Below are positions 1 through 57,837 of a DNA stretch of 57,837 nt, piece by piece (position 1 is the stretch's first letter; each line of letters starts with the position of its first letter). The notes beneath the pieces were generated by a model. The model had not been told where the DNA came from, ran no database searches, and was given only the letters and a program-made list of their open reading frames with translations. The stretch is from assembly GCA_012523975.1 (NCBI GenBank), contig JAAYSF010000016.1:1-57837 (forward strand). Reading direction: 5' to 3'. Made by a program: the position numbers and the translations under genes. Source of the DNA: Veillonellaceae bacterium (GTDB taxonomy: Bacteria; Bacillota; Negativicutes; JAAYSF01).

Positions 1-340
1 CGATTCGATGCCGCCGTTCTTGGGTGGGAATGTGATGAAGACGCCCATGGAGTTCCAGGTTTTCCCATGCTGTCAAGTCGGCGTCCAAGTTTAAGTGCTG
101 GGGAACGCAGCCCAATAATGCTTTTATGTTTTTGGCCTCTTCCGACAGCGGCAGACTGTTGATGGTGATTGTGCCGGAACTATAGGAGGCTAGCATCGTA
201 AGAATACGAATCAAGGTTGTTTTACCGGCACCATTTGGTCCCAGCAAACCGAAGATCTCTCCTTCCTCAATCGATAAACTTACATTATCCAGCACTCTCC
301 TGCTGACGTATTGCTTTACCAAATTGTTAATCTGGATCAT
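1..340 (-). CDS. ABC transporter ATP-binding protein, N-terminal part (runs off window)
   Basis: The reverse strand from 340 encodes about 113 residues of an ABC ATPase and continues past the left edge. The start reads MIQINNLVKQYVSRRVLDN. The Walker A motif GPNGAGKTT lies near residue 35 and is followed by the Q-loop segment GCVPQHLNLDADLTAWENL, typical of the DrrA/CcmA-like drug or ABC-2 export class. The signature motif, Walker B and any permease lie outside the window, so the substrate cannot be named. It is transcribed leftward, away from tatA. The ATP-binding assignment is secure; the export role is inferred from the LTAWENL type of Q-loop region. Confidence 0.9.
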   Translation of the reverse strand, partial: MIQINNLVKQYVSRRVLDNVSLSIEEGEIFGLLGPNGAGKTTLIRILTMLASYSSGTITINSLPLSEEAKNIKALLGCVPQHLNLDADLTAWENLELHGRLHHIPTQERRHRI

Positions 341-567
341 AAACTAACCCCTTTTTTGTACAATAGACAAGTATCATCGGATCACCAAGGGTGGAGAAAC
401 ACAACTTTCTTCCCTTGTTTCAACAAGCCTAGAATTATTCCTTTATCTGAAAACAGAAGAGAGGATAAGATAAAGGAGTTTTACCCTCCCTGGAGAAGAA
501 TACTATTGTAAGTTAACTAATGTCGATAATAGTTTGTTTATAATAAATTGAAAGGGATGTAAAAATA

Positions 568-765
568 ATGTTTAATTTTAGTTTGCCTGAATTAGGTATG
601 ATTTTAGTTATCATGCTTATCATCTTTGGCCCCGGCAAATTACCCGAAGTAGGTAAAGCGCTCGGTAAAGGGCTTGGTGAATTACGCCGCTCACTGAATG
701 GCGAACCATCTAAACAAGAAACCATCAACATTCAAGCCGAAGTTGATCAATCGGAGAAAAAGTAA
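568..765 (+). CDS. tatA: Sec-independent protein translocase subunit TatA/TatE
   Basis: This 65-residue protein has the TatA plan: a short N-terminal membrane helix (about residues 7-20), the FGPGKLPEVGKALGKGLGE hinge and amphipathic helix, and a charged tail. TatA oligomers form the passage for folded proteins with twin-arginine signals, working with TatC in the inner membrane. No tatC or tatB is adjacent, so it is a solitary copy. The ATG at 568 follows a purine-rich AAAGGGATG stretch. A strong hairpin terminator follows directly. TatA, TatE and TatB are hard to tell apart at this length, but the FGPGKLPE motif favours TatA/E. Confidence 0.93.
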   Translation: MFNFSLPELGMILVIMLIIFGPGKLPEVGKALGKGLGELRRSLNGEPSKQETINIQAEVDQSEKK

Positions 766-771
766 TGTTAA

Positions 772-817
772 AAAGACCTTAGCCGCGACAATATGTCGGA
801 CTAAGGTCTTTATTTTT
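772..817. terminator. Bidirectional intrinsic terminator between tatA and the NlpC/P60 gene
   Basis: An 11-bp stem (AAAGACCTTAG with CTAAGGTCTTT) is followed by T-rich sequence on both strands. It lies between the converging tatA and hydrolase genes and can serve both. Confidence 0.85.
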
Positions 818-820
818 TGC

Positions 821-2152
821 CTACCATTCAATATTCTTTACAACAGTCAATGATTGCGCAAAAGTTTTTCCATTTCCCCTAACCAAATCTAAATCACTGA
901 CCACGACCTTCATCGGCCGAACTCGCCGTAGTGTTCCGTCATTCAGCCGCTCGACATAGGAGGCCAAGGAATGTATTGTATAGAACTTGCCGCTGTCCTT
1001 GCCGAGATAGAGCATTACATGCCCATTCATATGAAGGGTCGCGCCCGGTTCCAGGCTGTTTAGCTGAACTGCTCGCTTGCCCGGGTCTTGGGTAAGGTGC
1101 ACCGTCTTCCCAACCTTTACTTCCTGCTGGTCGGCATTTCGCGGCAGCGCAAACCCAAAGCTGCGGTATATATTCATGGTAAGGCTTGAACAATCAACAC
1201 TGTCATGCAATCCACCCCAACCATAGAGCATACCGTACGTTTTAAATGCCTGCTCAATTATATTGGCTCTTGTATATGGCAGATAACCGACGCTGACATC
1301 AGCTGACTTGGCTATAACAGCTTGTTTAAAATAAAGTTTGCCTTGGTCATCACGAGCCGGCAGCTTAACAAGATAACTTCCGCTATTGCTTGGCTCTGAC
1401 TTTGCCAATATCAGCTTGGCGCCCATTTCAAAGACGAGCGGAGCCTTGGTGCTGTCAGGTAAGCTAATTTTGTTGGCTGTTACTACTAAAAAACTTTCTT
1501 CATTTAGATATTTCAACCATTCCTGGCGGTCGCTTGCCAGTGCAACATTAGCTGTCGGCACCCAGCCGCGATAGTTTGCCGTCTGGACAAAATACCATTT
1601 GGCATCAGCACTTTTATGAAGAATTACCACCGGTTCCCCTGGATTGAGGGCTGTTTCCTGAAACAAGTCAAAGTCCCGGTCGCCCGCCGTCTTAAATATT
1701 CCTGTATTGGTAGGAAATGTTCGGACATTAGTCCGCGTTGCGGTAAGGCCGTAACCAACTTCATTATAATCCTTCACTCCGCCCAGGTTTATTTGGTTAT
1801 GTAAATTTGCAAAAAAGCCGGCTGAAGCTGGCATGCCTTGGGCATATACCCGATCTTTCGGGAATGATGAAGCTGTGAGCAATTCCGTCAACGTTTTCCC
1901 GAATAAGGATGCCGGATAAACGCGCAGGTCAAAAACAGTATCGGGCAATCCTGCCCTAATTTCGGCATTATAATCATTAATCTCTGTGGGCGACATGATA
2001 ACTTCATCAGGTGCGGCAAGCTTACTAACCCAATATTGAGCCTGGCTAAGCCTTGAATTGGAATTAACCACTGCGCACTCCCCCGTATTAAAAGAACTCA
2101 ATAACACTATCAGAGCTGCCACTACCCCTATAAATCTAGTTAACTGTTGCAT
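821..2152 (-). CDS. Secreted SH3-domain NlpC/P60 peptidoglycan endopeptidase
   Basis: The 443-residue protein begins with a signal peptide (about residues 1-27). Its layout matches the N_NLPC_P60, SH3_6, SH3_7, NlpC/P60 family: an N-terminal region rich in conserved motifs (about 30-135), SH3-like segments around 140-290, and a C-terminal papain-like domain. The catalytic Cys is Cys321 in DSVDCSSL, with candidate His378 in NGHVMLYLG and His394 in TIHSL. Such enzymes cut gamma-D-Glu-diamino-acid bonds in wall peptides, here in the periplasm. It stands alone, with terminators on both sides. The family is clear; the exact bond cleaved (YkfC-like free muropeptides or intact wall) is inferred. Confidence 0.9.
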   Translation of the reverse strand: MQQLTRFIGVVAALIVLLSSFNTGECAVVNSNSRLSQAQYWVSKLAAPDEVIMSPTEINDYNAEIRAGLPDTVFDLRVYPASLFGKTLTELLTASSFPKDRVYAQGMPASAGFFANLHNQINLGGVKDYNEVGYGLTATRTNVRTFPTNTGIFKTAGDRDFDLFQETALNPGEPVVILHKSADAKWYFVQTANYRGWVPTANVALASDRQEWLKYLNEESFLVVTANKISLPDSTKAPLVFEMGAKLILAKSEPSNSGSYLVKLPARDDQGKLYFKQAVIAKSADVSVGYLPYTRANIIEQAFKTYGMLYGWGGLHDSVDCSSLTMNIYRSFGFALPRNADQQEVKVGKTVHLTQDPGKRAVQLNSLEPGATLHMNGHVMLYLGKDSGKFYTIHSLASYVERLNDGTLRRVRPMKVVVSDLDLVRGNGKTFAQSLTVVKNIEW

Positions 2153-2257
2153 AAATTGCTTTCTCTCCTAAGTATAATTGCTTTAACCATATTTATGACT
2201 ATTTTGACGTAAAGCAGCAAAATACCTACCTGAGATCTTGTTTTTATCCTGGATGGT

Positions 2258-2293
2258 AAAAGGCTTCTGAAGATTTCTCCTCAGAAGCCTTTT
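2258..2293. terminator. Hairpin terminator downstream of the acetate transporter gene
   Basis: A 13-bp perfect stem (AAAAGGCTTCTGA with TCAGAAGCCTTTT) around a 10-nt loop, with A/T runs that provide a U-tract on either strand. It most likely ends the leftward transporter transcript before the hydrolase gene. Confidence 0.8.
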
Positions 2294-2307
2294 ATTGTCA
2301 AGCAAAA

Positions 2308-2349
2308 CATGAGATCGCCACGCTTCACTCTGTTACGCTCGCGATGACA
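2308..2349. repeat. Copy of a REP-like GTCATCGCGAG...GTGGCGATCTC intergenic repeat
   Basis: The + strand reads GAGATCGCCACGCTTC, then ACTCTGTTACG, then CTCGCGATGACAC. The reverse complement belongs to the GTCATTGCGAGGAGCG...GTGGCAATCTC kind of short dispersed repeat common in many bacterial genomes. A related piece lies at 4277-4324. Its function is unknown, and the comparison is from memory rather than a search. Confidence 0.5.
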
Positions 2350-2367
2350 CATTAGCTTTCCTATCCC

Positions 2368-2979
2368 TTATCTAAATATACCCAACGGTTTGCCAAGCGG
2401 CAGGAATTGCCTGCCGAAAAACTTATTAAGGAAGTTCGCACCTGCTCCATACAAAGACATAATAGCAATAATAAGTTCAGTCCATGCTGCAACCCCATGG
2501 GCCCAGTTACCACCCAAGCCAAGAGAATCTAAAGCCAAGCAGCCAAGCAAAACATCAATGAAAACCATAGTTATAAATAGCGTTTTATTAGTTTCAGTAG
2601 CGGCAATAGTGGCAAAAATAGAAAATATGAAATAGCCAAGAAACGCGATACCAAGTTGCTTAACATCGACAGCTGCAGCTAATACCGGGCCGAATGCGCC
2701 CATTTTTATAAGCCAGCTTGCCGCAACGCCGGTCCAAAATAGACCGTAAGCTCCAAACACAACAGCGCCGAACAAGTTGTTATGTTTAAAATCATACACA
2801 GAGGCCATCATTTGGGCAACCGATCCTAAGAGAATAGCCCACGGAATAACAAAGGAAAGACCGGTCGTGAAGCCAAGTTTTTGGGACGAAGCCACCAGGG
2901 TAACCATTGCAAGGCCGAATAATCCTAATGCTGAAGGGTCTGCGACTACAATTTGAACTTTTTGCTGATTGTCGTTCAT
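2368..2979 (-). CDS. satP: Acetate uptake transporter, GPR1/FUN34/YaaH (SatP) family
   Basis: This 203-residue protein is almost entirely hydrophobic, with about six membrane helices. Near its start it carries DPSALGLFGLAM, a version of the NPAPLGL signature of the AceTr family. Members such as E. coli SatP carry acetate or succinate with protons through the inner membrane. An AGGAGG site precedes the ATG at 2979. The gene has its own terminator. In an anaerobe that makes or consumes acetate, a role in acetate exchange is sensible. Substrate preference is inferred from the family. Confidence 0.9.
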   Translation of the reverse strand: MNDNQQKVQIVVADPSALGLFGLAMVTLVASSQKLGFTTGLSFVIPWAILLGSVAQMMASVYDFKHNNLFGAVVFGAYGLFWTGVAASWLIKMGAFGPVLAAAVDVKQLGIAFLGYFIFSIFATIAATETNKTLFITMVFIDVLLGCLALDSLGLGGNWAHGVAAWTELIIAIMSLYGAGANFLNKFFGRQFLPLGKPLGIFR

Positions 2980-3136
2980 TTCCTACCTCCTAAATATGTA
3001 GCGGTCAGGCCGCAGAAGATAGGATAATATATTGTTCGACTTCTGTCAATAGACAACTTTTAGAGTTTTACTTGCCTTTAGCAGTCCGGCAAAAATGCAA
3101 TCTCGGGGATCGGAACCAAATGCCTTTATACGCTTA

Positions 3137-3835
3137 TTAATCTGCAAGTTCTACCGTAACTTGCACGTTTGCACCAACGGTAATTTTACCGGCATTAATA
3201 CTGGGAGCATAATCGGCAGCAGCTTTGAAAGCTCGGCTCTCCAACATTACCGGACGATAGTATACGCCCGACTCATTAACAAGCTTAACATCAGCAATTT
3301 TCTTATTTAAGGCTCCGGCAATTACTTCGGCCTTCTTCATAGCGTCCTTAACAGCTTCCTGTAATGCGGCATTTTTGATATCTTTTTCATTTTTAGATTC
3401 AAACTGAATTGAACTTATTTCATTAGCCCCAGCCTTTGTAGCAACATCAACTAAAATCCCGACTTTTTCCACAGGAGCAGTCACTTCGATACGATTTGTT
3501 ACCCGATAACCCTTTAATGAGGGAAGCTTATCCTTTTCGTATTCATATACCGGTTCGATATTATATGTATCGGTTTTATAATCTCTGTCGGTTATGCCCT
3601 GCTCTCGCAATGCTGCTACCACTTTATTCATACTGGCAGTATTAGTGTTTTTTGCTTTCTCGATATTGGAATTAATCGTATTAACCAAGATTTGAATTTT
3701 AGCCACATCAGGGTCAACCTGTTTTTCACTGCTGCCAGTAACCTGCACGATGGTTCTTTCCGGAGCCTCCTTCGCGAAAGCCGGAACGGCAAGCATCAAG
3801 ATAAAAACCATTACTAGAGAAATTCTTTTTAACAT
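3137..3835 (-). CDS. SIMPL-domain (DUF541) secreted protein
   Basis: The 232-residue protein has a signal peptide ending near AFAKE (residue 22), then a single SIMPL/DUF541 domain. Diagnostic stretches are GSSEKQVDPDVAKIQI, the YNIEPVYEYEKDK segment, GYRVTNRIEV and the closing AGKITVGANVQVTVELAD. Relatives include E. coli YggE and Brucella BP26, periplasmic or outer-membrane-associated oligomers linked to oxidative stress, without a settled biochemical role. It starts with ATG after GGAGGCG. It appears monocistronic, and its function is not deducible from the neighbours. Confidence 0.88.
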   Translation of the reverse strand: MLKRISLVMVFILMLAVPAFAKEAPERTIVQVTGSSEKQVDPDVAKIQILVNTINSNIEKAKNTNTASMNKVVAALREQGITDRDYKTDTYNIEPVYEYEKDKLPSLKGYRVTNRIEVTAPVEKVGILVDVATKAGANEISSIQFESKNEKDIKNAALQEAVKDAMKKAEVIAGALNKKIADVKLVNESGVYYRPVMLESRAFKAAADYAPSINAGKITVGANVQVTVELAD

Positions 3836-3936
3836 TCTGTCGCCTCCATATTTATTAGCCCATTTTCATCAGGTACAAGACCCGACTGATAAGTCATTCA
3901 TAGCTATAAACGCAGTTTAAACAAAAAGGTAACGGC

Positions 3937-4074
3937 TTAATTCTGTTTTTTAATTACTGCCTTTAAAATATCCGCAAATGTACTTGATTTCTTTCTTGCC
4001 AATCCTTCCTTGGATTCCTTAGACTTCCGTTTGTAATTCTTTATGCTTTGGACAGCGGCTATCTTTAAAACCAT
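3937..4074 (-). CDS. Small basic protein of 45 residues, unknown function
   Basis: A short frame begins with ATG at 4074, seven bases after a perfect AAGGAGG site, and ends with TAA at 3937. The product starts MVLKIAAVQSIKNYKRKSK and ends ADILKAVIKKQN. It has about 13 Lys/Arg residues, no Cys and no membrane helix. The strong ribosome site and lysine-rich helical composition favour a real gene. I do not recognise the family. It lies upstream of the SIMPL gene on the same strand, separated by about 100 bases. Confidence 0.6.
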   Translation of the reverse strand: MVLKIAAVQSIKNYKRKSKESKEGLARKKSSTFADILKAVIKKQN

Positions 4075-4146
4075 ATTAATCGCCTCCTTGGCTTTTAAAT
4101 TGGTTTCTATTAATATTATCGGTAATATTCGGTGGACAGTTAAGGA

Positions 4147-4215
4147 AAAATTCGCTTCCGATTGGTGTTCAACTCCACCTAAGCCTATTTGTACTTATTC
4201 AGGGGCTTAGACGCT
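4147..4215. repeat. Dispersed RNA-like repeat, copy A
   Basis: This is one of three related intergenic stretches (also 18988-19060 and 33618-33685). Shared landmarks on the + strand are TTC(C/A)GAT-TGG, an inverted GG...CC arm, TAGCC or AAGCC, and GGG(A/G)CTTAG about 50 bases on. In this copy the arms GGTG and CACC pair, whereas the bases differ but still pair in the other copies. Confidence 0.55.
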
Positions 4216-4276
4216 GTAGCATTGACCGAATGCATATAGATCACCATAATGGGGTCTCAGTTTGTTGAAAGAAGCT

Positions 4277-4380
4277 GAGATCGCCACGTTTCGCTTGTGA
4301 GAACCGATGGGACGTGGCAATCTCGATTTTTTCCTTATGTCTACTTTCTGAGATCACCCAACATGGTGGTCTTTTTTATT
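4277..4380 (+). ncRNA. Two successive hairpin/U-tract structures; possible small RNA terminators
   Basis: The 567-base gap before the adhesin gene contains two terminator-like structures on the + strand. The first pairs GAGATCGCCACGT (4277-4289) with ACGTGGCAATCTC (4312-4324) and is followed by GATTTTTT. The second pairs GATCACC (4352) with GGTGGTC and is followed by TTTTTTATT. No rightward protein gene precedes them, so they may end a small RNA that includes repeat copy A. Alternatively they insulate the adhesin gene from antisense readthrough. Confidence 0.4.
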
Positions 4381-4427
4381 TTAAGCTAGCAAGTCGAGTT
4401 TTTTAATAAAAAACTTTCATTATATTT

Positions 4428-4478
4428 TGCATATTCAGTTCCTTACTTGGATATTAATGGAGTATCTAGACAAACTTG
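4428..4478 (+). promoter_or_regulatory. 51-base element shared with the upstream region of the outer-membrane barrel gene
   Basis: The order TGCATA, 14 variable bases, TGGATATTAATGGAGTA, 2 bases, TAGACAAAC, 1 base, TG is found here and, with identical spacing, at 11870-11920. Both copies lie 100-165 bases upstream of rightward genes for exported surface proteins. This suggests a shared promoter or regulator site. Confidence 0.6.
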
Positions 4479-4502
4479 ACTTGTCTTTAACTTAGGAGTC
4501 AA

Positions 4503-4533
4503 CATACTAAATCGGTCTGACCCATTTAGTATG
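4503..4533. promoter_or_regulatory. Long palindrome upstream of the head-repeat protein gene
   Basis: CATACTAAAT and ATTTAGTATG form a perfect 10-bp inverted repeat, with a nested GGTC-T-GACC palindrome between them. No U-tract follows, so an operator or mRNA 5' structure is more likely than a terminator. Confidence 0.5.
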
Positions 4534-4641
4534 CACTTATAAATCTTTATCTCAGATATACGGAGGGGGGTCATAGTATTGAAGAGTTAGATGATATACT
4601 CAGAAATTCTGGAAATAAAAACTAGAAATGTGGAGGGAAAA

Positions 4642-5757
4642 ATGATGAGAAAAAGTTCTAAAAAGGCAGCTCTGGCAGTTGCCGCAATGTTAGTAGGTTC
4701 AATGTTCTGTACGCCGGTGTTTGCAGCTGCACCTGATACTAACGAAGCTACCTATGGAGATGTGGACCTTAAAAGTTGGGGAGACAACAACGATGTGGCT
4801 TCTGTAGGTGCACAAGTTTTTGATTCCTTAGATTACAATATTGCAACAAGTTTTAGTGTTAGGGCCATAAATGGTAGTGCAACTAATCCAGAAAACTACA
4901 ATGACGTGATGGCCATAGGAGCACGCGTGGGTGAAAGCCGCGACTGGAATATTGCCACTATGAAGGGTGATGTTACTGCAAAGAATTTTGGCTCGGGAAT
5001 AAGTGGCTTAAGAAATGAAGTGACTGCGATTGGCGCCCAGATACTGGACTCTAAGAATGGTAATACCGCTACACAGGGCGCCAACGTAACCGCCTCAAAT
5101 TCAGGCGATTTTAGCAACGTTACTGCTATTGGTGTATCTATTGCGGATAGCGGTCATAACAATACTGCCACAACGGGAAGTTGGGGTGCGGTAACAGCAA
5201 CAAATATTCCCAATGGAGCAGACCTAGTTAATCCAACGAATGGTGTACATGATGCTGGTTTGAACAATGTTTTAGCCTTTGGAGCAGGGATTAGTGAAAG
5301 CGGCGATGGCAATACTGCACATATGCAAACATATGTCAGTGCAATAAACTATGCCAATTACGGCAATACATATGGCAATGACGTTACAGCAATAGGAGCA
5401 TTAGTATCCGGAAGTGATAACGGCAATACAGCAAAAGCTTGGAGTACCTTTGCTGAAATATGGCCGGATCGTAACGACCAGATCGACGGATATCATGGCG
5501 AGTCTTATAATAACACTGCGACTAGCCTTGGAGCTCAGGTTATTGATAGTGGTTCCTATAACACTGCTAATGCAATGAATGTAAGACTTGACATGGGCGG
5601 CTTTGGAAATAGCGTTGCTGCAGTTGGCGCTCAAGTGTTGAATAGCGGCAACTATAATGTTGCAACTGGTGGCGATGTATACGCGAAGTCCGTCGGCAAT
5701 AACAACAAAATCACTGCTATAGGTGCCCAAATAAGCAAAAGCGTTAAAAAGAAATAA
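4642..5757 (+). CDS. Secreted head-repeat protein without membrane anchor
   Basis: The frame is open from 4591, but the GGAGGG ribosome site at 4632 selects ATG 4642 or 4645, giving a clean signal peptide cut after TPVFAAA. The mature part, about 340 residues, is built from imperfect 30-40 residue units of the form VTAIGAQxxDSxxGNTAT, related to YadA-type head repeats in which AIGA turns stack as a beta-roll. Unlike its neighbours it has no neck or C-terminal barrel and ends in the basic tail SKSVKKK. It may be released, or bound to the adjacent adhesins. Function unknown; surface location inferred. It is the first gene of the rightward adhesin pair. Confidence 0.75.
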   Translation: MMRKSSKKAALAVAAMLVGSMFCTPVFAAAPDTNEATYGDVDLKSWGDNNDVASVGAQVFDSLDYNIATSFSVRAINGSATNPENYNDVMAIGARVGESRDWNIATMKGDVTAKNFGSGISGLRNEVTAIGAQILDSKNGNTATQGANVTASNSGDFSNVTAIGVSIADSGHNNTATTGSWGAVTATNIPNGADLVNPTNGVHDAGLNNVLAFGAGISESGDGNTAHMQTYVSAINYANYGNTYGNDVTAIGALVSGSDNGNTAKAWSTFAEIWPDRNDQIDGYHGESYNNTATSLGAQVIDSGSYNTANAMNVRLDMGGFGNSVAAVGAQVLNSGNYNVATGGDVYAKSVGNNNKITAIGAQISKSVKKK

Positions 5758-5792
5758 AAAGTAGCACTACGGTGGTTATTTAATTTATAGCC

Positions 5793-5841
5793 CTGGCTTG
5801 GTATGAGTGGCCGTAGCATTTGCTAGGCCACTCCATGCCAG
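5793..5841 (+). terminator. Imperfect long hairpin after the head-repeat gene
   Basis: GAGTGGCC pairs with GGCCACTC, and outer arms CTGGC and GCCAG extend the stem. There is no clear U-tract, so it may be an mRNA-stabilising structure rather than a terminator. Confidence 0.45.
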
Positions 5842-5946
5842 TTCCTATTGTAAATTAACAGTGCCAAAATACTCAGAATTCTGACGGAACAATTAAACAC
5901 GTTTCACTATTCAATTATTTAGATAGTAAGGGGGGGATATAGTATT

Positions 5947-6933
5947 GTGATAAAAAGATGTAAAAAAATAATCATATCAGGTCTTTGTGCTGCAATGTTC
6001 CTATGCTTGCCAGCCTTCGCGCTAGCCACTGAGGCGGAAGTAGATACTAGTAACAACCAAGCTATCGGTGAAGCTAATACATCTGCGGCTGGTAATGACA
6101 ATATCGGCATTAGTATTGGTGCCGAAATTACAGGAGGTAGCCAAAACGTTGCTGTTGGCTACAGCACTCAGGTTATCAATGGCAGCTTGAATAACGCAGA
6201 AAATTATGGGGCACTTATCATTGGTGGAGGTACAGGGAACACCGCTATCGGCACTAATGCACAGGTTATTAACGGTACTTCATTAGAAGCAGTCGGCTAT
6301 GGTGCCGCAGCTGGGTGGGGAAATAATAATACTGCTATCGGCAACCATGCCTATGCTGGAGGTAACGTCTATGATAGACCAACACCTAGCGATAATAATG
6401 TTGCAATAGGGCATTATGCAGAGGCATACGGTGGCAGCAGCGTGGCAATAGGCGATCATTCAATTGCAAATGAGGCAAATACGGTTTCTGTTGGTCAACC
6501 TGACTATGAACGCCGTATCATGAATGTCGCACCAGGCTACTACGATACCGATGCCGTTAATATGAGCCAGTTGCGTAGTTTGGATAGTAAAGTTAACCGC
6601 GTAGGTTCAATTGCAATTGCAATGTCAGGCTTAGCGCCTCTTCCATATGATCCGAAAGATCCTACTCAATATTCTGCCGCATATGGCACCTATAACGGAA
6701 CCGGCGCAGTAGCTTTAGGGGTATACCACTATACTAAGCCTACAGTAATGTATAATATGGCTGTTGCCATGAGTGACGACCGTTGGGAAAAATCAGCACG
6801 TTTCGGTGTTACTTGGCGTACAGGTGGCGCCAAACCTAAGCCTCTTACACCTACTACCATCAAAAAGACCGATGAGGAAACTATTGATTCCGGAGTTAAA
6901 ATAATTCTAGCCGATAGAGTCGGTGCCAAATAA
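5947..6933 (+). CDS. YadA-type trimeric autotransporter adhesin (328 residues)
   Basis: A GTG start at 5947 follows a run of seven G. The signal peptide ends near FALATEA. Head repeats (about residues 30-180) contain NNTAIGNHA and SVAIGDHS units. A neck follows with ANTVSVGQ and TDAVNMSQLRSL. The C-terminal barrel domain (about 215-295) has SGLAPLPYDPKDPTQ and the YHYTKP segment. Three such chains form one 12-strand outer-membrane pore carrying a shared head. Unusually, about 30 polar residues follow the last predicted strand (FGVTWR), where classical members stop at an aromatic residue. A terminator follows, and the gene probably forms a surface module with its neighbours. Confidence 0.88.
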   Translation: MIKRCKKIIISGLCAAMFLCLPAFALATEAEVDTSNNQAIGEANTSAAGNDNIGISIGAEITGGSQNVAVGYSTQVINGSLNNAENYGALIIGGGTGNTAIGTNAQVINGTSLEAVGYGAAAGWGNNNTAIGNHAYAGGNVYDRPTPSDNNVAIGHYAEAYGGSSVAIGDHSIANEANTVSVGQPDYERRIMNVAPGYYDTDAVNMSQLRSLDSKVNRVGSIAIAMSGLAPLPYDPKDPTQYSAAYGTYNGTGAVALGVYHYTKPTVMYNMAVAMSDDRWEKSARFGVTWRTGGAKPKPLTPTTIKKTDEETIDSGVKIILADRVGAK

Positions 6934-6985
6934 AGTGGCACTATGAAATTCAAGGATGTAGAAAACCAAATAAATGATAGTTAAT

Positions 6986-7020
6986 AAAGACAAGTAACAT
7001 TAGTTACCTGTCTTTATTTT
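6986..7020 (+). terminator. Intrinsic terminator of the 328-residue adhesin gene
   Basis: AAAGACAAGTAAC pairs, with one mismatch, with GTTACCTGTCTTT around an ATTA loop and is followed by ATTTTTG. Confidence 0.75.
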
Positions 7021-7116
7021 TGAGGCGATATATCTACGATATTGTTGGAATTTGTTTAAAGGGAATTACTGGAAATTGCAGAATTGTTTACATATATATT
7101 TGCAGGAGGTTTTCAT

Positions 7117-7605
7117 ATGGAACGAAAAATTATCATTGCCTTATTTCTGACTCTGACAATATTACTTTCATCTCAGGTAGCATTTGCAGGAATTAAGGTT
7201 TCTAACGATGACAAGCCGGTCTTTGTATCGAGCCATATGATGGGCGGCGAAGTATTCCAGCAGCCTAATGGCGTTTCCACGTTAAGCGGAATTGCGACCG
7301 GCTTTGCCGGGGATAGATTTCCACTAAATGTACGTTTCAAGACATTGACAACATTTGTTGCGACTGCCCGCTATGAATCTCCGGAAAGTACTATTATACT
7401 TACCGATTACTCTGGAAAGAAGATTTTAACCAAATGTGACTTCTATATGTTCTTGGCTAGACCAGGAGCATTGGATACCAAAATTATTGATTGGAATATA
7501 ACCTTCCCGGAAGAAGGATTTTATGCGTTTAATATTTTTGTAGACGGAACTCTTGTCGGATACTATCCTTTTTATGTCTGGACAAAGGGTGTAGTAATTA
7601 AATAG
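7117..7605 (+). CDS. Small secreted protein, unknown function
   Basis: The ATG at 7117, placed six bases after AGGAGG, is the likely start (an earlier ATG-less extension from 7084 lacks a ribosome site). The 162-residue product has a signal peptide ending near SQVAFAG. The rest is rich in beta-prone, aromatic and Gly residues, including ATARYESPESTIILTDYSG and GFYAFNIFVDGTLVGYYPF, which suggests an immunoglobulin-like sandwich. No Cys-based lipobox is present. I do not recognise the family. Its place between adhesin genes suggests a periplasmic helper or surface accessory, which is inference from position. Confidence 0.7.
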   Translation: MERKIIIALFLTLTILLSSQVAFAGIKVSNDDKPVFVSSHMMGGEVFQQPNGVSTLSGIATGFAGDRFPLNVRFKTLTTFVATARYESPESTIILTDYSGKKILTKCDFYMFLARPGALDTKIIDWNITFPEEGFYAFNIFVDGTLVGYYPFYVWTKGVVIK

Positions 7606-7644
7606 GAGACAATAGCTAGGGCAATCTCTGACATGATCTATTGA

Positions 7645-7675
7645 AAACAGGGAACACGAACCGTGTTCCCTGTTT
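7645..7675. terminator. Shared terminator between converging genes
   Basis: A 14-bp perfect stem, AAACAGGGAACACG with CGTGTTCCCTGTTT, sits between the rightward secreted-protein gene and the end of the leftward giant adhesin gene. Confidence 0.85.
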
Positions 7676-7697
7676 CATGCTTATACTTCTTCGATTG

Positions 7698-10484
7698 TTA
7701 AGCAGTTGTAGATGAATCAGCTGATTTGCTTTCAGTGTTTGGTAGAGGCTCAATCGTTTCACTGGAATTTTTTTTGTTGTGGCTAGCTGTATTGAAACGA
7801 AGTGTAACACCAAAACGTCCCATTTGCTCACTACCACTAGTTGCGAAAGCAAGGTTGAGTAGAACGTCTTGATTAGTATAGTGATAGAAACCTAACGCAA
7901 AGGCGTTCTCCCCGGAATAAGTACCGAATCCGAATGCTGCTTGAGTAGGTTGATCCGGTTTATACGCTAACGGAGCTAGCCCGGAGATTGCTGCTGACAG
8001 AGCTCCAACTTTATCAATTCGATTGCTTAGCCAATCAAGCTGACTAACATTTATAGCATCTGTAGGATAGACGCCTGCTTGAACATTAGTTATCTGGCGT
8101 TCGTTACCTTTACTACCGACAGAAACCGTGTTATCACGATCTGCATTTGAATTTGCACCTATTGCAACGCTGTTATGGGCAGTGGCACTAGCGTTAGAGC
8201 CGATAGCCGTACTACTTGATCCAGAGGCATGTGCTTTGAAACCCATAGCTGTATTGCCAATCTCACCATTACCATTACCGGCTTGAGCGTGATTACCTAT
8301 TGCAACATTACCAATATTACCTGTGCCATTACCTGCCCACACATCATGGCCTAATGCCAGGTTATTGTCATTATACATACCATTACCCGCATAAGCATCA
8401 TGACCGATGGCTGAATTTTGGTCATTGAACCAGCCATTTCCGGCTGCTGCGTTACTACCAACTGCTGCATTCCTGTCGTTACCTATACCATTACCAGCTG
8501 CAACATTTCCACCAAGAGATAGGTTCTGATTATTGAATGTACCGTTTCCAGCTTTTGAGTTATGACCAATTGCAGCATTGAAGTCATTGCCGATACCGTT
8601 GCCGGCTGCTACTTCATGGCCAAGTGCCAGATTCATATCATTTTTCGCGCCATTACCGGCTGCTGCCGCAAAACCATAAGCTTCGTTTCGATCATTGTCG
8701 TAGCCATTGCCTGCGGCTACTAGCACGCCTTTAGCTTTATTACGGTCGTTTTCCGCGCCATTACCCGCTGCTGCAAATATGCCTTCGGCTTTATTGTGAT
8801 CGTTGTCATAACCGTTGCCGGCGGCTGCCAATACGCCTACTGCCTTATTGTTAGTATTGTCGTTGCCATTACCTGCGGCTACGCCAAGACCAAATGCCTT
8901 GTTATTTTCATTGCCATTACCGTTGCCTGCGACTGCCAATACGCCTGCTGCTGTATTGTCGGTGTTACCGTTGCCATTGCCTGCGGCTACGCCAAGACCA
9001 AATGCCTTGTTATTATTGTTGCTGTCACCGTTACCGGCGGCTGCCAATACGCCAACTGCCGTATTGTTAGTGTTGTCGTTGCCATTACTGCCTGCTGATG
9101 CTAATGCGCCTAGCGCTATATTGTTGGAATTGTTATTGCCGTTAGTACCTGCTGATGCTGAAGTACCAATAGCTACGTTTTGCATATTGTCATTTCCGTT
9201 ACCTGCTTTAGAACCATCACCTATTGCAAAGTTAAGGCTGTTTCTTTCTCCATTTCCAGCCTCTGCCGCTTGTCCTGCGGCGATATTAACCTTATTATCG
9301 TCACCATTTCCAGCTCTGGATCGATCTCCAATTGCAAAATTGGCAATATTCCTATTTCCGTCTCCCGCTTGAGCGGATTCACCTGATGAGCCATTTAAAA
9401 TGTTCTTAGTGCCATTACCAGCAGTAGCACCATTTCCATCAGCGTAATTAAAGAAGTTTAAGCTTCCTTCACCGGCCACACCACCATTATTACCAACGTT
9501 ACCACCATTTCCCATCCCATTTCCAGCTCTTGAGTCCTTACCGGTTGCAATATTTCCAACATTTAGTGTTCCATTACCGGCTTTAGATCCTTGGCCGTCT
9601 GCCACATTGCCGATATTGCCGCCACCAATCAGTATCTCACCATCTTCGGATTTACCACCGTTGCCAGCTTGTGCATTCTTCCCATAGGCTTCATTACCCA
9701 TGTTCAAAACACCGTAACCTGCTTTAGCAGACTCACCATCAGCGATATTATTTTTGTTTAGAATGCCATTACCAGCAGATCCTCCGTTAGATGCATTATT
9801 CTCTTCATTGAATCCGCCTATGTAGTTATCGTCCACTTTAAATCCATTTCCTGCTGTTGAATTAGCATCATTAGCGATGTTATTCTTATTACCAATACCG
9901 TTTCCCGCTGATGCATAATCTCCATTAGCAGTATTACTTATATTACCACCGCCAATTCCAACTCCTAATATACTTTCACCACCGTTACCAGCTGTTGCAC
10001 CAATACCTGTTGCTTTATTACTAGCGTTATTAGCTCCATTTCCTGCCTTCGCACCGACGCCATCTGAGATGTTGCCATTATTATTTGTACCATTTCCGGC
10101 TTCTGCATGATTTCCTTCTGCAATATTGTTGTTGTTATTTCCAAAATCACCATTCCCGGCTCGTGCATAATCGCCTTTAGCTTGATTATTATCGTTACCT
10201 CCTGCATCACCATTCCCCGCTTCTGCGTGGCTTCCGATTGCAATATTATTATCGTTGAAACCTAGTTCACCGTTTCCCGCACGAGCATGATCGCCATCAG
10301 CAACGTTTTCCGTATTAGGACTAATTTCAAACCAAAGAACTTTATGGTAAGGTCGTCCAGCTTCAGCACCTGCACCATTTTCCACATTTCCACTAACCGA
10401 AGCCCACGCCGGTGCAACATAAAGCGTCTGCACCGCTAAGCACAATGTAACGACCGACACTTTCCCCCATTTACTTAGTTTCAT
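7698..10484 (-). CDS. Giant YadA-type adhesin with about 36 18-residue AGNG repeats
   Basis: The 928-residue protein has a signal peptide (cut near APAWAS), a very long repeat region (about residues 65-745), a short canonical head ([17 protein letters not shown]), a neck ([22 protein letters not shown]) and a C-terminal barrel ([36 protein letters not shown]). The repeats follow AGNGxxNxxNxAxGxxAx, 18 residues per unit, with 31 exact AGNG and several AGDG, AGEG or AGTNG variants. This differs from the usual 14-residue YadA head unit and gives regular columns of Asn and Ala. A 30-residue Ser/Asn-rich tail follows the last strand. It lies 40 bases behind the adhesin at 10525-11484, so the two form an operon. 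Role: surface fibre, probably adhesion. Confidence 0.88.
8256..10285 (-). repeat. Protein-coding tandem repeats of 54 bp
   Basis: About 36 successive units of 54 bases encode the 18-residue AGNGxxNxxNxAxGxxAx motif. Units in the middle (about 8690-9110) are more alike than those at the ends. A few are lengthened by short inserts, for example the IGGGNIGN and VGIGGGNIS segments. Confidence 0.9.
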
Positions 10485-10524
10485 GTCTTTCCTCCTATCA
10501 GAAATGCCATACTTAGCTGCATTT

Positions 10525-11484
10525 CTAACCCTTCACTTCATTATCAGTAATCGCTGAATCACTTTCATTTATACTCACTTGAGCCATAGTTTCAACTGCT
10601 TCAGGAGTTACAGCCGTTACAGGCACCTGCTCCGGGACTACTGACTGAGCTTTAGGTGAAGCAGGAACTACAGGATTAGCCGGAGTAACTGGGGCCACTG
10701 GAGTAATGGGGGCTAGTGGATCTGCCGGTGCTGAATTTTGTTCTTTATCTTTAGATTTCTTTAAACGTACTGTTAATCCCGCGCGTCCCATCTTTTCACT
10801 TCCGCTAATTGCAAAAGCAGCATTTAGCAAAACATCTTCCTTCGTGTAGTGGTAAATACCAGCGGCAAGTGCATTTTCGCCTGAATACATGCCTGTTGCA
10901 ACTGCAACTTGAGTCGGCTGGTCTTCTTTATAGGAAAGCGGAGCTAAACCGGACATTGCGGCTGCTAAAGAGCCTACTTTATCAATTCGGCTAGACTCTC
11001 GCTTTAACTGACGAACATTAACGGCGTCAGTTGGGGCTACACCATCAGCAACATGAATTATTTGGCGCTCGTTTCCAGCGCTGCCAACTGATACAGTATT
11101 AGCACGATCACCTGTTGTTGAACCGCCGCCAATAGCAACACTATCTTCAGCGGTAGCAGTTGCACCCGCGCCAATCGCTGTAGTATTAGTTCCATTAGCA
11201 GTAGCTTCAAACCCTACTGCTGTGTTATTTGACTGGTTATTTTCAGTTCCAGCTTGAGCATTATATCCTATAGCAACATTGTTATCACTGTTTTGCCCGG
11301 TACCAGCTTTAGCATCATTGCCAACTGCCGTATTGTTTTCACTCCCACTACCGGCTCCAGCTCCTGCTTGAGCGTCACAGCCGATATCTACATTACTTGA
11401 AGCCCATACTGCGGGAGTACCACACATAATAACAGCCATACATAAGAGACCAATAAAACCTTTTCTAATCTTACCCAGTTTCAT
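10525..11484 (-). CDS. YadA-type adhesin with proline-rich C-terminal extension
   Basis: This 319-residue protein has a signal peptide (cut near PAVWAS), a canonical YadA head of about 110 residues with NTAVG, NVAIG, TTAIG and SVAIG turns, a neck ([22 protein letters not shown]) and a barrel domain closely matching that of the giant adhesin ([24 protein letters not shown]). About 85 residues follow the barrel, with [16 protein letters not shown] repeats. If the barrel inserts as in YadA, this tail would face the periplasm and might contact the wall. It is the promoter-proximal gene of the two-adhesin operon and has an AGGAGG site and a structured leader upstream. Confidence 0.88.
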
Positions 11485-11640
11485 TATTTAACCTCCTCAT
11501 TTGCTTTAAGAATCCTGTATTAAAGCCACTTTGCTACTTACAAAACCACCTCCAAATTGAAGCGTTGCGGCTTTAGTAACCAAAGAAAAACCTCCCTTAC
11601 CCAGGGAGCAAAGATGGTTACTATAAAACATTGAAAACTT
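11485..11640 (-). promoter_or_regulatory. Structured 5' leader of the adhesin operon, candidate cis-regulatory RNA
   Basis: On the leftward transcript, AGTAACCA pairs with TGGTTACT and encloses a CTCCCT/AGGGAG hairpin. Directly after, TAAAGCCGC pairs with GTGGCTTTA through one G-U pair that exists only on this strand, supporting an RNA read leftward. A TATAAT-like box lies at 11671-11676. I could not match it confidently to a known riboswitch class. Confidence 0.5.
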
Positions 11641-11717
11641 TTTAGTCCCATTTAATGGAATTATTGGTAAATTATATCCACCATGTCCAAGTTTTATTCA
11701 TAAACATAAATAAATAA

Positions 11718-11764
11718 AAAAAGCCGTGAGAATGCTTAATTCATAAGCATTCTCACGGCTTTTT
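11718..11764. terminator. Very strong terminator within a divergent intergenic region
   Basis: A 21-bp perfect stem (11718-11738 with 11744-11764) around ATTCA, bounded by A and T runs. Both flanking genes point away from it, so it is upstream of both. Confidence 0.8.
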
Positions 11765-11869
11765 GACTGGCAATTTCAGGTTGTAATTGTCGGATATTTA
11801 CTTTTATATTTGCGTTTCTTTCATTTCACCTTAGTCGAAATATGTCTATAAAAACATTACTTAATGATA

Positions 11870-11920
11870 TGCATAATTTGATTCCTATATGGATATTAAT
11901 GGAGTAGTTAGACAAACCTG
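11870..11920 (+). promoter_or_regulatory. Second copy of the 51-base upstream element
   Basis: TGCATA, 14 bases, TGGATATTAATGGAGTA, 2 bases, TAGACAAAC and TG match the element at 4428-4478 in order and spacing. It lies about 100 bases before the start of the outer-membrane barrel gene. Confidence 0.6.
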
Positions 11921-12022
11921 CTGCCTAACTAAATTAGAAAATAATAAAAACACTGGTGATCATGGACAAGTTAGCGAGAGTGTATGCCTATGAACCATTT
12001 AAGAAATTTAGGAGGATTCAAA

Positions 12023-12802
12023 ATGAGAAAGTGTGTATTGGCAATCTTATTTATCTTCGCGTTATCCAGTGTGGCTTTTGCCAGTCCGCTTACGGACTAT
12101 TCAAAAGGTAAGGCTGCTTTGGATTTAAACTATCGGGTAAGTCCTGACTACGATGCAAGCTTGGGAGTCAAAGGTACAGATTTAGATACTGGTAAAGTTG
12201 GTTTCGACGGAGACAGCAATGTAGAGTGGGGTTTTACTTATGGTATTGGAAACAATTGGGCACTACAATACCGCCAAGCAACGCCTACGGGAAATCTAGC
12301 TATTCCTTTCGGTGGAATTTATGAACCTCAATCCACTACTGCACTAAGCAAGTCCTTAGCCTCTGAAGGGCCTGAAATACCTACATTAAATTTCGAATCA
12401 AAAACTAGAGTAGAAGAATATAATGTCCTTTATAAACTAGATAAAAACTTTTCTCTCTTTACAGGCATAGTAAGAGCAAATCCAAGCGTTAAAGTTGGCT
12501 ATTCGCCAATTGTTGATCATTTTGCTATTCAGGGCGATGATAAAAATATTTGGCAATTTGGTGTTGTAGCAGTTAAACCGCTAAACAAAGACTTCACTAC
12601 CTATGGTATTGCTTCATTTGGCAGCGATTATCGGAACTGGGAAGTGGGCCTCGGATATAAAGTTGCCAAAGATATTGATTTCAACGTCAACTATCGCGAT
12701 ATGAAAGTTGACGATATGAAATTAGTTGGCATAGTCGGACCCGATTTAACGACTGATTCCGAAGTTAAAGGCTGGGGCTTTGGCGTAACATACAACTTCT
12801 AA
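12023..12802 (+). CDS. Outer-membrane beta-barrel protein
   Basis: ATG 12023 follows TAGGAGGATTCAA; starting at the earlier ATG 11984 would put extra residues before the signal peptide. The 259-residue product has a signal peptide cut near VAFAS. It then shows alternating polar and hydrophobic strands with many aromatic residues (WGFTYGIGNNWALQYRQA, FTTYGIASFGSDYRNWEVG) and ends in KGWGFGVTYNF. A terminal Phe is the usual beta-signal for barrel insertion by the BAM complex. No specific family is recognised. It shares an upstream element with the secreted head-repeat gene, so the two may be co-regulated. Confidence 0.8.
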   Translation: MRKCVLAILFIFALSSVAFASPLTDYSKGKAALDLNYRVSPDYDASLGVKGTDLDTGKVGFDGDSNVEWGFTYGIGNNWALQYRQATPTGNLAIPFGGIYEPQSTTALSKSLASEGPEIPTLNFESKTRVEEYNVLYKLDKNFSLFTGIVRANPSVKVGYSPIVDHFAIQGDDKNIWQFGVVAVKPLNKDFTTYGIASFGSDYRNWEVGLGYKVAKDIDFNVNYRDMKVDDMKLVGIVGPDLTTDSEVKGWGFGVTYNF

Positions 12803-12834
12803 TATAAAACCAAAAAGTTCACATGCACTCTCGC

Positions 12835-12859
12835 AGCGCTCGGAAAGGAGCGCTTTTTT
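12835..12859 (+). terminator. Terminator of the barrel gene
   Basis: AGCGCTC pairs with GAGCGCT, followed by TTTTTT. Confidence 0.85.
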
Positions 12860-12865
12860 CTTTGG

Positions 12866-13060
12866 TTATTCCAAAACCTCCTGCACCCTGCCAATAATCC
12901 CATCAGTCAGCCTGACCTTAATCCCCCGGTGATGGACTGGACTGCTGGTCAGAATATCTTTCACGATTCCCTCAGTAAGTTGCCCGGTGCGCTGGTGCTG
13001 TTTCTGGACAATCTTCACCTTTATACCGGGTCTGATATTTTTTCGTTCAGTTCCGTTCAT
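12866..13060 (-). CDS. ywbE: YwbE family protein (DUF2196)
   Basis: The 64-residue protein matches the YwbE pattern: NIRPGIKVKIVQKQHQRTG, then EGIVKDILTSSPVHHRGIKV and a GRVQEV ending. The family is widespread and short, with no assigned biochemical role, and is probably a small beta-barrel cytosolic protein. A purine-rich AAAGGGGATAC precedes the ATG. It is the last gene of the leftward block and lies between two terminators. Confidence 0.9.
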   Translation of the reverse strand: MNGTERKNIRPGIKVKIVQKQHQRTGQLTEGIVKDILTSSPVHHRGIKVRLTDGIIGRVQEVLE

Positions 13061-13096
13061 GTTGTATCCCCTTTCAATATCTTCAGAGCAATGAAG

Positions 13097-13131
13097 AAGC
13101 CACTTTACACCTTTCGATGCTAGTGGCTCTT
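13097..13131 (-). terminator. Probable terminator of the cyclophilin gene
   Basis: On the reverse strand AGAGCCACT pairs with AGTGGCTTC and is followed by TTCTTC. The U-tract is broken. Confidence 0.5.
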
Positions 13132-13141
13132 AAACACTTTT

Positions 13142-13756
13142 TTATTTAGCTTTCTCAATTGTAATCTTCTTAATTACAACATCCTCAAGCGGCTTATCCT
13201 GTGAATTTGTTTTAACCTTGCCGATTGTTTTAACTACGTCCATACCTTCGATTACCTGGCCAAATACGGCATGCTTGTTGTCCAGCCAAGGTGTCGCTTG
13301 GAGGGTTATAAAGAACTGTGAACCGCCGGTATTCGGGCCAGCATTAGCCATTGATATTACGCCCTCGGCATGTTTTAGATCGCGATGGAACTCATCAGGG
13401 ATTGTATAGCCCGGGCCGCCGGTACCGTTACCTTTGGGATCGCCGCCCTGAATCATAAAGTTATCAATGACGCGATGAAAAATTACGCCGTTGTAGAAGC
13501 CTTTATTGGCAAGATCGATAAAGTTCTTGGTCGTCACTGGCACTTTATCCTCGAATAGTTCAATACGGATATTGCCTTTGGACGTTTCAAACAATGCGAT
13601 ACTGTTATTCTTATTACTTATTTCAGTCGCCTTAGGGGCAGATTCAGGTTGAGTATTTTGGGTGTTCGTATTACTTCCTGCACATCCAGTTGCAACCAAC
13701 ATCATAAATGTCAGCATTACTATACAAGCTACTAAATTTTTCTTCATAGCCATCAC
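13142..13756 (-). CDS. Lipoprotein peptidyl-prolyl cis-trans isomerase, cyclophilin type
   Basis: The 204-residue protein begins with a lipoprotein signal whose lipobox is VATGC, followed by a Ser/Asn/Thr-rich linker and a bacterial cyclophilin domain (about residues 48-200). Diagnostic motifs are [27 protein letters not shown] and the [14 protein letters not shown] ending. The enzyme should assist proline-limited folding of exported proteins on the outer face of the inner membrane. GTG and ATG starts occur within four codons (13756, 13753, 13747) and none has a clear ribosome site, so the first residues are uncertain. Confidence 0.93.
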
Positions 13757-13802
13757 CGCTTTCTATAATCATCCAGATAATAGTATACCATAATTTTGCA
13801 CT

Positions 13803-14483
13803 CTACTCCATAATTCTTTCAATCTGCCAGTCTATCGGCTCCTTACCTATCGACATTAGAATGTTATTTGCTTTAGAAAAAGGATTGCTTTTGAAAAAGC
13901 CCCGACTGGCCGATAACGGACTTGGATGCGGAGATTTGATAATATAATGGTGCTTATTAGTTATCAAATTTATCTTGGACTGAGCATGGCTTCCCCACAG
14001 AATAAAAACAATGGGATCGGCACGTTTATTAAGTAGCTCAATAACCCTGTCAGTAAACTGCTCCCAGCCCTTGTTTTTATGGGAGTTAGCTTGTCCGGCA
14101 ACAACGGTCAGTACAGTGTTTAATAGAAGTACGCCTTGATCTGCCCACTTCTTCAAATAGCCATTATTCGGAATATAGCACCCAACATCGTCTTTCAGTT
14201 CTTTGTAGATATTAAGCAACGACGGCGGCAGCGCGATTCCCGGTTTTACCGAAAAACTAAGTCCATGCGCCTGATTCGGGCCATGGTAAGGGTCCTGGCC
14301 AAGAATTACTACCTTGACATTATTATACGCCGTATAATGCAGCGCGTTGAAAATATCATATTTGTCAGGATAGACTGTTTTAGTTCGGTACTCATTAATC
14401 AGCCATTTTCGCAGCTTTAAATAGTATTCTTTGTTAAATTCTTCTCCAAGCAGCTCTTGCCAATCATTTTTAAAAATAATCAT
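13803..14483 (-). CDS. ung: Uracil-DNA glycosylase, family 1
   Basis: The 226-residue enzyme has the family-1 water-activating motif [18 protein letters not shown] with Asp64, and the [11 protein letters not shown] loop with His186, as in E. coli Ung. It removes uracil from DNA to start base-excision repair. The length agrees with the family. It is followed at short distance by the cyclophilin gene on the same strand, though no functional link is evident. The start ATG 14483 has no strong ribosome site. Confidence 0.97.
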
Positions 14484-14516
14484 ATATCATCACCAATTTG
14501 AATTATAACATATATT

Positions 14517-15704
14517 CTAAAGACCAAGCCTCTTTTTGTTCTCTTTAAATGACCAGTATAGCTTAGTGATGAAGCCAGTAACACCTGCAGCCTTGCTTTG
14601 GTATGGTTTGCTAATCAAGCAAGCGGCAATACGTCTGATGTTCTCGGCCGGTTTTGAATCAGGATGTGATAACAACAGCGGATTTTGGTCTCTTACTGAC
14701 CGATTTACTAATTTATCATCCAGTACATACCCCAAATACCGAACATCCTTTTTAAGATAATGAGTGACTACCGCCAAAAGCCGTTCTGCAACCAAATTCG
14801 CATCATCTGCACTTTCGGCCCTGTTGACTATCAGCATTTGTTTTGCCAAGCAGCCATTGATATGCATTACCTTCAGAATAGCGTAGGCATCCATCATAGC
14901 ATGCGGCTCTGGCGTAGTAATAACAATAACCTCGTCACTGGCTAGTAAAAAATTGGAGACATCTGTCGAGATTCCAGCGCCGGTATCAAGCAATATAATA
15001 TCAGATACCCCGTCTAACTGATTGAAGGTACTGATTACTTGGGCGAACTGTCGGTCTTTAAGATGGGTCAGTTCCTGTACTCCTGAGCTGCCAGGTATTA
15101 TAAAAATATTGCCCGGAGCCGCAACCGCAATATCCAGTAGACTTTTCTCGCCGTTAAATAAATCAACAATGTTATAACGCGACTTAACTGATAACAAGAC
15201 ATCGACATCGGCAGTACCAAGATCCAAATCAAGAATGTAGACCCGCTTCCCCAAATTAGCCAGGGCAATGGCCAAGTTGATAACCAACGTTGTTTTGCCA
15301 ACTCCGCCTTTACCGCTGGTAACGGCAATTACCCTCGTTTTGGAATGTTCTCTGTTCCCGGTATTAACCCTGGATATTGTATGAGGCATCATAATAGTAT
15401 AACTGCGTGTCCCCTCAAAATTCCGACCAAGAATCTCAGTTTGGAAGGATAATTCACCCTGATGATCTGCAATAGACGCTTTTAGCTTAGTCCCAACCGG
15501 CCAGATTACCATTTTTCCCTGCAGATAAGGTACGCTTATATCGATCAAATACTCCGAACTGCTTACTATCCTGCAACTATAGCTTGTACTGCTATCCAAC
15601 GTAGTTAAGATAATACTCTGACCTACATAATATTGGTTTGATGGTTTCATACTCCACCAGCCTTTGTAATTTCCATATAAAAGCATTTCTCCAATATTTG
15701 CCAT
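14517..15704 (-). CDS. Fusion of YcgR N-terminal (PilZN-type) domain with MinD/FlhG-like ATPase
   Basis: Residues about 25-110 resemble the YcgR N-domain that precedes PilZ in flagellar brake proteins (VGQSIILTTL, SYSCRIVSSS, YTIMMPH). Residues 123-370 are a MinD/FlhG-type P-loop ATPase with the deviant Walker A SGKGGVGKTT (130-139), LDLDLGTADVD and ILLDTGAGIS. FlhG proteins set flagellar number by ATP-dependent membrane cycling. Here the c-di-GMP-binding PilZ domain itself is missing. The gene is outside any flagellar cluster. Starts at 15704, 15686 and 15650 are all possible; GGTGGAG lies just before the last. A link between c-di-GMP sensing partners and motility or surface placement is inferred. 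Confidence 0.82.
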   Translation of the reverse strand: MANIGEMLLYGNYKGWWSMKPSNQYYVGQSIILTTLDSSTSYSCRIVSSSEYLIDISVPYLQGKMVIWPVGTKLKASIADHQGELSFQTEILGRNFEGTRSYTIMMPHTISRVNTGNREHSKTRVIAVTSGKGGVGKTTLVINLAIALANLGKRVYILDLDLGTADVDVLLSVKSRYNIVDLFNGEKSLLDIAVAAPGNIFIIPGSSGVQELTHLKDRQFAQVISTFNQLDGVSDIILLDTGAGISTDVSNFLLASDEVIVITTPEPHAMMDAYAILKVMHINGCLAKQMLIVNRAESADDANLVAERLLAVVTHYLKKDVRYLGYVLDDKLVNRSVRDQNPLLLSHPDSKPAENIRRIAACLISKPYQSKAAGVTGFITKLYWSFKENKKRLGL

Positions 15705-15755
15705 ATTCCTGCCATATCTGATAAATTAGCTAATTCTCCCATCAATTGCAAAATA

Positions 15756-15780
15756 AAAGGCCCGCGTAATCACGGGCTTG
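15756..15780 (-). terminator. Terminator of the DUF2935 gene
   Basis: On the reverse strand AAGCCCGTG pairs with CGCGGGCCTT (one G-T pair), followed by TTATTTTG. Confidence 0.75.
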
Positions 15781-15791
15781 AGCAGCTTTTA

Positions 15792-16628
15792 TTAAAAACC
15801 ATAGTCGCAATGCATTACTTTTGGATGATCGCAGTCCATGCCCTCTTCTTGGATTCTTTGGAGGACTTCGAGGAAATGTTCTGCTTCTCTACGGACATGA
15901 TCAGCAAGGAGCGGCGGTATAAGCGACAGTGCAGCACATTGCTTAATCAATTCCTCAGCTGTTGCCTTAAAATCGCGGACCTGCATAGTCGCGGCAGTCA
16001 CATCCTTTTGAAAACGCATGAAGTCATTATTCACGCGGAAATGCCACAGCATGCTATCGAAATCACGGGCATGCAATTGCAGTTGGTCAAATTTGTTGCT
16101 TAGCGAGTTTGATGTGTCTACGAGTTCACGTTCCGAAGGATCGAGCAGACCACGGATAAATTTTAAATGATCAGCCATAATCCTAATCCAGAAAACATTT
16201 TCACTTACAATGGAATCAACGGGATAACGCATTTCACCATCTTTAGATTTCTGCAAAATCTTAAAAAAGTATAGTGCTTCGCGTGAAACATGATCAATTA
16301 ATAGTGGATAGTTGCCGCCACCGCGAATCCTGCACTCAATTAGCAGATGCAGCAAGTTTCTCTTATAGCAAAAAATATTCTTTACTGCTGCCATTACCGT
16401 ATCAACAAAACGCTTAAAATCACTGTCGCATTCGATTTGACAAGCTCTTTTTTCAAGGTCAGCGAATACTCTGTAGAATTGTTCTGCCTCAGAAATTAAT
16501 TCAGTTTGGTCACAAGGCAGCCCTAACTTGATGAATAGAGAGTGTTCTTTCATGATACGCAGCCAAAATCGTATTTCATGCATATTAAGCGGGACAAAAG
16601 GCTTTAATTCCCGACAGAAAATATCCAA
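15792..16628 (-). CDS. DUF2935 family protein
   Basis: The 278-residue protein consists of two similar all-helical halves, each with the pattern ExxFWxRIMxxHxxFIxGLLDPSE (HEIRFWLRIMKEHSLFIKLG and NVFWIRIMADHLKFIRGLL) and a later DHVxREAxxFxxxL segment. This is the DUF2935 arrangement found in spore-forming Firmicutes. The paired His/Glu pattern recalls ferritin- or hemerythrin-like four-helix metal sites, but this has not been shown. The start is TTG 16628, about eleven bases after GGAGGCG. No operon partner is evident. Confidence 0.85.
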   Translation of the reverse strand: MDIFCRELKPFVPLNMHEIRFWLRIMKEHSLFIKLGLPCDQTELISEAEQFYRVFADLEKRACQIECDSDFKRFVDTVMAAVKNIFCYKRNLLHLLIECRIRGGGNYPLLIDHVSREALYFFKILQKSKDGEMRYPVDSIVSENVFWIRIMADHLKFIRGLLDPSERELVDTSNSLSNKFDQLQLHARDFDSMLWHFRVNNDFMRFQKDVTAATMQVRDFKATAEELIKQCAALSLIPPLLADHVRREAEHFLEVLQRIQEEGMDCDHPKVMHCDYGF

Positions 16629-16695
16629 AACTTTATCGCCTCCATATATTTTTCTACTACATCTTATGTTGCCACTTCACCGGAAGTGACAAAAG

Positions 16696-16739
16696 AAAAA
16701 ATGCCCTCCAGTTCATATTCGAACCGTAGGGCATTTTTT
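16696..16739 (-). terminator. Terminator of the asparaginase operon
   Basis: AAAAAATGCCCT pairs perfectly with AGGGCATTTTTT across a 20-base loop, giving a U-tract on the leftward transcript. Confidence 0.85.
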
Positions 16740-16747
16740 GTGAGCTT

Positions 16748-17728
16748 TTAATTGTCAAAGTAGCGGGCTAATTTTTCAACATCATTAGTAATACCAAGCG
16801 CCGCAATTAATTTCAGTCGTGCTTTTTGACCGGTTATTTCTCCAGCCAAAATTATGCCATATTGTGTTAGCGAGCCTACCCCGCCCTCATAGCCATATGT
16901 ATCAAGCACACGGCCGGCGTGAACACGGGTCGCTAGAACAACAGGGATATTATTCTCCCGAGCCAGTTTGATGCCAGCTTTTACAGCAGGATTTACATTG
17001 CCGCGGCCTAAACCCTCAACAACAATGCCTTTAGCCTTCTTTTCCACCAGGCAGCGGAAGAAGAAGTCATCCATGCCTGCAACAACTTTGATTAAATGTA
17101 CATCTTCAACAATATCGGCCGGTTGAATTTTTTGCAGCATCAGTGATTTGCGACGGATAATTACTCTATCGGTATCAACATAGCCTATCGGACCCCAGTA
17201 CGGGGACGCAAAAGTTTTTGGGTTGGCAGAGTGTGTTTTGGTAACCTCAAGCGCGGCATGAATTTCCTCATTCATGACAACTAATACACCAGCGCCAGCA
17301 GCCTTTGGACAAGCAGCTGTCTTGACGGCACATAAAATATTTTTCGGACCATCCGGACTCGACTCAGCTGAGCTTCTCATTGCAGCAGTAAGACAGACCG
17401 GCTTTTCGGTTTTAACTACAAGATCAAGCATATAAGCTGTTTCTTCTAAAGTATCGGTGCCATGCGTTATGACAATTCCGGCCACATCGTCACGCTGCGC
17501 AAGCTCATCAACTTTGTGAGCCAACTCAAACATTAAGCGCGGTGTCATATGCGGACTCGGAATATTGGCGAACTCGACAACTTCGACAAGTGCTGCTGAT
17601 TTTAATTCAGGAACAGCTTCAATCAGCTCAGGTCCGGTTACAGCCGGGCACAAACCTTTTTGTACCGGATCATAGCGCATCGCTATTGTTCCGCCAGTAG
17701 TAATTATTACAACCTTTTGAGCGCACAT
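16748..17728 (-). CDS. L-asparaginase family amidohydrolase
   Basis: The 326-residue enzyme carries both asparaginase signatures: TTGGTIAMRYD with nucleophile Thr14 and THGTDTLEETAYM with Thr91-Asp92. Lys109 in EKPVCLTAAMRSS completes the expected set. There is no signal peptide, so it is cytosolic. It hydrolyses L-asparagine or a related amide to aspartate and ammonia. It lies 6 bases after an unknown 410-residue protein, with a permease and a GntR-type regulator upstream, so a dedicated uptake and breakdown pathway is likely. The substrate could be asparagine or another amide. Confidence 0.92.
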   Translation of the reverse strand: MCAQKVVIITTGGTIAMRYDPVQKGLCPAVTGPELIEAVPELKSAALVEVVEFANIPSPHMTPRLMFELAHKVDELAQRDDVAGIVITHGTDTLEETAYMLDLVVKTEKPVCLTAAMRSSAESSPDGPKNILCAVKTAACPKAAGAGVLVVMNEEIHAALEVTKTHSANPKTFASPYWGPIGYVDTDRVIIRRKSLMLQKIQPADIVEDVHLIKVVAGMDDFFFRCLVEKKAKGIVVEGLGRGNVNPAVKAGIKLARENNIPVVLATRVHAGRVLDTYGYEGGVGSLTQYGIILAGEITGQKARLKLIAALGITNDVEKLARYFDN

Positions 17729-17734
17729 AGTTCA

Positions 17735-18967
17735 TCATCCTTTCAAGATAAACTGATCAAGCGGACTTGTATTAATATTGGTCTTAACATAGTCTAGGGC
17801 GTTAGGCAATACTTGATGTACTTCTCTGACAGAGTTTTTAATAATAGTCACATAATTTTTTATATCGTCCAGAGTTGCATAAGGAACAACGAATTCTTCA
17901 TGATATGGACGCGGAACGACATAACTTAAGACCGCGCTTGTTCCATGAATCATACCGATACCGCCAATAACTTCATGAAGCTTATTGCTCATAAAGCTTA
18001 TTCCGGCACCATCTTGGCTTACTACTGCAGCAAGTTCTGCTAAAATGTTTACTTTATCCTGCGCATACTCAGCTGTTTTAAGTTGTTCACCAAGTGCAGC
18101 GATTTTCGCCCCTAAATCATACGTTTGCTGCGCCATAGCGCCTGGAACACGTTTCAAGCTTTCCATATTAAGAGTAACCTTGTGCCCCAATTTCTGCGCA
18201 GCGGATACTATACTTTGGGCCACAATCGGGTTATCGATATCAGAAGCCCTAACCAAATATGTAGGTTCATCAATAATATCAGATAAAGCAGGCCAATACA
18301 CTTTCCCTTCGATCACAATAGTCGGAAGTTCAAGCATGCCTAGCTTATCCATAAGCTCACGTTTTATTCCTGCTGCTGCATTACCCTCTAAATCTTCATT
18401 AGGGCCAATTCCGCCAATCGAAGCATTGACTGTGCCAAGTACCGCGGTTGGAATACCGCCGATATCAAGAGTAGTTCCTGCAATCAGACCGCACGAGCCA
18501 ACAACATCTTCGTAACCCCAAACAAATTTGTCGGGGAAATTTTTGACAAAGCTGTCCAATGCCGCATTAGCCAGCGCTGTTTGCAAGGCCACAGGCGCTT
18601 CATGAATACCTTGGCCGTAGAACCGACCATAGGCCTCCATTGTCAAAGTATGTGTTCTTATGGTCTGGCGGCCGATCAAGGTTCTTGCAAGCTGCGCTTC
18701 CTGCACTGTGATACCCCTCCGGGCGGTTGCCCGACCGACGCCGCCTGATTCTGTTTCCACTTCAATATAACCCTGTAAGCCCGTCTTTGTCCGGATATCT
18801 TTTATCCGTAAGGATAAGCCTGTCGCTTCTTTGAATAGAGCTAAGACAACGGCTAAGCCTACAGAGTCATCCTGAACAAATTGCTTGTGACTATGGCAAT
18901 GACCACAACCGACATGCCCGGCTATGGCTACTTTACCCTTATGATTACAACCTAAAGAAACTTTCAT
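17735..18967 (-). CDS. Uncharacterised 410-residue protein in the asparaginase operon
   Basis: ATG 18967 is chosen because AAGGAGG lies seven bases upstream; the frame stays open further but has no other site. No signal peptide or membrane helix is seen. The N-terminus carries a Cys/His cluster, CNHKGKVAIAGHVGCGHCHS, which could bind a metal, followed by QDDSVGLAVVLALFKEATG. Later come Gly-rich stretches (GSCGLIAGTTLDIGGIPTA, NASIGGIGPNEDLEGNAAAG) and a GGIGMIHGTSAVLSYVVPRPYHEEF segment near the end. I do not recognise the family. It may be an enzyme acting before or with the asparaginase. Confidence 0.8.
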   Translation of the reverse strand: MKVSLGCNHKGKVAIAGHVGCGHCHSHKQFVQDDSVGLAVVLALFKEATGLSLRIKDIRTKTGLQGYIEVETESGGVGRATARRGITVQEAQLARTLIGRQTIRTHTLTMEAYGRFYGQGIHEAPVALQTALANAALDSFVKNFPDKFVWGYEDVVGSCGLIAGTTLDIGGIPTAVLGTVNASIGGIGPNEDLEGNAAAGIKRELMDKLGMLELPTIVIEGKVYWPALSDIIDEPTYLVRASDIDNPIVAQSIVSAAQKLGHKVTLNMESLKRVPGAMAQQTYDLGAKIAALGEQLKTAEYAQDKVNILAELAAVVSQDGAGISFMSNKLHEVIGGIGMIHGTSAVLSYVVPRPYHEEFVVPYATLDDIKNYVTIIKNSVREVHQVLPNALDYVKTNINTSPLDQFILKG

Positions 18968-18987
18968 TTGCCGCCTCCTTAGATAAA

Positions 18988-19060
18988 GTGAGGCTTTCTT
19001 CAGATGGAATTTAACCACCAGAAGCTTAGCCGAACTTCTATAGGGACTTAGAGGCTGTAA
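18988..19060. repeat. Dispersed RNA-like repeat, copy B
   Basis: Contains TTCAGATGG, TTTAACCACC, CTTAGCCGAA and GGGACTTAG on the + strand, in the same order and spacing as copies A and C. It fills most of the gap between the permease and the 410-residue protein gene. Confidence 0.6.
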
Positions 19061-19096
19061 TACTCCCACTAAAGAAGCTGGGAGTATTCAGCCTCT
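19050..19096. other. Strong intercistronic hairpin after the permease gene
   Basis: AGAGGCTG plus AATACTCCCA pairs with TGGGAGTATT plus CAGCCTCT, 18 bp with one bulged T, around a 10-base loop. It has no U-tract. It may protect the permease mRNA end or reduce downstream expression, and it joins the end of repeat copy B. Confidence 0.7.
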
Positions 19097-19102
19097 TGGT
19101 CA

Positions 19103-20362
19103 TCATATGAATAGGGTAATAACAAAGAGGACAAATAAACCAAAGAGGATTGACGGACGCTGGAACCTATTAGCTGCCTTGAGCTCTGAACCCGGTACTA
19201 CCGGAATAACAGTTGACAATGCCGCAACAGGGCCACCTGTCAGGAAGTACTGCATGATAGCTGCGCCGCCGGCTGCTGCACAAGCTGCTGCGAGCGGATC
19301 TGCGCCAGCATTAAGGACAACCTGCAGGAACGGTACAACGATGGCAGCCGAAGCACCGTTTGACTGAGTAAATAAGCCAGTAACAGCTGCAACTAGCAGC
19401 ATAGCTTGGATTGGAGCAATAGCTACAATAGGTCCAAATAGTTCAGAGACTAACTGTACCAGACCAATTTTGTTCATTACGGCAGACATAAACAAGAATC
19501 CGATTGTAGCAACTAACGGAGTCGCAATTCTTCCAACTCCTTGCAGCATAGCTGATTCGCCTTCACTCATAGAGATTTTAGCAATTAAAGCGACCAAAAC
19601 AGCAGCAATTGCCCCCATAAAGAATACTGGATAGCCGAGTACGAAACCAGCACAAAATACCACGAATGGAAGAATGGCCAGACTAAATGAGGTACTATGC
19701 TTTGACTCTGTCGCATTTTTAACCTCAGCTAATTCTTCAGCCGAAAGTTTGAAACCTGATTTCTTAAGATCGCGTTGCATACGGAAATAGCTAAACGCGA
19801 TGATTGATAACCCTACTATTGCACCAACAACATTGATCGCGCCAAAGCCAATGGCCGCTGTCGCAATAACTGCAACTTGCGTAGGATGGGTAAAGCCGGC
19901 AAAGTTGCCAAAATGACCGGCATGACCATGAATACCTGCAACTTTATTAGGATGAAGGCCGAATTTTATGGCTGCTGGACCTGTAACAACAGCCGTTATA
20001 GCCGGCTGAGTAAAACCAGTAAGGGCGCCAATCGCTCCTGCTGCAAAAGTTCCTGCTGCGGCAATGCCAGGACCGCCGCCTGCCTTTACACCAATTTGCA
20101 TTATTTTGCGGATAATGATATCAAGAAACCCGGTTTTTTCCATGATACCGATAAATAACAGTACACCTGCCATATCGGCGATAACCGGATTTAACCCGCT
20201 ATTAATCAGTTTTAGAATGGTAACATCAGCCTTCCCCGAGAGTGGGAAACCGGCAGCGATACCTGCGACAGCCGAACCAATAATAGCGGTAAGATAAAGC
20301 GGAGTTCGTCCGGAAACCATTAACAATAATGTTAATGTCATTAAAATTTGAGCTGTTGTCAT
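19103..20362 (-). CDS. Inner-membrane permease (GntP / ion-transporter superfamily-like)
   Basis: ATG 20362 follows AAGGAGGAAGG by seven bases; the frame continues upstream without support. The 419-residue protein has about 11-12 membrane helices and two internal re-entrant-like segments (GALTGFTQPAITAVVTGPAA and GLFTQSNGASAAIVVPF). It has the long hydrophobic layout of GntP, DcuC or CitM-type organic-anion permeases. I cannot fix the family further. The genes downstream (unknown protein and asparaginase) and the divergent-style operators suggest it imports an amino acid, amide or related carboxylate. Confidence 0.75.
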   Translation of the reverse strand: MTTAQILMTLTLLLMVSGRTPLYLTAIIGSAVAGIAAGFPLSGKADVTILKLINSGLNPVIADMAGVLLFIGIMEKTGFLDIIIRKIMQIGVKAGGGPGIAAAGTFAAGAIGALTGFTQPAITAVVTGPAAIKFGLHPNKVAGIHGHAGHFGNFAGFTHPTQVAVIATAAIGFGAINVVGAIVGLSIIAFSYFRMQRDLKKSGFKLSAEELAEVKNATESKHSTSFSLAILPFVVFCAGFVLGYPVFFMGAIAAVLVALIAKISMSEGESAMLQGVGRIATPLVATIGFLFMSAVMNKIGLVQLVSELFGPIVAIAPIQAMLLVAAVTGLFTQSNGASAAIVVPFLQVVLNAGADPLAAACAAAGGAAIMQYFLTGGPVAALSTVIPVVPGSELKAANRFQRPSILFGLFVLFVITLFI

Positions 20363-20457
20363 AAATTTTCCTTCCTCCTTAACACATTTTAGATTCGAAA
20401 CGTCTTTCCAACAATACAATCGGCTTCCTGTCGAAGTAAATTTGAAAAGAATTTTAT

Positions 20458-20502
20458 CCATATTTGGATTTTTGCATGCAAAATATGGAATGCGGTATAC
20501 CA
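20458..20502. promoter_or_regulatory. Operator region of the permease-asparaginase operon
   Basis: Contains GGTATACCA at 20494-20502, nearly the same 10-bp palindrome that occurs before the GntR gene. Beside it CCATATTT and AAATATGG form an inverted repeat around TTTGCATGCAAA. GntR/FCD regulators commonly bind palindromes of the TGGTNNACCA type. Confidence 0.65.
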
Positions 20503-20548
20503 CTTAAGAGTTTAAAAACTAGTTACGTTAGCAAGACACCATTAACAA

Positions 20549-21232
20549 CTAGTTTGTGTGGGAATTCTTTTTCCATTCAGCAAAGTCACGGTGAATTGAC
20601 GCCTGCGCTTGCTTGAGGTGAAAAGTTACTGCTTGCTGAGCTCCAACCGCATCTTTTTCCGCTAAGGCTTTAATAATTGCAGCATGCTCCTCGGCAGCAA
20701 CAGCATATCTGGCTTGGTTTTTGATGGTTCGAATAATATACATATTCATGATATCCATTAAACCGCTGATGGTCTGGTTTAGCCTGTGGTTTCCCAATAA
20801 ACTGGTCAAATACATATGAAAATCCATGTCTATATCTGTGAATTCTAACGGACTCACTTCTTTGCAAAGGCGTTTTTGCTTTGCGTAAAGCGCGTTTAAG
20901 GCTTTTCGAACAGACTCATTTATTTTATCGGCAGCTAGTCCAACAGCGAAAGGTTCGAGAGCCAGTCTCATTTGAAAAACCTCGTCAATATCCTCCAAGG
21001 TAACTTCCTTCACCCATGTACCCTTACACGGTTCAGTGATAACCCAGCCTTCGCTTTCAAGCAGCTGTAACGCCTCGCGGATTGGCGTGCGGCTAATGCC
21101 CAGGTCATTTGCCAAAGTTCTTTCATTGAGAGTTTCACCTGGATTAATATCATGATTGATAATAGCGTGTTTTAATTCGTTATAAACTCTTTCTTTGTAT
21201 GATACTAATTTAGGTATTCGGTTAAGTTTCAT
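20549..21232 (-). CDS. GntR-family transcriptional regulator, FCD (FadR) subfamily
   Basis: The 227-residue protein has an N-terminal winged helix (about residues 10-75; NERTLANDLGISRTPIREAL is the recognition region) and a C-terminal all-helical FCD ligand domain with DMDFHMYLTSLLGNHRL and EEHAAIIKAL supplying Asp and His metal ligands. It probably senses an organic acid or amino acid. It lies directly upstream of the permease gene, and matching GGTATACC palindromes precede both, so it likely represses or activates the pathway and itself. GAGGAG precedes ATG 21232. Confidence 0.93.
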   Translation of the reverse strand: MKLNRIPKLVSYKERVYNELKHAIINHDINPGETLNERTLANDLGISRTPIREALQLLESEGWVITEPCKGTWVKEVTLEDIDEVFQMRLALEPFAVGLAADKINESVRKALNALYAKQKRLCKEVSPLEFTDIDMDFHMYLTSLLGNHRLNQTISGLMDIMNMYIIRTIKNQARYAVAAEEHAAIIKALAEKDAVGAQQAVTFHLKQAQASIHRDFAEWKKNSHTN

Positions 21233-21266
21233 TTTAAACTCCTCACCATGCCTGGCCTATGATATG

Positions 21267-21276
21267 TGGTATACCA
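21267..21276. promoter_or_regulatory. TGGTATACCA operator upstream of the GntR gene
   Basis: Perfect 10-base palindrome 35 bases before the regulator start, repeated (9 of 10 bases) at the permease promoter. Confidence 0.65.
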
Positions 21277-21332
21277 GTTGCACTATAAGAATAATTCGAC
21301 ATAATATTATATAATCCTACAAGAGTTTATCA

Positions 21333-21365
21333 AGGACTTAATGTATACAAAATACATTAAGTCCT
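21333..21365. other. 14-bp inverted repeat between the binding-protein and regulator genes
   Basis: AGGACTTAATGTAT and ATACATTAAGTCCT pair perfectly around ACAAA. No U-tract follows on either strand. It could be an extra operator or a cruciform-forming site. Confidence 0.5.
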
Positions 21366-21379
21366 CTCCCAACAATAGG

Positions 21380-21409
21380 AAAAGCCAACGTCAACTGCCG
21401 TTGGCTTTT
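21380..21409 (-). terminator. Terminator of the solute-binding protein gene
   Basis: AAAAGCCAACG pairs with CGTTGGCTTTT around an 8-base loop. Confidence 0.85.
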
Positions 21410-21412
21410 CTA

Positions 21413-22195
21413 CTATTTCACAATATTTGCACCAAACCATTTTTCAGAAATCTTGGCTGATGTTCCATCTTTCTTCATTTCGTCCAGAACTTTTTGAACT
21501 TTGTCGCGCAGCTCGTTATCATCTTTTCTGAAACCAACGCCATATACACCGACTTCACCGAGTGGCTGTTCAATTGCTATATATTTGCCGGGCTCTTTTG
21601 ACATATAATATCTACCTAGGATTTCGTCGGTTACAACTGCATCAAGCCGGCCGGCCTTTAGATCCATGAACGCGGCTACACAATCTTGATATTTTTTTAA
21701 GTCTTTTAGCGATGCTCTGAGTTTTGCGTCCTTTTCAACTACTTCGTCACCAATACTGGTTTGCTGCACCCCAACAACCTTACCGGCTAAATCGGCAGCA
21801 CCTTTAATCGGAGAACCTGCCGGTACAAAAATCAATTGCTTGCTTTCCATATAAGGCTCGCTAAACAACACATTTTTCTTGCGTTCTTCAGTGATATTCA
21901 TAGCGTTCCACAGCGCATCAACACGCTTGCCGTTTAATTCAACCTCTTTGCTGGCCCAGTCGATAGGTTTGAACTCTACCTCCATGCCCATACGTTTAGC
22001 TGCTTCCTTAGCCATGTCGATATCGAAACCAACGATATTGTTTTTGTCATCTCTAAAGCCCATCGGCGGAAAACTATCGTCCAGTCCAATAATAATCTTG
22101 TTCTTAGCCGGCGCTGTGGTGCTTGTGCTGCCACAGCCTATTAAAACTAAGCTAGCCATCATAACTAATAATACCAATGCAATAATCTTTTTCAT
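21413..22195 (-). CDS. Amino-acid ABC transporter substrate-binding lipoprotein
   Basis: The 260-residue protein from ATG 22195 (a TTG six codons earlier is less likely) has a lipobox LIGCGS and a family-3 solute-binding domain: IIGLDDSFPPMGFRDDKNN, VGFDIDMAKEAAKRMG, DWASKEVELNGKRVDALWN and EKWFGANIVK. Such proteins capture polar amino acids for an ABC importer. No permease or ATPase gene is adjacent, so it is an orphan component working with a transporter elsewhere. It has its own terminator. The ligand cannot be read from sequence alone. Confidence 0.92.
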   Translation of the reverse strand: MKKIIALVLLVMMASLVLIGCGSTSTTAPAKNKIIIGLDDSFPPMGFRDDKNNIVGFDIDMAKEAAKRMGMEVEFKPIDWASKEVELNGKRVDALWNAMNITEERKKNVLFSEPYMESKQLIFVPAGSPIKGAADLAGKVVGVQQTSIGDEVVEKDAKLRASLKDLKKYQDCVAAFMDLKAGRLDAVVTDEILGRYYMSKEPGKYIAIEQPLGEVGVYGVGFRKDDNELRDKVQKVLDEMKKDGTSAKISEKWFGANIVK

Positions 22196-22354
22196 TCCTA
22201 ATCCCCCAGTCAAATTGGCAAATGCCTTTTCATGTACTCCATTGTACTTTAGCTAGATGAAATGGTAAAGCTTTAAATTGGTATGATTACATCTATTAAT
22301 AGCGTTTTTCCTATGCTAGCTTTTTACCGCTCACTATTTCACCGTTTTGCAATT

Positions 22355-22388
22355 AAAAAGACGGATAGCAATTGCCATCCGTCTTTTT
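22355..22388 (-). terminator. Terminator of lysA
   Basis: AAAAAGACGGAT pairs with ATCCGTCTTTTT around a 10-base loop. Confidence 0.88.
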
Positions 22389-22408
22389 AGCTTATATTAA
22401 AGTTATCT

Positions 22409-23698
22409 TTAGTCTTTTGCTACAGTAGCTGCAGCCTTATTGAGTTCTTTCTCAGTGATATCTAGTGTCGCAAAATAGTCAGCGATAGTTTCAGCCCGGC
22501 GAATCATTTCGACCATGCCATTAGGTTTGAGCAGCAATTCGGCGGAACGCAGTTTGCCATTGTAGTTAAAACCCATCGCAAAACCATGCGCACCGGCGTC
22601 ATGGATTACAATAGTATCGCCAATATCAATTTTAGGTAGCTCACGGTTTATAGCAAATTTATCGTTATTTTCACAGAGTGAACCTGTTACATCATAAACA
22701 TGGTCTTTCGGAAGGTCTTCTTTGCCAACTACCGTTATATGATGATAAGAGCCGTACAGCGCCGGGCGCATCAGATTGGCCATACACGCGTCAAGTCCGA
22801 CATAGTTTTTGTAGGTTTCTTTTTTATGAAGTACTGTTGCTACAAGGTAACCATAAGGCCCGGTAATCATACGGCCGCATTCCATAGCTATCCGCAGCGG
22901 CGCAAGCCCGTTGGCAGCAATTTTGTCTTCGTAGGCTTTTTTGATGCCTTGGCCGACATACTGAAGATCAACAGGCTCTTGTTCCGGTTTATAGGGAATG
23001 CCAATACCACCGCCGAAATTAACAAACTCAATGGCGATACCAAGCTTTTGATGAATTTCCACAATAAGGTCAAACATCATGTTAGCTGTTGCGATAAAGC
23101 TATCAGGATTAAGTTCGTTGGAAATAACCATTGTATGAATACCAAAATGTTTTACGCCTTTTTCCTTAGCAATCCGGTAAGCCTCAAAAATCTGAGCCTT
23201 TGTCAAACCGTATTTTGCCTCTTCGGGATATCCAATAATGGTATTGCCGTTTTTCAACAACGGCCCCGGGTTATAGCGGAAAGATAACATTTCAGGCAGG
23301 CCGGCATGCTTTTCCAAATAATCAATATGGCTGATATCGTCAAGATTGATTATCGCACCGACTTCTCTGGCTTTTTGATATTCGTGAGCCGGAGTATCGT
23401 TGGATGAGAAAATAATATCTTCGCCGGTAATACCTGCCATTTCAGCCAGCATAATTTCAGGCAGGGAGCTGCAGTCAGCGCCGATCCCCTCTTCCCGGAG
23501 GATTCTTAGTATTGAGGGATTCGGGGTAGCTTTTACCGCAAAGTACTCCTTAAACTTGGGAGCCCAAGAAAAAGCCGCAAGCAGTTGGCGAGCGTTTTTA
23601 CGAATAGCGTCTTCATCATAAATATGAAAAGGAGTTGGATGCTGCCGAATAATTTCGTCCAGTTGTGCTTTGGTGAAAGGTAATTTTTTTTCAGCCAT
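22409..23698 (-). CDS. lysA: Diaminopimelate decarboxylase (lysine biosynthesis)
   Basis: ATG 23698 follows GGAGG. The 429-residue fold-type III PLP enzyme has the cofactor lysine in YFAVKATPNPSIL (Lys56), the glycine loop NFGGGIGIPY, the substrate-site ECGRMITGPYG and the catalytic SLCENNDKF cysteine. It is a divergent branch of the LysA/ornithine-decarboxylase superfamily. The lysine riboswitch just upstream supports diaminopimelate as substrate and lysine as end product. It is monocistronic, between the riboswitch and a strong terminator. The main doubt is whether it is the only LysA in the genome. Confidence 0.9.
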   Translation of the reverse strand: MAEKKLPFTKAQLDEIIRQHPTPFHIYDEDAIRKNARQLLAAFSWAPKFKEYFAVKATPNPSILRILREEGIGADCSSLPEIMLAEMAGITGEDIIFSSNDTPAHEYQKAREVGAIINLDDISHIDYLEKHAGLPEMLSFRYNPGPLLKNGNTIIGYPEEAKYGLTKAQIFEAYRIAKEKGVKHFGIHTMVISNELNPDSFIATANMMFDLIVEIHQKLGIAIEFVNFGGGIGIPYKPEQEPVDLQYVGQGIKKAYEDKIAANGLAPLRIAMECGRMITGPYGYLVATVLHKKETYKNYVGLDACMANLMRPALYGSYHHITVVGKEDLPKDHVYDVTGSLCENNDKFAINRELPKIDIGDTIVIHDAGAHGFAMGFNYNGKLRSAELLLKPNGMVEMIRRAETIADYFATLDITEKELNKAAATVAKD

Positions 23699-23742
23699 AA
23701 AGTTAGAGCCTCCACATATCAAAATTTGCTATATTTCCAAAT

Positions 23743-23979
23743 AAAAAAGCGGTTTGCAACCATCTCGCAAACCGCCTGTACAATGTCTCTTTCATGCCTA
23801 GCAGCGCAAGATAGCACTCCATACGACTAAATTCGTATGACAGTTCTGCACTTATTCAACACAGAACCAGCATAGGTTCTCAGCCAAAAAACCACTGCTT
23901 CGGCGGATAATCCTTTCTGTGCCCGTCATTGCTGGCAGCTCCGGGAACATACTCTTATTATGCCGCACCTCTATCTCAA
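23743..23979 (-). promoter_or_regulatory. Lysine riboswitch (L-box) with terminator
   Basis: On the leftward transcript the conserved L-box blocks occur in order: GATAGAGGTGCGGC, AAGAGTATG, GAAAGG, CGCCGAAGC, TTGAATAAGTGCAG, CTGTCATACG and the closing GGAGTGCTATCTT, whose CTATC pairs with the initial GATAG. The expression platform is GCGGTTTGC/GCAAACCGC with TTTTTT at 23744-23749. Lysine binding should favour this terminator and switch off lysA. Confidence 0.96.
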
Positions 23980-24070
23980 TTCATATAGCTATGTAGATTA
24001 CATTGTAATTCATTTATCCTAAGTTGTCAATCCCCGGGCTTATACCTCAGAGACAAGGAAGGAAACTCTG

Positions 24071-27000
24071 CTATTCTTTTGCGGCTGCTGCTTCTTTGGC
24101 GGCTTCCCCGGTATAACCGGCTAACCGTTTATAGTTTTCCAGTCTTTCCTTGGAGTCTTTTTCTGTTTTAGCAAACAAAGCTTCAGCCATTTCCGGGAAC
24201 TCTTTTAATAGCGACGAGTACCGAACTTCACCCATCAGGAACTCTCTGAAGTTCATAGTCGACTCTTTAGAATCAAGCGTAAATGAATTTTTGCCCGTTT
24301 CTTTCAGTTCGGGATTATAACGATATAGTGCCCAGTAGCCACTGTCTACCGCCCGTTTAGCTTCAAGCTGGCTGCATCCCATACCAACCTTCAAGCCATG
24401 ATTGATACATGGTGCATATGCGATAATCAGGGACGGTCCCGGATAAGCCTCAGCCTCGGCAATGGCTTTAAGAGTTTGATTTTTATCAGCGCCCATGGCA
24501 ATTTGTGCTACATATACATATCCATAGCTCATAGCAATCATGCCAAGATCTTTCTTCTTAGTCTTCTTACCACTGGCCGCAAATTTGGCAATTGCCGCGG
24601 TCGGGGTAGCTTTAGACGACTGACCGCCGGTATTAGAGTATACTTCAGTATCAAATACCAGAACATTTACGTCTTCGCCCGAAGCCAAGACATGGTCAAG
24701 GCCGCCGAAACCAATGTCGTAAGCCCAACCGTCACCGCCGAATATCCACTGTGATCTTTTTACTAAAAAGTCACGGTTATTATAGATATCATTCAGTAAT
24801 TCATTATCGCCTTTGACAGCTTCTAAGGCAGCAATTAATTTATCAGCTCTTGCCCGGGTGCCTTGGCTGTTGTCTTTGCCATCCAACCATTCCTGACAAG
24901 CCTTAGTGAAATCGTCGCCTAAGTCCATTTGCGCGGCTTTTTCGATGTCAACAGCCAGTTGCTTTCTCAATTGTTTTACGCCTAGATGCATCCCCAAGCC
25001 AAATTCGGCGTTATCTTCAAACAGTGAATTTCCCCAAGCCGGTCCATGGCCGCGATGGTTCTTGGTATACGGAATGGACGGCGTGCTGCCTGACCAAACT
25101 GAGGAACATCCTGTGGCATTGGCCACCATCATTCTATCGCCGAACAGCTGAGTTACAAGTTTGGCGTAAGGGGTTTCCCCGCAGCCCGCGCAAGCTCCCG
25201 AGAACTCTAAGAGCGGCTGTTCGAACTGGCTGCCTTTAACGGTAAACGGATTTACCGGATTGGCTTTTGGTGAAAGGCTCATCGCATAATCCCACAACGG
25301 AGCTTGCGCGAGCTGAGTTTCCAAAGGTTTCATAACCAAAGCTTTTTCTTTAGCCGGGCAAATCTGAGCACAGTTGCCGCAGCCGGTGCAATCAAGCGGC
25401 GAAACTGCAATTCTGAAGCTCAAATCTTTTGCTCCAATTGCTGCTTTAGCGGTAAAGTCTGCCGGGGCTGCTGCCATTTCCTCAGCACTGATCAACACCG
25501 GTCTGATGGCTGCATGCGGACAAACATAGGAACATTGATTACACTGAATGCACTTATCCATTTCCCATTCAGGAACATCGATTGCGATACCGCGTTTTTC
25601 GTATGCCGAAGTTCCCAGCGGATATGTACCGCTTTCTAGGCCAAGGAATGCGCTTACCGGTAATTTATCGCCTTCCTGACGGTTCATCGGCACCAGAATA
25701 TTTTCAATAAATGCCGGTTTTGCTGCGGTTGCGACTTTTTCTGTTTGAGCATTCTGCCAAGCAGCCGGAACATTAATCTGAACGATTAACTCGACCCCTT
25801 TGTCAATAGCGGCATTATTCATAGCAACTATTTTATCGCCTTTTTTGCCGTAAGATTGGACAACGGCATCTTTCAAGTACTTCACAGCGTCTTCAAGCGG
25901 AATAATATCGGCAATTTTAAAGAAGGCCGATTGCATGATCATGTTAATTCGTCCGCCAAGCCCTATTTCCTGGGCAATGCCGACCGCATCGATCGTATAG
26001 AATTTAATAGCATTTTCAGCAATATAGCGTTTCATATCGGCCGGTAGGTTAGCTTCGAGTTCTTCGGGAGTCCATCTGCAGTTGAGCAAGAAGCTGCCGC
26101 CCTTTTTGAGTCCCTCCAGCACATTGTAGCTGTGGACATATGATTGGTTATGGCAGGCAATGAAGTCGGCCTTATTGATAAGATACGGTGACTTGATGGG
26201 CTGTTTTCCGAACCGTAAGTGGGAAATAGTAACCCCGCCGGATTTTTTAGAGTCGTAGGCAAAGTAGGCCTGAGCATACATGTCAGTATGATCGCCGATA
26301 ATCTTAATAGCATTTTTGTTGGCCCCGACCGTTCCGTCTGAGCCAAGTCCCCAGAATTTACAAGCTTTAGTGCCGGGCGTAGTAGTATCGATATCTTGAC
26401 CACACGGCAGCGAAGAATGGTTGACATCATCAATAATGCCAACGGTAAAGTTATCTTTGGGCTGCTCAGCTTTTAGATTTTCAAAAACACCATGAATATG
26501 GGCCGGGATTATATCCTTACCGCCCACACCGCAGCGGCCGCCGACAATTACCGGCCGTAATTCGCTGCTGTAGAAAGCGGCTTTGACGTCAAGATAGAGA
26601 GGTTCTGCCAAGGAGCCCATTTCTTTTGTCCGGTCTAATACAGCAACCTTTTTCACTGTTTTGGGAATATATTTAAAGAAATGTTCGATTGAGAACGGCC
26701 GATATAAATGAACGTTTAATAAACCGACTTTTTCACCGTTCGCATTCAGATAATCAACTACTTCTTCAATAGTCTGACACATTGAGCCCATTGCCACAAT
26801 CATTCTATCGGCATCAGGTGCCCCATAATAGTTAAACAGGTGATACTCCCGGCCGGTAAGTTTAGTGATTTCCGCCATATATCCTTCAACAATTTCAGGC
26901 AGCGCCTGATAATAGCGGTTAGACACTTCGCGCTGTTGGAAATGAATATCAGGATTTTGCACCGTTCCTCTTAAGGTCGGATGGTCAGGATTGAGCGCCC

Positions 27001-27625
27001 CGCGACGGAACTCGTCTAATGCCTCTCTATCCAGGAGTTCTGCCAATTCGTCGTATTCTAACACTTCAATCTTTTGAACCTCATGGGAAGTTCTGAAGCC
27101 ATCAAAGAAGTTTAAAAAGGGAACTTTTCCCTTGATTGCCGCTAAGTGCGCGACTCCGGCTAAATCCATTACCTCTTGTACGCTGCTTTCGGCCAGTAGA
27201 GCAAAACCTGTCTGCCTAGTCGCCATAACATCGGAATGATCGCCGAAAATACTAATGGCATTTGCGCCTATGACCCGAGCGCTTACATGGAATACCCCTG
27301 GCAGCAGCTCGCCGGCAATTTTATACATATTAGGAATCATTAGCAGAAGGCCCTGAGAAGCAGTATAGGTAGTAGTTAGGGCTCCGCTCTGCAGCGAGCC
27401 ATGCACAGCACCGGCTGCGCCGCCTTCTGACTGCATCTCGACAATTTCCACTGTTTGGCCAAAGATATTCTTCCTGCCTTTGGCCGCCCATTCGTCAACA
27501 CTTTCTGCCATATTAGATGAGGGAGTGATCGGGAATATTGCTGCTACATCGGTAAAAGCATAAGAAATATGAGCTGCCGCCCCATTGCCGTCCATAGTTT
27601 TCATTCTTCTTTTCTTTGTTGTCAT
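24071..27625 (-). CDS. nifJ: Pyruvate:ferredoxin (flavodoxin) oxidoreductase
   Basis: This 1184-residue single-chain enzyme converts pyruvate and CoA to acetyl-CoA and CO2, reducing ferredoxin. The N-terminal pyrimidine-binding region includes YAFTDVAAIFPITPSS. Two [4Fe-4S] ferredoxin motifs follow, CIQCNQCSYVCP (about 690) and CTGCGNCAQICP (about 745), then the CAGCGETPY cluster-binding segment and the thiamine diphosphate site GDGWAYDIGFGG (about 965) with NTGGQSSKATPTA. The length is typical for the fused homodimeric form. AAGGGGGATGGAG precedes the ATG. It is the central link from pyruvate to acetyl-CoA in anaerobes and is transcribed alone. Confidence 0.98.
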   Translation of the reverse strand: MTTKKRRMKTMDGNGAAAHISYAFTDVAAIFPITPSSNMAESVDEWAAKGRKNIFGQTVEIVEMQSEGGAAGAVHGSLQSGALTTTYTASQGLLLMIPNMYKIAGELLPGVFHVSARVIGANAISIFGDHSDVMATRQTGFALLAESSVQEVMDLAGVAHLAAIKGKVPFLNFFDGFRTSHEVQKIEVLEYDELAELLDREALDEFRRGALNPDHPTLRGTVQNPDIHFQQREVSNRYYQALPEIVEGYMAEITKLTGREYHLFNYYGAPDADRMIVAMGSMCQTIEEVVDYLNANGEKVGLLNVHLYRPFSIEHFFKYIPKTVKKVAVLDRTKEMGSLAEPLYLDVKAAFYSSELRPVIVGGRCGVGGKDIIPAHIHGVFENLKAEQPKDNFTVGIIDDVNHSSLPCGQDIDTTTPGTKACKFWGLGSDGTVGANKNAIKIIGDHTDMYAQAYFAYDSKKSGGVTISHLRFGKQPIKSPYLINKADFIACHNQSYVHSYNVLEGLKKGGSFLLNCRWTPEELEANLPADMKRYIAENAIKFYTIDAVGIAQEIGLGGRINMIMQSAFFKIADIIPLEDAVKYLKDAVVQSYGKKGDKIVAMNNAAIDKGVELIVQINVPAAWQNAQTEKVATAAKPAFIENILVPMNRQEGDKLPVSAFLGLESGTYPLGTSAYEKRGIAIDVPEWEMDKCIQCNQCSYVCPHAAIRPVLISAEEMAAAPADFTAKAAIGAKDLSFRIAVSPLDCTGCGNCAQICPAKEKALVMKPLETQLAQAPLWDYAMSLSPKANPVNPFTVKGSQFEQPLLEFSGACAGCGETPYAKLVTQLFGDRMMVANATGCSSVWSGSTPSIPYTKNHRGHGPAWGNSLFEDNAEFGLGMHLGVKQLRKQLAVDIEKAAQMDLGDDFTKACQEWLDGKDNSQGTRARADKLIAALEAVKGDNELLNDIYNNRDFLVKRSQWIFGGDGWAYDIGFGGLDHVLASGEDVNVLVFDTEVYSNTGGQSSKATPTAAIAKFAASGKKTKKKDLGMIAMSYGYVYVAQIAMGADKNQTLKAIAEAEAYPGPSLIIAYAPCINHGLKVGMGCSQLEAKRAVDSGYWALYRYNPELKETGKNSFTLDSKESTMNFREFLMGEVRYSSLLKEFPEMAEALFAKTEKDSKERLENYKRLAGYTGEAAKEAAAAKE

Positions 27626-27777
27626 TACTCCATCCCCCTTAAAAATAGCCTTGATTCTCTGCTTAGACCGTTTTAAACATCAGAGCTTACTGCTGAGTCT
27701 TGTCTAAACTGCCTGCCAGCGAAGAATCTTCTGAATTGATACTTTTTTCCTAATTTTAATTCTATTACTTTCAGAAA

Positions 27778-27806
27778 GATATGTAAAATTCAAAAACTAC
27801 TGTCAA
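27778..27806 (-). promoter_or_regulatory. Possible sigma-A promoter of nifJ
   Basis: Reverse strand TTGACA (27801-27806), a 17-base spacer and CATATC (27778-27783), about 150 bases before the start codon. The -35 is perfect, the -10 weak. Confidence 0.45.
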
Positions 27807-27833
27807 ATCCGCTTTAAATGCCAAAAGCAACCA

Positions 27834-27865
27834 AAAGCGGCACTTACCTCAGTCAGTGCCGCTTT
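27834..27865 (-). terminator. Terminator of the ilv operon
   Basis: AAAGCGGCACT pairs with AGTGCCGCTTT around a 10-base loop, followed on the leftward strand by TGGTTGCTTTTGG. Confidence 0.75.
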
Positions 27866-27889
27866 AATTAACTTTAGGGTTAGATTGCG

Positions 27890-29554
27890 TCAAAATGTCA
27901 CAAAACGATTAATTTCCGCCCCCGGAGTTACCATTGGCTCTACCCAATCATCAGGGGGAACATTTAGCACAATTAAACTAGGTTCAAACGAATCCAAGGC
28001 TTGCGCAAAAGCATGGCAAAATTCTGCCTGACTGTTAGCCTCCGCGGCTCGCAATCCAAAGGCTTCGGCATATTTCACATAGTTTACCGGGTATGGTAAA
28101 TTGCTAGAAGAATAGCGTTTGCCGTAGAAAAGATGCTGCAGCTGACGAACCATTCCCAATCCACTGTTGTTGATAACTATCGTAATAACCGGCAGGTTAT
28201 TAGCAGCAATGGTGTATAACTCATTACCGGTCATTTTAATTCCGCCATCGCCGCAAATGCAGATTACACGCTTATCCGGAACCCCGATTTGTGCTCCCAA
28301 CGCTGCCGGAACGCTAAATCCCATCGTACCTAACCCGCCGGAAGTTATCCAGCCGCGATTCGAGCGAATGAACAGTCCTTGAGCCGCCCAAATTTGATTC
28401 TGGCCGACATCGGTAACAAATACAAACGACCCTTCCGCGGTTTTTTCATTAATGAACTTCATTGCCCAAGGCGCAGTTAATTTGTCATCAGTAAGCGGTT
28501 TATAAAAACGTTCTTTCCACTCCTCAATTTCTGCCCACCATTCGGTCAGTTCTTCAGGACGAAGCGTCAATTGCGCCGACAGCGGGGGAAGAACTTTGAG
28601 CAAATTGCCATTTAAGCCGATATCAGTTTCAATATTTTTATCAATTTCCGCCGGATCAACATCAATATGAACAATGCATTTTTGGGACGAATAGGCGGAG
28701 CGATTTCCAGTCACGCGGTCATTAAACCGGCTCCCGACAGCAATAATCACGTCAGCGTTGCGAATTGCCTGGTTAGCAGCTTTTGTTCCATGCATACCGG
28801 TAAGCCCTAAAAACTGGCGATGTTCGGCCGGCATGCACCCTAGCCCCATCAAAGTTGACACTACCGGGATTCCGGTTTGCTCAGCAAGCTTAACGACAAT
28901 CTTTTGTACTGCGGCATCAACGGTCCCCCCGCCAACTACCAGAACAGGCCGGCGAGCAGTATTAATTACTGCCGCCGCCTTAATCAAGAGCTGCAATTGA
29001 GGTTCGGAATCCTCAGCCTCCCGCAATGCAGTGTTTTGTTTAATATAGTCCAAATTCGCCAACATAATATCCTTAGGTATATCGACTAGAACTGGCCCTG
29101 GTCTACCAGTGCGTGCAATGTAAAAAGCACCACGAAGAATTGCCGGTAACTCCTGAGCTTTTTTTACCTGAAAGTTGTGTTTGGTAACCGGCATGGTAAT
29201 TCCCGTTATATCCACCTCTTGAAAAGCATCTCGCCCAATCAAACTGCGTTCAACCTGCCCCGTAATTGCAACTAGAGGCACAGAGTCCATGTAAGCCGTA
29301 GCAATTCCGGTAACTAGATTGGTAGCGCCCGGACCGGAAGTCGCAATACACACGCCGACCTTGCCGGTTGCTCTGGCATAGCCATCGGCAGCGTGAGCCG
29401 CCCCCTGCTCGTGTACCGTCAGAATATGCCGGATTGGTGATTCCTGTAGCGCATCATATAAAGGGAGTACCGCTCCTCCGGGATACCCAAAAACAGTATC
29501 GACTCCCTGCTCAAGCAAACATTCAATTACTACCTTGGCACCGGATAGTTTCAT
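27890..29554 (-). CDS. ilvB: Acetolactate synthase, large (catalytic) subunit
   Basis: The 554-residue thiamine enzyme shows GYPGGAVLPLYDAL, the catalytic glutamate Glu49 in VHEQGAAHAADGYARATGK, TSGPGATNLVTGIATAYMDS, the FAD-domain RFNDRVTGN and the thiamine diphosphate motif GDGGIKMTGNELYTIAANN near residue 433. It condenses pyruvate with pyruvate or 2-oxobutyrate in valine, leucine and isoleucine synthesis. It is the last gene of an ilvN-ilvC-ilvB operon, an order opposite to the usual ilvB-ilvN-ilvC. AAGGAGGAG lies before ATG 29554. Confidence 0.96.
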   Translation of the reverse strand: MKLSGAKVVIECLLEQGVDTVFGYPGGAVLPLYDALQESPIRHILTVHEQGAAHAADGYARATGKVGVCIATSGPGATNLVTGIATAYMDSVPLVAITGQVERSLIGRDAFQEVDITGITMPVTKHNFQVKKAQELPAILRGAFYIARTGRPGPVLVDIPKDIMLANLDYIKQNTALREAEDSEPQLQLLIKAAAVINTARRPVLVVGGGTVDAAVQKIVVKLAEQTGIPVVSTLMGLGCMPAEHRQFLGLTGMHGTKAANQAIRNADVIIAVGSRFNDRVTGNRSAYSSQKCIVHIDVDPAEIDKNIETDIGLNGNLLKVLPPLSAQLTLRPEELTEWWAEIEEWKERFYKPLTDDKLTAPWAMKFINEKTAEGSFVFVTDVGQNQIWAAQGLFIRSNRGWITSGGLGTMGFSVPAALGAQIGVPDKRVICICGDGGIKMTGNELYTIAANNLPVITIVINNSGLGMVRQLQHLFYGKRYSSSNLPYPVNYVKYAEAFGLRAAEANSQAEFCHAFAQALDSFEPSLIVLNVPPDDWVEPMVTPGAEINRFVTF

Positions 29555-29589
29555 CAGTTCTCCTCCTTATCATGACACTCTTTAGGATT

Positions 29590-30609
<1,020 letters not shown>

Positions 30610-30643
30610 TTAATATAATCAGCAGACCAGTCGGATCTTTTTA

Positions 30644-31207
30644 TTAAATTGCGCCAACAGCATCTGCAAATTGGTTATTTACCCAATAATAGGGATTTTG
30701 AGTGTCCCGCTTTGGATTTCCGGTTTGTAAGGTTTGGCCGCCCCGCTGAAGCCCGAGCATCCCGGTACGGACCATCTCTAAAATTCCGAATGGTCTCAGC
30801 CGCTCAAGAACAGTGTGAATTCTGTCCTCATCGCCGGTTACCTCGAAGGTAACTGCATCTGCCGTTGAATCAACAACTTTTACCCGGAATAATTCGATTA
30901 ATTCATAAAGCTCCCATTGATTTACACTACGGACTTTAATCAAGGCAATCCCTGTTACCATTGCGCCATCGATTGGCAGCTCTCCTACTGTAACCACTTC
31001 AATAAGCTTGGCAAGCTGTTTAATAATTTGCTTTGTCATCGAATCATCGGCCTGCAGGACAATGGAAATTCGCGAGTAACGGGGATCCTCAGTTTCGCCG
31101 ACTGCCAAAGTGTCAATATTATGGCCCCGGCGCGATATTAAACCTGCCACTCGCATCAAGACCCCCGGCTGGTTGCTGACAAGTACGGAAATCATCCTCT
31201 TCTTCAC
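30644..31207 (-). CDS. ilvN: Acetolactate synthase, small (regulatory) subunit
   Basis: The 187-residue protein has an N-terminal ACT domain (VLVSNQPGVLMRVAGLISRRG, NIDTLAVGETEDPRYSR) and the C-terminal small-subunit domain. ACT binding of valine gives feedback control of IlvB. The final 30 residues (QTLQTGNPKRDTQNPYYW...) are longer than in many short homologues. It starts with GTG 31207, eight bases after AAGGAGG, and is the first gene after the ykkC/T-box leader. Alternative names ilvN and ilvH are used for the same subunit. Confidence 0.95.
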   Translation of the reverse strand: MKKRMISVLVSNQPGVLMRVAGLISRRGHNIDTLAVGETEDPRYSRISIVLQADDSMTKQIIKQLAKLIEVVTVGELPIDGAMVTGIALIKVRSVNQWELYELIELFRVKVVDSTADAVTFEVTGDEDRIHTVLERLRPFGILEMVRTGMLGLQRGGQTLQTGNPKRDTQNPYYWVNNQFADAVGAI

Positions 31208-31225
31208 GCTGACTACCTCCTTTTT

Positions 31226-31510
31226 AGTAAAAAATAATCGCCCCTATTGACAGTAAAAACCGTCAATAGGGGCGATGTTTATCGCGGTACCACCCTACTT
31301 TTGACCTCATAGCCATTACAGCATTTCCGTTTAACGCACGGCCTCGGCTTAGCCTATCCTATCATAGCATTTCAGCTAAGCGGTTCATGGGCGACGTAAC
31401 AACTACAGCCCCGCTCCGGTTTGCACCAACCACCGGCTCTCTGCATCGGTATGCGCTATAGCCTTTATCCCAATCCTCACCTTTATCCGATGATCAACCT
31501 GTTCTAATAA
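31226..31510 (-). promoter_or_regulatory. T-box leader with terminator, upstream of ilvN
   Basis: The invariant T-box sequence AGGGTGGTACCGCG is at 31283-31296 on the reverse strand. It is followed by a 13-bp terminator (CGCCCCTATTGAC with GTCAATAGGGGCG, 31239-31274) and a U-rich tract. Upstream are the stem I features AGAGAGCCGG...GGTGCAAACCGG and a late CGTTAAACGG hairpin. Uncharged tRNA for a branched-chain amino acid is the expected effector. I could not place the specifier codon with confidence. Confidence 0.95.
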
Positions 31511-31518
31511 AAATAAGT

Positions 31519-31662
31519 ATAAAAAAACCGCAAACAAGCCTTCCCGAAAGAAACTTGCCGCAGAGTCTTTTATACTCACGGTGTAATGCAAATCAGCCGA
31601 TCTGCACCTGCAACGCTCGGTCCGAACCTGGCCGCCGCCAGTGGAACCCTAGTTGCACTTTC
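31519..31662 (-). promoter_or_regulatory. ykkC-class riboswitch (ppGpp subtype likely) with its own terminator
   Basis: On the leftward transcript CTAGGGTTCC (31643-31652) is followed by a GGCGGCGGCC region, GGACCGAG, and the 3' signature ACACCG...GAGTATAAAAGACTC (31563-31584). These are the ykkC family landmarks. A hairpin using CTGCGGCAAG with CTTGTTTGCGG plus TTTTTTT (31521-31527) follows and overlaps the aptamer's last helix, so ligand binding would block termination. Subtype 2a (ppGpp) is known before branched-chain amino acid operons; the ligand here is inferred from that. Confidence 0.75.
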
Positions 31663-31703
31663 TTGTATTACATATGTTTATGTGTAATGTATCTTGGTAT
31701 ACA

Positions 31704-31732
31704 TTATTGCATCACTTCCCGCTCCTTGTCAA
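31704..31732 (-). promoter_or_regulatory. Sigma-A promoter of the ilv operon
   Basis: Reverse strand TTGACA (31727-31732), 17-base spacer, CAATAA (31704-31709). It is followed at the expected start point by the inverted repeat AATGTAT-ACCAAG-ATACATT (31689-31708). Confidence 0.75.
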
Positions 31733-31830
31733 GAGGGAAGTTATAGTTAGCGACTATATTTTTTATTCAAAAAAGAATGAACCAAGGATAAACCCTTTGC
31801 TCATTCGAAAATCGCTACCTTCTACGATAT

Positions 31831-32097
31831 TTAATATGGTAAAAAAGCAGGCTCCCCAATCGAAGTTATCGCCTCAAGATTGATAGTGACCCGGTCTACT
31901 TCAAATACACTAAGCGTTAAACCGGCGCCTGACGTTACCGTTACGTTTGTTAATGTTGCCAATTCATATTCTAATTGCGTCAGTTTACCGGTAAACATCC
32001 ATTGCCCCAATACCCTAATATTAATGACACTATACTTATAATCTTTGAGAATTCGGATAAGTTTATGACTTTCTTCCCGAACAATTTCTTCCGTCAT
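31831..32097 (-). CDS. Small protein (88 residues), paralogue of its upstream neighbour
   Basis: ATG 32097 lies eight bases after AAAGGAG. After a charged helix (about 1-28) it has a beta-rich core: INIRVLGQWMFTGKLTQLEY, ATLTNVTV and VFEVDRVTINLEAITSIG. The order (strand, Gly turn, GxL strand, hydrophobic strands) resembles the upstream 103-residue protein and, more loosely, small Sm-like or DUF2642-type barrels found in spore formers. No signal peptide. The two genes are 22 bases apart and follow a CgeB-like glycosyltransferase gene. Function unknown; a spore-surface role is only suggested by position. Confidence 0.75.
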   Translation of the reverse strand: MTEEIVREESHKLIRILKDYKYSVINIRVLGQWMFTGKLTQLEYELATLTNVTVTSGAGLTLSVFEVDRVTINLEAITSIGEPAFLPY

Positions 32098-32119
32098 ATC
32101 ACACTCTCCTTTCCCTATA

Positions 32120-32431
32120 TTAAAAACCAAACATCGGCGGTATTGCGCTAAGCGGGGAAGTCTTGGCCACTACAGTACATAGATCAACAAAGGATTGATT
32201 TTCACGGATAGCTGTACTGCCTTGTGGTCCAAAGGTTTGATCGGGATGTCTTACAATAACATCCGTTTGGCCTATACCCGGAACTAATACAGCGACTCGA
32301 TTATCCAAAATTCTGCTCAACTCACCATAGTAAGCATACCCGTCGACAGTGTACAAAATCATTGTCATCCGGATCTCTCGCTGCAGCTCACAAAGCAGTT
32401 CCTCATTACATATGTCGCAAAAGATGCTCAT
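32120..32431 (-). CDS. Small protein (103 residues) with N-terminal Cys pair
   Basis: ATG 32431 follows AGGAGGG. The protein begins MSIFCDICNEELLCEL, giving three Cys within 14 residues, and continues with a beta-rich core MILYTVDGYAYYGELSRILD, VAVLVPG, TDVIVRHPDQTF and FVDLCTVVAKTS. It aligns with the downstream 88-residue protein around the GxxxxGxL turn and the final VxLxxI strand. The Cys cluster could bind a metal or form crosslinks. The family is not recognised. Confidence 0.75.
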   Translation of the reverse strand: MSIFCDICNEELLCELQREIRMTMILYTVDGYAYYGELSRILDNRVAVLVPGIGQTDVIVRHPDQTFGPQGSTAIRENQSFVDLCTVVAKTSPLSAIPPMFGF

Positions 32432-32504
32432 GCCCAACCCTCCTGATTCGTTATTACTCATAGATAAGATATGAGTCAAAATTTATGCTAGAACAAAATT
32501 CGAC

Positions 32505-33482
32505 TTATATAATTTTCCTTGCTTTTAAGGCCGCGATTATTGATTCCGCCCGATGTCGATAACTATGTCCTGCTACAGCCGCCTGACCTTGCTTTCGAAT
32601 CGCCTCCCGCTCGTCAGGACGGTCTAGATAAAACTGTACCATGGCGAGCGTTTCTTCCGGTGAGGCAACCGCAATAAGCTGTTTGCCGCTTTCAAACAAC
32701 TCATTAACAGCAGGTGTAGCCGACGTAAGCAGGAAGCCGCCGGAACCGAGAATTTCATAGGTTCTCATCGTGACCTGCGTTTTTGTATTCTGTAGACCGA
32801 TTACAATATCGGCTGAATTATAGACTTTGTAGGCCTCCTCATATGGCAAATAACCATGCAAAAATTCACGGGGCAGCTTAACACCCAAAATATCATCCAT
32901 TTCATGCCAGCGAACTCCCCAAAAATCAATCCTAAGTCCTGCTTTTAGCAGCGGAACTATTAAAATGGCTAAAGATTCTAAGCGAAAAAAGTCGGGATAT
33001 ACCTTAATAACTCCCGGATAGGCGTTGGCCACAACCGCCAGGCGGCAGCTATATTCATCCATCTTTTCAGTCCGCTTATGCACACTGGGATGATAACCGA
33101 AGTCCAGGTGAGCCGCCGGGAATCCCAATTTCTCATAATAAGCGACCAATTCTTTACTTACAGTAAAAACAAAATCAGGCCGAGCCTGCATAATAAAGGG
33201 CACAGTTAATACCTGACTGTGGATTGGGTCCTCGGTGGCCCAGTAAATTAGCGGGATATCTTCGGTTGAGATACATTTCCTTATCCACTTTCGCTTGGCC
33301 GCCACATGCTGCTCCGTCCAGCCAAGCATTAACGCCAGATCGGGCTTAAACTGGCTAATTTTTTCGGTAATTGTATCTTCCCGCTCTATGCCTGTAATCA
33401 GGACTTCATGTCCTGCATCACGAAAGCCATTGGGTAAGCCATAGATCCAGATATGATGATTTTCTAAAAACAAAACCCGCAA
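32505..33482 (-). CDS. CgeB-like glycosyltransferase
   Basis: The 325-residue protein starts with TTG 33482 behind AGGGGGTGGGC. The N-terminal half has LFLENHHIWIYGLPNGFRDAGHEVLITG and YWATEDPIHSQ, typical of CgeB/DUF3880. The C-terminal half is a GT-B donor domain with FLHGYLPYEEAYKVYNSADIVIGLQN, TMRTYEILGSGGFLLTSATP and ASPEETLAMVQFYLD. CgeB relatives modify the spore crust in Bacillus; others act on surface polymers or cofactors. The two small genes downstream look co-transcribed. The acceptor is unknown. Confidence 0.88.
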   Translation of the reverse strand: MRVLFLENHHIWIYGLPNGFRDAGHEVLITGIEREDTITEKISQFKPDLALMLGWTEQHVAAKRKWIRKCISTEDIPLIYWATEDPIHSQVLTVPFIMQARPDFVFTVSKELVAYYEKLGFPAAHLDFGYHPSVHKRTEKMDEYSCRLAVVANAYPGVIKVYPDFFRLESLAILIVPLLKAGLRIDFWGVRWHEMDDILGVKLPREFLHGYLPYEEAYKVYNSADIVIGLQNTKTQVTMRTYEILGSGGFLLTSATPAVNELFESGKQLIAVASPEETLAMVQFYLDRPDEREAIRKQGQAAVAGHSYRHRAESIIAALKARKII

Positions 33483-33534
33483 GAGCCCACCCCCTTAAAT
33501 ATAACTATCACATCTATATTTCAGCCCCAAAAAT

Positions 33535-33559
33535 AAAATGCGGGGGATACCCGCATTTT
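33535..33559. terminator. Terminator in the divergent region before the glycosyltransferase genes
   Basis: AAAATGCGGG pairs with CCCGCATTTT around GGATA. It lies upstream of both divergent genes, so it would end a transcript arriving from repeat copy C or from either promoter in reverse. Confidence 0.65.
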
Positions 33560-33617
33560 AACATTTCTCATATTCGGTGTTTCAACAATACCCAACGCAT
33601 ATATTTAGTATAAATGG

Positions 33618-33685
33618 AGACTTAATTCAGATGGCGTTTTAACGCCTGAGTTCTAGCCGAAATTATCCAGGGACTTAGCCACTAG
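33618..33685. repeat. Dispersed RNA-like repeat, copy C
   Basis: Contains TTCAGATGGCGTT, AACGCC, CTAGCCGAA and CCAGGGACTTAGCC on the + strand. The arms GGCGTT and AACGCC pair perfectly. It ends against the ribosome site of the next gene. Confidence 0.6.
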
Positions 33686-33697
33686 GGGGGTGTTTTC

Positions 33698-34885
33698 ATT
33701 CCGACAGCTGCGCGCAGAAAAGTAATAGTTCTGAATCCCTTCCCTGTTTACCCGGCAACCAGCGGTGGCCAAGGAAGGGTCATCCAGTTATTTAGAAATC
33801 TGGCACAGTTTTTCGATATACTAATTCTGTGCTTTTCTAATAAAAGGTCTTACAACGAGCTCCATCCAGGACTTGTTCAATTGAGTATTCCCAAAACTCC
33901 GCACCACTGCAAACTGGAACGCCAATTCGTTAGCGAATTTGGTATATACACCTGTGCCCTGGCCAGCTTCTTTGCAAAGCATACACCAGAATTTGCTTAC
34001 TTTCTAGCCCAACACCTTAAGACTGCCGATTTCGTTTTTCTATCCCATCCTTATTTAGTATATGAGCTTGAACAGACAGACTGCCATAAAGCTGTTATTA
34101 TTTGTGATGCCCACAATGTCGAGTTTGATTTGCATCAGTTAATATTGCCTGCACAGGCAAATTATTTGCTAACCGATATCTTCCAGACAGAAAAAACTGC
34201 TTGCCAAAAAGCCCGGCTAATTACGGTCTGTTCACAACAAGATGCTGACCGCCTAGCTGCTCTTTACACACTCACCCCTAACAAGTTTCAAATTGTGCCA
34301 AACGGAGCAGACATTAGGGCAATTCCATTTTGGGATCGTAATGAACGCCAGCAGCATAAAATTCTGCAAAATATCACCGTCCCTGCAGCGCTGTTTATTG
34401 GCAGTGACTTTCCGCCTAACCTAGAGGCAGTCAATAATATCGTTAAGTTTGCCAAGGCTTTACCCAAAGTCCGATTTAGGATTGCAGGCAGTATCTGCAA
34501 TAAATTTTCCGGTCACAGGCTGCCGGCTAATATTGATATGCTCGGCATAGTTTCCGAACAGCAAAAGCTTTCGCTGTTTAGCGCAGCCGACCTTGCTTTG
34601 AATCCAATTGCTTACGGTTCAGGAACGAACATTAAAATGTTCGAGTATATGGCAGCAGGCCTACCAATAGTAACCACGCCCATCGGAGCCAGAGGAATTG
34701 ACGGCGCGGATGGTATACATTTCTTGGTCTGCAGTTTAGAAGCAATACCTGATAAGATAAATGCTCTCCTCGGTGATCCAGCCGCGGCTGACCGGATATC
34801 GGCCCAAGCCTATGAGCTTATCAAGCATAGATTCGACTGGCGGCAAATCGCGGAGCGCCTAGCGGCGATTTTGAACAGGTGGTGA
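33698..34885 (+). CDS. GT4-family glycosyltransferase with probable ATT start codon
   Basis: The first ordinary start in this frame (TTG 33881) would cut off the N-terminal beta strand and donor loop. The frame is open back to a TAG at 33683. Its upstream part encodes RRKVIVLNPFPVYPATSGGQ followed by GRVIQLFRNL, the expected GT4 start. AGGGGGG at 33684-33690 lies seven bases before ATT 33698, the only plausible initiator, giving 395 residues. The C-terminal donor domain has FIGSDFPPNLEAV, PIAYGSGTNIKMFEYMAAGL and PIVTTPIGARGIDG. It is coupled to a GT9 gene six bases downstream, consistent with lipopolysaccharide or surface glycan synthesis. Confidence 0.85.
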   Translation: MPTAARRKVIVLNPFPVYPATSGGQGRVIQLFRNLAQFFDILILCFSNKRSYNELHPGLVQLSIPKTPHHCKLERQFVSEFGIYTCALASFFAKHTPEFAYFLAQHLKTADFVFLSHPYLVYELEQTDCHKAVIICDAHNVEFDLHQLILPAQANYLLTDIFQTEKTACQKARLITVCSQQDADRLAALYTLTPNKFQIVPNGADIRAIPFWDRNERQQHKILQNITVPAALFIGSDFPPNLEAVNNIVKFAKALPKVRFRIAGSICNKFSGHRLPANIDMLGIVSEQQKLSLFSAADLALNPIAYGSGTNIKMFEYMAAGLPIVTTPIGARGIDGADGIHFLVCSLEAIPDKINALLGDPAAADRISAQAYELIKHRFDWRQIAERLAAILNRW

Positions 34886-34891
34886 CTTAAT

Positions 34892-35932
34892 ATGCTCATC
34901 CCCGTACAAGAAATAAATAAATTTTTATATATTAATATAGCTCATATTGGCGATATTGTGCTGTCACTTCCCGTAGCCAGAGCCCTAAAAGCGGCCTACC
35001 CTGCAGCCCAGCTAGACATGCTGGTCAGCTTTCCGCAGGGTGAGGCCGCTTATTACAACCCTTATGTAGACAATGTCTTGTTTTATAATATCCGCTCCTG
35101 GCAGCAGGATAAAAGCCGCCTACTGGGCATTATCACCATGCTGCAGCAGGAAAATTACGATCTGGCTATAGCGTCTTGTTACGGTACCGTCGACCCAATG
35201 ATGGCCTTTTTAAGCCGCGCCAGATACCGCGCGGGTTTTGCCGTTAACGGCGGTGAAAAATACTTGAATTATGTAGTCCCTAACAATCCTGTTTACGTAC
35301 ATGAGGTAGAGCGCCAGCTTCAAGTAATTGATATGTTAGGTATCAAAGCGGATAATACAGCAATAGAATTCGCTATCAGACCTGACGATATCGCCGATCT
35401 GTCTGACAAAGTCCCCTCCGCTATGCACTCAAAACGTTTAAAAGTTATTATTTGTCCCATCAGTGACAGGCCGCAAAAAATGTGGCCGCTCGCAAACCAT
35501 ATACATGTACTGAAAGCCATGGCTCAGCAAGCGCAGTGCTATCTGATAGGCTCTAACCGGCAAGCAGCGTTTCTCAATGAGATTAATGAAGGGGCCGGAA
35601 GCGTTGCCGAGGTGCTGGCCGGGAGTCTTACGTTAGGTGAGCTTGGCGCCCTTATCCAGGCTGCCGATCTGCTAATTACTGTTGACACCGGGCCTATGCA
35701 TATTGCACAGGCCTTCGATACACCGGTAATTTGTTTATTCGGCCCTACCGATCCCAAGCGATGGGGCCCCCGCCGACCACAGGATATAATAATACGGGCA
35801 TCTGTACCCTGTTCTCCTTGCTGGGATATAGATGACGAACGACATAAACGCTGCCGGGAAAACAGGTGTATGACGGAAATCCGGCCTGAAACCGTTATAG
35901 CTGCAGCAGCGAATTTACTGAAAAACAAATGA
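34892..35932 (+). CDS. Heptosyltransferase-like glycosyltransferase, GT9 family
   Basis: The 346-residue enzyme has the GT9 layout: an N-terminal NIAHIGDIVLSLPVARALKAAYP, CPISDRPQKMWPLANHI, LTLGELGALIQAADLLITVD with TGPMHIAQAFDTPVICLFGP, and the closing CxxCxxDDERHKRCRENRCM cluster. Such enzymes add heptose to the lipopolysaccharide inner core at the cytoplasmic face. This supports a diderm envelope. It overlaps closely with the GT4 gene upstream and is followed by a shared terminator. The exact sugar and acceptor are inferred from the family. Confidence 0.93.
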   Translation: MLIPVQEINKFLYINIAHIGDIVLSLPVARALKAAYPAAQLDMLVSFPQGEAAYYNPYVDNVLFYNIRSWQQDKSRLLGIITMLQQENYDLAIASCYGTVDPMMAFLSRARYRAGFAVNGGEKYLNYVVPNNPVYVHEVERQLQVIDMLGIKADNTAIEFAIRPDDIADLSDKVPSAMHSKRLKVIICPISDRPQKMWPLANHIHVLKAMAQQAQCYLIGSNRQAAFLNEINEGAGSVAEVLAGSLTLGELGALIQAADLLITVDTGPMHIAQAFDTPVICLFGPTDPKRWGPRRPQDIIIRASVPCSPCWDIDDERHKRCRENRCMTEIRPETVIAAAANLLKNK

Positions 35933-35962
35933 GGCCCTGCGCTCACTGATGAGCACAGGGCC
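35933..35962. terminator. Convergent terminator between the GT9 and PBP2 genes
   Basis: GGCCCTG pairs with CAGGGCC, with an inner GCTCA/TGAGC stem. Confidence 0.75.
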
Positions 35963-35968
35963 ATTAGT

Positions 35969-37834
35969 TTAATTAGCAGGTTTAGCAAGCCGACTGGAGG
36001 AAGGATTTTTTGCTGCTTCCTCTTCAGCCAGCATATCGGCTGCATCTTTGGAAGGAGGCAAGTTAAAGGCAGCTTCCATAATCTTTCGGACAATCGGGGC
36101 TGCCGCGTCTGATCCATAACCGCCTTGCTCGACGATTACGGCCACAGCGATAGTTGGATTGTCAAAGGGACCATAGGCGACAAACCAACCATGATCATCG
36201 CCATGCGGATTCTCGGCCGTACTTGTTTTCCCGGCAATTGGAACTGGAAAGCCTGTAAATACATATCCCGCAGTTCCACCCGGCACAGTAACTTCACGCA
36301 AGGCATTGCGAATAGCGGTCAAAGTTCGCTCCGAAACGTTCAGCGAGCCTACTTCTTCCGGTTCAAAGGTCGTAATAGTGTCACCATTAGGCGAAACTAT
36401 TTTGCTTACCAAGTAGGGACGGTAACGGTGGCCGCCATTAGCTATCTGACTGATAACCGAGGCCATCTGCAGCGGTGTTGTTAGCTGAAAACCCTGGCCT
36501 ATTGCGGCGTCAAAGGTTTCAGATAAATACCATTCCTCTTCATACACTTTTTCTTTATATTTGCGGTTTGCAACCAAACCATCAGCCTCGCCCGTCAGTT
36601 TAATGCCAGTCAGCGACCCCAGGCCGAATCTTCGCGTCCATTGCTCGAGCAGGTCAATGCCTAAACGATTACCCATTTCATAAAAGTAAACGTTATTTGA
36701 TTTTACCATTGCTTCGTGAAAACTGATCCAACCCGCAGCTACTCCGTGGGAGTTGCCTTTAGGAACCAGCCAGTGCCGCCCGGTATCGAAAATCTTTTCT
36801 TCCAGTGTCACTTTACCGGATTCAAGGGCAGCAAGACCGGTAACTATTTTAAACACCGACCCAGGCGGATACTCGGCACCTATAGCTCGATTCTGCATCG
36901 GATTATACGGGTTTTCATTTATTTCCCTCCAATCTTTAAATGAAATCCCGCCGTTAAACAGGTTAGGATTAAACGCCGGCCGACTAACCATTGCTAGAAT
37001 TTCCCCAGTATTAGGATTCATAACAACTACGGCAGCAGCCTTAGCTCCAGGATTCCCCATTCTTTTCTGCAAGTAATTGAGGCGGTCGTCTACTGCCTTC
37101 TCAGCAACCTTTTGAAGCTTAGCGTCAATTGTCAGAACTAAGCTATTGCCCAACAACGGTTCCTTTTTACCCAGCATCCTTACAGGACGTCCCGCAACAT
37201 TAACCTCGATCTGAGCTCCCCCGTCAGTACCGCGGAGTTCTTTATCATAGACTCTCTCAAGACCGAATTTGCCAAGAATGTCACCTGACCTGTACCCATC
37301 GGCCTTTTTCTTCTCCAGTTCAGCCTCACTAATCTCGCCAACGTAGCCAAACATATGGGCACCAAGTTCGTTATTTATATAGTTTCGTATCGGCTCAACT
37401 TCAATGACTACGCCCGGCAGTTCACCACGGCGTTCCTCAATCTTTGTGATAATTTCCTGCCCGACATCACTTTTTATACGCACCGGTGCCAGCGGACTGG
37501 ACTGCTGCTTTATTTTCATTTTTATATCTGCTACATTCATGCCGAGAATATTCGCTAACTTATCCAGCACATCGTCAGGTATTGGCCCTTTTATCGGCAC
37601 CAGAGATACCGAGAAGCCCGGCCGATTCGATACAAGCAGTTCTCCGTTCCGGTCATAGAAACTGCCGCGCGGCGCCATGACTGGCATGAGTCTTATTCGG
37701 TTATTTTCTGCTTTCTGATAATATTCCTCGCCTTGATAGATCTGTAGATACCCCAAACGAACAATCAACAGGAAGATTACCAATATTACCATGTAACACA
37801 ATATATCTAATCTGGGATTTCCTTTCCCAACCAT
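35969..37834 (-). CDS. mrdA: Penicillin-binding protein 2 (rod-shape transpeptidase)
   Basis: The 621-residue class B PBP has a membrane anchor (about residues 11-30), a dimerisation domain beginning MAPRGSFYDRNGELLVSN, and a transpeptidase domain. Active-site motifs are SVFK (Ser326), SNN (379-381) and KTST (536-539). The third box reads Lys-Thr-Ser instead of the usual Lys-Thr-Gly. PBP2 crosslinks peptidoglycan during elongation with RodA and MreB. The C-terminal tail (DAADMLAEEEAAKNPSSS) is acidic and disordered. No mreBCD or rodA gene is adjacent. Confidence 0.95.
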   Translation of the reverse strand: MVGKGNPRLDILCYMVILVIFLLIVRLGYLQIYQGEEYYQKAENNRIRLMPVMAPRGSFYDRNGELLVSNRPGFSVSLVPIKGPIPDDVLDKLANILGMNVADIKMKIKQQSSPLAPVRIKSDVGQEIITKIEERRGELPGVVIEVEPIRNYINNELGAHMFGYVGEISEAELEKKKADGYRSGDILGKFGLERVYDKELRGTDGGAQIEVNVAGRPVRMLGKKEPLLGNSLVLTIDAKLQKVAEKAVDDRLNYLQKRMGNPGAKAAAVVVMNPNTGEILAMVSRPAFNPNLFNGGISFKDWREINENPYNPMQNRAIGAEYPPGSVFKIVTGLAALESGKVTLEEKIFDTGRHWLVPKGNSHGVAAGWISFHEAMVKSNNVYFYEMGNRLGIDLLEQWTRRFGLGSLTGIKLTGEADGLVANRKYKEKVYEEEWYLSETFDAAIGQGFQLTTPLQMASVISQIANGGHRYRPYLVSKIVSPNGDTITTFEPEEVGSLNVSERTLTAIRNALREVTVPGGTAGYVFTGFPVPIAGKTSTAENPHGDDHGWFVAYGPFDNPTIAVAVIVEQGGYGSDAAAPIVRKIMEAAFNLPPSKDAADMLAEEEAAKNPSSSRLAKPAN

Positions 37835-38003
37835 TTTACAGTAGTCATCCTTTCATTATGCAACCATTCAAACCGGCTAACTTCTTGGCCTCAAGACGGC
37901 AAAATATTGGTCATTTCTTTATATTAATTTTGTTCGTTAAAAATTGTCCAAACACCTTTAGGTAAAAAAACCCATTCTTACGCAAAATTCTTGGCATAGA
38001 AAT

Positions 38004-38049
38004 AAAAAAAGAAGCTTAATCTTGCTAAACAGCAGATTTAGCTTCTTTT
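38004..38049 (-). terminator. Terminator of the TAXI-TRAP operon
   Basis: AAAAAAAGAAGCTTAATCTTGC pairs imperfectly with CAGCAGATTTAGCTTCTTTT around TAAA. The 305-base gap from 37835 to 38139 holds nothing else I can identify. Confidence 0.75.
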
Positions 38050-38139
38050 CAGAGCAAATCATTATATTAAAAACCGTACTTATAAGCTTTGCCGAATCCC
38101 ACTATCCTAGACTTTTGAACAATTAGATTACCTAATCTA

Positions 38140-40083
38140 TTAGGCAGCAAGATTCTTTTTGGCAGCAGCCTTATTTCGTTGGATAAAGTAGATACCAACA
38201 AGGATTGCAAGACCAATCACACTAGTAAGCAGTGCCGGATCAATCAGCATTAAACCGCCTACAAAAGCAACAACGCGCAAAAGCGGGCTCACATCAGCAT
38301 ACCAATAACCAATCATAGCTACACCCAAGCCCCACATACCGATAATTGCGGAAATGGCAGCAGCAAAAACTTGCATTGCCGTAGCATCAACCATTAACAG
38401 TACAGGCGCATAAACAAACATATACGGGACAATAAAGGCAGCAATGGCCAATTTCGAGGCGGTAACCCCTGTCATTAGCGGATTTCCTCCCGAAATGCCA
38501 GACGCGGCATAGGCCGCTAGCGCAACCGGCGGTGTAATGTCAGCAATGATTCCGAAGTAGAATACAAACATATGCGCGGCAATAACAGGTATACCCAACG
38601 CTATTAGAGCCGGCGCAGCAATAGTCGAGGTAATGACATAGTTTGCAGTCGTCGGTACGCCCATACCCAGAATGAGCGAGGTAATCATGGTGAAGAACAT
38701 TACCGGCAAGAGCAGGCCGCCTGCTAACTCAATTAATCCCCCGGCAAGTTTGAGACCAACGCCCGTCTTGGTAACAACACCGATAATGATACCAGCCGTT
38801 GCACAGGCTATAAGTACGCCCAGTACCCCTTTGGCGCCATTCTCTAAACCTTGGATAATTTGGATAGGCTTCATCCGGGTTGACTTGCTCAAAGAACTTG
38901 CCAAAATAGCAATAATGATACCCCATAGGGCTGCTTTGGTCGGAGTTTGACCGTCTATCAGCAGGAACAGAATTGCTACCAACGGCAAGGCCAAATGACC
39001 GCGCTTGAAAAATACCTCTTTAAGATTCGGTAATTCTCTCCGGGGAATACCTTTTAAGCCTTTCCGTTTTGCTTCAAGATGTACTGAAATCCAAACACCG
39101 GTATAGTAAAGCAGAGCCGGAACTACAGCGGCTTTTACAACTTCAATATAGGGTATACCTACGAATTCAGCCATCAAAAATGCTGCAGCCCCCATGATTG
39201 GCGGCATTATCTGGCCACCTGTCGAACCGGCAGCTTCAACCCCGCCGGCAAATTCCTTGTTGTAGCCCAGCTTTTTCATCATCGGAATGGTAAAGCTGCC
39301 GACCCCTACGACGTTAGCTACCGAACTGCCTGATATTGTTCCCATCATGCCGCTGGCTAAAACAGTAACTTTGGCGGGACCGCCGCTTGCCCAGCCGGCA
39401 ATGGCATTAGCAATATCGATAAAAAACTTTCCTAGTCCGGTCGACTCTAAATATGCACCGAACAAAATGAATAAGAAGATAAAGGTTGAGGAAACTCCCA
39501 AGGGAATACCGAAGATGCCCTCGGTTGTAAAGTACAAATGAGCAACCAAATCTTCAAAGGAGACACCGCGATGAGCAATAGTGTCGGGCAGATAAGGCCC
39601 GGCGAAAGCATACGTTAGGAAAAACAACGCTACAATTACCATCGGTTTGCCGACTACCCTGCGGCAGCCCTCAATTACCAGTATAAGACCAATTGCTCCT
39701 ACAACAAAGTCCACGTCAGTTACTGTACCGGCCCGCATAACCAATTCCTGATATGTAACAATAATATACATTGGTGCCGCGGCCCCGATAATTGCCAATA
39801 GTACATCAAAAGGATGAATCTTATTTCTTGACCAGGAGCGCCGAGTAGGATACAGCAGGAAAATCAAGCACATCCCAAAACTCAAGTGGACTGCCCGCTG
39901 CAAATGAGCGTCAAGAACGCCAAAAAACGAAGTATATAGCTGGAACATCGTAAAACAAATCGCAATAGCGGATACTAGACGACCAACGAAACCGGTTAAG
40001 ATACGCTTGTCAGCCTCCGCATCGAACTCTTTGAGAAGTTCATCAGCGCTTTTTATCTGTTGATTATCTTCTTCCAAAGCCAA
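38140..40083 (-). CDS. TRAP transporter fused permease (4TM/12TM, TAXI type)
   Basis: TTG 40083 lies nine bases after AAAGGAG; the ATG at 40092 is too close to that site. The roughly 647-residue protein has a charged N-terminus, then a DctQ-like four-helix part and a DctM-like 12-helix part. Typical segments are GMMGTISGSSVANVVGVGSF, GQIMPPIMGAAAFLMAEFVG, LGMGVPTTANYVITSTIAAP and FGIIADITPPVALAAYAASG. It uses a sodium or proton gradient to import substrate delivered by the TAXI binding protein encoded upstream. The DUF1850 gene between them is a regular partner in such operons. Confidence 0.96.
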   Translation of the reverse strand: MALEEDNQQIKSADELLKEFDAEADKRILTGFVGRLVSAIAICFTMFQLYTSFFGVLDAHLQRAVHLSFGMCLIFLLYPTRRSWSRNKIHPFDVLLAIIGAAAPMYIIVTYQELVMRAGTVTDVDFVVGAIGLILVIEGCRRVVGKPMVIVALFFLTYAFAGPYLPDTIAHRGVSFEDLVAHLYFTTEGIFGIPLGVSSTFIFLFILFGAYLESTGLGKFFIDIANAIAGWASGGPAKVTVLASGMMGTISGSSVANVVGVGSFTIPMMKKLGYNKEFAGGVEAAGSTGGQIMPPIMGAAAFLMAEFVGIPYIEVVKAAVVPALLYYTGVWISVHLEAKRKGLKGIPRRELPNLKEVFFKRGHLALPLVAILFLLIDGQTPTKAALWGIIIAILASSLSKSTRMKPIQIIQGLENGAKGVLGVLIACATAGIIIGVVTKTGVGLKLAGGLIELAGGLLLPVMFFTMITSLILGMGVPTTANYVITSTIAAPALIALGIPVIAAHMFVFYFGIIADITPPVALAAYAASGISGGNPLMTGVTASKLAIAAFIVPYMFVYAPVLLMVDATAMQVFAAAISAIIGMWGLGVAMIGYWYADVSPLLRVVAFVGGLMLIDPALLTSVIGLAILVGIYFIQRNKAAAKKNLAA

Positions 40084-40180
40084 TTTAATCATCTCCTTTA
40101 GCGGACCAATCTCGTTATGCTTATAAATTACAACAAAGAATTGTTTGTACTATTCCACTTCACCTTACTGAAGAAACTTT

Positions 40181-40723
40181 TCATTTTGATCGTAGAGGAT
40201 ATCCGTAATCATAGTCAATTCGCACATGAACTAACGTACCGTGACCAAGCCACCGGTACAGCGGGTACTCTTGCTCATGCTGTATAAAGCATAATTTAGC
40301 CTCCGGCCCTACTCTTACCGGGATTTGGCTAAAATGCCGATTTACATTGGTGAGAACAAACCGATCGTCCTTCTGTATAAATGTACCCTCTGACGGCAGT
40401 GACGGCATCCCCACGCCATAAGATCGATATTCGGTGGATACCAACGTCAGCTTATCTGCACCTTCAACAACGAAGTTTTCCCACACCGGTGTCTTATGAA
40501 CAGAGTGAGTGAACCGCAAACTAAAGGTATCGCCAATATAGGTGGTTTTTTCCAGACAAGGACCAGACTCACTTTCTATAATAATCTTCAGTGGCAGAAA
40601 CCACCAATACGTTAACAGAACTAGCACAGCACTGCAGCAAACCGTAAATCCTAGTATCTTCCGACGTTTTAGGGATTTAACCATATTATTAATAAATGCC
40701 GGGTACCGAATAGTCCCCGGCAT
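40181..40723 (-). CDS. DUF1850 domain protein of the TAXI-TRAP operon
   Basis: The 180-residue protein has a single N-terminal membrane helix (about residues 25-45) and an outer domain with FSLRFTHSVHKTPVWENFVV and SLPSEGTF, the DUF1850 pattern. DUF1850 genes typically lie between TAXI binding-protein and permease genes, but their role is not established. ATG 40723 has GGGAG eight bases upstream, yet lies within a strong hairpin; ATG 40684 beyond the hairpin has no ribosome site. Confidence 0.88.
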   Translation of the reverse strand: MPGTIRYPAFINNMVKSLKRRKILGFTVCCSAVLVLLTYWWFLPLKIIIESESGPCLEKTTYIGDTFSLRFTHSVHKTPVWENFVVEGADKLTLVSTEYRSYGVGMPSLPSEGTFIQKDDRFVLTNVNRHFSQIPVRVGPEAKLCFIQHEQEYPLYRWLGHGTLVHVRIDYDYGYPLRSK

Positions 40724-40728
40724 TTATT
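40691..40728. other. Perfect 13-bp hairpin between binding-protein and DUF1850 genes
   Basis: AATAAATGCCGGG pairs with CCCGGCATTTATT around a 12-base loop. The start codon of the DUF1850 gene lies inside the stem. It may partly terminate or protect the binding-protein mRNA, so that binding protein exceeds permease. Confidence 0.75.
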
Positions 40729-40740
40729 CACTCCCAGCTA

Positions 40741-41712
40741 TTATTTTTCTTTAAAGAACTTTTCGGCGCCTGGATGTAATGGAATCGGCATTCCTTCGGC
40801 TGCAGTTTCTTTAGTTATGCCTTCGCCCAGTTTGTGAGCTGCTTTCAGTCTGTCTGTGTTAGTGTAGATAGCTTTAGTCATGTTGTAAACAGTATCGGTA
40901 TCCAATCCCTCAGGAACTACGAGCATAGCTTTTACTGCTACGGTGGTTACGTCAGTTGTTTGACCAGGATAAGTATCAGCTTTTACTATTTGTTTGGCAT
41001 AGAATGGGTACTTCTTAATCAAGGCATCAGCTTTATCGGCATCAACCTGAATTAATCTTACTTTATGTTGGAAGGCAATATCTTGAATAGCTGCTGTTGG
41101 GTAACCTGCAGTTACGAACGCGGCGTCCACATTGCCGTCTTTCAGACCGTTAGCCGCCTCACCAAAGGAAAGATACTGCGGGCTGAGATCGTTATAAGTG
41201 ATACCATAAGTTTCGAGAATTTGTCTTGCATTTGCTTCAGTTCCGCTGCCGATTGAACCAACGGCTACTTTCTTGCCTTTCAGATCGTTGAGGGATTTAA
41301 TCGAACTGTCTTCCATAACTACGATTTGAATAGTCTCGTTATAGAGGGTTGATACGCCTCTGATACCGGCAACTTTCTTATCCTTGAACATTTCAGTACC
41401 GGTATATGCATAGTAAGCGGTATCATTTTGCACTAACGCCAACTCAACTTTTTTATCTTTCAGCAAGTTGACGTTTGCTACTGAAGCTCCGGTACTTTGC
41501 GCTGTTGCATTTATGCCAGGAACATTTTTATTAAGAATCTCGGCTATTGCCCCGCCCAACGGATAATATACCCCGGCTGTACCCCCTGTAGCAATGTTAA
41601 TGAACTGTTTTGCTGGTGCTTTCTGGTCAGCTGACTTTGTGCTGCTTCCGCAGCCTGCCAGCAAACCAACTAACATCATGGATACTACAAAAATTACCAA
41701 CAGTTTCTTCAT
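40741..41712 (-). CDS. TAXI-family TRAP transporter solute-binding lipoprotein
   Basis: ATG 41712 lies seven bases after AAGGAGG. The 323-residue protein has a lipobox LLAGCGSS and the TAXI domain: INIATGGTAGVYYPLGGAIA, STGASVANVNLLKDKKVELA, GKKVAVGSIGSGTEANARQI and LRAAHKLG-type C-terminal features. TAXI proteins bind small carboxylates or amino acids such as glutamate; the ligand here is unknown. It heads the operon with DUF1850 and the fused permease. Confidence 0.95.
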   Translation of the reverse strand: MKKLLVIFVVSMMLVGLLAGCGSSTKSADQKAPAKQFINIATGGTAGVYYPLGGAIAEILNKNVPGINATAQSTGASVANVNLLKDKKVELALVQNDTAYYAYTGTEMFKDKKVAGIRGVSTLYNETIQIVVMEDSSIKSLNDLKGKKVAVGSIGSGTEANARQILETYGITYNDLSPQYLSFGEAANGLKDGNVDAAFVTAGYPTAAIQDIAFQHKVRLIQVDADKADALIKKYPFYAKQIVKADTYPGQTTDVTTVAVKAMLVVPEGLDTDTVYNMTKAIYTNTDRLKAAHKLGEGITKETAAEGMPIPLHPGAEKFFKEK

Positions 41713-41750
41713 GCAAAATCCTCCTTTTTTCTTGCCGTTAATTTCATCAC

Positions 41751-41783
41751 ATTCCACTTTTTAGGCTATTCCACTTTTTAGGC
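41751..41783. repeat. Two direct 16-bp repeats upstream of the TAXI gene
   Basis: ATTCCACTTTTTAGGC occurs at 41751-41766 and 41768-41783, a 17-base period, within the leader of the binding-protein gene. Possible tandem binding sites. Confidence 0.7.
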
Positions 41784-41840
41784 CTTTTTCCTGCATTTAA
41801 ATGTTAGAATATTAGCAATTTGTAAAAAAAATTTTTATTC

Positions 41841-42851
41841 CTACCGGTTAATTATTTTACCGATATTTTTTAGTTCGATTGATAGCGTTCCGTCCGGATT
41901 ACTAACAAATTCCATGAAATCTTTGTTATCAAAATAGTCTACCGGAAACAAGATTTCAATCCCGGTATCAGTCTTAATTTTGTGATTTTTACCCTTTTTG
42001 ACGCAAAAGTCCCGATCTATTTTTACGACTTCGGTTATTCCTGCCTTTTTTACTTCTTCAAAATATTCCTGCTGCATGATGGGCGACGAATGGAAAACTG
42101 TTTTGCCTAGCTCAACTGGATCGAGATATTCTGATGTCTCAGTATTCTCCACCATATAGTTTTTCGCTTTAGCAATCGCTGCTACACTACTATGACCATG
42201 ATTTTCGGCTACTTTACGGGTTATAGCGTTTACTAATTTTATGGTGCTATTAGGCGAAATACTTGAACTGCATTCTAAAACTCTTTCTGACAGGACAAAG
42301 CTTTCCTCCCCATTAACGGTATGCTTTTTATCAATAAACTTAATTTCCAACGACTCTGCATCGATAAGTGCGTATTCGTCAATCTTCTGCGAAGGATTGG
42401 GCAGGATGGCATAGTGATTAATAATTTCATTTTTGACCTTATCACCATCATGAACGACCTGATGTGTAAAGCCAACCCGGTTATTGCATTTGAAAAGTGT
42501 AATAAAGCGTGTTGTATCCATCGTCAAATCACAAATAAGCAAATCAGAAGAATCCAATACGTCGGCCTTTGAAAAAGCGTTATGCACTAATTCTGCGATT
42601 GCGACTGAAAACGGGACAAAATCCAAACTGCCCCCGATATAGTCTGTCAAATAGCTTTTAAATTTGCTAGCGGCGATAAAAGCACCGGCCTTTGAACTCT
42701 GGTCATTATATGACTTCTCAATATGCTTAGTTAAAAAGGCAAACACACTGTCATTTTTCATTTCTAATTCTTGCTCAGAAAAAACAGTTATACCTGATTT
42801 GTAATCTAAAATATGCAGAATAGCTTTGTTTACTATGATCAATATTTTCAC
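41841..42851 (-). CDS. Nucleoid-associated protein, NdpA/YejK family
   Basis: The 336-residue cytosolic protein fits the 37-kDa nucleoid-associated family (PF04245). It has VNKAILHILDYKSG at the start, an acidic middle with SSDLLICDL, FITLFKCNNRVGFTHQV, KIDEYALIDAESLEIKFIDK and a C-terminal KIDRDFCVKK and TDTGIEILFPVDY region. Members bind DNA or associate with the nucleoid, without a sharply defined function. GTG 42851 follows AAGG. No operon partner is visible. Confidence 0.88.
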   Translation of the reverse strand: MKILIIVNKAILHILDYKSGITVFSEQELEMKNDSVFAFLTKHIEKSYNDQSSKAGAFIAASKFKSYLTDYIGGSLDFVPFSVAIAELVHNAFSKADVLDSSDLLICDLTMDTTRFITLFKCNNRVGFTHQVVHDGDKVKNEIINHYAILPNPSQKIDEYALIDAESLEIKFIDKKHTVNGEESFVLSERVLECSSSISPNSTIKLVNAITRKVAENHGHSSVAAIAKAKNYMVENTETSEYLDPVELGKTVFHSSPIMQQEYFEEVKKAGITEVVKIDRDFCVKKGKNHKIKTDTGIEILFPVDYFDNKDFMEFVSNPDGTLSIELKNIGKIINR

Positions 42852-42959
42852 CAGTTGCCTTACAAGTTGTGATATATTTTTCTATTTTACCATTTATAAA
42901 TATATCACAACAGGCTATATAACAAAAAAATCCTGCCCGGCCAGACCGAGATTTTGTTA

Positions 42960-43532
42960 CTAAAAATCTCGGTTTATAAAGGTTCTGAAGACCACGTGGA
43001 CTGCAGCTAACAACGCCCCAACAGCATCGCTAATGAGATCGGTATTAGTGTCCCACAGACTAGGCTGACTGGGCGGACTAGGATGAGACAGGCTATCGGT
43101 GAAAAATTCGAGGATTTCGTAAGAGGCCCCTATACTTAAACCAAGACAGGCAGCCAGGATAAATTTTACTGGCTTGACAACAGGGTTTGCTATCATCTGA
43201 ACCACTAAAACATAGAAAAACAATGCGAAAGCATATGTCCCAAAGATATGCAGAACTTTATCAAAGACGGCTGATGTCGTATATAAGTTAAAACAGTAGC
43301 CGAACAAGCCGTCAATCAAAATGGCAAGCATCACCAATACCCGGACATAATTGTTCATAATAAGGCCATATCTGGCCTCAAGGAAGGTGTATACCACCAT
43401 AAAAACGGTAGTTCCTGCCACACTTCGCATATAATCGGGCCGCCCCTGATAAGCCAGTGCTAAAATAACTGCTATTTGTAGTATTAAAAAAACAACGGTG
43501 ATTGTAACTATCGCCCGTACATTTCTGACCAA
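42960..43532 (-). CDS. Integral membrane protein, YjdF/DUF2238-like
   Basis: TTG 43532 lies eight bases after GGAGGT. The 190-residue protein has about five membrane helices. The core pattern DKVLHIFGTYAFALFFY, GASYEILEFF and DTNTDLISDAVGALLAAV corresponds to the VanZ/YjdF-type DUF2238 arrangement, in which conserved His, Glu and Asp residues line the membrane. Function unknown. A hairpin, ACCGAGATTTT with AAAATCTCGGT, overlaps the stop codon. Confidence 0.75.
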   Translation of the reverse strand: MVRNVRAIVTITVVFLILQIAVILALAYQGRPDYMRSVAGTTVFMVVYTFLEARYGLIMNNYVRVLVMLAILIDGLFGYCFNLYTTSAVFDKVLHIFGTYAFALFFYVLVVQMIANPVVKPVKFILAACLGLSIGASYEILEFFTDSLSHPSPPSQPSLWDTNTDLISDAVGALLAAVHVVFRTFINRDF

Positions 43533-43602
43533 GAAAAATACCTCCAGCTCTTGCTATTTTGCTGAAAGTATGCCCAAATTAGCGAAAAAATTGTAATGCT
43601 AA

Positions 43603-44091
43603 CTAGCAGTGGTGACTCTTATATCTTCGCATTCCTAACCAGGCTGCCCATAAAAGAATAATCAATAGAGTCGCGCCCATATCGAGATAAATGGAGCCAA
43701 AATTAGCTGCTGCACTACTAGCTGGCACGGATGCTCCTGTAATGTGTCCAACGCCGGCGCCGAGCATGAATACCGACCAGCCGATAACTACAGCATGCAC
43801 GAAACTGCCTCTGATCCATATAGCCATCAGGCCAAGCAAGCCCCAGACTCCGGCATAAATGGCGATATCCTTATGCAAAGGACTCAACGCCCAGCCAAGC
43901 ATCGAGGCTACTCTTTCAGGGAAAAACACCTGCCCAATAAACGCTGCCATGCTCACAAGACCAATACCAAAGAAAATGCAATAAAGCACTAATAGTTCCA
44001 TGCCTCTTGTTTTATTAAGACTTCTTCGCTTGACAATCAAATGAATTATCCCGGCAGCTAGACCCAGCAACAAAATCGTGGCATTAAACAA
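43603..44091 (-). CDS. Small integral membrane protein, possibly DUF6790
   Basis: The 162-residue protein has about four membrane helices and starts with TTG 44091 after GGGGGATTAC. Notable segments are FFGIGLVSMAAFIGQVFFPE, DIAIYAGVWGLLGLMAIWI and GAGVGHITG. This recalls the DUF6790 family, though that is from memory. It precedes the DUF2238-like gene on the same strand by 70 bases and may be co-transcribed with it. No function can be assigned. Confidence 0.65.
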   Translation of the reverse strand: MFNATILLLGLAAGIIHLIVKRRSLNKTRGMELLVLYCIFFGIGLVSMAAFIGQVFFPERVASMLGWALSPLHKDIAIYAGVWGLLGLMAIWIRGSFVHAVVIGWSVFMLGAGVGHITGASVPASSAAANFGSIYLDMGATLLIILLWAAWLGMRRYKSHHC

Positions 44092-44230
44092 AGTAATCCC
44101 CCGCCTTTCTTTGATTGTGCCAATCCTAGTGCACTATATGCAGACCGGCCCTTCAGTAGAACAATCTACCAATTAGAATTGAAAATATTGTAAATGATAT
44201 ATCAGCCACTACCTTTTTTTACAGAAAAGA

Positions 44231-44264
44231 GACTCAACCGGCAGCATAAGACTGCGGTTGAGCC
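44231..44264 (-). terminator. Terminator of the Arg/His-rich protein gene
   Basis: CTCAACCG pairs with CGGTTGAG, with an inner CAG/CTG pair, followed on the leftward strand by TCTCTTTTCTG. Confidence 0.7.
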
Positions 44265-44288
44265 TGCTATTCTTTGCTTATAAGCTGG

Positions 44289-44924
44289 CTATGTGCTAAA
44301 CCACAACGAGAAAAAAGTGTCGTGGTTTTCATAATAGCAATCATCGTCACGAATTAGGATAAAGACCCCATTGTGAAAGAATCCGATACTGACTAACTCG
44401 TCATAATCGTTATAAAACATAATCGCATTAACTACCCGATGATTATGATACCAAAAACCTGCGCCATGCCTATCTATCCATCGGTACGGGCGCAGCCCCG
44501 GAAATCTGTCGTGCCATTCATGGTTCTCAATCAGTATCATATGGTGTTGAACTGAGTGACGGTCAAAACGTTCATGCCACTTGAATGGAATATGAGCCCG
44601 ATATGAGCGTTCTACCGGGCGCCAATGCTTCTGATTGTACTTTGGATGAGACCAGTCATGATGACCATCGCGCCGACGATCAACCCGCTGGTGATGGCGC
44701 TGCTCGTGTCTATCACGCTCTACTCTCTCGCGCTGCTGTTTATCCCGCTCCACTCTCTCGCGCTGCTGCTTATCCCGCTCTTGCTGTCCCCGAGCCTGCT
44801 CTGCCAAATTGTAATTATCTTGTAAGTTAGCATGCTGACGATAATTTATGTTATTCTCTGCTTTTGTCACCGAGGGTATCGATAAAACAAACATAACGAG
44901 GCATAAGATGATTATCCTTTTCAT
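44289..44924 (-). CDS. Secreted Arg/His/Gln-rich protein with 10-residue duplication
   Basis: The 211-residue protein has a signal peptide cut near VTKAEN. A basic low-complexity segment (about residues 45-95) contains two identical DKQQRERVER units, then RHEQRHHQRVDRRRDGHH. The second half is aromatic and His-rich (HWRPVERSYRAHIPFKWHER, FDRHSVQHHMILIENHEWHD). Many His residues could bind metals. It is probably a periplasmic or surface protein, and no family is recognised. GGAGGG precedes ATG 44924. Confidence 0.75.
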   Translation of the reverse strand: MKRIIILCLVMFVLSIPSVTKAENNINYRQHANLQDNYNLAEQARGQQERDKQQRERVERDKQQRERVERDRHEQRHHQRVDRRRDGHHDWSHPKYNQKHWRPVERSYRAHIPFKWHERFDRHSVQHHMILIENHEWHDRFPGLRPYRWIDRHGAGFWYHNHRVVNAIMFYNDYDELVSIGFFHNGVFILIRDDDCYYENHDTFFSLWFST

Positions 44925-45137
44925 TTTTGATCCCTCCTTCTTATGCGTAATATGTTCAATGATATGCCAAAGATTGACTAATCATTCCAAATGTTTCAGC
45001 GAGACGATTATGACTGAATGAGAGCTTGAACTAGCTTAATCTAATTGTACCAAAATTAGGAATATTTTGAAGGAAGCCGTAAAAGTTTCTTGAAAATAGG
45101 TTATCATATAGTAATTATTAATCTTAAGGAGCAAATA

Positions 45138-46415
45138 ATGGGACATATCATAAACGATGAAAAAGAATATCGGATGCTCCAGCAGCGACTGGACTATAAC
45201 CTTACAGGAGCCCCCTATTCGCCTATCTTTATGGACATATTAAAAATACTATTTACACCACAGGAAGCTCACATCGCGCGTCAAATTCCCTTAAGGCCAA
45301 CCCTGTTATCGACCGTTGCCGGTAAGCTTAATATATCAGCCGATGAGTTACGCGAAAAAATTCTTGCGATGGCTGAGCGGGGACTGGTATTTGATTTCGA
45401 ACATAAGGGGCAGACCCATATTGTGCTGGCACCGGTTGTTATCGGCTTTTTCGAGTTCATTTTTATGCGCACTCGCGATAACTTGCCTCTTAAAGAACTT
45501 GCGGAGTTATTTGAAGAATACATGAGTAATAATGATCGCTTTGCCCAAAGTATATTTGCAGGATCAACTCAATTAGGCCGAGCTTTAGTCCATGAACAAG
45601 CCTTACCGAGCCAAGATTATTCCTAAATATTAGATTGGGAAAAAGCCAGCGCCATTGTAGCTTCGGCAAAAACCATCGGCGTCTCGCTATGCACTTGCAG
45701 GCATAAGGCCTACCATCTCGGCAGAAGCTGCGATGCGCCGTTGGAAACATGTTTAACTATGGGACGAAGCGTGGATATTCTTATAAATAAAGGCTTGGCC
45801 AAACCAATAACCACTAGTAAAGCTTTACGGATTATTGAAGATTGCAGAAGTATGGGCTTAGTGCAGATAGCGGATAACGTGCAGAAAGATGTGGGCTTTA
45901 TATGTAATTGCTGCAGCTGCTGCTGCGAATTTATTCAGGCTATAAAACGATTTGAGCTTAGAAATGCAGTAGTTTCTTCTAATTGGCTAGCTGCCGTTGA
46001 TGCTAATAAGTGCCGCAGCTGCGGGGCCTGTGTAAGAGCCTGCCCGATTGGCGCCTTGGATATCGACAATAACCACGCAAGCAAACCAACCTGTGACGAA
46101 ACGCTGTGTCTAGGCTGCGGTGTCTGCGCAGCAGCTTGCAAATTCGACAGCTTGACTATGACTCCACGTAAGCAGCGCGTAATCGTGCCCGAGACCGCTT
46201 ATGACAGAATCATATCAATGGCCATTGAGCGCGGCAAACTAGCGAATTTAGTGTTTGATGATCCATCCAAACTAAGTCACCGAGCAATCGGGCGAATCAT
46301 TGGAACTGTCGAAAACTCCTCACCTGTTAAGGCTTTACTGGCAATTAAACCTATAAAATCCGCCTTTTTAACTGCCGTTGTATCAAGGATAAAAAAAGCC
46401 ACAGGAGCAGATTGA
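45138..46415 (+). pseudogene. 4Fe-4S ferredoxin-domain protein interrupted by an in-frame TAA
   Basis: One reading frame runs from ATG 45138 (AAGGAG upstream) to 46415, with a single TAA at 45624-45626 in between. Sequence on both sides belongs together: before it is a winged-helix-like domain (about 1-160), and right after it ILDWEKASAIVASAKTIGVS leads into CTCRHKAYHLGRSCDAP. Later come CNCCSCCC and two cluster motifs, CRSCGACVRACP and CLGCGVCAAACK. The intact form of about 425 residues resembles Fe-S proteins with an HTH domain and a dicluster ferredoxin found in anaerobes. The stop could be a mutation, a sequencing error or a readthrough site. Confidence 0.85.
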
Positions 46416-46420
46416 ATTAA

Positions 46421-46446
46421 AAAAGGTAGTCCTATTTGGACTACCT
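46421..46446. terminator. Convergent terminator after the Fe-S gene
   Basis: AAGGTAGTCC pairs with GGACTACCT around TATTT, followed by AATTAATTTTT. Confidence 0.8.
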
Positions 46447-46464
46447 AATTAATTTTTACGACCC

Positions 46465-46722
46465 TTACTCAAGAAAACTATAGGCATAGTAATCGATTGT
46501 TACGGCTGAAACTGCTTCTAATTCATCAGCTTTTACCGCGCTGACTTTTAGTGTAGGCGCTAGGTCGGACTCGGTTGACGGAATAAATTCCATTTCGCTT
46601 GGAACGGCAGAAACTGTTATTGAGTCCTCGGCATTACCAATAATGACTTTTGGTGCAAGCGCTAGGTCGGACTCGGTTGGCGGAACGAATTCCAATTCTT
46701 GAGTATAGAATCCCGGTCTCAC
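46465..46722 (-). CDS. Small protein of 85 residues with internal duplication
   Basis: GTG 46722 lies after a strong AAGGAGGTG. The product contains two copies, 34 residues apart, of a LEFVPPTESDLA / MEFIPSTESDLA unit followed by a K-V segment and a VSAV ending, and it closes with DYYAYSFLE. At the DNA level GCGCTAGGTCGGACTCGGTTG is repeated exactly at 46557-46577 and 46659-46679, so the duplication is fairly recent. There is no signal peptide, Cys or membrane helix. Family and function are unknown. Confidence 0.65.
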   Translation of the reverse strand: MRPGFYTQELEFVPPTESDLALAPKVIIGNAEDSITVSAVPSEMEFIPSTESDLAPTLKVSAVKADELEAVSAVTIDYYAYSFLE

Positions 46723-46855
46723 ACTTTCACCTCCTTATCATGCCTTTTTTGTTTCACCTATTATATGATATTCAGGTTAGAAGTGAAACGTAACGACACT
46801 CTAAGTTTGTGAAATTTTTATTGTAATGAAATGGAAATGGAGACTTATCGCTGTG

Positions 46856-47533
46856 TTACTGCTTAGGCAAGTCTTTAGCCATATCGCTCATATCCATAAT
46901 TTCTACTCCCGCCGGAAGCTTGAAAATATCCGCCGGCTGGGCGCCCACTTTAAGATTTTTATATTCAATAACCATGTTTACACCTTCAGGATCACTCAAT
47001 TCTGCCCGCACCGGAATACCATAATCTTCCCTCACCCATAGCTTTGTCTGAGCCTTGCTGTCTTTCTCTTGAACGAGCACAACCTTGCACTTAGCACCAT
47101 CATAGGTTGTTGTCTCAAGAACTTTGACTTTAGCAGCATCTAAATCCTTTGTAAATTCATCAGGCGTATCAGTATTATTCGCGTCATCGGCAAAAGGCAT
47201 TTTGAAGGCTGTCCCTTGTGCCGGGATATATGTATACATCACCTTGGCCTCTTCGTCAACAATTGTAATCGTCTTATCATTATTTACTGTTATTTCACTT
47301 TTCATATTCTTGTCTGAAAGCCACATCTTACCGGACATGCTTTTACCGGCGGCTGTCATTACAAAATCATATGACATTCCCGGCAAATTTTTTCCTTTGG
47401 CAAATAGTTCGTCTACCGTCTCTTCTTTTGCTGCCGGAGCAGCTTGTTTCCCTCCGCTTCCCCCGCAGCCGGCAAGCCCAAGGCTGACGACCGCAAAGCA
47501 TAATACCAAAAATAATACGGTAAATCTTTTCAT
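46856..47533 (-). CDS. LolA/DUF4412-like lipoprotein
   Basis: ATG 47533 follows GGAGGGAAG; the frame stays open upstream through an unrelated gene and is not used. The 225-residue protein has a lipobox LGLAGCGG and then a beta-rich domain (about 45-215): GMSYDFVMTAAGKSMSGKMW, KTITIVDEEAKVMYTYIPAQ, GIPVRAELSD and PADIFKLPAGVEIMDM. The last motif is characteristic of LolA/LolB-fold outer-membrane sorting or DUF4412 proteins. It is 14 bases from the membrane protein gene upstream, implying an operon. Confidence 0.85.
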   Translation of the reverse strand: MKRFTVLFLVLCFAVVSLGLAGCGGSGGKQAAPAAKEETVDELFAKGKNLPGMSYDFVMTAAGKSMSGKMWLSDKNMKSEITVNNDKTITIVDEEAKVMYTYIPAQGTAFKMPFADDANNTDTPDEFTKDLDAAKVKVLETTTYDGAKCKVVLVQEKDSKAQTKLWVREDYGIPVRAELSDPEGVNMVIEYKNLKVGAQPADIFKLPAGVEIMDMSDMAKDLPKQ

Positions 47534-47547
47534 AATTTTCTTCCCTC

Positions 47548-48144
47548 CTAGTTCATTGTCAACATACCGATTTCCCGGTTGGACAGCTCGCGATAGGCAA
47601 TGGCCATCCCAGTTGCGCCAAGCGGCATGGTCAGAATCACCGGTAACAGGAATAAGAAAGCCCCAGCGCCAGACAAAAGCCCAATTACAAAACTGTAAAG
47701 CCAGATTATAAGAGGGTTGTTGGTTTTGAACCATTGCAAAGCCTTTTTCAGCGCGGCTATCGGCTCATAATTCTGTTCAACGACTAGGCCAACAGCCAAA
47801 ATAAAGATTATTCCTAGGACCGGGCCAACCAATATTTGGACGATAAATCCAACCACTGGAATAGAACCAAGCACGATCGCGATAAGCGTCACTACCCACA
47901 AGGCCGCAACGATAAGGAATGTCGGGGCAAATTTGTCAAAATAACCCCATACTTCTTTAATTCCTGCTTCTTCACCCCGCATAAGCTTTAAACAAAGCAT
48001 GAGCAACCCGCCTGTCAGTGGCCCAGCGAGAATACCGGCAGTAATCAATGACCCGACCGCTGCTACCAGTGTTGCCAGGATAAGTGTCATAAAATTCCGA
48101 CGATAAAGTTCAATGCTTTCACGGATATTTTGGGTAATGTCCAT
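47548..48144 (-). CDS. Polytopic membrane protein (DUF975 / GDPD membrane domain-like)
   Basis: The 198-residue protein begins with an amphipathic RESIELYRRNFMTLILATL and has about five or six membrane helices. The layout (SIELYRRNFM, GPLTGGLLMLCLKLMRGEE, YFDKFAPTFLIVAALWVV, YEPIAALKKALQWFKTN) is like DUF975 or the membrane domain of glycerophosphodiester phosphodiesterases. Function unknown. It shares an operon with the LolA-like lipoprotein, so a joint envelope role is plausible. Confidence 0.75.
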   Translation of the reverse strand: MDITQNIRESIELYRRNFMTLILATLVAAVGSLITAGILAGPLTGGLLMLCLKLMRGEEAGIKEVWGYFDKFAPTFLIVAALWVVTLIAIVLGSIPVVGFIVQILVGPVLGIIFILAVGLVVEQNYEPIAALKKALQWFKTNNPLIIWLYSFVIGLLSGAGAFLFLLPVILTMPLGATGMAIAYRELSNREIGMLTMN

Positions 48145-48293
48145 CCTTCTTTACCCCCTTACTTTTCAAATGTAATAACTCCTTACACTTATTACATTAT
48201 CTGCTTCTATTCGCATCAAATCAAAAATTTCCTTGTATTGTTTTCCCTAAATTTCAAATTAATGGTTTTATTGATCTTTTTAGTATTATGCGT

Positions 48294-48321
48294 AAAAAAA
48301 AACCCGTGAAATTCACGGGTT
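48294..48321 (-). terminator. Terminator of the diguanylate cyclase gene
   Basis: AACCCGTGAA pairs with TTCACGGGTT, followed on the leftward strand by TTTTTTTT. Confidence 0.9.
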
Positions 48322-48368
48322 AACTCGATTAATTTTACTTCTATGTCCTTAAATCATCTGGCTATTAG

Positions 48369-50903
48369 CTAGGTATCCTGCAAATTTAACTTATGCAGAC
48401 GTTTCATGGCATACATCTCGGTATCAGCTTGTTTAATCAGCATATCGACTGAAAGTGGATGTGCCGGATCATATTCAGCAAATCCCTGACTTACACAGAT
48501 GGGGTATATATGATGATGTTCTGTGTTATAGCCTTCAATATTCTCTTCAGCATCTGCCCAGATACTTTTGGCTTGCGATAAGTCACAATCCGGCAGGATG
48601 AGTAAAAATTCATCGCCGCCAAATCTGCATAAAACATCGGATTTGCGTAATCTTTTTAAAATTAATTGACTTGCAGTTTTTATTAATTTGTCACCTTCCT
48701 GATGACCATAGGTATCATTAACCGTTTTCAACTCATTTACATCGATAAAAACAATTGATAATTTGGTGTTATTTTTATCAGCCTCGTCGATTTGCTCCTT
48801 AAGAAACGCCAATCCTGTACCACGATTCAATAATCCGGTAAGATAGTCCGGTGTTTTTAAAAGTTTTAGCTGGTCCTTTGCCCGCTTACGCTGAACGTAA
48901 GATACAGTGCTCAGGATTATTAGTAATACTGCCAGCCCAATGATGAAATATCTATCATTATTTAAAACAGGCTTATTAATTATTATAGTGTTCTCAGGGA
49001 GCAGTTCCGGATCGATATTATATTTTCTGAGATAATTGTAATCAAACATATATTTATTAGGGCTTTGCTTAACAATCGGTATCTCTTGCGGCTTCTCCCC
49101 TTTTAGGATACGAAGCACGATAGCGGCAGCTGTCTCACCTTGATAGTAACCGCTGGAGAGCATCCCGCCAATAGTGCCATGATCCAAGTAAAAATCCCAA
49201 ACCGAATAAATTGGTACTGCTGACTTCGCGGCAATGATCCGAATGCTTTCCTCATAAGAATAAATGTTATTAGATTTGTCTTTGTTAAAACTCATCAATA
49301 AAATAATTGTATCATTAGGCAACTCAGCCACGCGGTCTTGTATTTCCGACATATTCATATCTTCATAGAAGGTAAAGTTGATTGCCGGGAATTTGGGAAT
49401 AACATCGGTTAATAACTGTTTATTTACCTGTCCGGTAACACTTCGGTCATTAATAATGACGATATTTCTAACTTGCGGCTGCAATTTCAAAGCTACTTCT
49501 ATGGTTTTTTTGACATCAAGCGTTTCAACAACCCCAGTGATTAGGTTGTTCTCTGTAAGACTGCTATCCTGAAAATAATTCACGCCGCAAAAAACGATGG
49601 GTACATTGGGCAAAAGTTCCTGGCCGTATTTAAGCAAAAAATTATAGGCGTCATCATCCGAAGTAATTACCGCATCATAGTGTTTATTTTTAAGCTTGTA
49701 TTTATATAACTCGTATAATTTTGGGATATATTCCGGGCTGGTATTCTGCTTGGCATCCATAAACTCATAATAAACATCAATATCGGTGTTAGAATTTAAA
49801 ACAGATTTGATGCCGGCAATGAGACTATCCGTCCACGACATGCCGCTATGGTATGAATTGAGGACTAAAACTTGTTTTTTACCGGAGTAAGTATCATTGA
49901 TTATTATACTTTCCTGGGGCAGGTCCGAGTGTTTAATATTAAAACGTTTTAGTTGGGTTCTATCAAACATATAGTGGTTAGGACTTTCTTTTACAATGGG
50001 GATATTTGAAACCGGCTCACCATTTAAAATTCTTTGTGCAAGATTGGCGGCTAGTTCCCCTTGGTAGTAACCGCTGGTAAGCATTCCGCCCACAATCCCG
50101 TCACCTAAAGAAAAGTCCCAAACTCCATAAATAGGAACGGTACTGCTTGCTGAAATTTGCGATATACTCTCAGCATAGGAAAACTTATGACCGGCTACAT
50201 CCTGGAAGAAGATCAAAAACAGCACCAAACTATCAGGCGGCAAGTGGGCAACTTTTTCTTTGATTTGCTCCATATCGTATTCTTCCAGGGATATGAAGTT
50301 AACGCGGTCTTTAAATGCGGGAATTGTATCTAGCAATGTTTTCCCAATCGACTTGCCCGTCATGGTGTTATCATTGATAACATAGATATTCTTGGTGTTA
50401 GGGTGCAATTCCAATGCGATATCTAAGGTTGATTTTATATCTTGTCCTTCTACTATACCGGTAAAGTGATTCTGGTTAGCCAGCATTGAATCAGTAAAAT
50501 AATTAACGCCGCAGAAAACGACCGGAGTATTCGGAAAGAGACGATCGTGGTATTTTAGTAAAAAAGCAAAGGCCGGATCATCAGAAGCGATGATTACATC
50601 GAACTTTTTGTCTTTAAATTTATATTTATACATTTCAAAAAGCTGAGAGATATAGTTATTGTCAGATATTCTATGGGTATCCATATATTCAACTTGCATG
50701 TCAATATTTCGGGCATTTGGACCAAATACCGACGTAATTCCTTCAATAATATTGTCGCTCCATTTATAGTCTTTATGATAGGAGTTTAGTACCAGAACGG
50801 ATTTTTTAGTATTGCTTTGCGCCAAGCTCAATGGCATTACGCTGCTCATCAGTATAATTAATAAAAGCAAACAAAGGCATTTTCGTTTAGAAATATGATT
50901 CAC
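48369..50903 (-). CDS. Diguanylate cyclase with duplicated periplasmic binding-protein-like sensor
   Basis: The 844-residue protein has a signal/anchor helix, two tandem ABC-substrate-binding-like domains (about 35-340 and 343-655), a membrane helix (about 660-680) and a C-terminal GGDEF domain. The sensor halves repeat VLVLNSYH, a VIFCGVNYF-type core and NxRSVTG-type segments at matching positions. The GGDEF site reads RFGGDEFLLILP near residue 757, with an RKSD inhibitory I-site five residues before it. It should make c-di-GMP in response to an external ligand. GTG 50903 is the likely start. It stands alone, with a strong terminator. Confidence 0.93.
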   Translation of the reverse strand: MNHISKRKCLCLLLLIILMSSVMPLSLAQSNTKKSVLVLNSYHKDYKWSDNIIEGITSVFGPNARNIDMQVEYMDTHRISDNNYISQLFEMYKYKFKDKKFDVIIASDDPAFAFLLKYHDRLFPNTPVVFCGVNYFTDSMLANQNHFTGIVEGQDIKSTLDIALELHPNTKNIYVINDNTMTGKSIGKTLLDTIPAFKDRVNFISLEEYDMEQIKEKVAHLPPDSLVLFLIFFQDVAGHKFSYAESISQISASSTVPIYGVWDFSLGDGIVGGMLTSGYYQGELAANLAQRILNGEPVSNIPIVKESPNHYMFDRTQLKRFNIKHSDLPQESIIINDTYSGKKQVLVLNSYHSGMSWTDSLIAGIKSVLNSNTDIDVYYEFMDAKQNTSPEYIPKLYELYKYKLKNKHYDAVITSDDDAYNFLLKYGQELLPNVPIVFCGVNYFQDSSLTENNLITGVVETLDVKKTIEVALKLQPQVRNIVIINDRSVTGQVNKQLLTDVIPKFPAINFTFYEDMNMSEIQDRVAELPNDTIILLMSFNKDKSNNIYSYEESIRIIAAKSAVPIYSVWDFYLDHGTIGGMLSSGYYQGETAAAIVLRILKGEKPQEIPIVKQSPNKYMFDYNYLRKYNIDPELLPENTIIINKPVLNNDRYFIIGLAVLLIILSTVSYVQRKRAKDQLKLLKTPDYLTGLLNRGTGLAFLKEQIDEADKNNTKLSIVFIDVNELKTVNDTYGHQEGDKLIKTASQLILKRLRKSDVLCRFGGDEFLLILPDCDLSQAKSIWADAEENIEGYNTEHHHIYPICVSQGFAEYDPAHPLSVDMLIKQADTEMYAMKRLHKLNLQDT

Positions 50904-51070
50904 GTTAGTCCCTTATCTCCTTTTAGCGCATTATAAGTGAGACTTGCTTATTAATTGTGAAAATTCGACATGCTGCTTACCCTTCCTGCCATAATTTTAG
51001 CGGACAAGTTAATTTAGCAACAACTAGATAGTTGCTAATCAAAAATAAATTACTTAACCGCCGATTGTGC

Positions 51071-51076
51071 TATAAT
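51071..51076 (+). promoter_or_regulatory. Extended -10 box upstream of the AEC permease gene
   Basis: TGTGCTATAAT forms a TGn-TATAAT extended -10, about 60 bases before the start codon. No clear -35 is visible. Confidence 0.5.
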
Positions 51077-51137
51077 TAAGAAAGTATTGCCATTTTAAAA
51101 AGAAGAAAGTGCCTAAGATCGGCACGCGAGGCGTAGA

Positions 51138-52085
51138 ATGGATGTAACAGCCAAACTAATTTATATAGTTACCGACCTGATGATGCCGCTGATGCTTGGC
51201 TACTACTGCCGGCAGCGGCAGTGGCTGAGTGAAGCCTTGTGCAATAAAATTATTGAAGTCAATATTACAGTCTTTTACACAATTTTGGCGGCATTGAGTT
51301 TCTGGATACTGCCGCTCAATCTTGCATTGCTCTGGTTGCCGGTTTTCGGAATATTGCTCAGCTTTATCCCCGGGCTTACAGGCTACCTGATTGCCCGGAA
51401 AAAATATGACGATGGCCCGGATAAGGCCAGTTACTTAGCGTCAACCATGCTGTCCAACATTGGGACACTCGGCGGTTTATGCACCTTTTTCCTGTTCGGG
51501 GAGCCAGGGTTTGCCTATATTCAGATAGTTGCCATGTTCCAGAACCTCGTCTTTTTCTTGTTCTGTTTTCCTATGGCCAATTATTATAACAACCTGCTGT
51601 CACAGCAGGCCGGTAATACTCGAAAAATTACCTTTGCCGAGCTCTTCTTTAACCGCAACCAATTGCCGGTAGCCGGAATAGCTGTCGGAATGCTGCTGTA
51701 TGCCGGCGAAGTTCCCCGCCCGGAGTTTCTTGGCGATTTGTTTAATATCCTAATCCACATTTCAGCCTGGTTTGCACTGTTTCCGGTGGGTTATTCTATC
51801 CAATTCTCCGAAATGAAACATTACTATCGCAGCATCCTCGATATTTTACCCGTCAAATTTATTATCACTCCGCTGGTTGGCTACCTCGTCGCCAGCAAGC
51901 TTTTTACTGACCCGGTGGTGCTAGGCACTATCATTATTGCCGCCAGTACGCCTACCGCCATTAACGCCGTCGTCCTTACCCGCCTGTATAATTTTAATGT
52001 CCACTTAGCCAGCGCCGCATTCTTCCTCACAACTACGGTATTCCTCACTGCTATTTACCCTGTTCTCTTTTTCTGGCTCCAATAA
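51138..52085 (+). CDS. AEC-family (auxin efflux carrier) permease
   Basis: The 315-residue protein has about ten membrane helices in two five-helix halves, as in the AEC family, with MMPLMLGYYCRQRQWLSEAL at the start, STMLSNIGTLGGLCTFFLFG in the centre and AASTPTAINAVVLTRLYNFN near the end. Bacterial members transport malate, malonate or other weak organic acids. The ribosome site (GAGGCG) is modest. A 14-bp terminator follows the stop. The substrate is not predictable. Confidence 0.9.
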   Translation: MDVTAKLIYIVTDLMMPLMLGYYCRQRQWLSEALCNKIIEVNITVFYTILAALSFWILPLNLALLWLPVFGILLSFIPGLTGYLIARKKYDDGPDKASYLASTMLSNIGTLGGLCTFFLFGEPGFAYIQIVAMFQNLVFFLFCFPMANYYNNLLSQQAGNTRKITFAELFFNRNQLPVAGIAVGMLLYAGEVPRPEFLGDLFNILIHISAWFALFPVGYSIQFSEMKHYYRSILDILPVKFIITPLVGYLVASKLFTDPVVLGTIIIAASTPTAINAVVLTRLYNFNVHLASAAFFLTTTVFLTAIYPVLFFWLQ

Positions 52086-52096
52086 AGCTGCGACTT

Positions 52097-52130
52097 AAAG
52101 CCTTAACCGCTTCTGGCGGTTAAGGCTTTT
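52097..52130 (+). terminator. Terminator of the AEC permease gene
   Basis: AAAGCCTTAACCGC pairs perfectly with GCGGTTAAGGCTTT around TTCTG, followed by TTGTATT. Confidence 0.9.
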
Positions 52131-52211
52131 GTATTATCACATATCCGACCGTAACAAGCGCTACCTTGCCGACATATTATGTAGTATAAATTTGTCTAAG
52201 GAGGCAAAGGC

Positions 52212-52298
52212 ATGGATGAACTTGATCGCGACGACGACCGTAAGAAAAAGCATACCATACTCTGCTGCGCCCCAAACGAAGTTGCTAAAATACAGTAA
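52212..52298 (+). CDS. Possible 28-residue peptide, perhaps a frameshifted remnant
   Basis: The 491-base gap after the permease gene contains one well-placed start: AAGGAGGCAAAGGC then ATG 52212. The product, MDELDRDDDRKKKHTILCCA plus PNEVAKIQ, ends at TAA 52298. One frame over, the sequence stays open and encodes NAFGLNEIKNKIRFIENQSS and more to 52392, so an older gene of about 60 residues may have shifted. No family recognised. Confidence 0.4.
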   Translation: MDELDRDDDRKKKHTILCCAPNEVAKIQ

Positions 52299-52576
52299 TG
52301 CCTTCGGCTTAAATGAAATTAAAAACAAAATCCGCTTTATCGAAAATCAATCCAGTCTGCTCACAAACGAAATCTTTAGGCCTGTTTTGTAACTACTTTA
52401 TTGGCTCTATAATTGGTGAGCTCAGTAAGCTACGTTTTCCGCCAGCAAATCAGACTGCGAAGAATAGCGAAAGGTTTCGCTTAAACCGGTGAATTTGCTA
52501 CTATAACAGCAGGAAAGATATCTTCTGCGGCGAATTATTACTTGTAGATATTTTTTAGAATTTGGAGGTTATTTCT

Positions 52577-53041
52577 ATGAAAACCGCGATTCTTGTTCCG
52601 TTTGATGGATCGAAGAATGCCGTTGGTGCGCTGCAGTTTGCTATTAACCTGGCCAAATCTCTGCAGGAAAAAGTTGTCGTTCTAAATGTTCAGCCAAGCT
52701 TTAGAACAGTACATACAAAAATGTTCTTCGATGAAACCGCCGTTCGTGAATATCAAGAACAGCTTTTTGAGGAAATGGTAAGCCCGGCGAAAGAATTATT
52801 GCAAGATGCCGGTGTAGAATATGAATTCAAACTAAGAACCGGAGACCCCAAGGAACAGATCTGCAAAGAAGTCATAGCCGATAATAACGCTCAAACCGGC
52901 TGCTCAACAAGCGTACGCATGATAGTGATGGGCTCGCGCGGTATGAATCCGATGCTCAGCGGAGTACTCGGCAGCGTTAGCTACGGCGTGATTAATTCAG
53001 CCGTCTGCCCTGTAACCATCGTTCCTTTAACCTGTTCATAG
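52577..53041 (+). CDS. Universal stress protein (UspA family)
   Basis: ATG 52577 lies eight bases after TTGGAGGTT. The 154-residue protein has the Usp fold: ILVPFDGSKNAVGALQFAIN at the N-terminus, VVVLNVQPSF, and a nucleotide-binding MGSRGMNPMLSGVLGSVSYG near the C-terminus with the G-x2-G-x9-G-S pattern of ATP-binding members. A short insert (NNAQTGCSTSV) before the last strand is slightly unusual. Cytosolic, role in stress tolerance inferred from the family. A terminator follows at 53167. Confidence 0.95.
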   Translation: MKTAILVPFDGSKNAVGALQFAINLAKSLQEKVVVLNVQPSFRTVHTKMFFDETAVREYQEQLFEEMVSPAKELLQDAGVEYEFKLRTGDPKEQICKEVIADNNAQTGCSTSVRMIVMGSRGMNPMLSGVLGSVSYGVINSAVCPVTIVPLTCS

Positions 53042-53166
53042 TCCACCCTGCCCTCTGCCAATCAGTCCATAGACGATAAAAGACCAGCGAAAAGGGAGTT
53101 CAACATAGGGATTTACGAAAACAAGTAAATTTTTGACCGTCTCTCTTCAAGCGGTGGTGCGAATGT

Positions 53167-53209
53167 AAAGACTGCACTGAAGGATAAAACCTTTAGTGCA
53201 GTCTTTCTT
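53167..53209 (+). terminator. Terminator after the universal stress protein gene
   Basis: AAAGACTGCACT pairs with AGTGCAGTCTTT, with an inner AAGG/CCTT stem, followed by CTTATG. Confidence 0.8.
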
Positions 53210-53303
53210 ATGTTGCGTTTTTTTAGTTATGTCACTTATCTAATCACACCTCTTTAGAAACACATCATATACTAAAATAAAAAACAGTAAAGGAGTAATT
53301 AAT

Positions 53304-54837
53304 GTGGATAGTTCTATTACAAGTAGCCCGTATCATAATCGTGTTGATACACCAAATTATGAACACTATTTTGATAGAAATGGAAACATAAATAAGTTCG
53401 TAAAATTATTAAAAGAAAGAGGCTTTATTGTTCAAAAAGGCAGTATAAGATATATCGATATATTAAAATTAGCCAGTGAGGGTAAAGTCGGCACTTGCTT
53501 TGGCAATAATGCAGGCGTACCCTATGCAGTCTATCTCCTGCCGCCGGCACCGAACCAAGATCCTTGCCCAGGTCAGAGACCGCCAAAAGACTATAATCCT
53601 TTTAACCCTTATAATTATCCACCTAATGTTCTATATGCAGCACCAGGAATTGACTATAAACTGCGCCCTGATGAAGCTATTGTATCAATAGGACAGACAC
53701 CTCCCCCGGCAGTTTATTTTAGTTCGAAGTTATCTGGGGTTTGTTGAAAATAAAATAAAAAAAGACTATAGCAATGCTGTTACAGCTGGTAATCCCTGCA
53801 CCGGTTTTTACCACTATATAGGTGCCAGTATGGGTGACCAGATTAGCAATAACTCTATTTGGACAGACAGTACACCTTATGGAACTCCCGGAAATCCTTT
53901 CGACAGTTCTACGATTATTATCACTACTGCCGACAGGCGCATAAATCAGCTAATGCGTGATGCTCTGGTTGGATCAGGTTTTAACCCAGGAATTATGAAC
54001 GATGATAATATTCCTTTAAATCTAGTCAACATGGGACTGGAAAAGGGCAAAGACCACTTTTCGTTTGTCATGAGAGCAGCTATTTTTGAAAATTCAGATA
54101 CCGGCTGGGATTATATGTTTAATCTTGATAAATATTTTACCGTATTGCGAATCACTCCTGTGAAGCCTTGCCCTGCAGTCAATCCGTGGCCTATTCCCGA
54201 GCTTAAAAAGCGGGAGACAGGTACAACTGAGTTCCAGGTCGTACCAACAGCAAGGGAAACACTGGATTACTTGCGAAATCAAATTATTTGCAAATACAGA
54301 AATCCGGAATATGATATTGTTGATCTTGATTTATACCCCTGGGAAATTGAGGGTTTTGAAAGTATAATGCAGGATAGAGATGCTTTTATAGATGACAAGG
54401 ATACAATTTATTATAGAACAGAAAGTTTTAAATTAGCTACTGACGATGATTTTGTTATACTATATGGCATAAACCACACACAAACTGGATTTGCAACGTA
54501 TTTAGCTAACAGCCTTTACGGTGAAGAGCTTATGAATGGAGTTGTGGCAGCCCGTATAACAAATGAACTGCAATATCCTGCTGATGAATATTTCCCTAAA
54601 CGCTATAAAAATTTAAAGTATTATTATGTTGTAAAAATGGCAAGGGATAGCGAGGAAGGCACTGAAGTGATTATACCTTACAGCACAGGCAACCCTCACG
54701 GGTCGGCATTCGGAGTTGACAACAATCAGAATATTTTTATAGCCTTCAGAGCCTATGTCAATCAGACGACCAAGGTTGCTTCTCCTCTATATGATATTAT
54801 CTGGAGTCATGCGATTCTGTTTACAAAAAAGAAATGA
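53304..54837 (+). pseudogene. Unknown protein of about 510 residues split by a one-base frameshift
   Basis: GTG 53304 (AAAGGAG upstream) opens a frame that stops at 53747. A second frame, open well before its first ATG at 53830, continues to 54837. Dropping T53724 joins them: AVYFS is then followed by RSYLGFVENKIKKDYSNAVT, with no gap. The first part has a Pro-rich region (PPAPNQDPCPGQRPPKDYN). The second has GDQISNNSIWTDSTPYGTPG, SFVMRAAIFEN and FVILYGINHTQTGFATYLAN. No signal peptide or known family. The break may be mutation, a sequencing error or recoding. Confidence 0.75.
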
Positions 54838-54913
54838 CCCTGTTTGGGTCACCAAAATACAACAAGGCACTCTACCAAACTGGATATAGGGTGCCAATCA
54901 GCCCATTGACGAT

Positions 54914-54942
54914 AAAAAGCCCGCGAAATTCGCGGGTTTTTA
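54914..54942 (-). terminator. Terminator of the ABC-F gene
   Basis: AAACCCGCGAA-type arms: AGCCCGCGAA pairs with TTCGCGGGTT, with A and T runs on both sides. Confidence 0.85.
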
Positions 54943-56424
54943 TTATGATAGTTCGACTATTTTGGTTGCAACATTGCGGCAGAATTCAATGTCATGTTCT
55001 ACGAAGATAATAGTTGGAGCATATTCGAGCAGTAGTTCTTCGATTTGCATTCGTGAGATAACGTCTATGAAATTAAGCGGTTCATCCCAGACATACAAGC
55101 TGGCTTTCTCGCAAAGGCTCTTGGCAATTAGTACTTTTTTCTTCTGTCCGCCGCTAAAATCAGCCATATCTTTTTCAAACTGTACTCTTGAAAAATCAAG
55201 TTTTCTTAAATTAGCTTTAAAAATACTTTCATCGATATTGTTTTCTCTGGCGTAATCCGTTAAGTTGCCCCGGAGATGTGAGGTATCTTGCGAAACATAG
55301 GATATCTTTAGCTGACTTGCTTTACGGAGAGTTCCTGTATAAGTGATGTTTTCGCCGCAGATCAGCTTAAGAAGACTTGACTTTCCTGAGCCGTTCTTAC
55401 CGTAAAGCGCTATTCTGTCACCCTGCTCAATGGTCAAGCTTACGTCCGCACAGGCTAACTTTTCTCCATAAAATATAGATACATCGTCAAGCTCTACAAA
55501 ACGGTTGGCATGGAAATTAACCGTAGACATTTTCAAGCTTTCAGAGCTCTCAATATTTTTGAGAAGCTTTGACTTTTCATCAATAGCCGATTTCTGTCTT
55601 GCCTCAATTGTCTTAGAACGTTTCATCATCTTTGCGGACTTATGACCAATATAGCCTTTATCCGGCTTTACACCTGAATTCCTTGTCCCCACCTTTGTTT
55701 TTTCAACTTTATCTGACCAATCAGAAGTTCGCCTTGCGGCTGCTGTCAAGCGAGAAATATCTTTTTGAAGTTTTTCGTTTTCGGCAAGCTCAAAGTTGTC
55801 TTGCCTTTTTTTGTTTTCCCACCAAGACGAAAAATTCCCTTTTTGAATTTCGATATTGGTTTTGTTAATCGAAAGGATATGGTCAACACAGTTATCAAGA
55901 AATGCCCTATCGTGCGACACCAAAATGAAGCCATGCTTTGAGTTTAGATAGTCGCTGACAATTTTTCTTGCCTTGATATCAAGGTGGTTGGTCGGTTCAT
56001 CAATCAGCAAGAAACTATTTTCTTTCAAGAACAAGGCTGCAAGCAGTACCTTGGTTTGCTCTCCGTTCGACAGCGTAGCAAAAGGCCTATATAAAACGTC
56101 CTCGGAAACCTGCATTAAGGAAAGCTCCCGCATAACCTGCCACTGCTGGTAATCCGGATAGATTGTTTCAATTACATCCAGAGTACTGTCGTCGGTATTT
56201 TTTACTTCGAACGGAAAATACTCAAAGTTTACTTTTGCTGAAATAGTACCGCTGTATTCGTATTTGCCTAGTAATAAGTTAAGAAATGTAGTTTTACCCC
56301 TTCCATTGCGGCCGGTAAAACCTAATTTCCAATCTGTATCTATCTGAAAGCTTACGTTTTCAAAAATATTATCATAACTGCCATCATAGCCGAAGGTCAG
56401 ATTTGTAACGTTTATTAAAGACAT
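54943..56424 (-). CDS. ABC-F ribosomal protection protein, Lsa/CplR type (antibiotic resistance)
   Basis: The 493-residue protein has two ABC ATPase domains and no membrane helices. First: Walker A GRNGRGKTT, signature LSNGEQTK, Walker B FLLIDEPTNHLD. Second: GKNGSGKSS, FSGGQKKK, VWDEPLNFID. The interdomain linker (about 185-300) is long and charged, as in antibiotic-resistance ABC-F proteins of the Lsa, Vga and CplR groups, which remove lincosamides, pleuromutilins and streptogramin A from the ribosome. Resistance is inferred, and is supported by a leader peptide with attenuator hairpins directly upstream. AGGAGG precedes ATG 56424. Confidence 0.92.
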   Translation of the reverse strand: MSLINVTNLTFGYDGSYDNIFENVSFQIDTDWKLGFTGRNGRGKTTFLNLLLGKYEYSGTISAKVNFEYFPFEVKNTDDSTLDVIETIYPDYQQWQVMRELSLMQVSEDVLYRPFATLSNGEQTKVLLAALFLKENSFLLIDEPTNHLDIKARKIVSDYLNSKHGFILVSHDRAFLDNCVDHILSINKTNIEIQKGNFSSWWENKKRQDNFELAENEKLQKDISRLTAAARRTSDWSDKVEKTKVGTRNSGVKPDKGYIGHKSAKMMKRSKTIEARQKSAIDEKSKLLKNIESSESLKMSTVNFHANRFVELDDVSIFYGEKLACADVSLTIEQGDRIALYGKNGSGKSSLLKLICGENITYTGTLRKASQLKISYVSQDTSHLRGNLTDYARENNIDESIFKANLRKLDFSRVQFEKDMADFSGGQKKKVLIAKSLCEKASLYVWDEPLNFIDVISRMQIEELLLEYAPTIIFVEHDIEFCRNVATKIVELS

Positions 56425-56441
56425 AGTTATCCTCCTGTATT

Positions 56442-56562
56442 AAAATATAAGGCTGCAAGAAAGTTACTTCTTGCAGCTCATAATACAGCAAAGCCAAGCC
56501 CAGTAGTACGGGCATGACGAGGATATATTCGCTGAGTAAAAAGAATAGTAACTTTCTTGCAT
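56442..56562 (-). promoter_or_regulatory. Transcription attenuator of the ABC-F gene
   Basis: Two exclusive structures are seen on the leftward transcript. A terminator pairs GCTGCAAGAA with TTCTTGCAGC (56452-56477), followed by a U-rich CTTATATTTT. An alternative pairs TGCAAGAAAGTTACT with AGTAACTTTCTTGCA, a perfect 15-bp match between 56547-56561 and 56454-56468. A stalled ribosome on the leader peptide would change which forms. Confidence 0.8.
56464..56562 (-). CDS. 32-residue leader peptide controlling the ABC-F gene
   Basis: ATG 56562 opens a short frame ending at TAA 56464, inside the terminator hairpin. The peptide starts MQESYYSFYSANISS and ends CPYYWAWLCCIMSCKK. The WAWLCCIMSCKK ending recalls leader peptides before tet(M)/tet(W)-type and ABC-F resistance genes in anaerobes (from memory). 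No strong ribosome site is visible; GTG six bases upstream is an alternative start. A drug-slowed ribosome here should favour the antiterminator. Confidence 0.7.
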   Translation of the reverse strand: MQESYYSFYSANISSSCPYYWAWLCCIMSCKK

Positions 56563-56725
56563 AAGCACAACAAATCAAGGCGGCTTAGCGCTGCCATCGC
56601 TTTATTATGCCTTATTAATCAGCAAGAAAGATTTACTTCATCTTTTCAACTCCAATACTTAATTTGTGAATATTATATCATACCAATTCTCTAAATTCAA
56701 GGTTGTCAAGCTACGGACTGCGACA

Positions 56726-56759
56726 AGAAAATAAGACACCCACCGATGTCTTATTTTCT
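56726..56759 (-). terminator. Terminator of the 3D-domain gene
   Basis: AGAAAATAAGACA pairs perfectly with TGTCTTATTTTCT; the stem overlaps the stop codon. Confidence 0.85.
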
Positions 56760-57312
56760 ACTCTTCGTCTATTTGGTTTCCTAAGATGAACACTGTAACT
56801 CCATGTGTTCTGCCCCTCTGGCGAAGCTCGCTTGAGGAAGCATCGACATAAATATCAAAGACTTTCCCTTTTACAGCGCTTCCGGTGTCCTCTGCCCGCC
56901 GGCGATGGATGGTCCCATCTGGCATAACAATATCAATCCATGTTCCCAAAGGAACAACGGCAGGGTCGACCGCGACAGTTCGGCCGGGTTTAGTGTAGGC
57001 GCCGCTGGCTGTTGTACCTTGGTCGTTATACCAAGTCACTTGGGCGTCTTTGATAACACTCCGGACGCTTCTTCCTCCGCGGCTTACGGGGTAATTCTCT
57101 CTTTGTCTCTCTGATCCAGTATCGGATTCCTTAACGGTTGTATTTAAGTTTTCGTTTTCTTTGGATAGGTCAGTGACAGCCATCTCATACTGCGGTGGTT
57201 TGTTATTCACTTGTTTCAGGCTTTTTACACTCTGAACTGATGAATAGCCCATAACAGCAATTATTATTGCCATTATTATAAGCACTCGACCTTGAATGTT
57301 TTTAACACTCAT
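56758..57312 (-). CDS. 3D-domain protein (membrane-anchored, MltA/RpfB-like wall enzyme)
   Basis: The 184-residue protein has an N-terminal membrane anchor (about residues 10-27), a polar linker and a C-terminal 3D domain (about 85-180). The conserved aspartates are in TVAVDPAVVPLGTWIDI, RRAEDTGSAVKGKVFDIYVD, and the fold closes with GVTVFILG. The 3D domain is the double-psi barrel of lytic enzymes such as B. subtilis YabE and YocH, and it acts on glycan strands of peptidoglycan. The short length and absence of binding repeats resemble the single-domain members of Firmicutes with spores. A good sigma-A promoter lies upstream. Confidence 0.92.
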   Translation of the reverse strand: MSVKNIQGRVLIIMAIIIAVMGYSSVQSVKSLKQVNNKPPQYEMAVTDLSKENENLNTTVKESDTGSERQRENYPVSRGGRSVRSVIKDAQVTWYNDQGTTASGAYTKPGRTVAVDPAVVPLGTWIDIVMPDGTIHRRRAEDTGSAVKGKVFDIYVDASSSELRQRGRTHGVTVFILGNQIDEE

Positions 57313-57416
57313 TAAAATCCTCCCTTATGTTTTAGCTCAAAAAAATAAATAATTGCCAAATCAAAATTACATAAGGGATTAAACAAGAGAAAAAGTGACT
57401 TAAAAAGTTTTCATTT

Positions 57417-57445
57417 ATTATACTATATAAGCTATTGTATAACAA
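57417..57445 (-). promoter_or_regulatory. Sigma-A promoter of the 3D-domain gene
   Basis: Reverse strand TTGTTA (57440-57445), exact 17-base spacer, TATAAT (57417-57422), about 105 bases before the start codon. Confidence 0.7.
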
Positions 57446-57502
57446 AATCCAAATATATCCTTAAGACAAGGTTCACCTATAACATAGTCAGCAATAAACA
57501 AT

Positions 57503-57694
57503 CTATGGCAATACAATAGGATACGGATATAAAGCTATTCTATCTCTCGGGGAGGCAGGCAAACCAATTGAGGCTGGCGGAAACGGTCTCCCGCCAATCG
57601 TCATCCGAAGAGAAACTCCTTGACCAATGCGTATTCCCCCTACCGAAGCAATCTGACCATAAGTGCCAAAGCCTACGGCTCCGGTTGCCGCCAA
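57503..57694 (-). CDS. Hypothetical 63-residue Gly/Pro-rich peptide or gene remnant
   Basis: A frame from TTG 57694 to TAG 57503 encodes MAATGAVGFGTYGQIASVGG, later GGRPFPPASIGLPASPRD and a YPYPIVLP ending. The frame stays open about 15 codons further upstream (FRTIRQVL precedes the TTG). No ribosome site is seen. It may be the end of a decayed gene. Confidence 0.3.
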   Translation of the reverse strand: MAATGAVGFGTYGQIASVGGIRIGQGVSLRMTIGGRPFPPASIGLPASPRDRIALYPYPIVLP

Positions 57695-57790
57695 AACCTG
57701 ACGAATAGTTCTAAAGCAAGCAAAGGCCTCTTTATGTTAATTTATGCTGATTTATGTAGAGATGTTACTGAAGCAGTTTACTTTAAAATA

Positions 57791-57825
57791 CGAAAAGCTA
57801 TTTGCCTTTTGACAAATAGCTTTTT
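57791..57825. terminator. Hairpin terminator near the right edge
   Basis: GAAAAGCTATTTG pairs with CAAATAGCTTTTT. It probably ends a leftward gene lying beyond the window. Confidence 0.7.
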
Positions 57826-57837
57826 CATATTTTATCA

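What the first reader, a model, noticed from the sequence alone, without database searches (positions are those of the whole stretch)
7698..10484. YadA-type fibre with about 36 units of an 18-residue AGNG repeat
Classical YadA heads use 14-residue turns. Here nearly the whole passenger follows AGNGxxNxxNxAxGxxAx, with regular Asn and Ala columns and 31 exact AGNG. This implies a different solenoid geometry, possibly with Asn ladders, forming a long stalk-like beta-roll. More uniform central units suggest repeat expansion.
Basis: partly seen in the sequence, partly recalled or inferred. Interest (0 to 1): 0.6.

Follow-up and report, generated by a model that had tools for sequence, protein, structure and literature searches.

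The report
YadA-type fibre with 18-residue turns
A diderm Firmicute encodes a trimeric surface adhesin whose fibre is a long, length-variable stack of about 36 beta-roll turns, each four residues longer than the 14-residue turn known from YadA; it is a rare, uncharacterised variant of a known adhesin family and not a new kind of protein.

Summary
ORF 7698-10484(-), 928 aa, has a signal peptide, 36 AG-anchored turns (31 exact AGNG; exact 18-residue period over most of the C-terminal two thirds, irregular 17-29-residue units before it), two canonical 14-residue YadA turns, a neck and a YadA anchor. It is the second gene of a two-TAA operon that recurs in two other Negativicutes families. Orthologues carry about 69 and at least 52 turns, with near-identical 108-bp (two-turn) and 168-bp (three-turn) tandem copies, so length grows by whole turns. 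The inner strand (xAxG) and outer Ala columns line up with the 14-residue left-handed beta-roll, and the four extra residues fall at the corner where published rolls take rare loop insertions. AlphaFold2 gives a confident solenoid, closest in the PDB to BpaC, BoaA, EibD and YadA, with extra bridges per turn. Two features look unusual: charged residues at positions equivalent to the trimer-axis positions (23%/14% of unique turns against 0.7% in 14-residue controls), and a two-layer alternation there. The strict repeat was found in only 4 of 380 class genomes. New variant of a known kind; trimer packing and adhesive function are untested.

The parts
7698..10484 (-). 928-aa trimeric-autotransporter-like fibre protein
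   Evidence: Open frame with ATG, signal peptide, repeat array, YadA head/neck/anchor
10401..10484 (-). signal peptide [28 protein letters not shown] (residues 1-28)
   Evidence: Read directly from the sequence; near-identical in orthologues G034 and G309
10491..10496 (-). AGGAGG ribosome-binding site of the fibre gene
   Evidence: Sequence
9423..10280 (-). irregular N-terminal array, residues 69-354 (units of 17-29 residues with AGNG starts)
   Evidence: Unit table; weaker full-length model, mostly pLDDT 45-88
8229..9422 (-). regular 18-residue array AGNGxxNxxNxAxGxxAx, residues 355-752
   Evidence: Unit table and autocorrelation; column counts; AF2 pLDDT about 98 over most of it
8799..9088 (.). 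108-bp tandem array (two turns per copy, 2.7 copies, 82% matches) inside the regular array
   Evidence: Tandem Repeats Finder
8145..8228 (-). two canonical 14-residue YadA head turns, residues 753-780
   Evidence: Pfam YadA_head 2.2e-12 on the C-terminal fragment
8031..8144 (-). neck, residues 781-818 ([32 protein letters not shown])
   Evidence: Pfam YadA_stalk 1.7e-7; PDB hits
7794..7964 (-). YadA-like membrane anchor, residues 841-897
   Evidence: Pfam YadA_anchor 1.1e-9
7701..7793 (-). short polar tail after the anchor, residues 898-928
   Evidence: Sequence; Negativicutes TAAs are reported to carry extra C-terminal segments (PMC7549365)
10525..11484 (-). first gene of the pair: small 319-aa TAA with three AGxG-type 18-residue turns, 14-residue turns, neck, anchor and Pro-rich tail
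   Evidence: Pfam; orthologues in G034 and G309

Best explanation
This is a type Vc secreted (trimeric autotransporter) surface fibre. Shown by sequence: signal peptide, long repeat array, one neck, YadA anchor, almost no coiled-coil stalk. Inferred: three chains cross the inner membrane by Sec, the anchors form the trimeric barrel with Omp85 help, and the passengers fold outside as a left-handed parallel beta-roll. Each 18-residue turn equals the 14-residue YadA/BpaC turn (inner strand xAxG, outer strand AxA) plus four residues at one corner, where invariant Asn at positions 7 and 10 and the AGNG corner stack from turn to turn. The roll itself is the spacer, about 17 nm at the 0.48 nm rise measured for BpaC. 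Its length changes by recombination that adds or removes whole two- or three-turn blocks in frame. The likely role is adhesion or cell-cell aggregation, as for Veillonella VtaA.
For: Head, neck and anchor by Pfam and PDB homologues; Omp85 proteins in the genome. The junction [46 protein letters not shown] aligns 18- and 14-residue turns, with the four extra residues between A13 and S4 of the published numbering; PMC9543794 states that the rare insertions in known rolls lie between positions 14 and 1. Small-TAA orthologues in the same operon slot use 14-residue turns (G034) or 18-residue turns (window, G309), so the turn types are interchangeable. AF2 on residues 483-830: pLDDT 92, about 98 in the array, beta throughout. 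Best PDB folds are BpaC 7o23 (1.5e-7), BoaA, EibD and YadA. Whole-turn expansion: G034 108 bp x12.4 (90%) and 168 bp x5.5 (95%); G321 108/216 bp; 36, 69 and at least 52 turns. Long-gene orthologues group together (93/95).
Against: No trimer could be modelled. AF2 is known to over-predict confident beta-solenoids for repeats (PMC11795689), and the alignment had seven rows. TM-scores to solved rolls are low (0.3-0.6). Charged residues at trimer-axis positions in many turns fit poorly with a YadA-like core. Adhesion was not tested, and the irregular N-terminal third models weakly.
Confidence: 0.8

Rival explanations
1. A genuinely different solenoid: a wider, left-handed, roughly three-sided beta-helix with 18 residues per turn (like LpxA/GlmU helices) that needs no YadA-type trimer core and was grafted onto a YadA neck and anchor.
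For: The AF2 model has extra bridges at positions 4-5 and 8 of each turn. Behind the YadA-like heads, the next group of weak PDB matches is LpxA/GlmU left-handed helices. Charged residues sit at axis positions.
Against: Residues of the inner and outer strands keep the YadA columns; no hexapeptide-repeat family matches; 18- and 14-residue turns follow each other in one chain and swap between orthologues; LpxA-type matches have E of 0.06 or worse and TM about 0.2.
Confidence: 0.12
2. An RTX-like calcium beta-roll (18 residues per turn, GGxGxDxUx nonapeptides).
For: The same turn length and a G-x-G-x-x-N resemblance in the first nine residues.
Against: No conserved Asp at position 6, no hydrophobic U8, no second GGxGxD half; no Pfam calcium-repeat match; no RTX protein among the listed structure matches.
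Confidence: 0.02
3. The array is mostly disordered or a low-complexity Asn/Gly linker, and the solenoid model is an AlphaFold2 artefact.
For: AF2 gives confident but unrealistic solenoids for random perfect repeats (PMC11795689); composition is about 22% Gly and 21% Asn.
Against: The repeats are not perfect: 20 of 20 strict units differ, yet N7, N10, A12 and G14 are conserved while other columns vary. That looks like selection on a fold, and it recurs in four genomes. The repeat runs continuously into Pfam-recognised YadA turns.
Confidence: 0.05

Closest known systems
BpaC C-terminal head, Burkholderia pseudomallei (PDB 7o23, PMC9543794)
   Same: Long repeat-expanded left-handed roll (42 turns), polar axis positions, Asn ladder, membrane-proximal position; best Foldseek hit
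   Different: 14-residue turns and a three-layer motif with Thr/Ser/Asn core; here 18-residue turns, a two-layer motif, and Lys/Glu at axis positions
YadA head (PDB 1p9h) and Pfam YadA_head PF05658
   Same: Inner strand SVAIG-like, outer AxA, neck and anchor; the last two turns here are canonical
   Different: The 18-residue array itself gives no Pfam match
CbpF, Fusobacterium nucleatum (PDB 9gh4/9gh5, PMC12012533)
   Same: Roll with extra residues protruding at a loop; TAA of a non-proteobacterium
   Different: CbpF has one 8-residue loop that binds CEACAM1; here every turn is extended by four residues
VtaA and other Veillonella trimeric autotransporters (PMC7549365)
   Same: Negativicutes TAAs with an extra segment after the anchor; VtaA drives autoaggregation
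   Different: Those carry SLH or coiled-coil ends; here a short polar tail. Repeat lengths were not compared
UspA1 head, Moraxella catarrhalis
   Same: Roll turns not strictly 14 residues (mostly 15, PMC9543794)
   Different: One extra residue, not four; the AGNG/Asn pattern was not looked for in it

Membership tests
Type Vc trimeric autotransporter adhesins | C-terminal YadA anchor domain | tested here: met
   PF03895 E 1.1e-9, 38.6 bits against cut-off 22.7, on the C-terminal 194 aa; the whole protein scores no family, probably because of composition correction
Type Vc trimeric autotransporter adhesins | Signal peptide, head, neck in order | tested here: met
   Sequence; YadA_head 2.2e-12 and YadA_stalk 1.7e-7
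Type Vc trimeric autotransporter adhesins | Coiled-coil stalk between head and anchor (usual, of variable length; not strictly required) | tested here: inconclusive
   Only a ~12-residue helix is predicted between neck and anchor, in a low-confidence part of the single-chain model
Type Vc trimeric autotransporter adhesins | Homotrimer in the outer membrane | not testable with these tools
   Only single chains can be modelled; Omp85 proteins are present in the genome
Canonical YadA-like head (14-residue left-handed parallel beta-roll) | 14-residue turns, motif GxNSVAIGAxSxAx | tested here: not met
   Array period is 18 and gives no PF05658 hit; only the last two turns fit
Canonical YadA-like head (14-residue left-handed parallel beta-roll) | Inner strand xAxG and outer AxA columns, left-handed roll fold | tested here: met
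   Column counts, alignment at the 18/14 junction, Foldseek best hits all YadA-like heads; AF2 caveat applies
Canonical YadA-like head (14-residue left-handed parallel beta-roll) | Uncharged (hydrophobic or Thr/Ser/Asn) residues at axis positions 5 and 7 | tested here: not met
   Charged in 13/57 and 8/57 unique 18-residue turns against 1/148 and 1/148 14-residue turns (Fisher p 2e-7 and 2e-4)
Left-handed beta-helix of hexapeptide acyltransferases | Hexapeptide repeat [LIV]GxxxX, 18 residues per turn | tested here: not met
   No such family in Pfam scans; Foldseek E 0.06 or worse
RTX calcium beta-roll | GGxGxDxUx nonapeptides | tested here: not met
   Column counts; no Pfam match

The most novel reading that the evidence does not exclude
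The 18-residue array forms a trimeric roll with a new kind of core: a two-turn (36-residue) cycle in which Lys and Glu, or large and small residues, alternate at the axis from layer to layer, giving a stacked ion-pair or solvent-filled core that tolerates easy lengthening two turns at a time.
Probability: 0.25. Interest if true: 0.6.

Novelty: new variant of a known kind. Interest (0 to 1): 0.42.

Why it matters
The solved YadA-type rolls cited here have 14- (in UspA1 mostly 15-) residue turns. A family in which every turn is extended by four residues, in orthologues that also use 14-residue turns, gives a natural series for asking how much a beta-roll turn can grow before trimer packing changes, and how surface fibres gain length by whole-turn duplication. 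The array escapes Pfam, so such proteins are likely under-annotated in Negativicutes.

Tried and rejected
RTX calcium roll, hexapeptide left-handed helix and Sel1-like helical repeats (phmmer hits to Sel1 proteins at E about 1e-5, read as chance matches of Gly/Asn/Ala spacing) were rejected. The first relative search in genome contigs with patterns from single peptides found nothing; the IUPAC repeat pattern worked. No match in viral contigs. In plasmid records no place covers 80% of the query; the ten best records matched only its C-terminal part, residues 690 onwards. Foldseek against viral models gave many adhesin/tail-fibre rolls with poor superposition and added nothing decisive. No held paper contains both 'AGNG' and 'autotransporter'.

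Full report
What is there. The frame 7698-10484(-) encodes 928 residues: a signal peptide (1-28), a Gly/Asn/Ala-rich array (69-752), two canonical 14-residue YadA head turns (753-780), a neck, a YadA-like anchor and a short polar tail. It starts 40 bases after a 319-aa TAA (10525-11484, same strand), and both genes have good ribosome-binding sites. Scanned whole, the protein matches no Pfam family at E 0.01. Its last 194 residues alone match YadA_head (2.2e-12), YadA_anchor (1.1e-9) and YadA_stalk (1.7e-7), and the 666-residue array matches nothing even at E = 1.

Is the repeat real? Lag-18 self-identity is 0.40, against 0.137 +/- 0.012 in shuffles. There are 31 exact AGNG and 36 AG-anchored turns. 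From residue 355 on, the period is 18 (two units of 19). The first third mixes 18- and 20-residue units with 26-, 28-, 29- and 17+18-residue ones. In the 20 units selected only by AGNG spacing, N7 and N10 are 20/20, G14 19/20 and A12 18/20, while positions 5, 6, 8, 9, 11, 13, 15 and 16 vary. In the G034 orthologue N7, N10 and G14 are 49/49 and A12 is 48/49.

Relatives. A strict DNA pattern for AGNGxxNxxNxAxGxxxxAGNG finds only two metagenome-assembled Negativicutes in all of genome contigs (own and very near records may be left out there). In 380 genomes of the class it finds four: own, G034, G309 and G321, from four families. The reversed-pattern control is zero. A looser 18-residue period pattern adds two genomes of the G321 genus with AGVG-type turns. 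Other species of the G034 genus lack it, so the distribution is patchy. G034 and G309 have the same gene order, small TAA then long fibre, with gaps of 40 and 16 bases. A tree of neck plus anchor groups the long fibres of window, G034 and G309 (93/95) and their small partners (84/88); these supports fall just short of the tool's own strict mark. The pair is therefore probably older than the split of these families, or moved as a unit.

Length change. Orthologues have 36 (window), about 69 (G034) and at least 52 turns (G321, cut by the contig end). G034 carries 108-bp x12.4 (90% matches), 168-bp x5.5 (95%) and 108-bp x6.5 (80%) arrays, that is, two- and three-turn blocks in frame. G321 carries 108- and 216-bp arrays. 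In the window the arrays are older: a 108-bp array at 82% and no identical units. PMC9543794 proposes the same kind of whole-layer growth for BpaC.

How an 18-residue turn relates to the 14-residue one. At the junction the chain reads [18 protein letters not shown] / [14 protein letters not shown] / [14 protein letters not shown]. The inner strand xAxG and the outer AxA coincide, and the extra four residues lie between A13 and S4 of the published numbering. PMC9543794 reports that rare insertions in known rolls sit between position 14 of one layer and position 1 of the next, and that UspA1 mostly has 15-residue layers. The small partner gene makes the same point from another side: in G034 it has only 14-residue turns, in G309 AGNG 18-residue turns, and in the window AGxG-type 18-residue turns. 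This is why I file the array as an extended YadA-type roll and not as an unrelated fold.

Structure prediction. AlphaFold2 on residues 483-830 with a seven-row alignment gives mean pLDDT 92 and about 98 over the array, with strand 11-15 and extra bridges near 18-1, 4-5 and 8 in each turn. The best PDB folds are BpaC, BoaA, EibD, YadA, UspA1 and CbpF; left-handed LpxA/GlmU helices follow far behind. The full-length model keeps the array (pLDDT about 81-98 for residues 361-730), but the N-terminal third is mostly 45-88 and the anchor is poor as a single chain. AF2 is known to give confident but false solenoids for repeats (PMC11795689), so the model counts as support only together with the sequence alignment to true YadA turns. 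No trimer could be modelled.

An unexpected feature. Positions 11 and 13 of the 18-residue turn correspond to positions 5 and 7, which face the threefold axis in YadA and BpaC. They are charged in 23% and 14% of unique 18-residue turns, but in 0.7% of 148 unique 14-residue turns from other Negativicutes TAAs (Fisher p 2e-7 and 2e-4; the units of one array are related, so these p values are optimistic). They also alternate with a two-turn cycle (EY/KA and TI/QK in G034, AV/LA in G321). The lag-2 excess is beyond shuffled order in window (p 0.013), G034 and G321 (p 0.0005 each), but not in G309 or the small G321 protein. Recent two-turn duplication could produce part of this without structural need. 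The turns nearest the membrane are ordinary hydrophobic ones.

Likely function. Inferred only: surface adhesion or aggregation, by analogy with Veillonella VtaA (PMC7549365). With hardly any stalk, the roll would set the reach, about 17 nm here and 33 nm in G034 at 0.48 nm per turn (rise from PMC9543794).

Verdict.

Noticed in passing
4591-5757 (+) with 5947-6933 (+): A secreted, anchorless ~390-aa repeat protein (no Pfam or NCBIfam match) lies just before a 328-aa TAA. A similar neighbouring pair occurs in G001 (L027), G021 (L024) and G053 (L025), so in three families; possibly a conserved soluble partner of the TAA.
   Followed up: partly
7698-10484 (-): The whole protein gives zero Pfam matches although its last 194 residues alone pass three YadA cut-offs; repeat composition seems to mask the annotation.
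   Followed up: yes
L092 (G320) and L091 (G319): G320 has mixed AGNG/AGVG/AGIG/AGTNG 18-20-residue turns and G319 has AGVG turns, both relatives of G321; these look like intermediate forms between AGNG arrays and ordinary rolls.
   Followed up: partly
7084-7605 (+): Secreted DUF6941 protein (3.1e-6) between the two TAA groups.
   Followed up: no
11718-11764 (-): A 20-pair hairpin followed by T-rich sequence upstream of the TAA pair; looks like a terminator that insulates the operon.
   Followed up: no
44697-44780: 30-bp tandem repeat (2.5 copies, 90%) inside ORF 44289-44924(-).
   Followed up: no

Follow-up and report, generated by a model that had tools for sequence, protein, structure and literature searches.

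The question raised by this locus is whether the RNA upstream of its ABC-F gene senses antibiotics and, if so, by which of its parts. The window, i.e. the whole stretch of 57,837 nucleotides that was analysed, encodes on its minus strand a protein that the initial annotation had described as Lsa-like, and this identity was borne out: the NCBIfam Lsa model NF000167 scored 772.5 bits against a cut-off of 750, the nearest solved relative is Lsa(A) (7nhk), and the CplR family model gave 216 against a cut-off of 780. An attenuator had been proposed at 56442-56562, with a 32-residue leader peptide ending in CIMSCKK as its sensor. The features described are found at that place, but the interval misses the functional 5' part of the leader, namely a promoter-like site (56700-56672) and a mini-ORF (56641-56633). 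The elements of the locus are the following:

54943-56424, minus strand: Lsa-family ABC-F ribosomal protection protein, 493 aa, start codon at 56424 (assigned by profile score and nearest solved relative)
56672-56700, minus strand: TTGAAT-17-TATAAT, a promoter-like site whose second hexamer is preceded by TG (consensus scan only)
56650-56653, minus strand: GGAG, the Shine-Dalgarno site of the mini-ORF, located 8 bases ahead of the ATG and conserved in alignment A1
56633-56641, minus strand: mini-ORF ATG AAG TAA (Met-Lys-stop), the proposed ribosome sensor
56622-56630, minus strand: segment 1, CTTTCTTGC, which would lie under a ribosome held on the mini-ORF
56565-56610, minus strand: inner portion of the anti-antiterminator hairpin, in which GCATAATAAA (56610-56601) pairs with TTTGTTGTGC (56574-56565), from reading of the sequence
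56547-56561, minus strand: segment 2, TGCAAGAAAGTTACT, partner of segment 1 (OFF) or segment 4 (ON)
56464-56562, minus strand: 32-codon frame of the initial annotation, real, unconserved and judged non-functional
56519-56525, minus strand: TATCCTC, OFF-fold partner of GAGGATA (56434-56428) over the ABC-F Shine-Dalgarno
56493-56518, minus strand: hairpin GTCATGCCC/GGGCTTGGC, present in both states, with compensatory changes among relatives
56468-56477, minus strand: segment 3, GCTGCAAGAA, the 5' arm of the terminator
56452-56468, minus strand: segment 4, AGTAACTTTCTTGCAGC, the 3' arm of both terminator (56461-56452) and antiterminator (56468-56454)
56441-56450, minus strand: imperfect U-tract TTATATTTTA, 3' of the terminator
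56431-56436, minus strand: AGGAGG, the Shine-Dalgarno site of the ABC-F gene, which is base-paired in the OFF state

In this order, segments 1 and 2 form the anti-antiterminator, 2 and 4 the antiterminator, 3 and 4 the terminator, and the transcript would be expected to start near 56665. The perfect 15-base complementarity that had been noticed between TGCAAGAAAGTTACT (56561-56547) and AGTAACTTTCTTGCA (56468-56454) is present, as is the exclusive 10-bp terminator: the hairpin 56477-56452 uses the same 3' arm as the 15-bp pairing and is followed by TTATATTTT, its stem counting 11 pairs by terminator scan and 10 contiguous Watson-Crick pairs by reading. The minimum free energy of the window leader was -61.6 kcal/mol, compared with -42.9 ± 3.9 kcal/mol in 200 shuffles (z -4.8), none of which was as low; its U-tract is among the poorest, with 7 T in 12 against a mean of 8.9 across leaders. 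Rfam 15 had no match at the leader above the gathering score; the best overlapping one, on the opposite strand, reached 16.5 bits against a gathering score of 90, and a known Rfam element was discarded. Elsewhere in the window, Rfam identified a lysine riboswitch (23804-23981, minus strand) and a T-box leader (31265-31486, minus strand), and upstream of the leader the same strand bears a frame of 184 aa (56758-57312, minus) that by eye resembles a 3D-domain secreted protein.

As relatives of the locus we took the 80 best Lsa loci from a scan of named genomes; they are 75-85% identical and belong to Sporomusaceae, Paenibacillaceae, Desulfosporosinus, Clostridium and other groups. The full leader is found in 71 of these 80 loci, in addition to the window, with starts placed by hand at seven loci (L002, L006, L009, L031, L066, L074, L076). 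Two more carry partial elements, one with a decayed 5' part (L014) and one cut by the contig (L077), and in the other seven (L012, L013, L030, L033, L036, L046, L079) no element was detected, the covariance model R1 being also blank. Thinning at 90% identity, and exclusion of L009 and L066 for an insertion before the gene, left 58 rows, window included, in alignment A1. The conserved unit is an RNA of about 235 nt that opens with a Shine-Dalgarno site and the mini-ORF.

A mini-ORF of at most 8 residues, preceded by a Shine-Dalgarno site, stands at the 5' end of all 58 dereplicated leaders (57 called by script and L074 by hand); in the window its start (56641) lies 79 bases upstream of that of the 32-codon frame. 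It reads Met-stop in 29 leaders, Met-Lys-stop in 3, has three residues in one (L074) and 5-8 residues in 25. An immediate stop follows 29 of the 58 mini-ORF starts, compared with 5 of the 221 ATGs found elsewhere in these leaders. When 72 leaders, 38 of them Met-stop, are placed on a tree of their ABC-F proteins, the Met-stop label must have changed at least 7 times. As far as comparison of these sequences can tell, the conserved sensor is the candidate mini-ORF, and the 32-codon frame is unsupported in that role. It could be argued that in Paenibacillaceae the true start is another codon, e.g. the GTG overlapping the ATG in ATGTGA, and that the start-stop mini-ORFs are artefactual. In this family the start-stop ATG lies mostly 11-14 bases after GGAG, which is a long spacing, a GTG frame overlaps in the 11 ATGTGA leaders, and the consulted portion of PMC9841429 describes initiation at AUGUG sites. 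However, 18 of the 29 start-stop leaders have TAA or TAG and no overlapping GTG frame, and L168 and L171, from the window's own class, show ATG TAA with the usual spacing of 8 bases. Moreover, the codon after the ATG varies over all three stops (TAA 12, TGA 11, TAG 6) yet remains a stop, and a misplaced start in Paenibacillaceae appears unlikely.

Both alternative folds of the leader are supported by pair counts in A1. In the ON (antiterminator) fold 86.7% of cells were paired, whereas controls with the pair set slid by 1-3 columns did not exceed 51.8%, and for the OFF (terminator) fold the corresponding values were 89.2% and 52.8%; for both, the covariation score exceeded that of all 500 column shuffles, which leave row kinship in place. 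The pairing of segments 1 and 2 reached 95.2% of cells, and the best predicted fold contained the corresponding hairpin in all leaders but one (57 of 58, mean z -5.2), the exception being L007, whose best fold lacks the 1:2 helix. Compensatory changes were observed in the terminator stem, where one pair passes from G-C to A-U in 20 rows, and also in the retained hairpin and in the Shine-Dalgarno helix. As in attenuators of the vmlR and cplR type, antiterminator and intrinsic terminator are mutually exclusive. The motif TTNTTT, on which NusG-dependent pausing in vmlR relies, follows segment 2 in 30 of 58 leaders, against a mean of 0.21 for other 20-base windows, and its bases are also constrained by pairing.

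A leader so long, conserved and structured might instead be a riboswitch, thrown by a ligand or by another trans factor, with the mini-ORF incidental. We consider this very improbable: the near-invariant columns are mostly the Shine-Dalgarno sites, segments 1-4 and their pairing partners, whereas relatives differ in the sequence and the loop of the retained hairpin; the mini-ORF and its stop are kept while its codons change; the leader matches nothing in Rfam; and the genes served are ribosome-protection genes. The riboswitch reading was rejected because no invariant unpaired core was seen in A1.

We consider it highly probable that the leader is, rather, a ribosome-mediated transcription attenuator of the Lsa-type gene. 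When drug is absent, ribosomes would start and finish the mini-ORF at once, segments 1 and 2 would pair, and the intrinsic terminator would form from segments 3 and 4, a fold that would also leave the ABC-F Shine-Dalgarno in a helix. A drug of the peptidyl-transferase centre (lincosamide, pleuromutilin or streptogramin A) would hold the ribosome at the mini-ORF start or at the next codon; the held ribosome would cover segment 1 and leave segment 2 free for segment 4, and this pairing would block the terminator, allowing transcription of the resistance gene. We infer from the sequences that ribosomes use the mini-ORF, that such drugs act on it, that transcription really terminates and that the gene is induced; for the ABC-F gene of the window, drug inducibility is a prediction.

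The effect of a held ribosome was evaluated by equilibrium folding in ViennaRNA of the leaders up to the end of the U-tract, bases unchanged, using a footprint sized on the 16-base toeprint given in the retrieved text of PMC9226507 and counting as a flip an antiterminator probability above 0.5. None of the 58 unmasked leaders favoured the antiterminator, and with a ribosome mask at the mini-ORF start, extending to A+15, 43-44 of them flipped, while 14-15 failed to do so. Masks placed on the loop between segments 1 and 2, or on the start of the 32-codon frame, flipped 0/58, and a mask sparing segment 1 gave 6/58 antiterminated leaders. The switch depended on where the footprint ended (17/58 at A+9, 37/58 at A+12, 43/58 at A+18, 42/58 at A+21), and the window itself went from an antiterminator probability of 0.52 at A+15 to 0.99 at A+18. 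Among ten further leaders at most 8 flipped, namely those of cfr loci L147-L150, L152, L153 and L165 and that of lsa(E) (L145, probability 0.99), L164 being left out; the footprint failed to flip those of the lsa-type loci L158 and L161. The attenuator that had been proposed for the Lsa-like gene is supported by the family score of the protein, by pair counts for both folds and by the footprint-driven switch in silico. The ABC-F Shine-Dalgarno is hidden in the OFF fold; in full-length folding its unpaired probability was 0.0 in both states of the window and rose in 12 of 58 leaders only. Since the main Shine-Dalgarno is mostly not freed in folding, the folding gives no support here to the additional translational layer described for vmlR and cplR.

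Longer frames running through segment 2 were also considered. The window contains a 39-codon frame (56597-56478, ...LCLCKKVTILF...), whose translation in the absence of drug would open the antiterminator, while ribosomes stalled upstream by the drug would let it form. The CKKVT reading recurs in relatives because segment 2 is conserved. No conserved start codon or Shine-Dalgarno was seen by eye, and this scheme appears very improbable.

The 32-codon frame exists as it had been described, from ATG 56562 to TAA 56464 on the minus strand, reading MQESYYSFYSANISSSCPYYWAWLCCIMSCKK, and it ends in the terminator loop; a ribosome stalled near CIMSCKK would block segment 3 and could sterically prevent the terminator. 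As a sensor, however, this peptide fails. At its start position, 29 of the 58 leaders have ATG, 6 have GTG or TTG and 23 have none, no Shine-Dalgarno site precedes the frame in the window, and the recurring MQES beginning is explained by the conservation of segment 2 (AUGCAAGAAAGU) as RNA. The similar leader endings expected before other ABC-F genes were not found either: the 35 frames with a start codon run for 4 to 65 codons or stay open, and only 3 of them, that of the window among them, have their stop codon within the terminator hairpin. Moreover, a ribosome mask on this start covers segment 2. Nascent-peptide leader attenuators are exemplified by tet(M) and erm; a conserved leader peptide with a ribosome-binding site was not found in the 58 leaders. 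Translation of the 32-residue peptide as the sensing event is very improbable.

The preferred reading, an attenuator sensed at the mini-ORF, is close to systems already described. The vmlR leader of Bacillus subtilis, in the available sections of PMC9226507, shares the very short Shine-Dalgarno-driven uORF (MIN), the anti-antiterminator, the antiterminator, the intrinsic terminator and the helix sequestering the Shine-Dalgarno; it senses by arrest at initiation, the mode proposed here, and its ABC-F product has a pleuromutilin, lincosamide and streptogramin A spectrum. The likeness is one of architecture; VmlR belongs to subfamily ARE2 and Lsa to ARE3, and the uORF is MIN there, compared with MK, Met-stop, MxxLSC and the like here. 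In Clostridioides difficile cplR, a gene of a different ABC-F family, the leader likewise has a short uORF (MRI), a 5' hairpin over it and a terminator that sequesters the Shine-Dalgarno of the gene, and expression is induced by drug challenge, as stated in the portions seen of PMC10201436; the LsaA uORF consensus MAGN given there is absent among our mini-ORFs. Changes in the three-codon uORF of vmlR altered induction (parts of PMC9226507 and PMC10201436), and drug stalling at uORF start codons is also shown for Streptomyces TiaA and Are5sc (excerpts of PMC12421871). In Listeria lmo0919/rli53 and hflXr/rli80 a drug-stalled uORF ribosome selects the antiterminator, but hflXr differs in using a peptide of 14 residues whose RLR motif is a macrolide-sensing signature (passages of PMC6310831 and PMC11550727). 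Eukaryotic start-stop uORFs, such as that of the boron-regulated NIP5;1, have the same start and stop as a regulatory uORF but work by reinitiation (consulted part of PMC5972666), whereas transcription attenuation is proposed here. The architecture being published for vmlR and cplR, this kind of attenuator is already known. Judged by the loci compared, what is new are the putative start-stop mini-ORFs, the presence on lsa(E) plasmids and the apparent capture by Cfr-family genes. With the terms searched in the open-access literature we found neither a bacterial start-stop uORF in an antibiotic attenuator, nor a study of lsa(E) regulation, nor this leader as an RNA family with its lsa(E) and cfr associations. 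The default of uORF4u requires nine bases according to the extract of PMC10219788, so start-stop sensors would escape it.

A start-stop mini-ORF carries no peptide and would thus read initiation or release directly, not the sequence of a nascent chain. Met-stop, Met-Lys-stop and MRxFSC-stop on one scaffold offer a natural series for testing whether sensing of these drugs needs any codon after the start.

The range of the leader was assessed with the covariance model R1, which matched in 27 of 398 genomes across the phylum, in 52 of 398 genomes from the class of G022 and in 11 of 40 genomes of relatives; neither of two genomes from the same family has the element. We read 63 R1 loci, i.e. the best ones, after dropping reverse-strand shadows (L114-L116, L177) and mere terminator matches of 37-41 bases (L112, L113). 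A mini-ORF of at most 7 residues is present in 62 of them, 18 being Met-stop, L176 alone having none recognised, and in all 63 an ABC-F start or Walker-A motif comes next. L093 and L094 showed no open ABC-F frame, and L163 was judged a chance match. In two genomes (L156 and L157) the 3' half of the element occurs, without mini-ORF, upstream of a gene that by eye is KdpD-like, about 11 kb from an intact copy.

The same leader precedes plasmid-borne lsa(E) of Enterococcus faecium (L145:1120-1373; R1 89.5 bits), with the mini-ORF MYNFSC-stop. It occurs in 107 PLSDB plasmid records, 102 of them from Enterococcus, and among the 12 records listed no annotated feature lies under the match. On balance we lean towards a portable antibiotic-sensing RNA family outside Rfam, whose sensor would often be a bare start and stop, distributed in Bacilli and in the window's class, carried by lsa(E) plasmids with a six-residue mini-ORF and captured by Cfr-family genes after loss of Lsa. 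Such a family would predict which resistance genes are drug-inducible, mobile lsa(E) included.

Twenty regions were chosen from second or weak R1 hits, and eight of these precede genes for Cfr-family rRNA methyltransferases (L147, L148, L149, L150, L152, L153, L164, L165), all with a start-stop mini-ORF. Two of the genes scored 636.8 and 629.3 bits with TIGR04432 (cut-off 550); the other six were assigned by sequence similarity, by reading. At L147 a stub of the beginning of Lsa persists between leader and cfr gene, so that loss of the Lsa gene probably left the leader in place. L147-L150, L152, L153 and L164 also share, in the stretch separating the leader from the cfr gene, a conserved frame of about 35 codons (MEIEVVDD...IDRCT) with a good Shine-Dalgarno, which is perhaps a second leader before the Cfr gene; a similar frame is found in L079. 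In Paenibacillus mendelii (L046) an Lsa gene lies directly behind a gene that by eye is Cfr-like, without a leader of its own within 1.5 kb.
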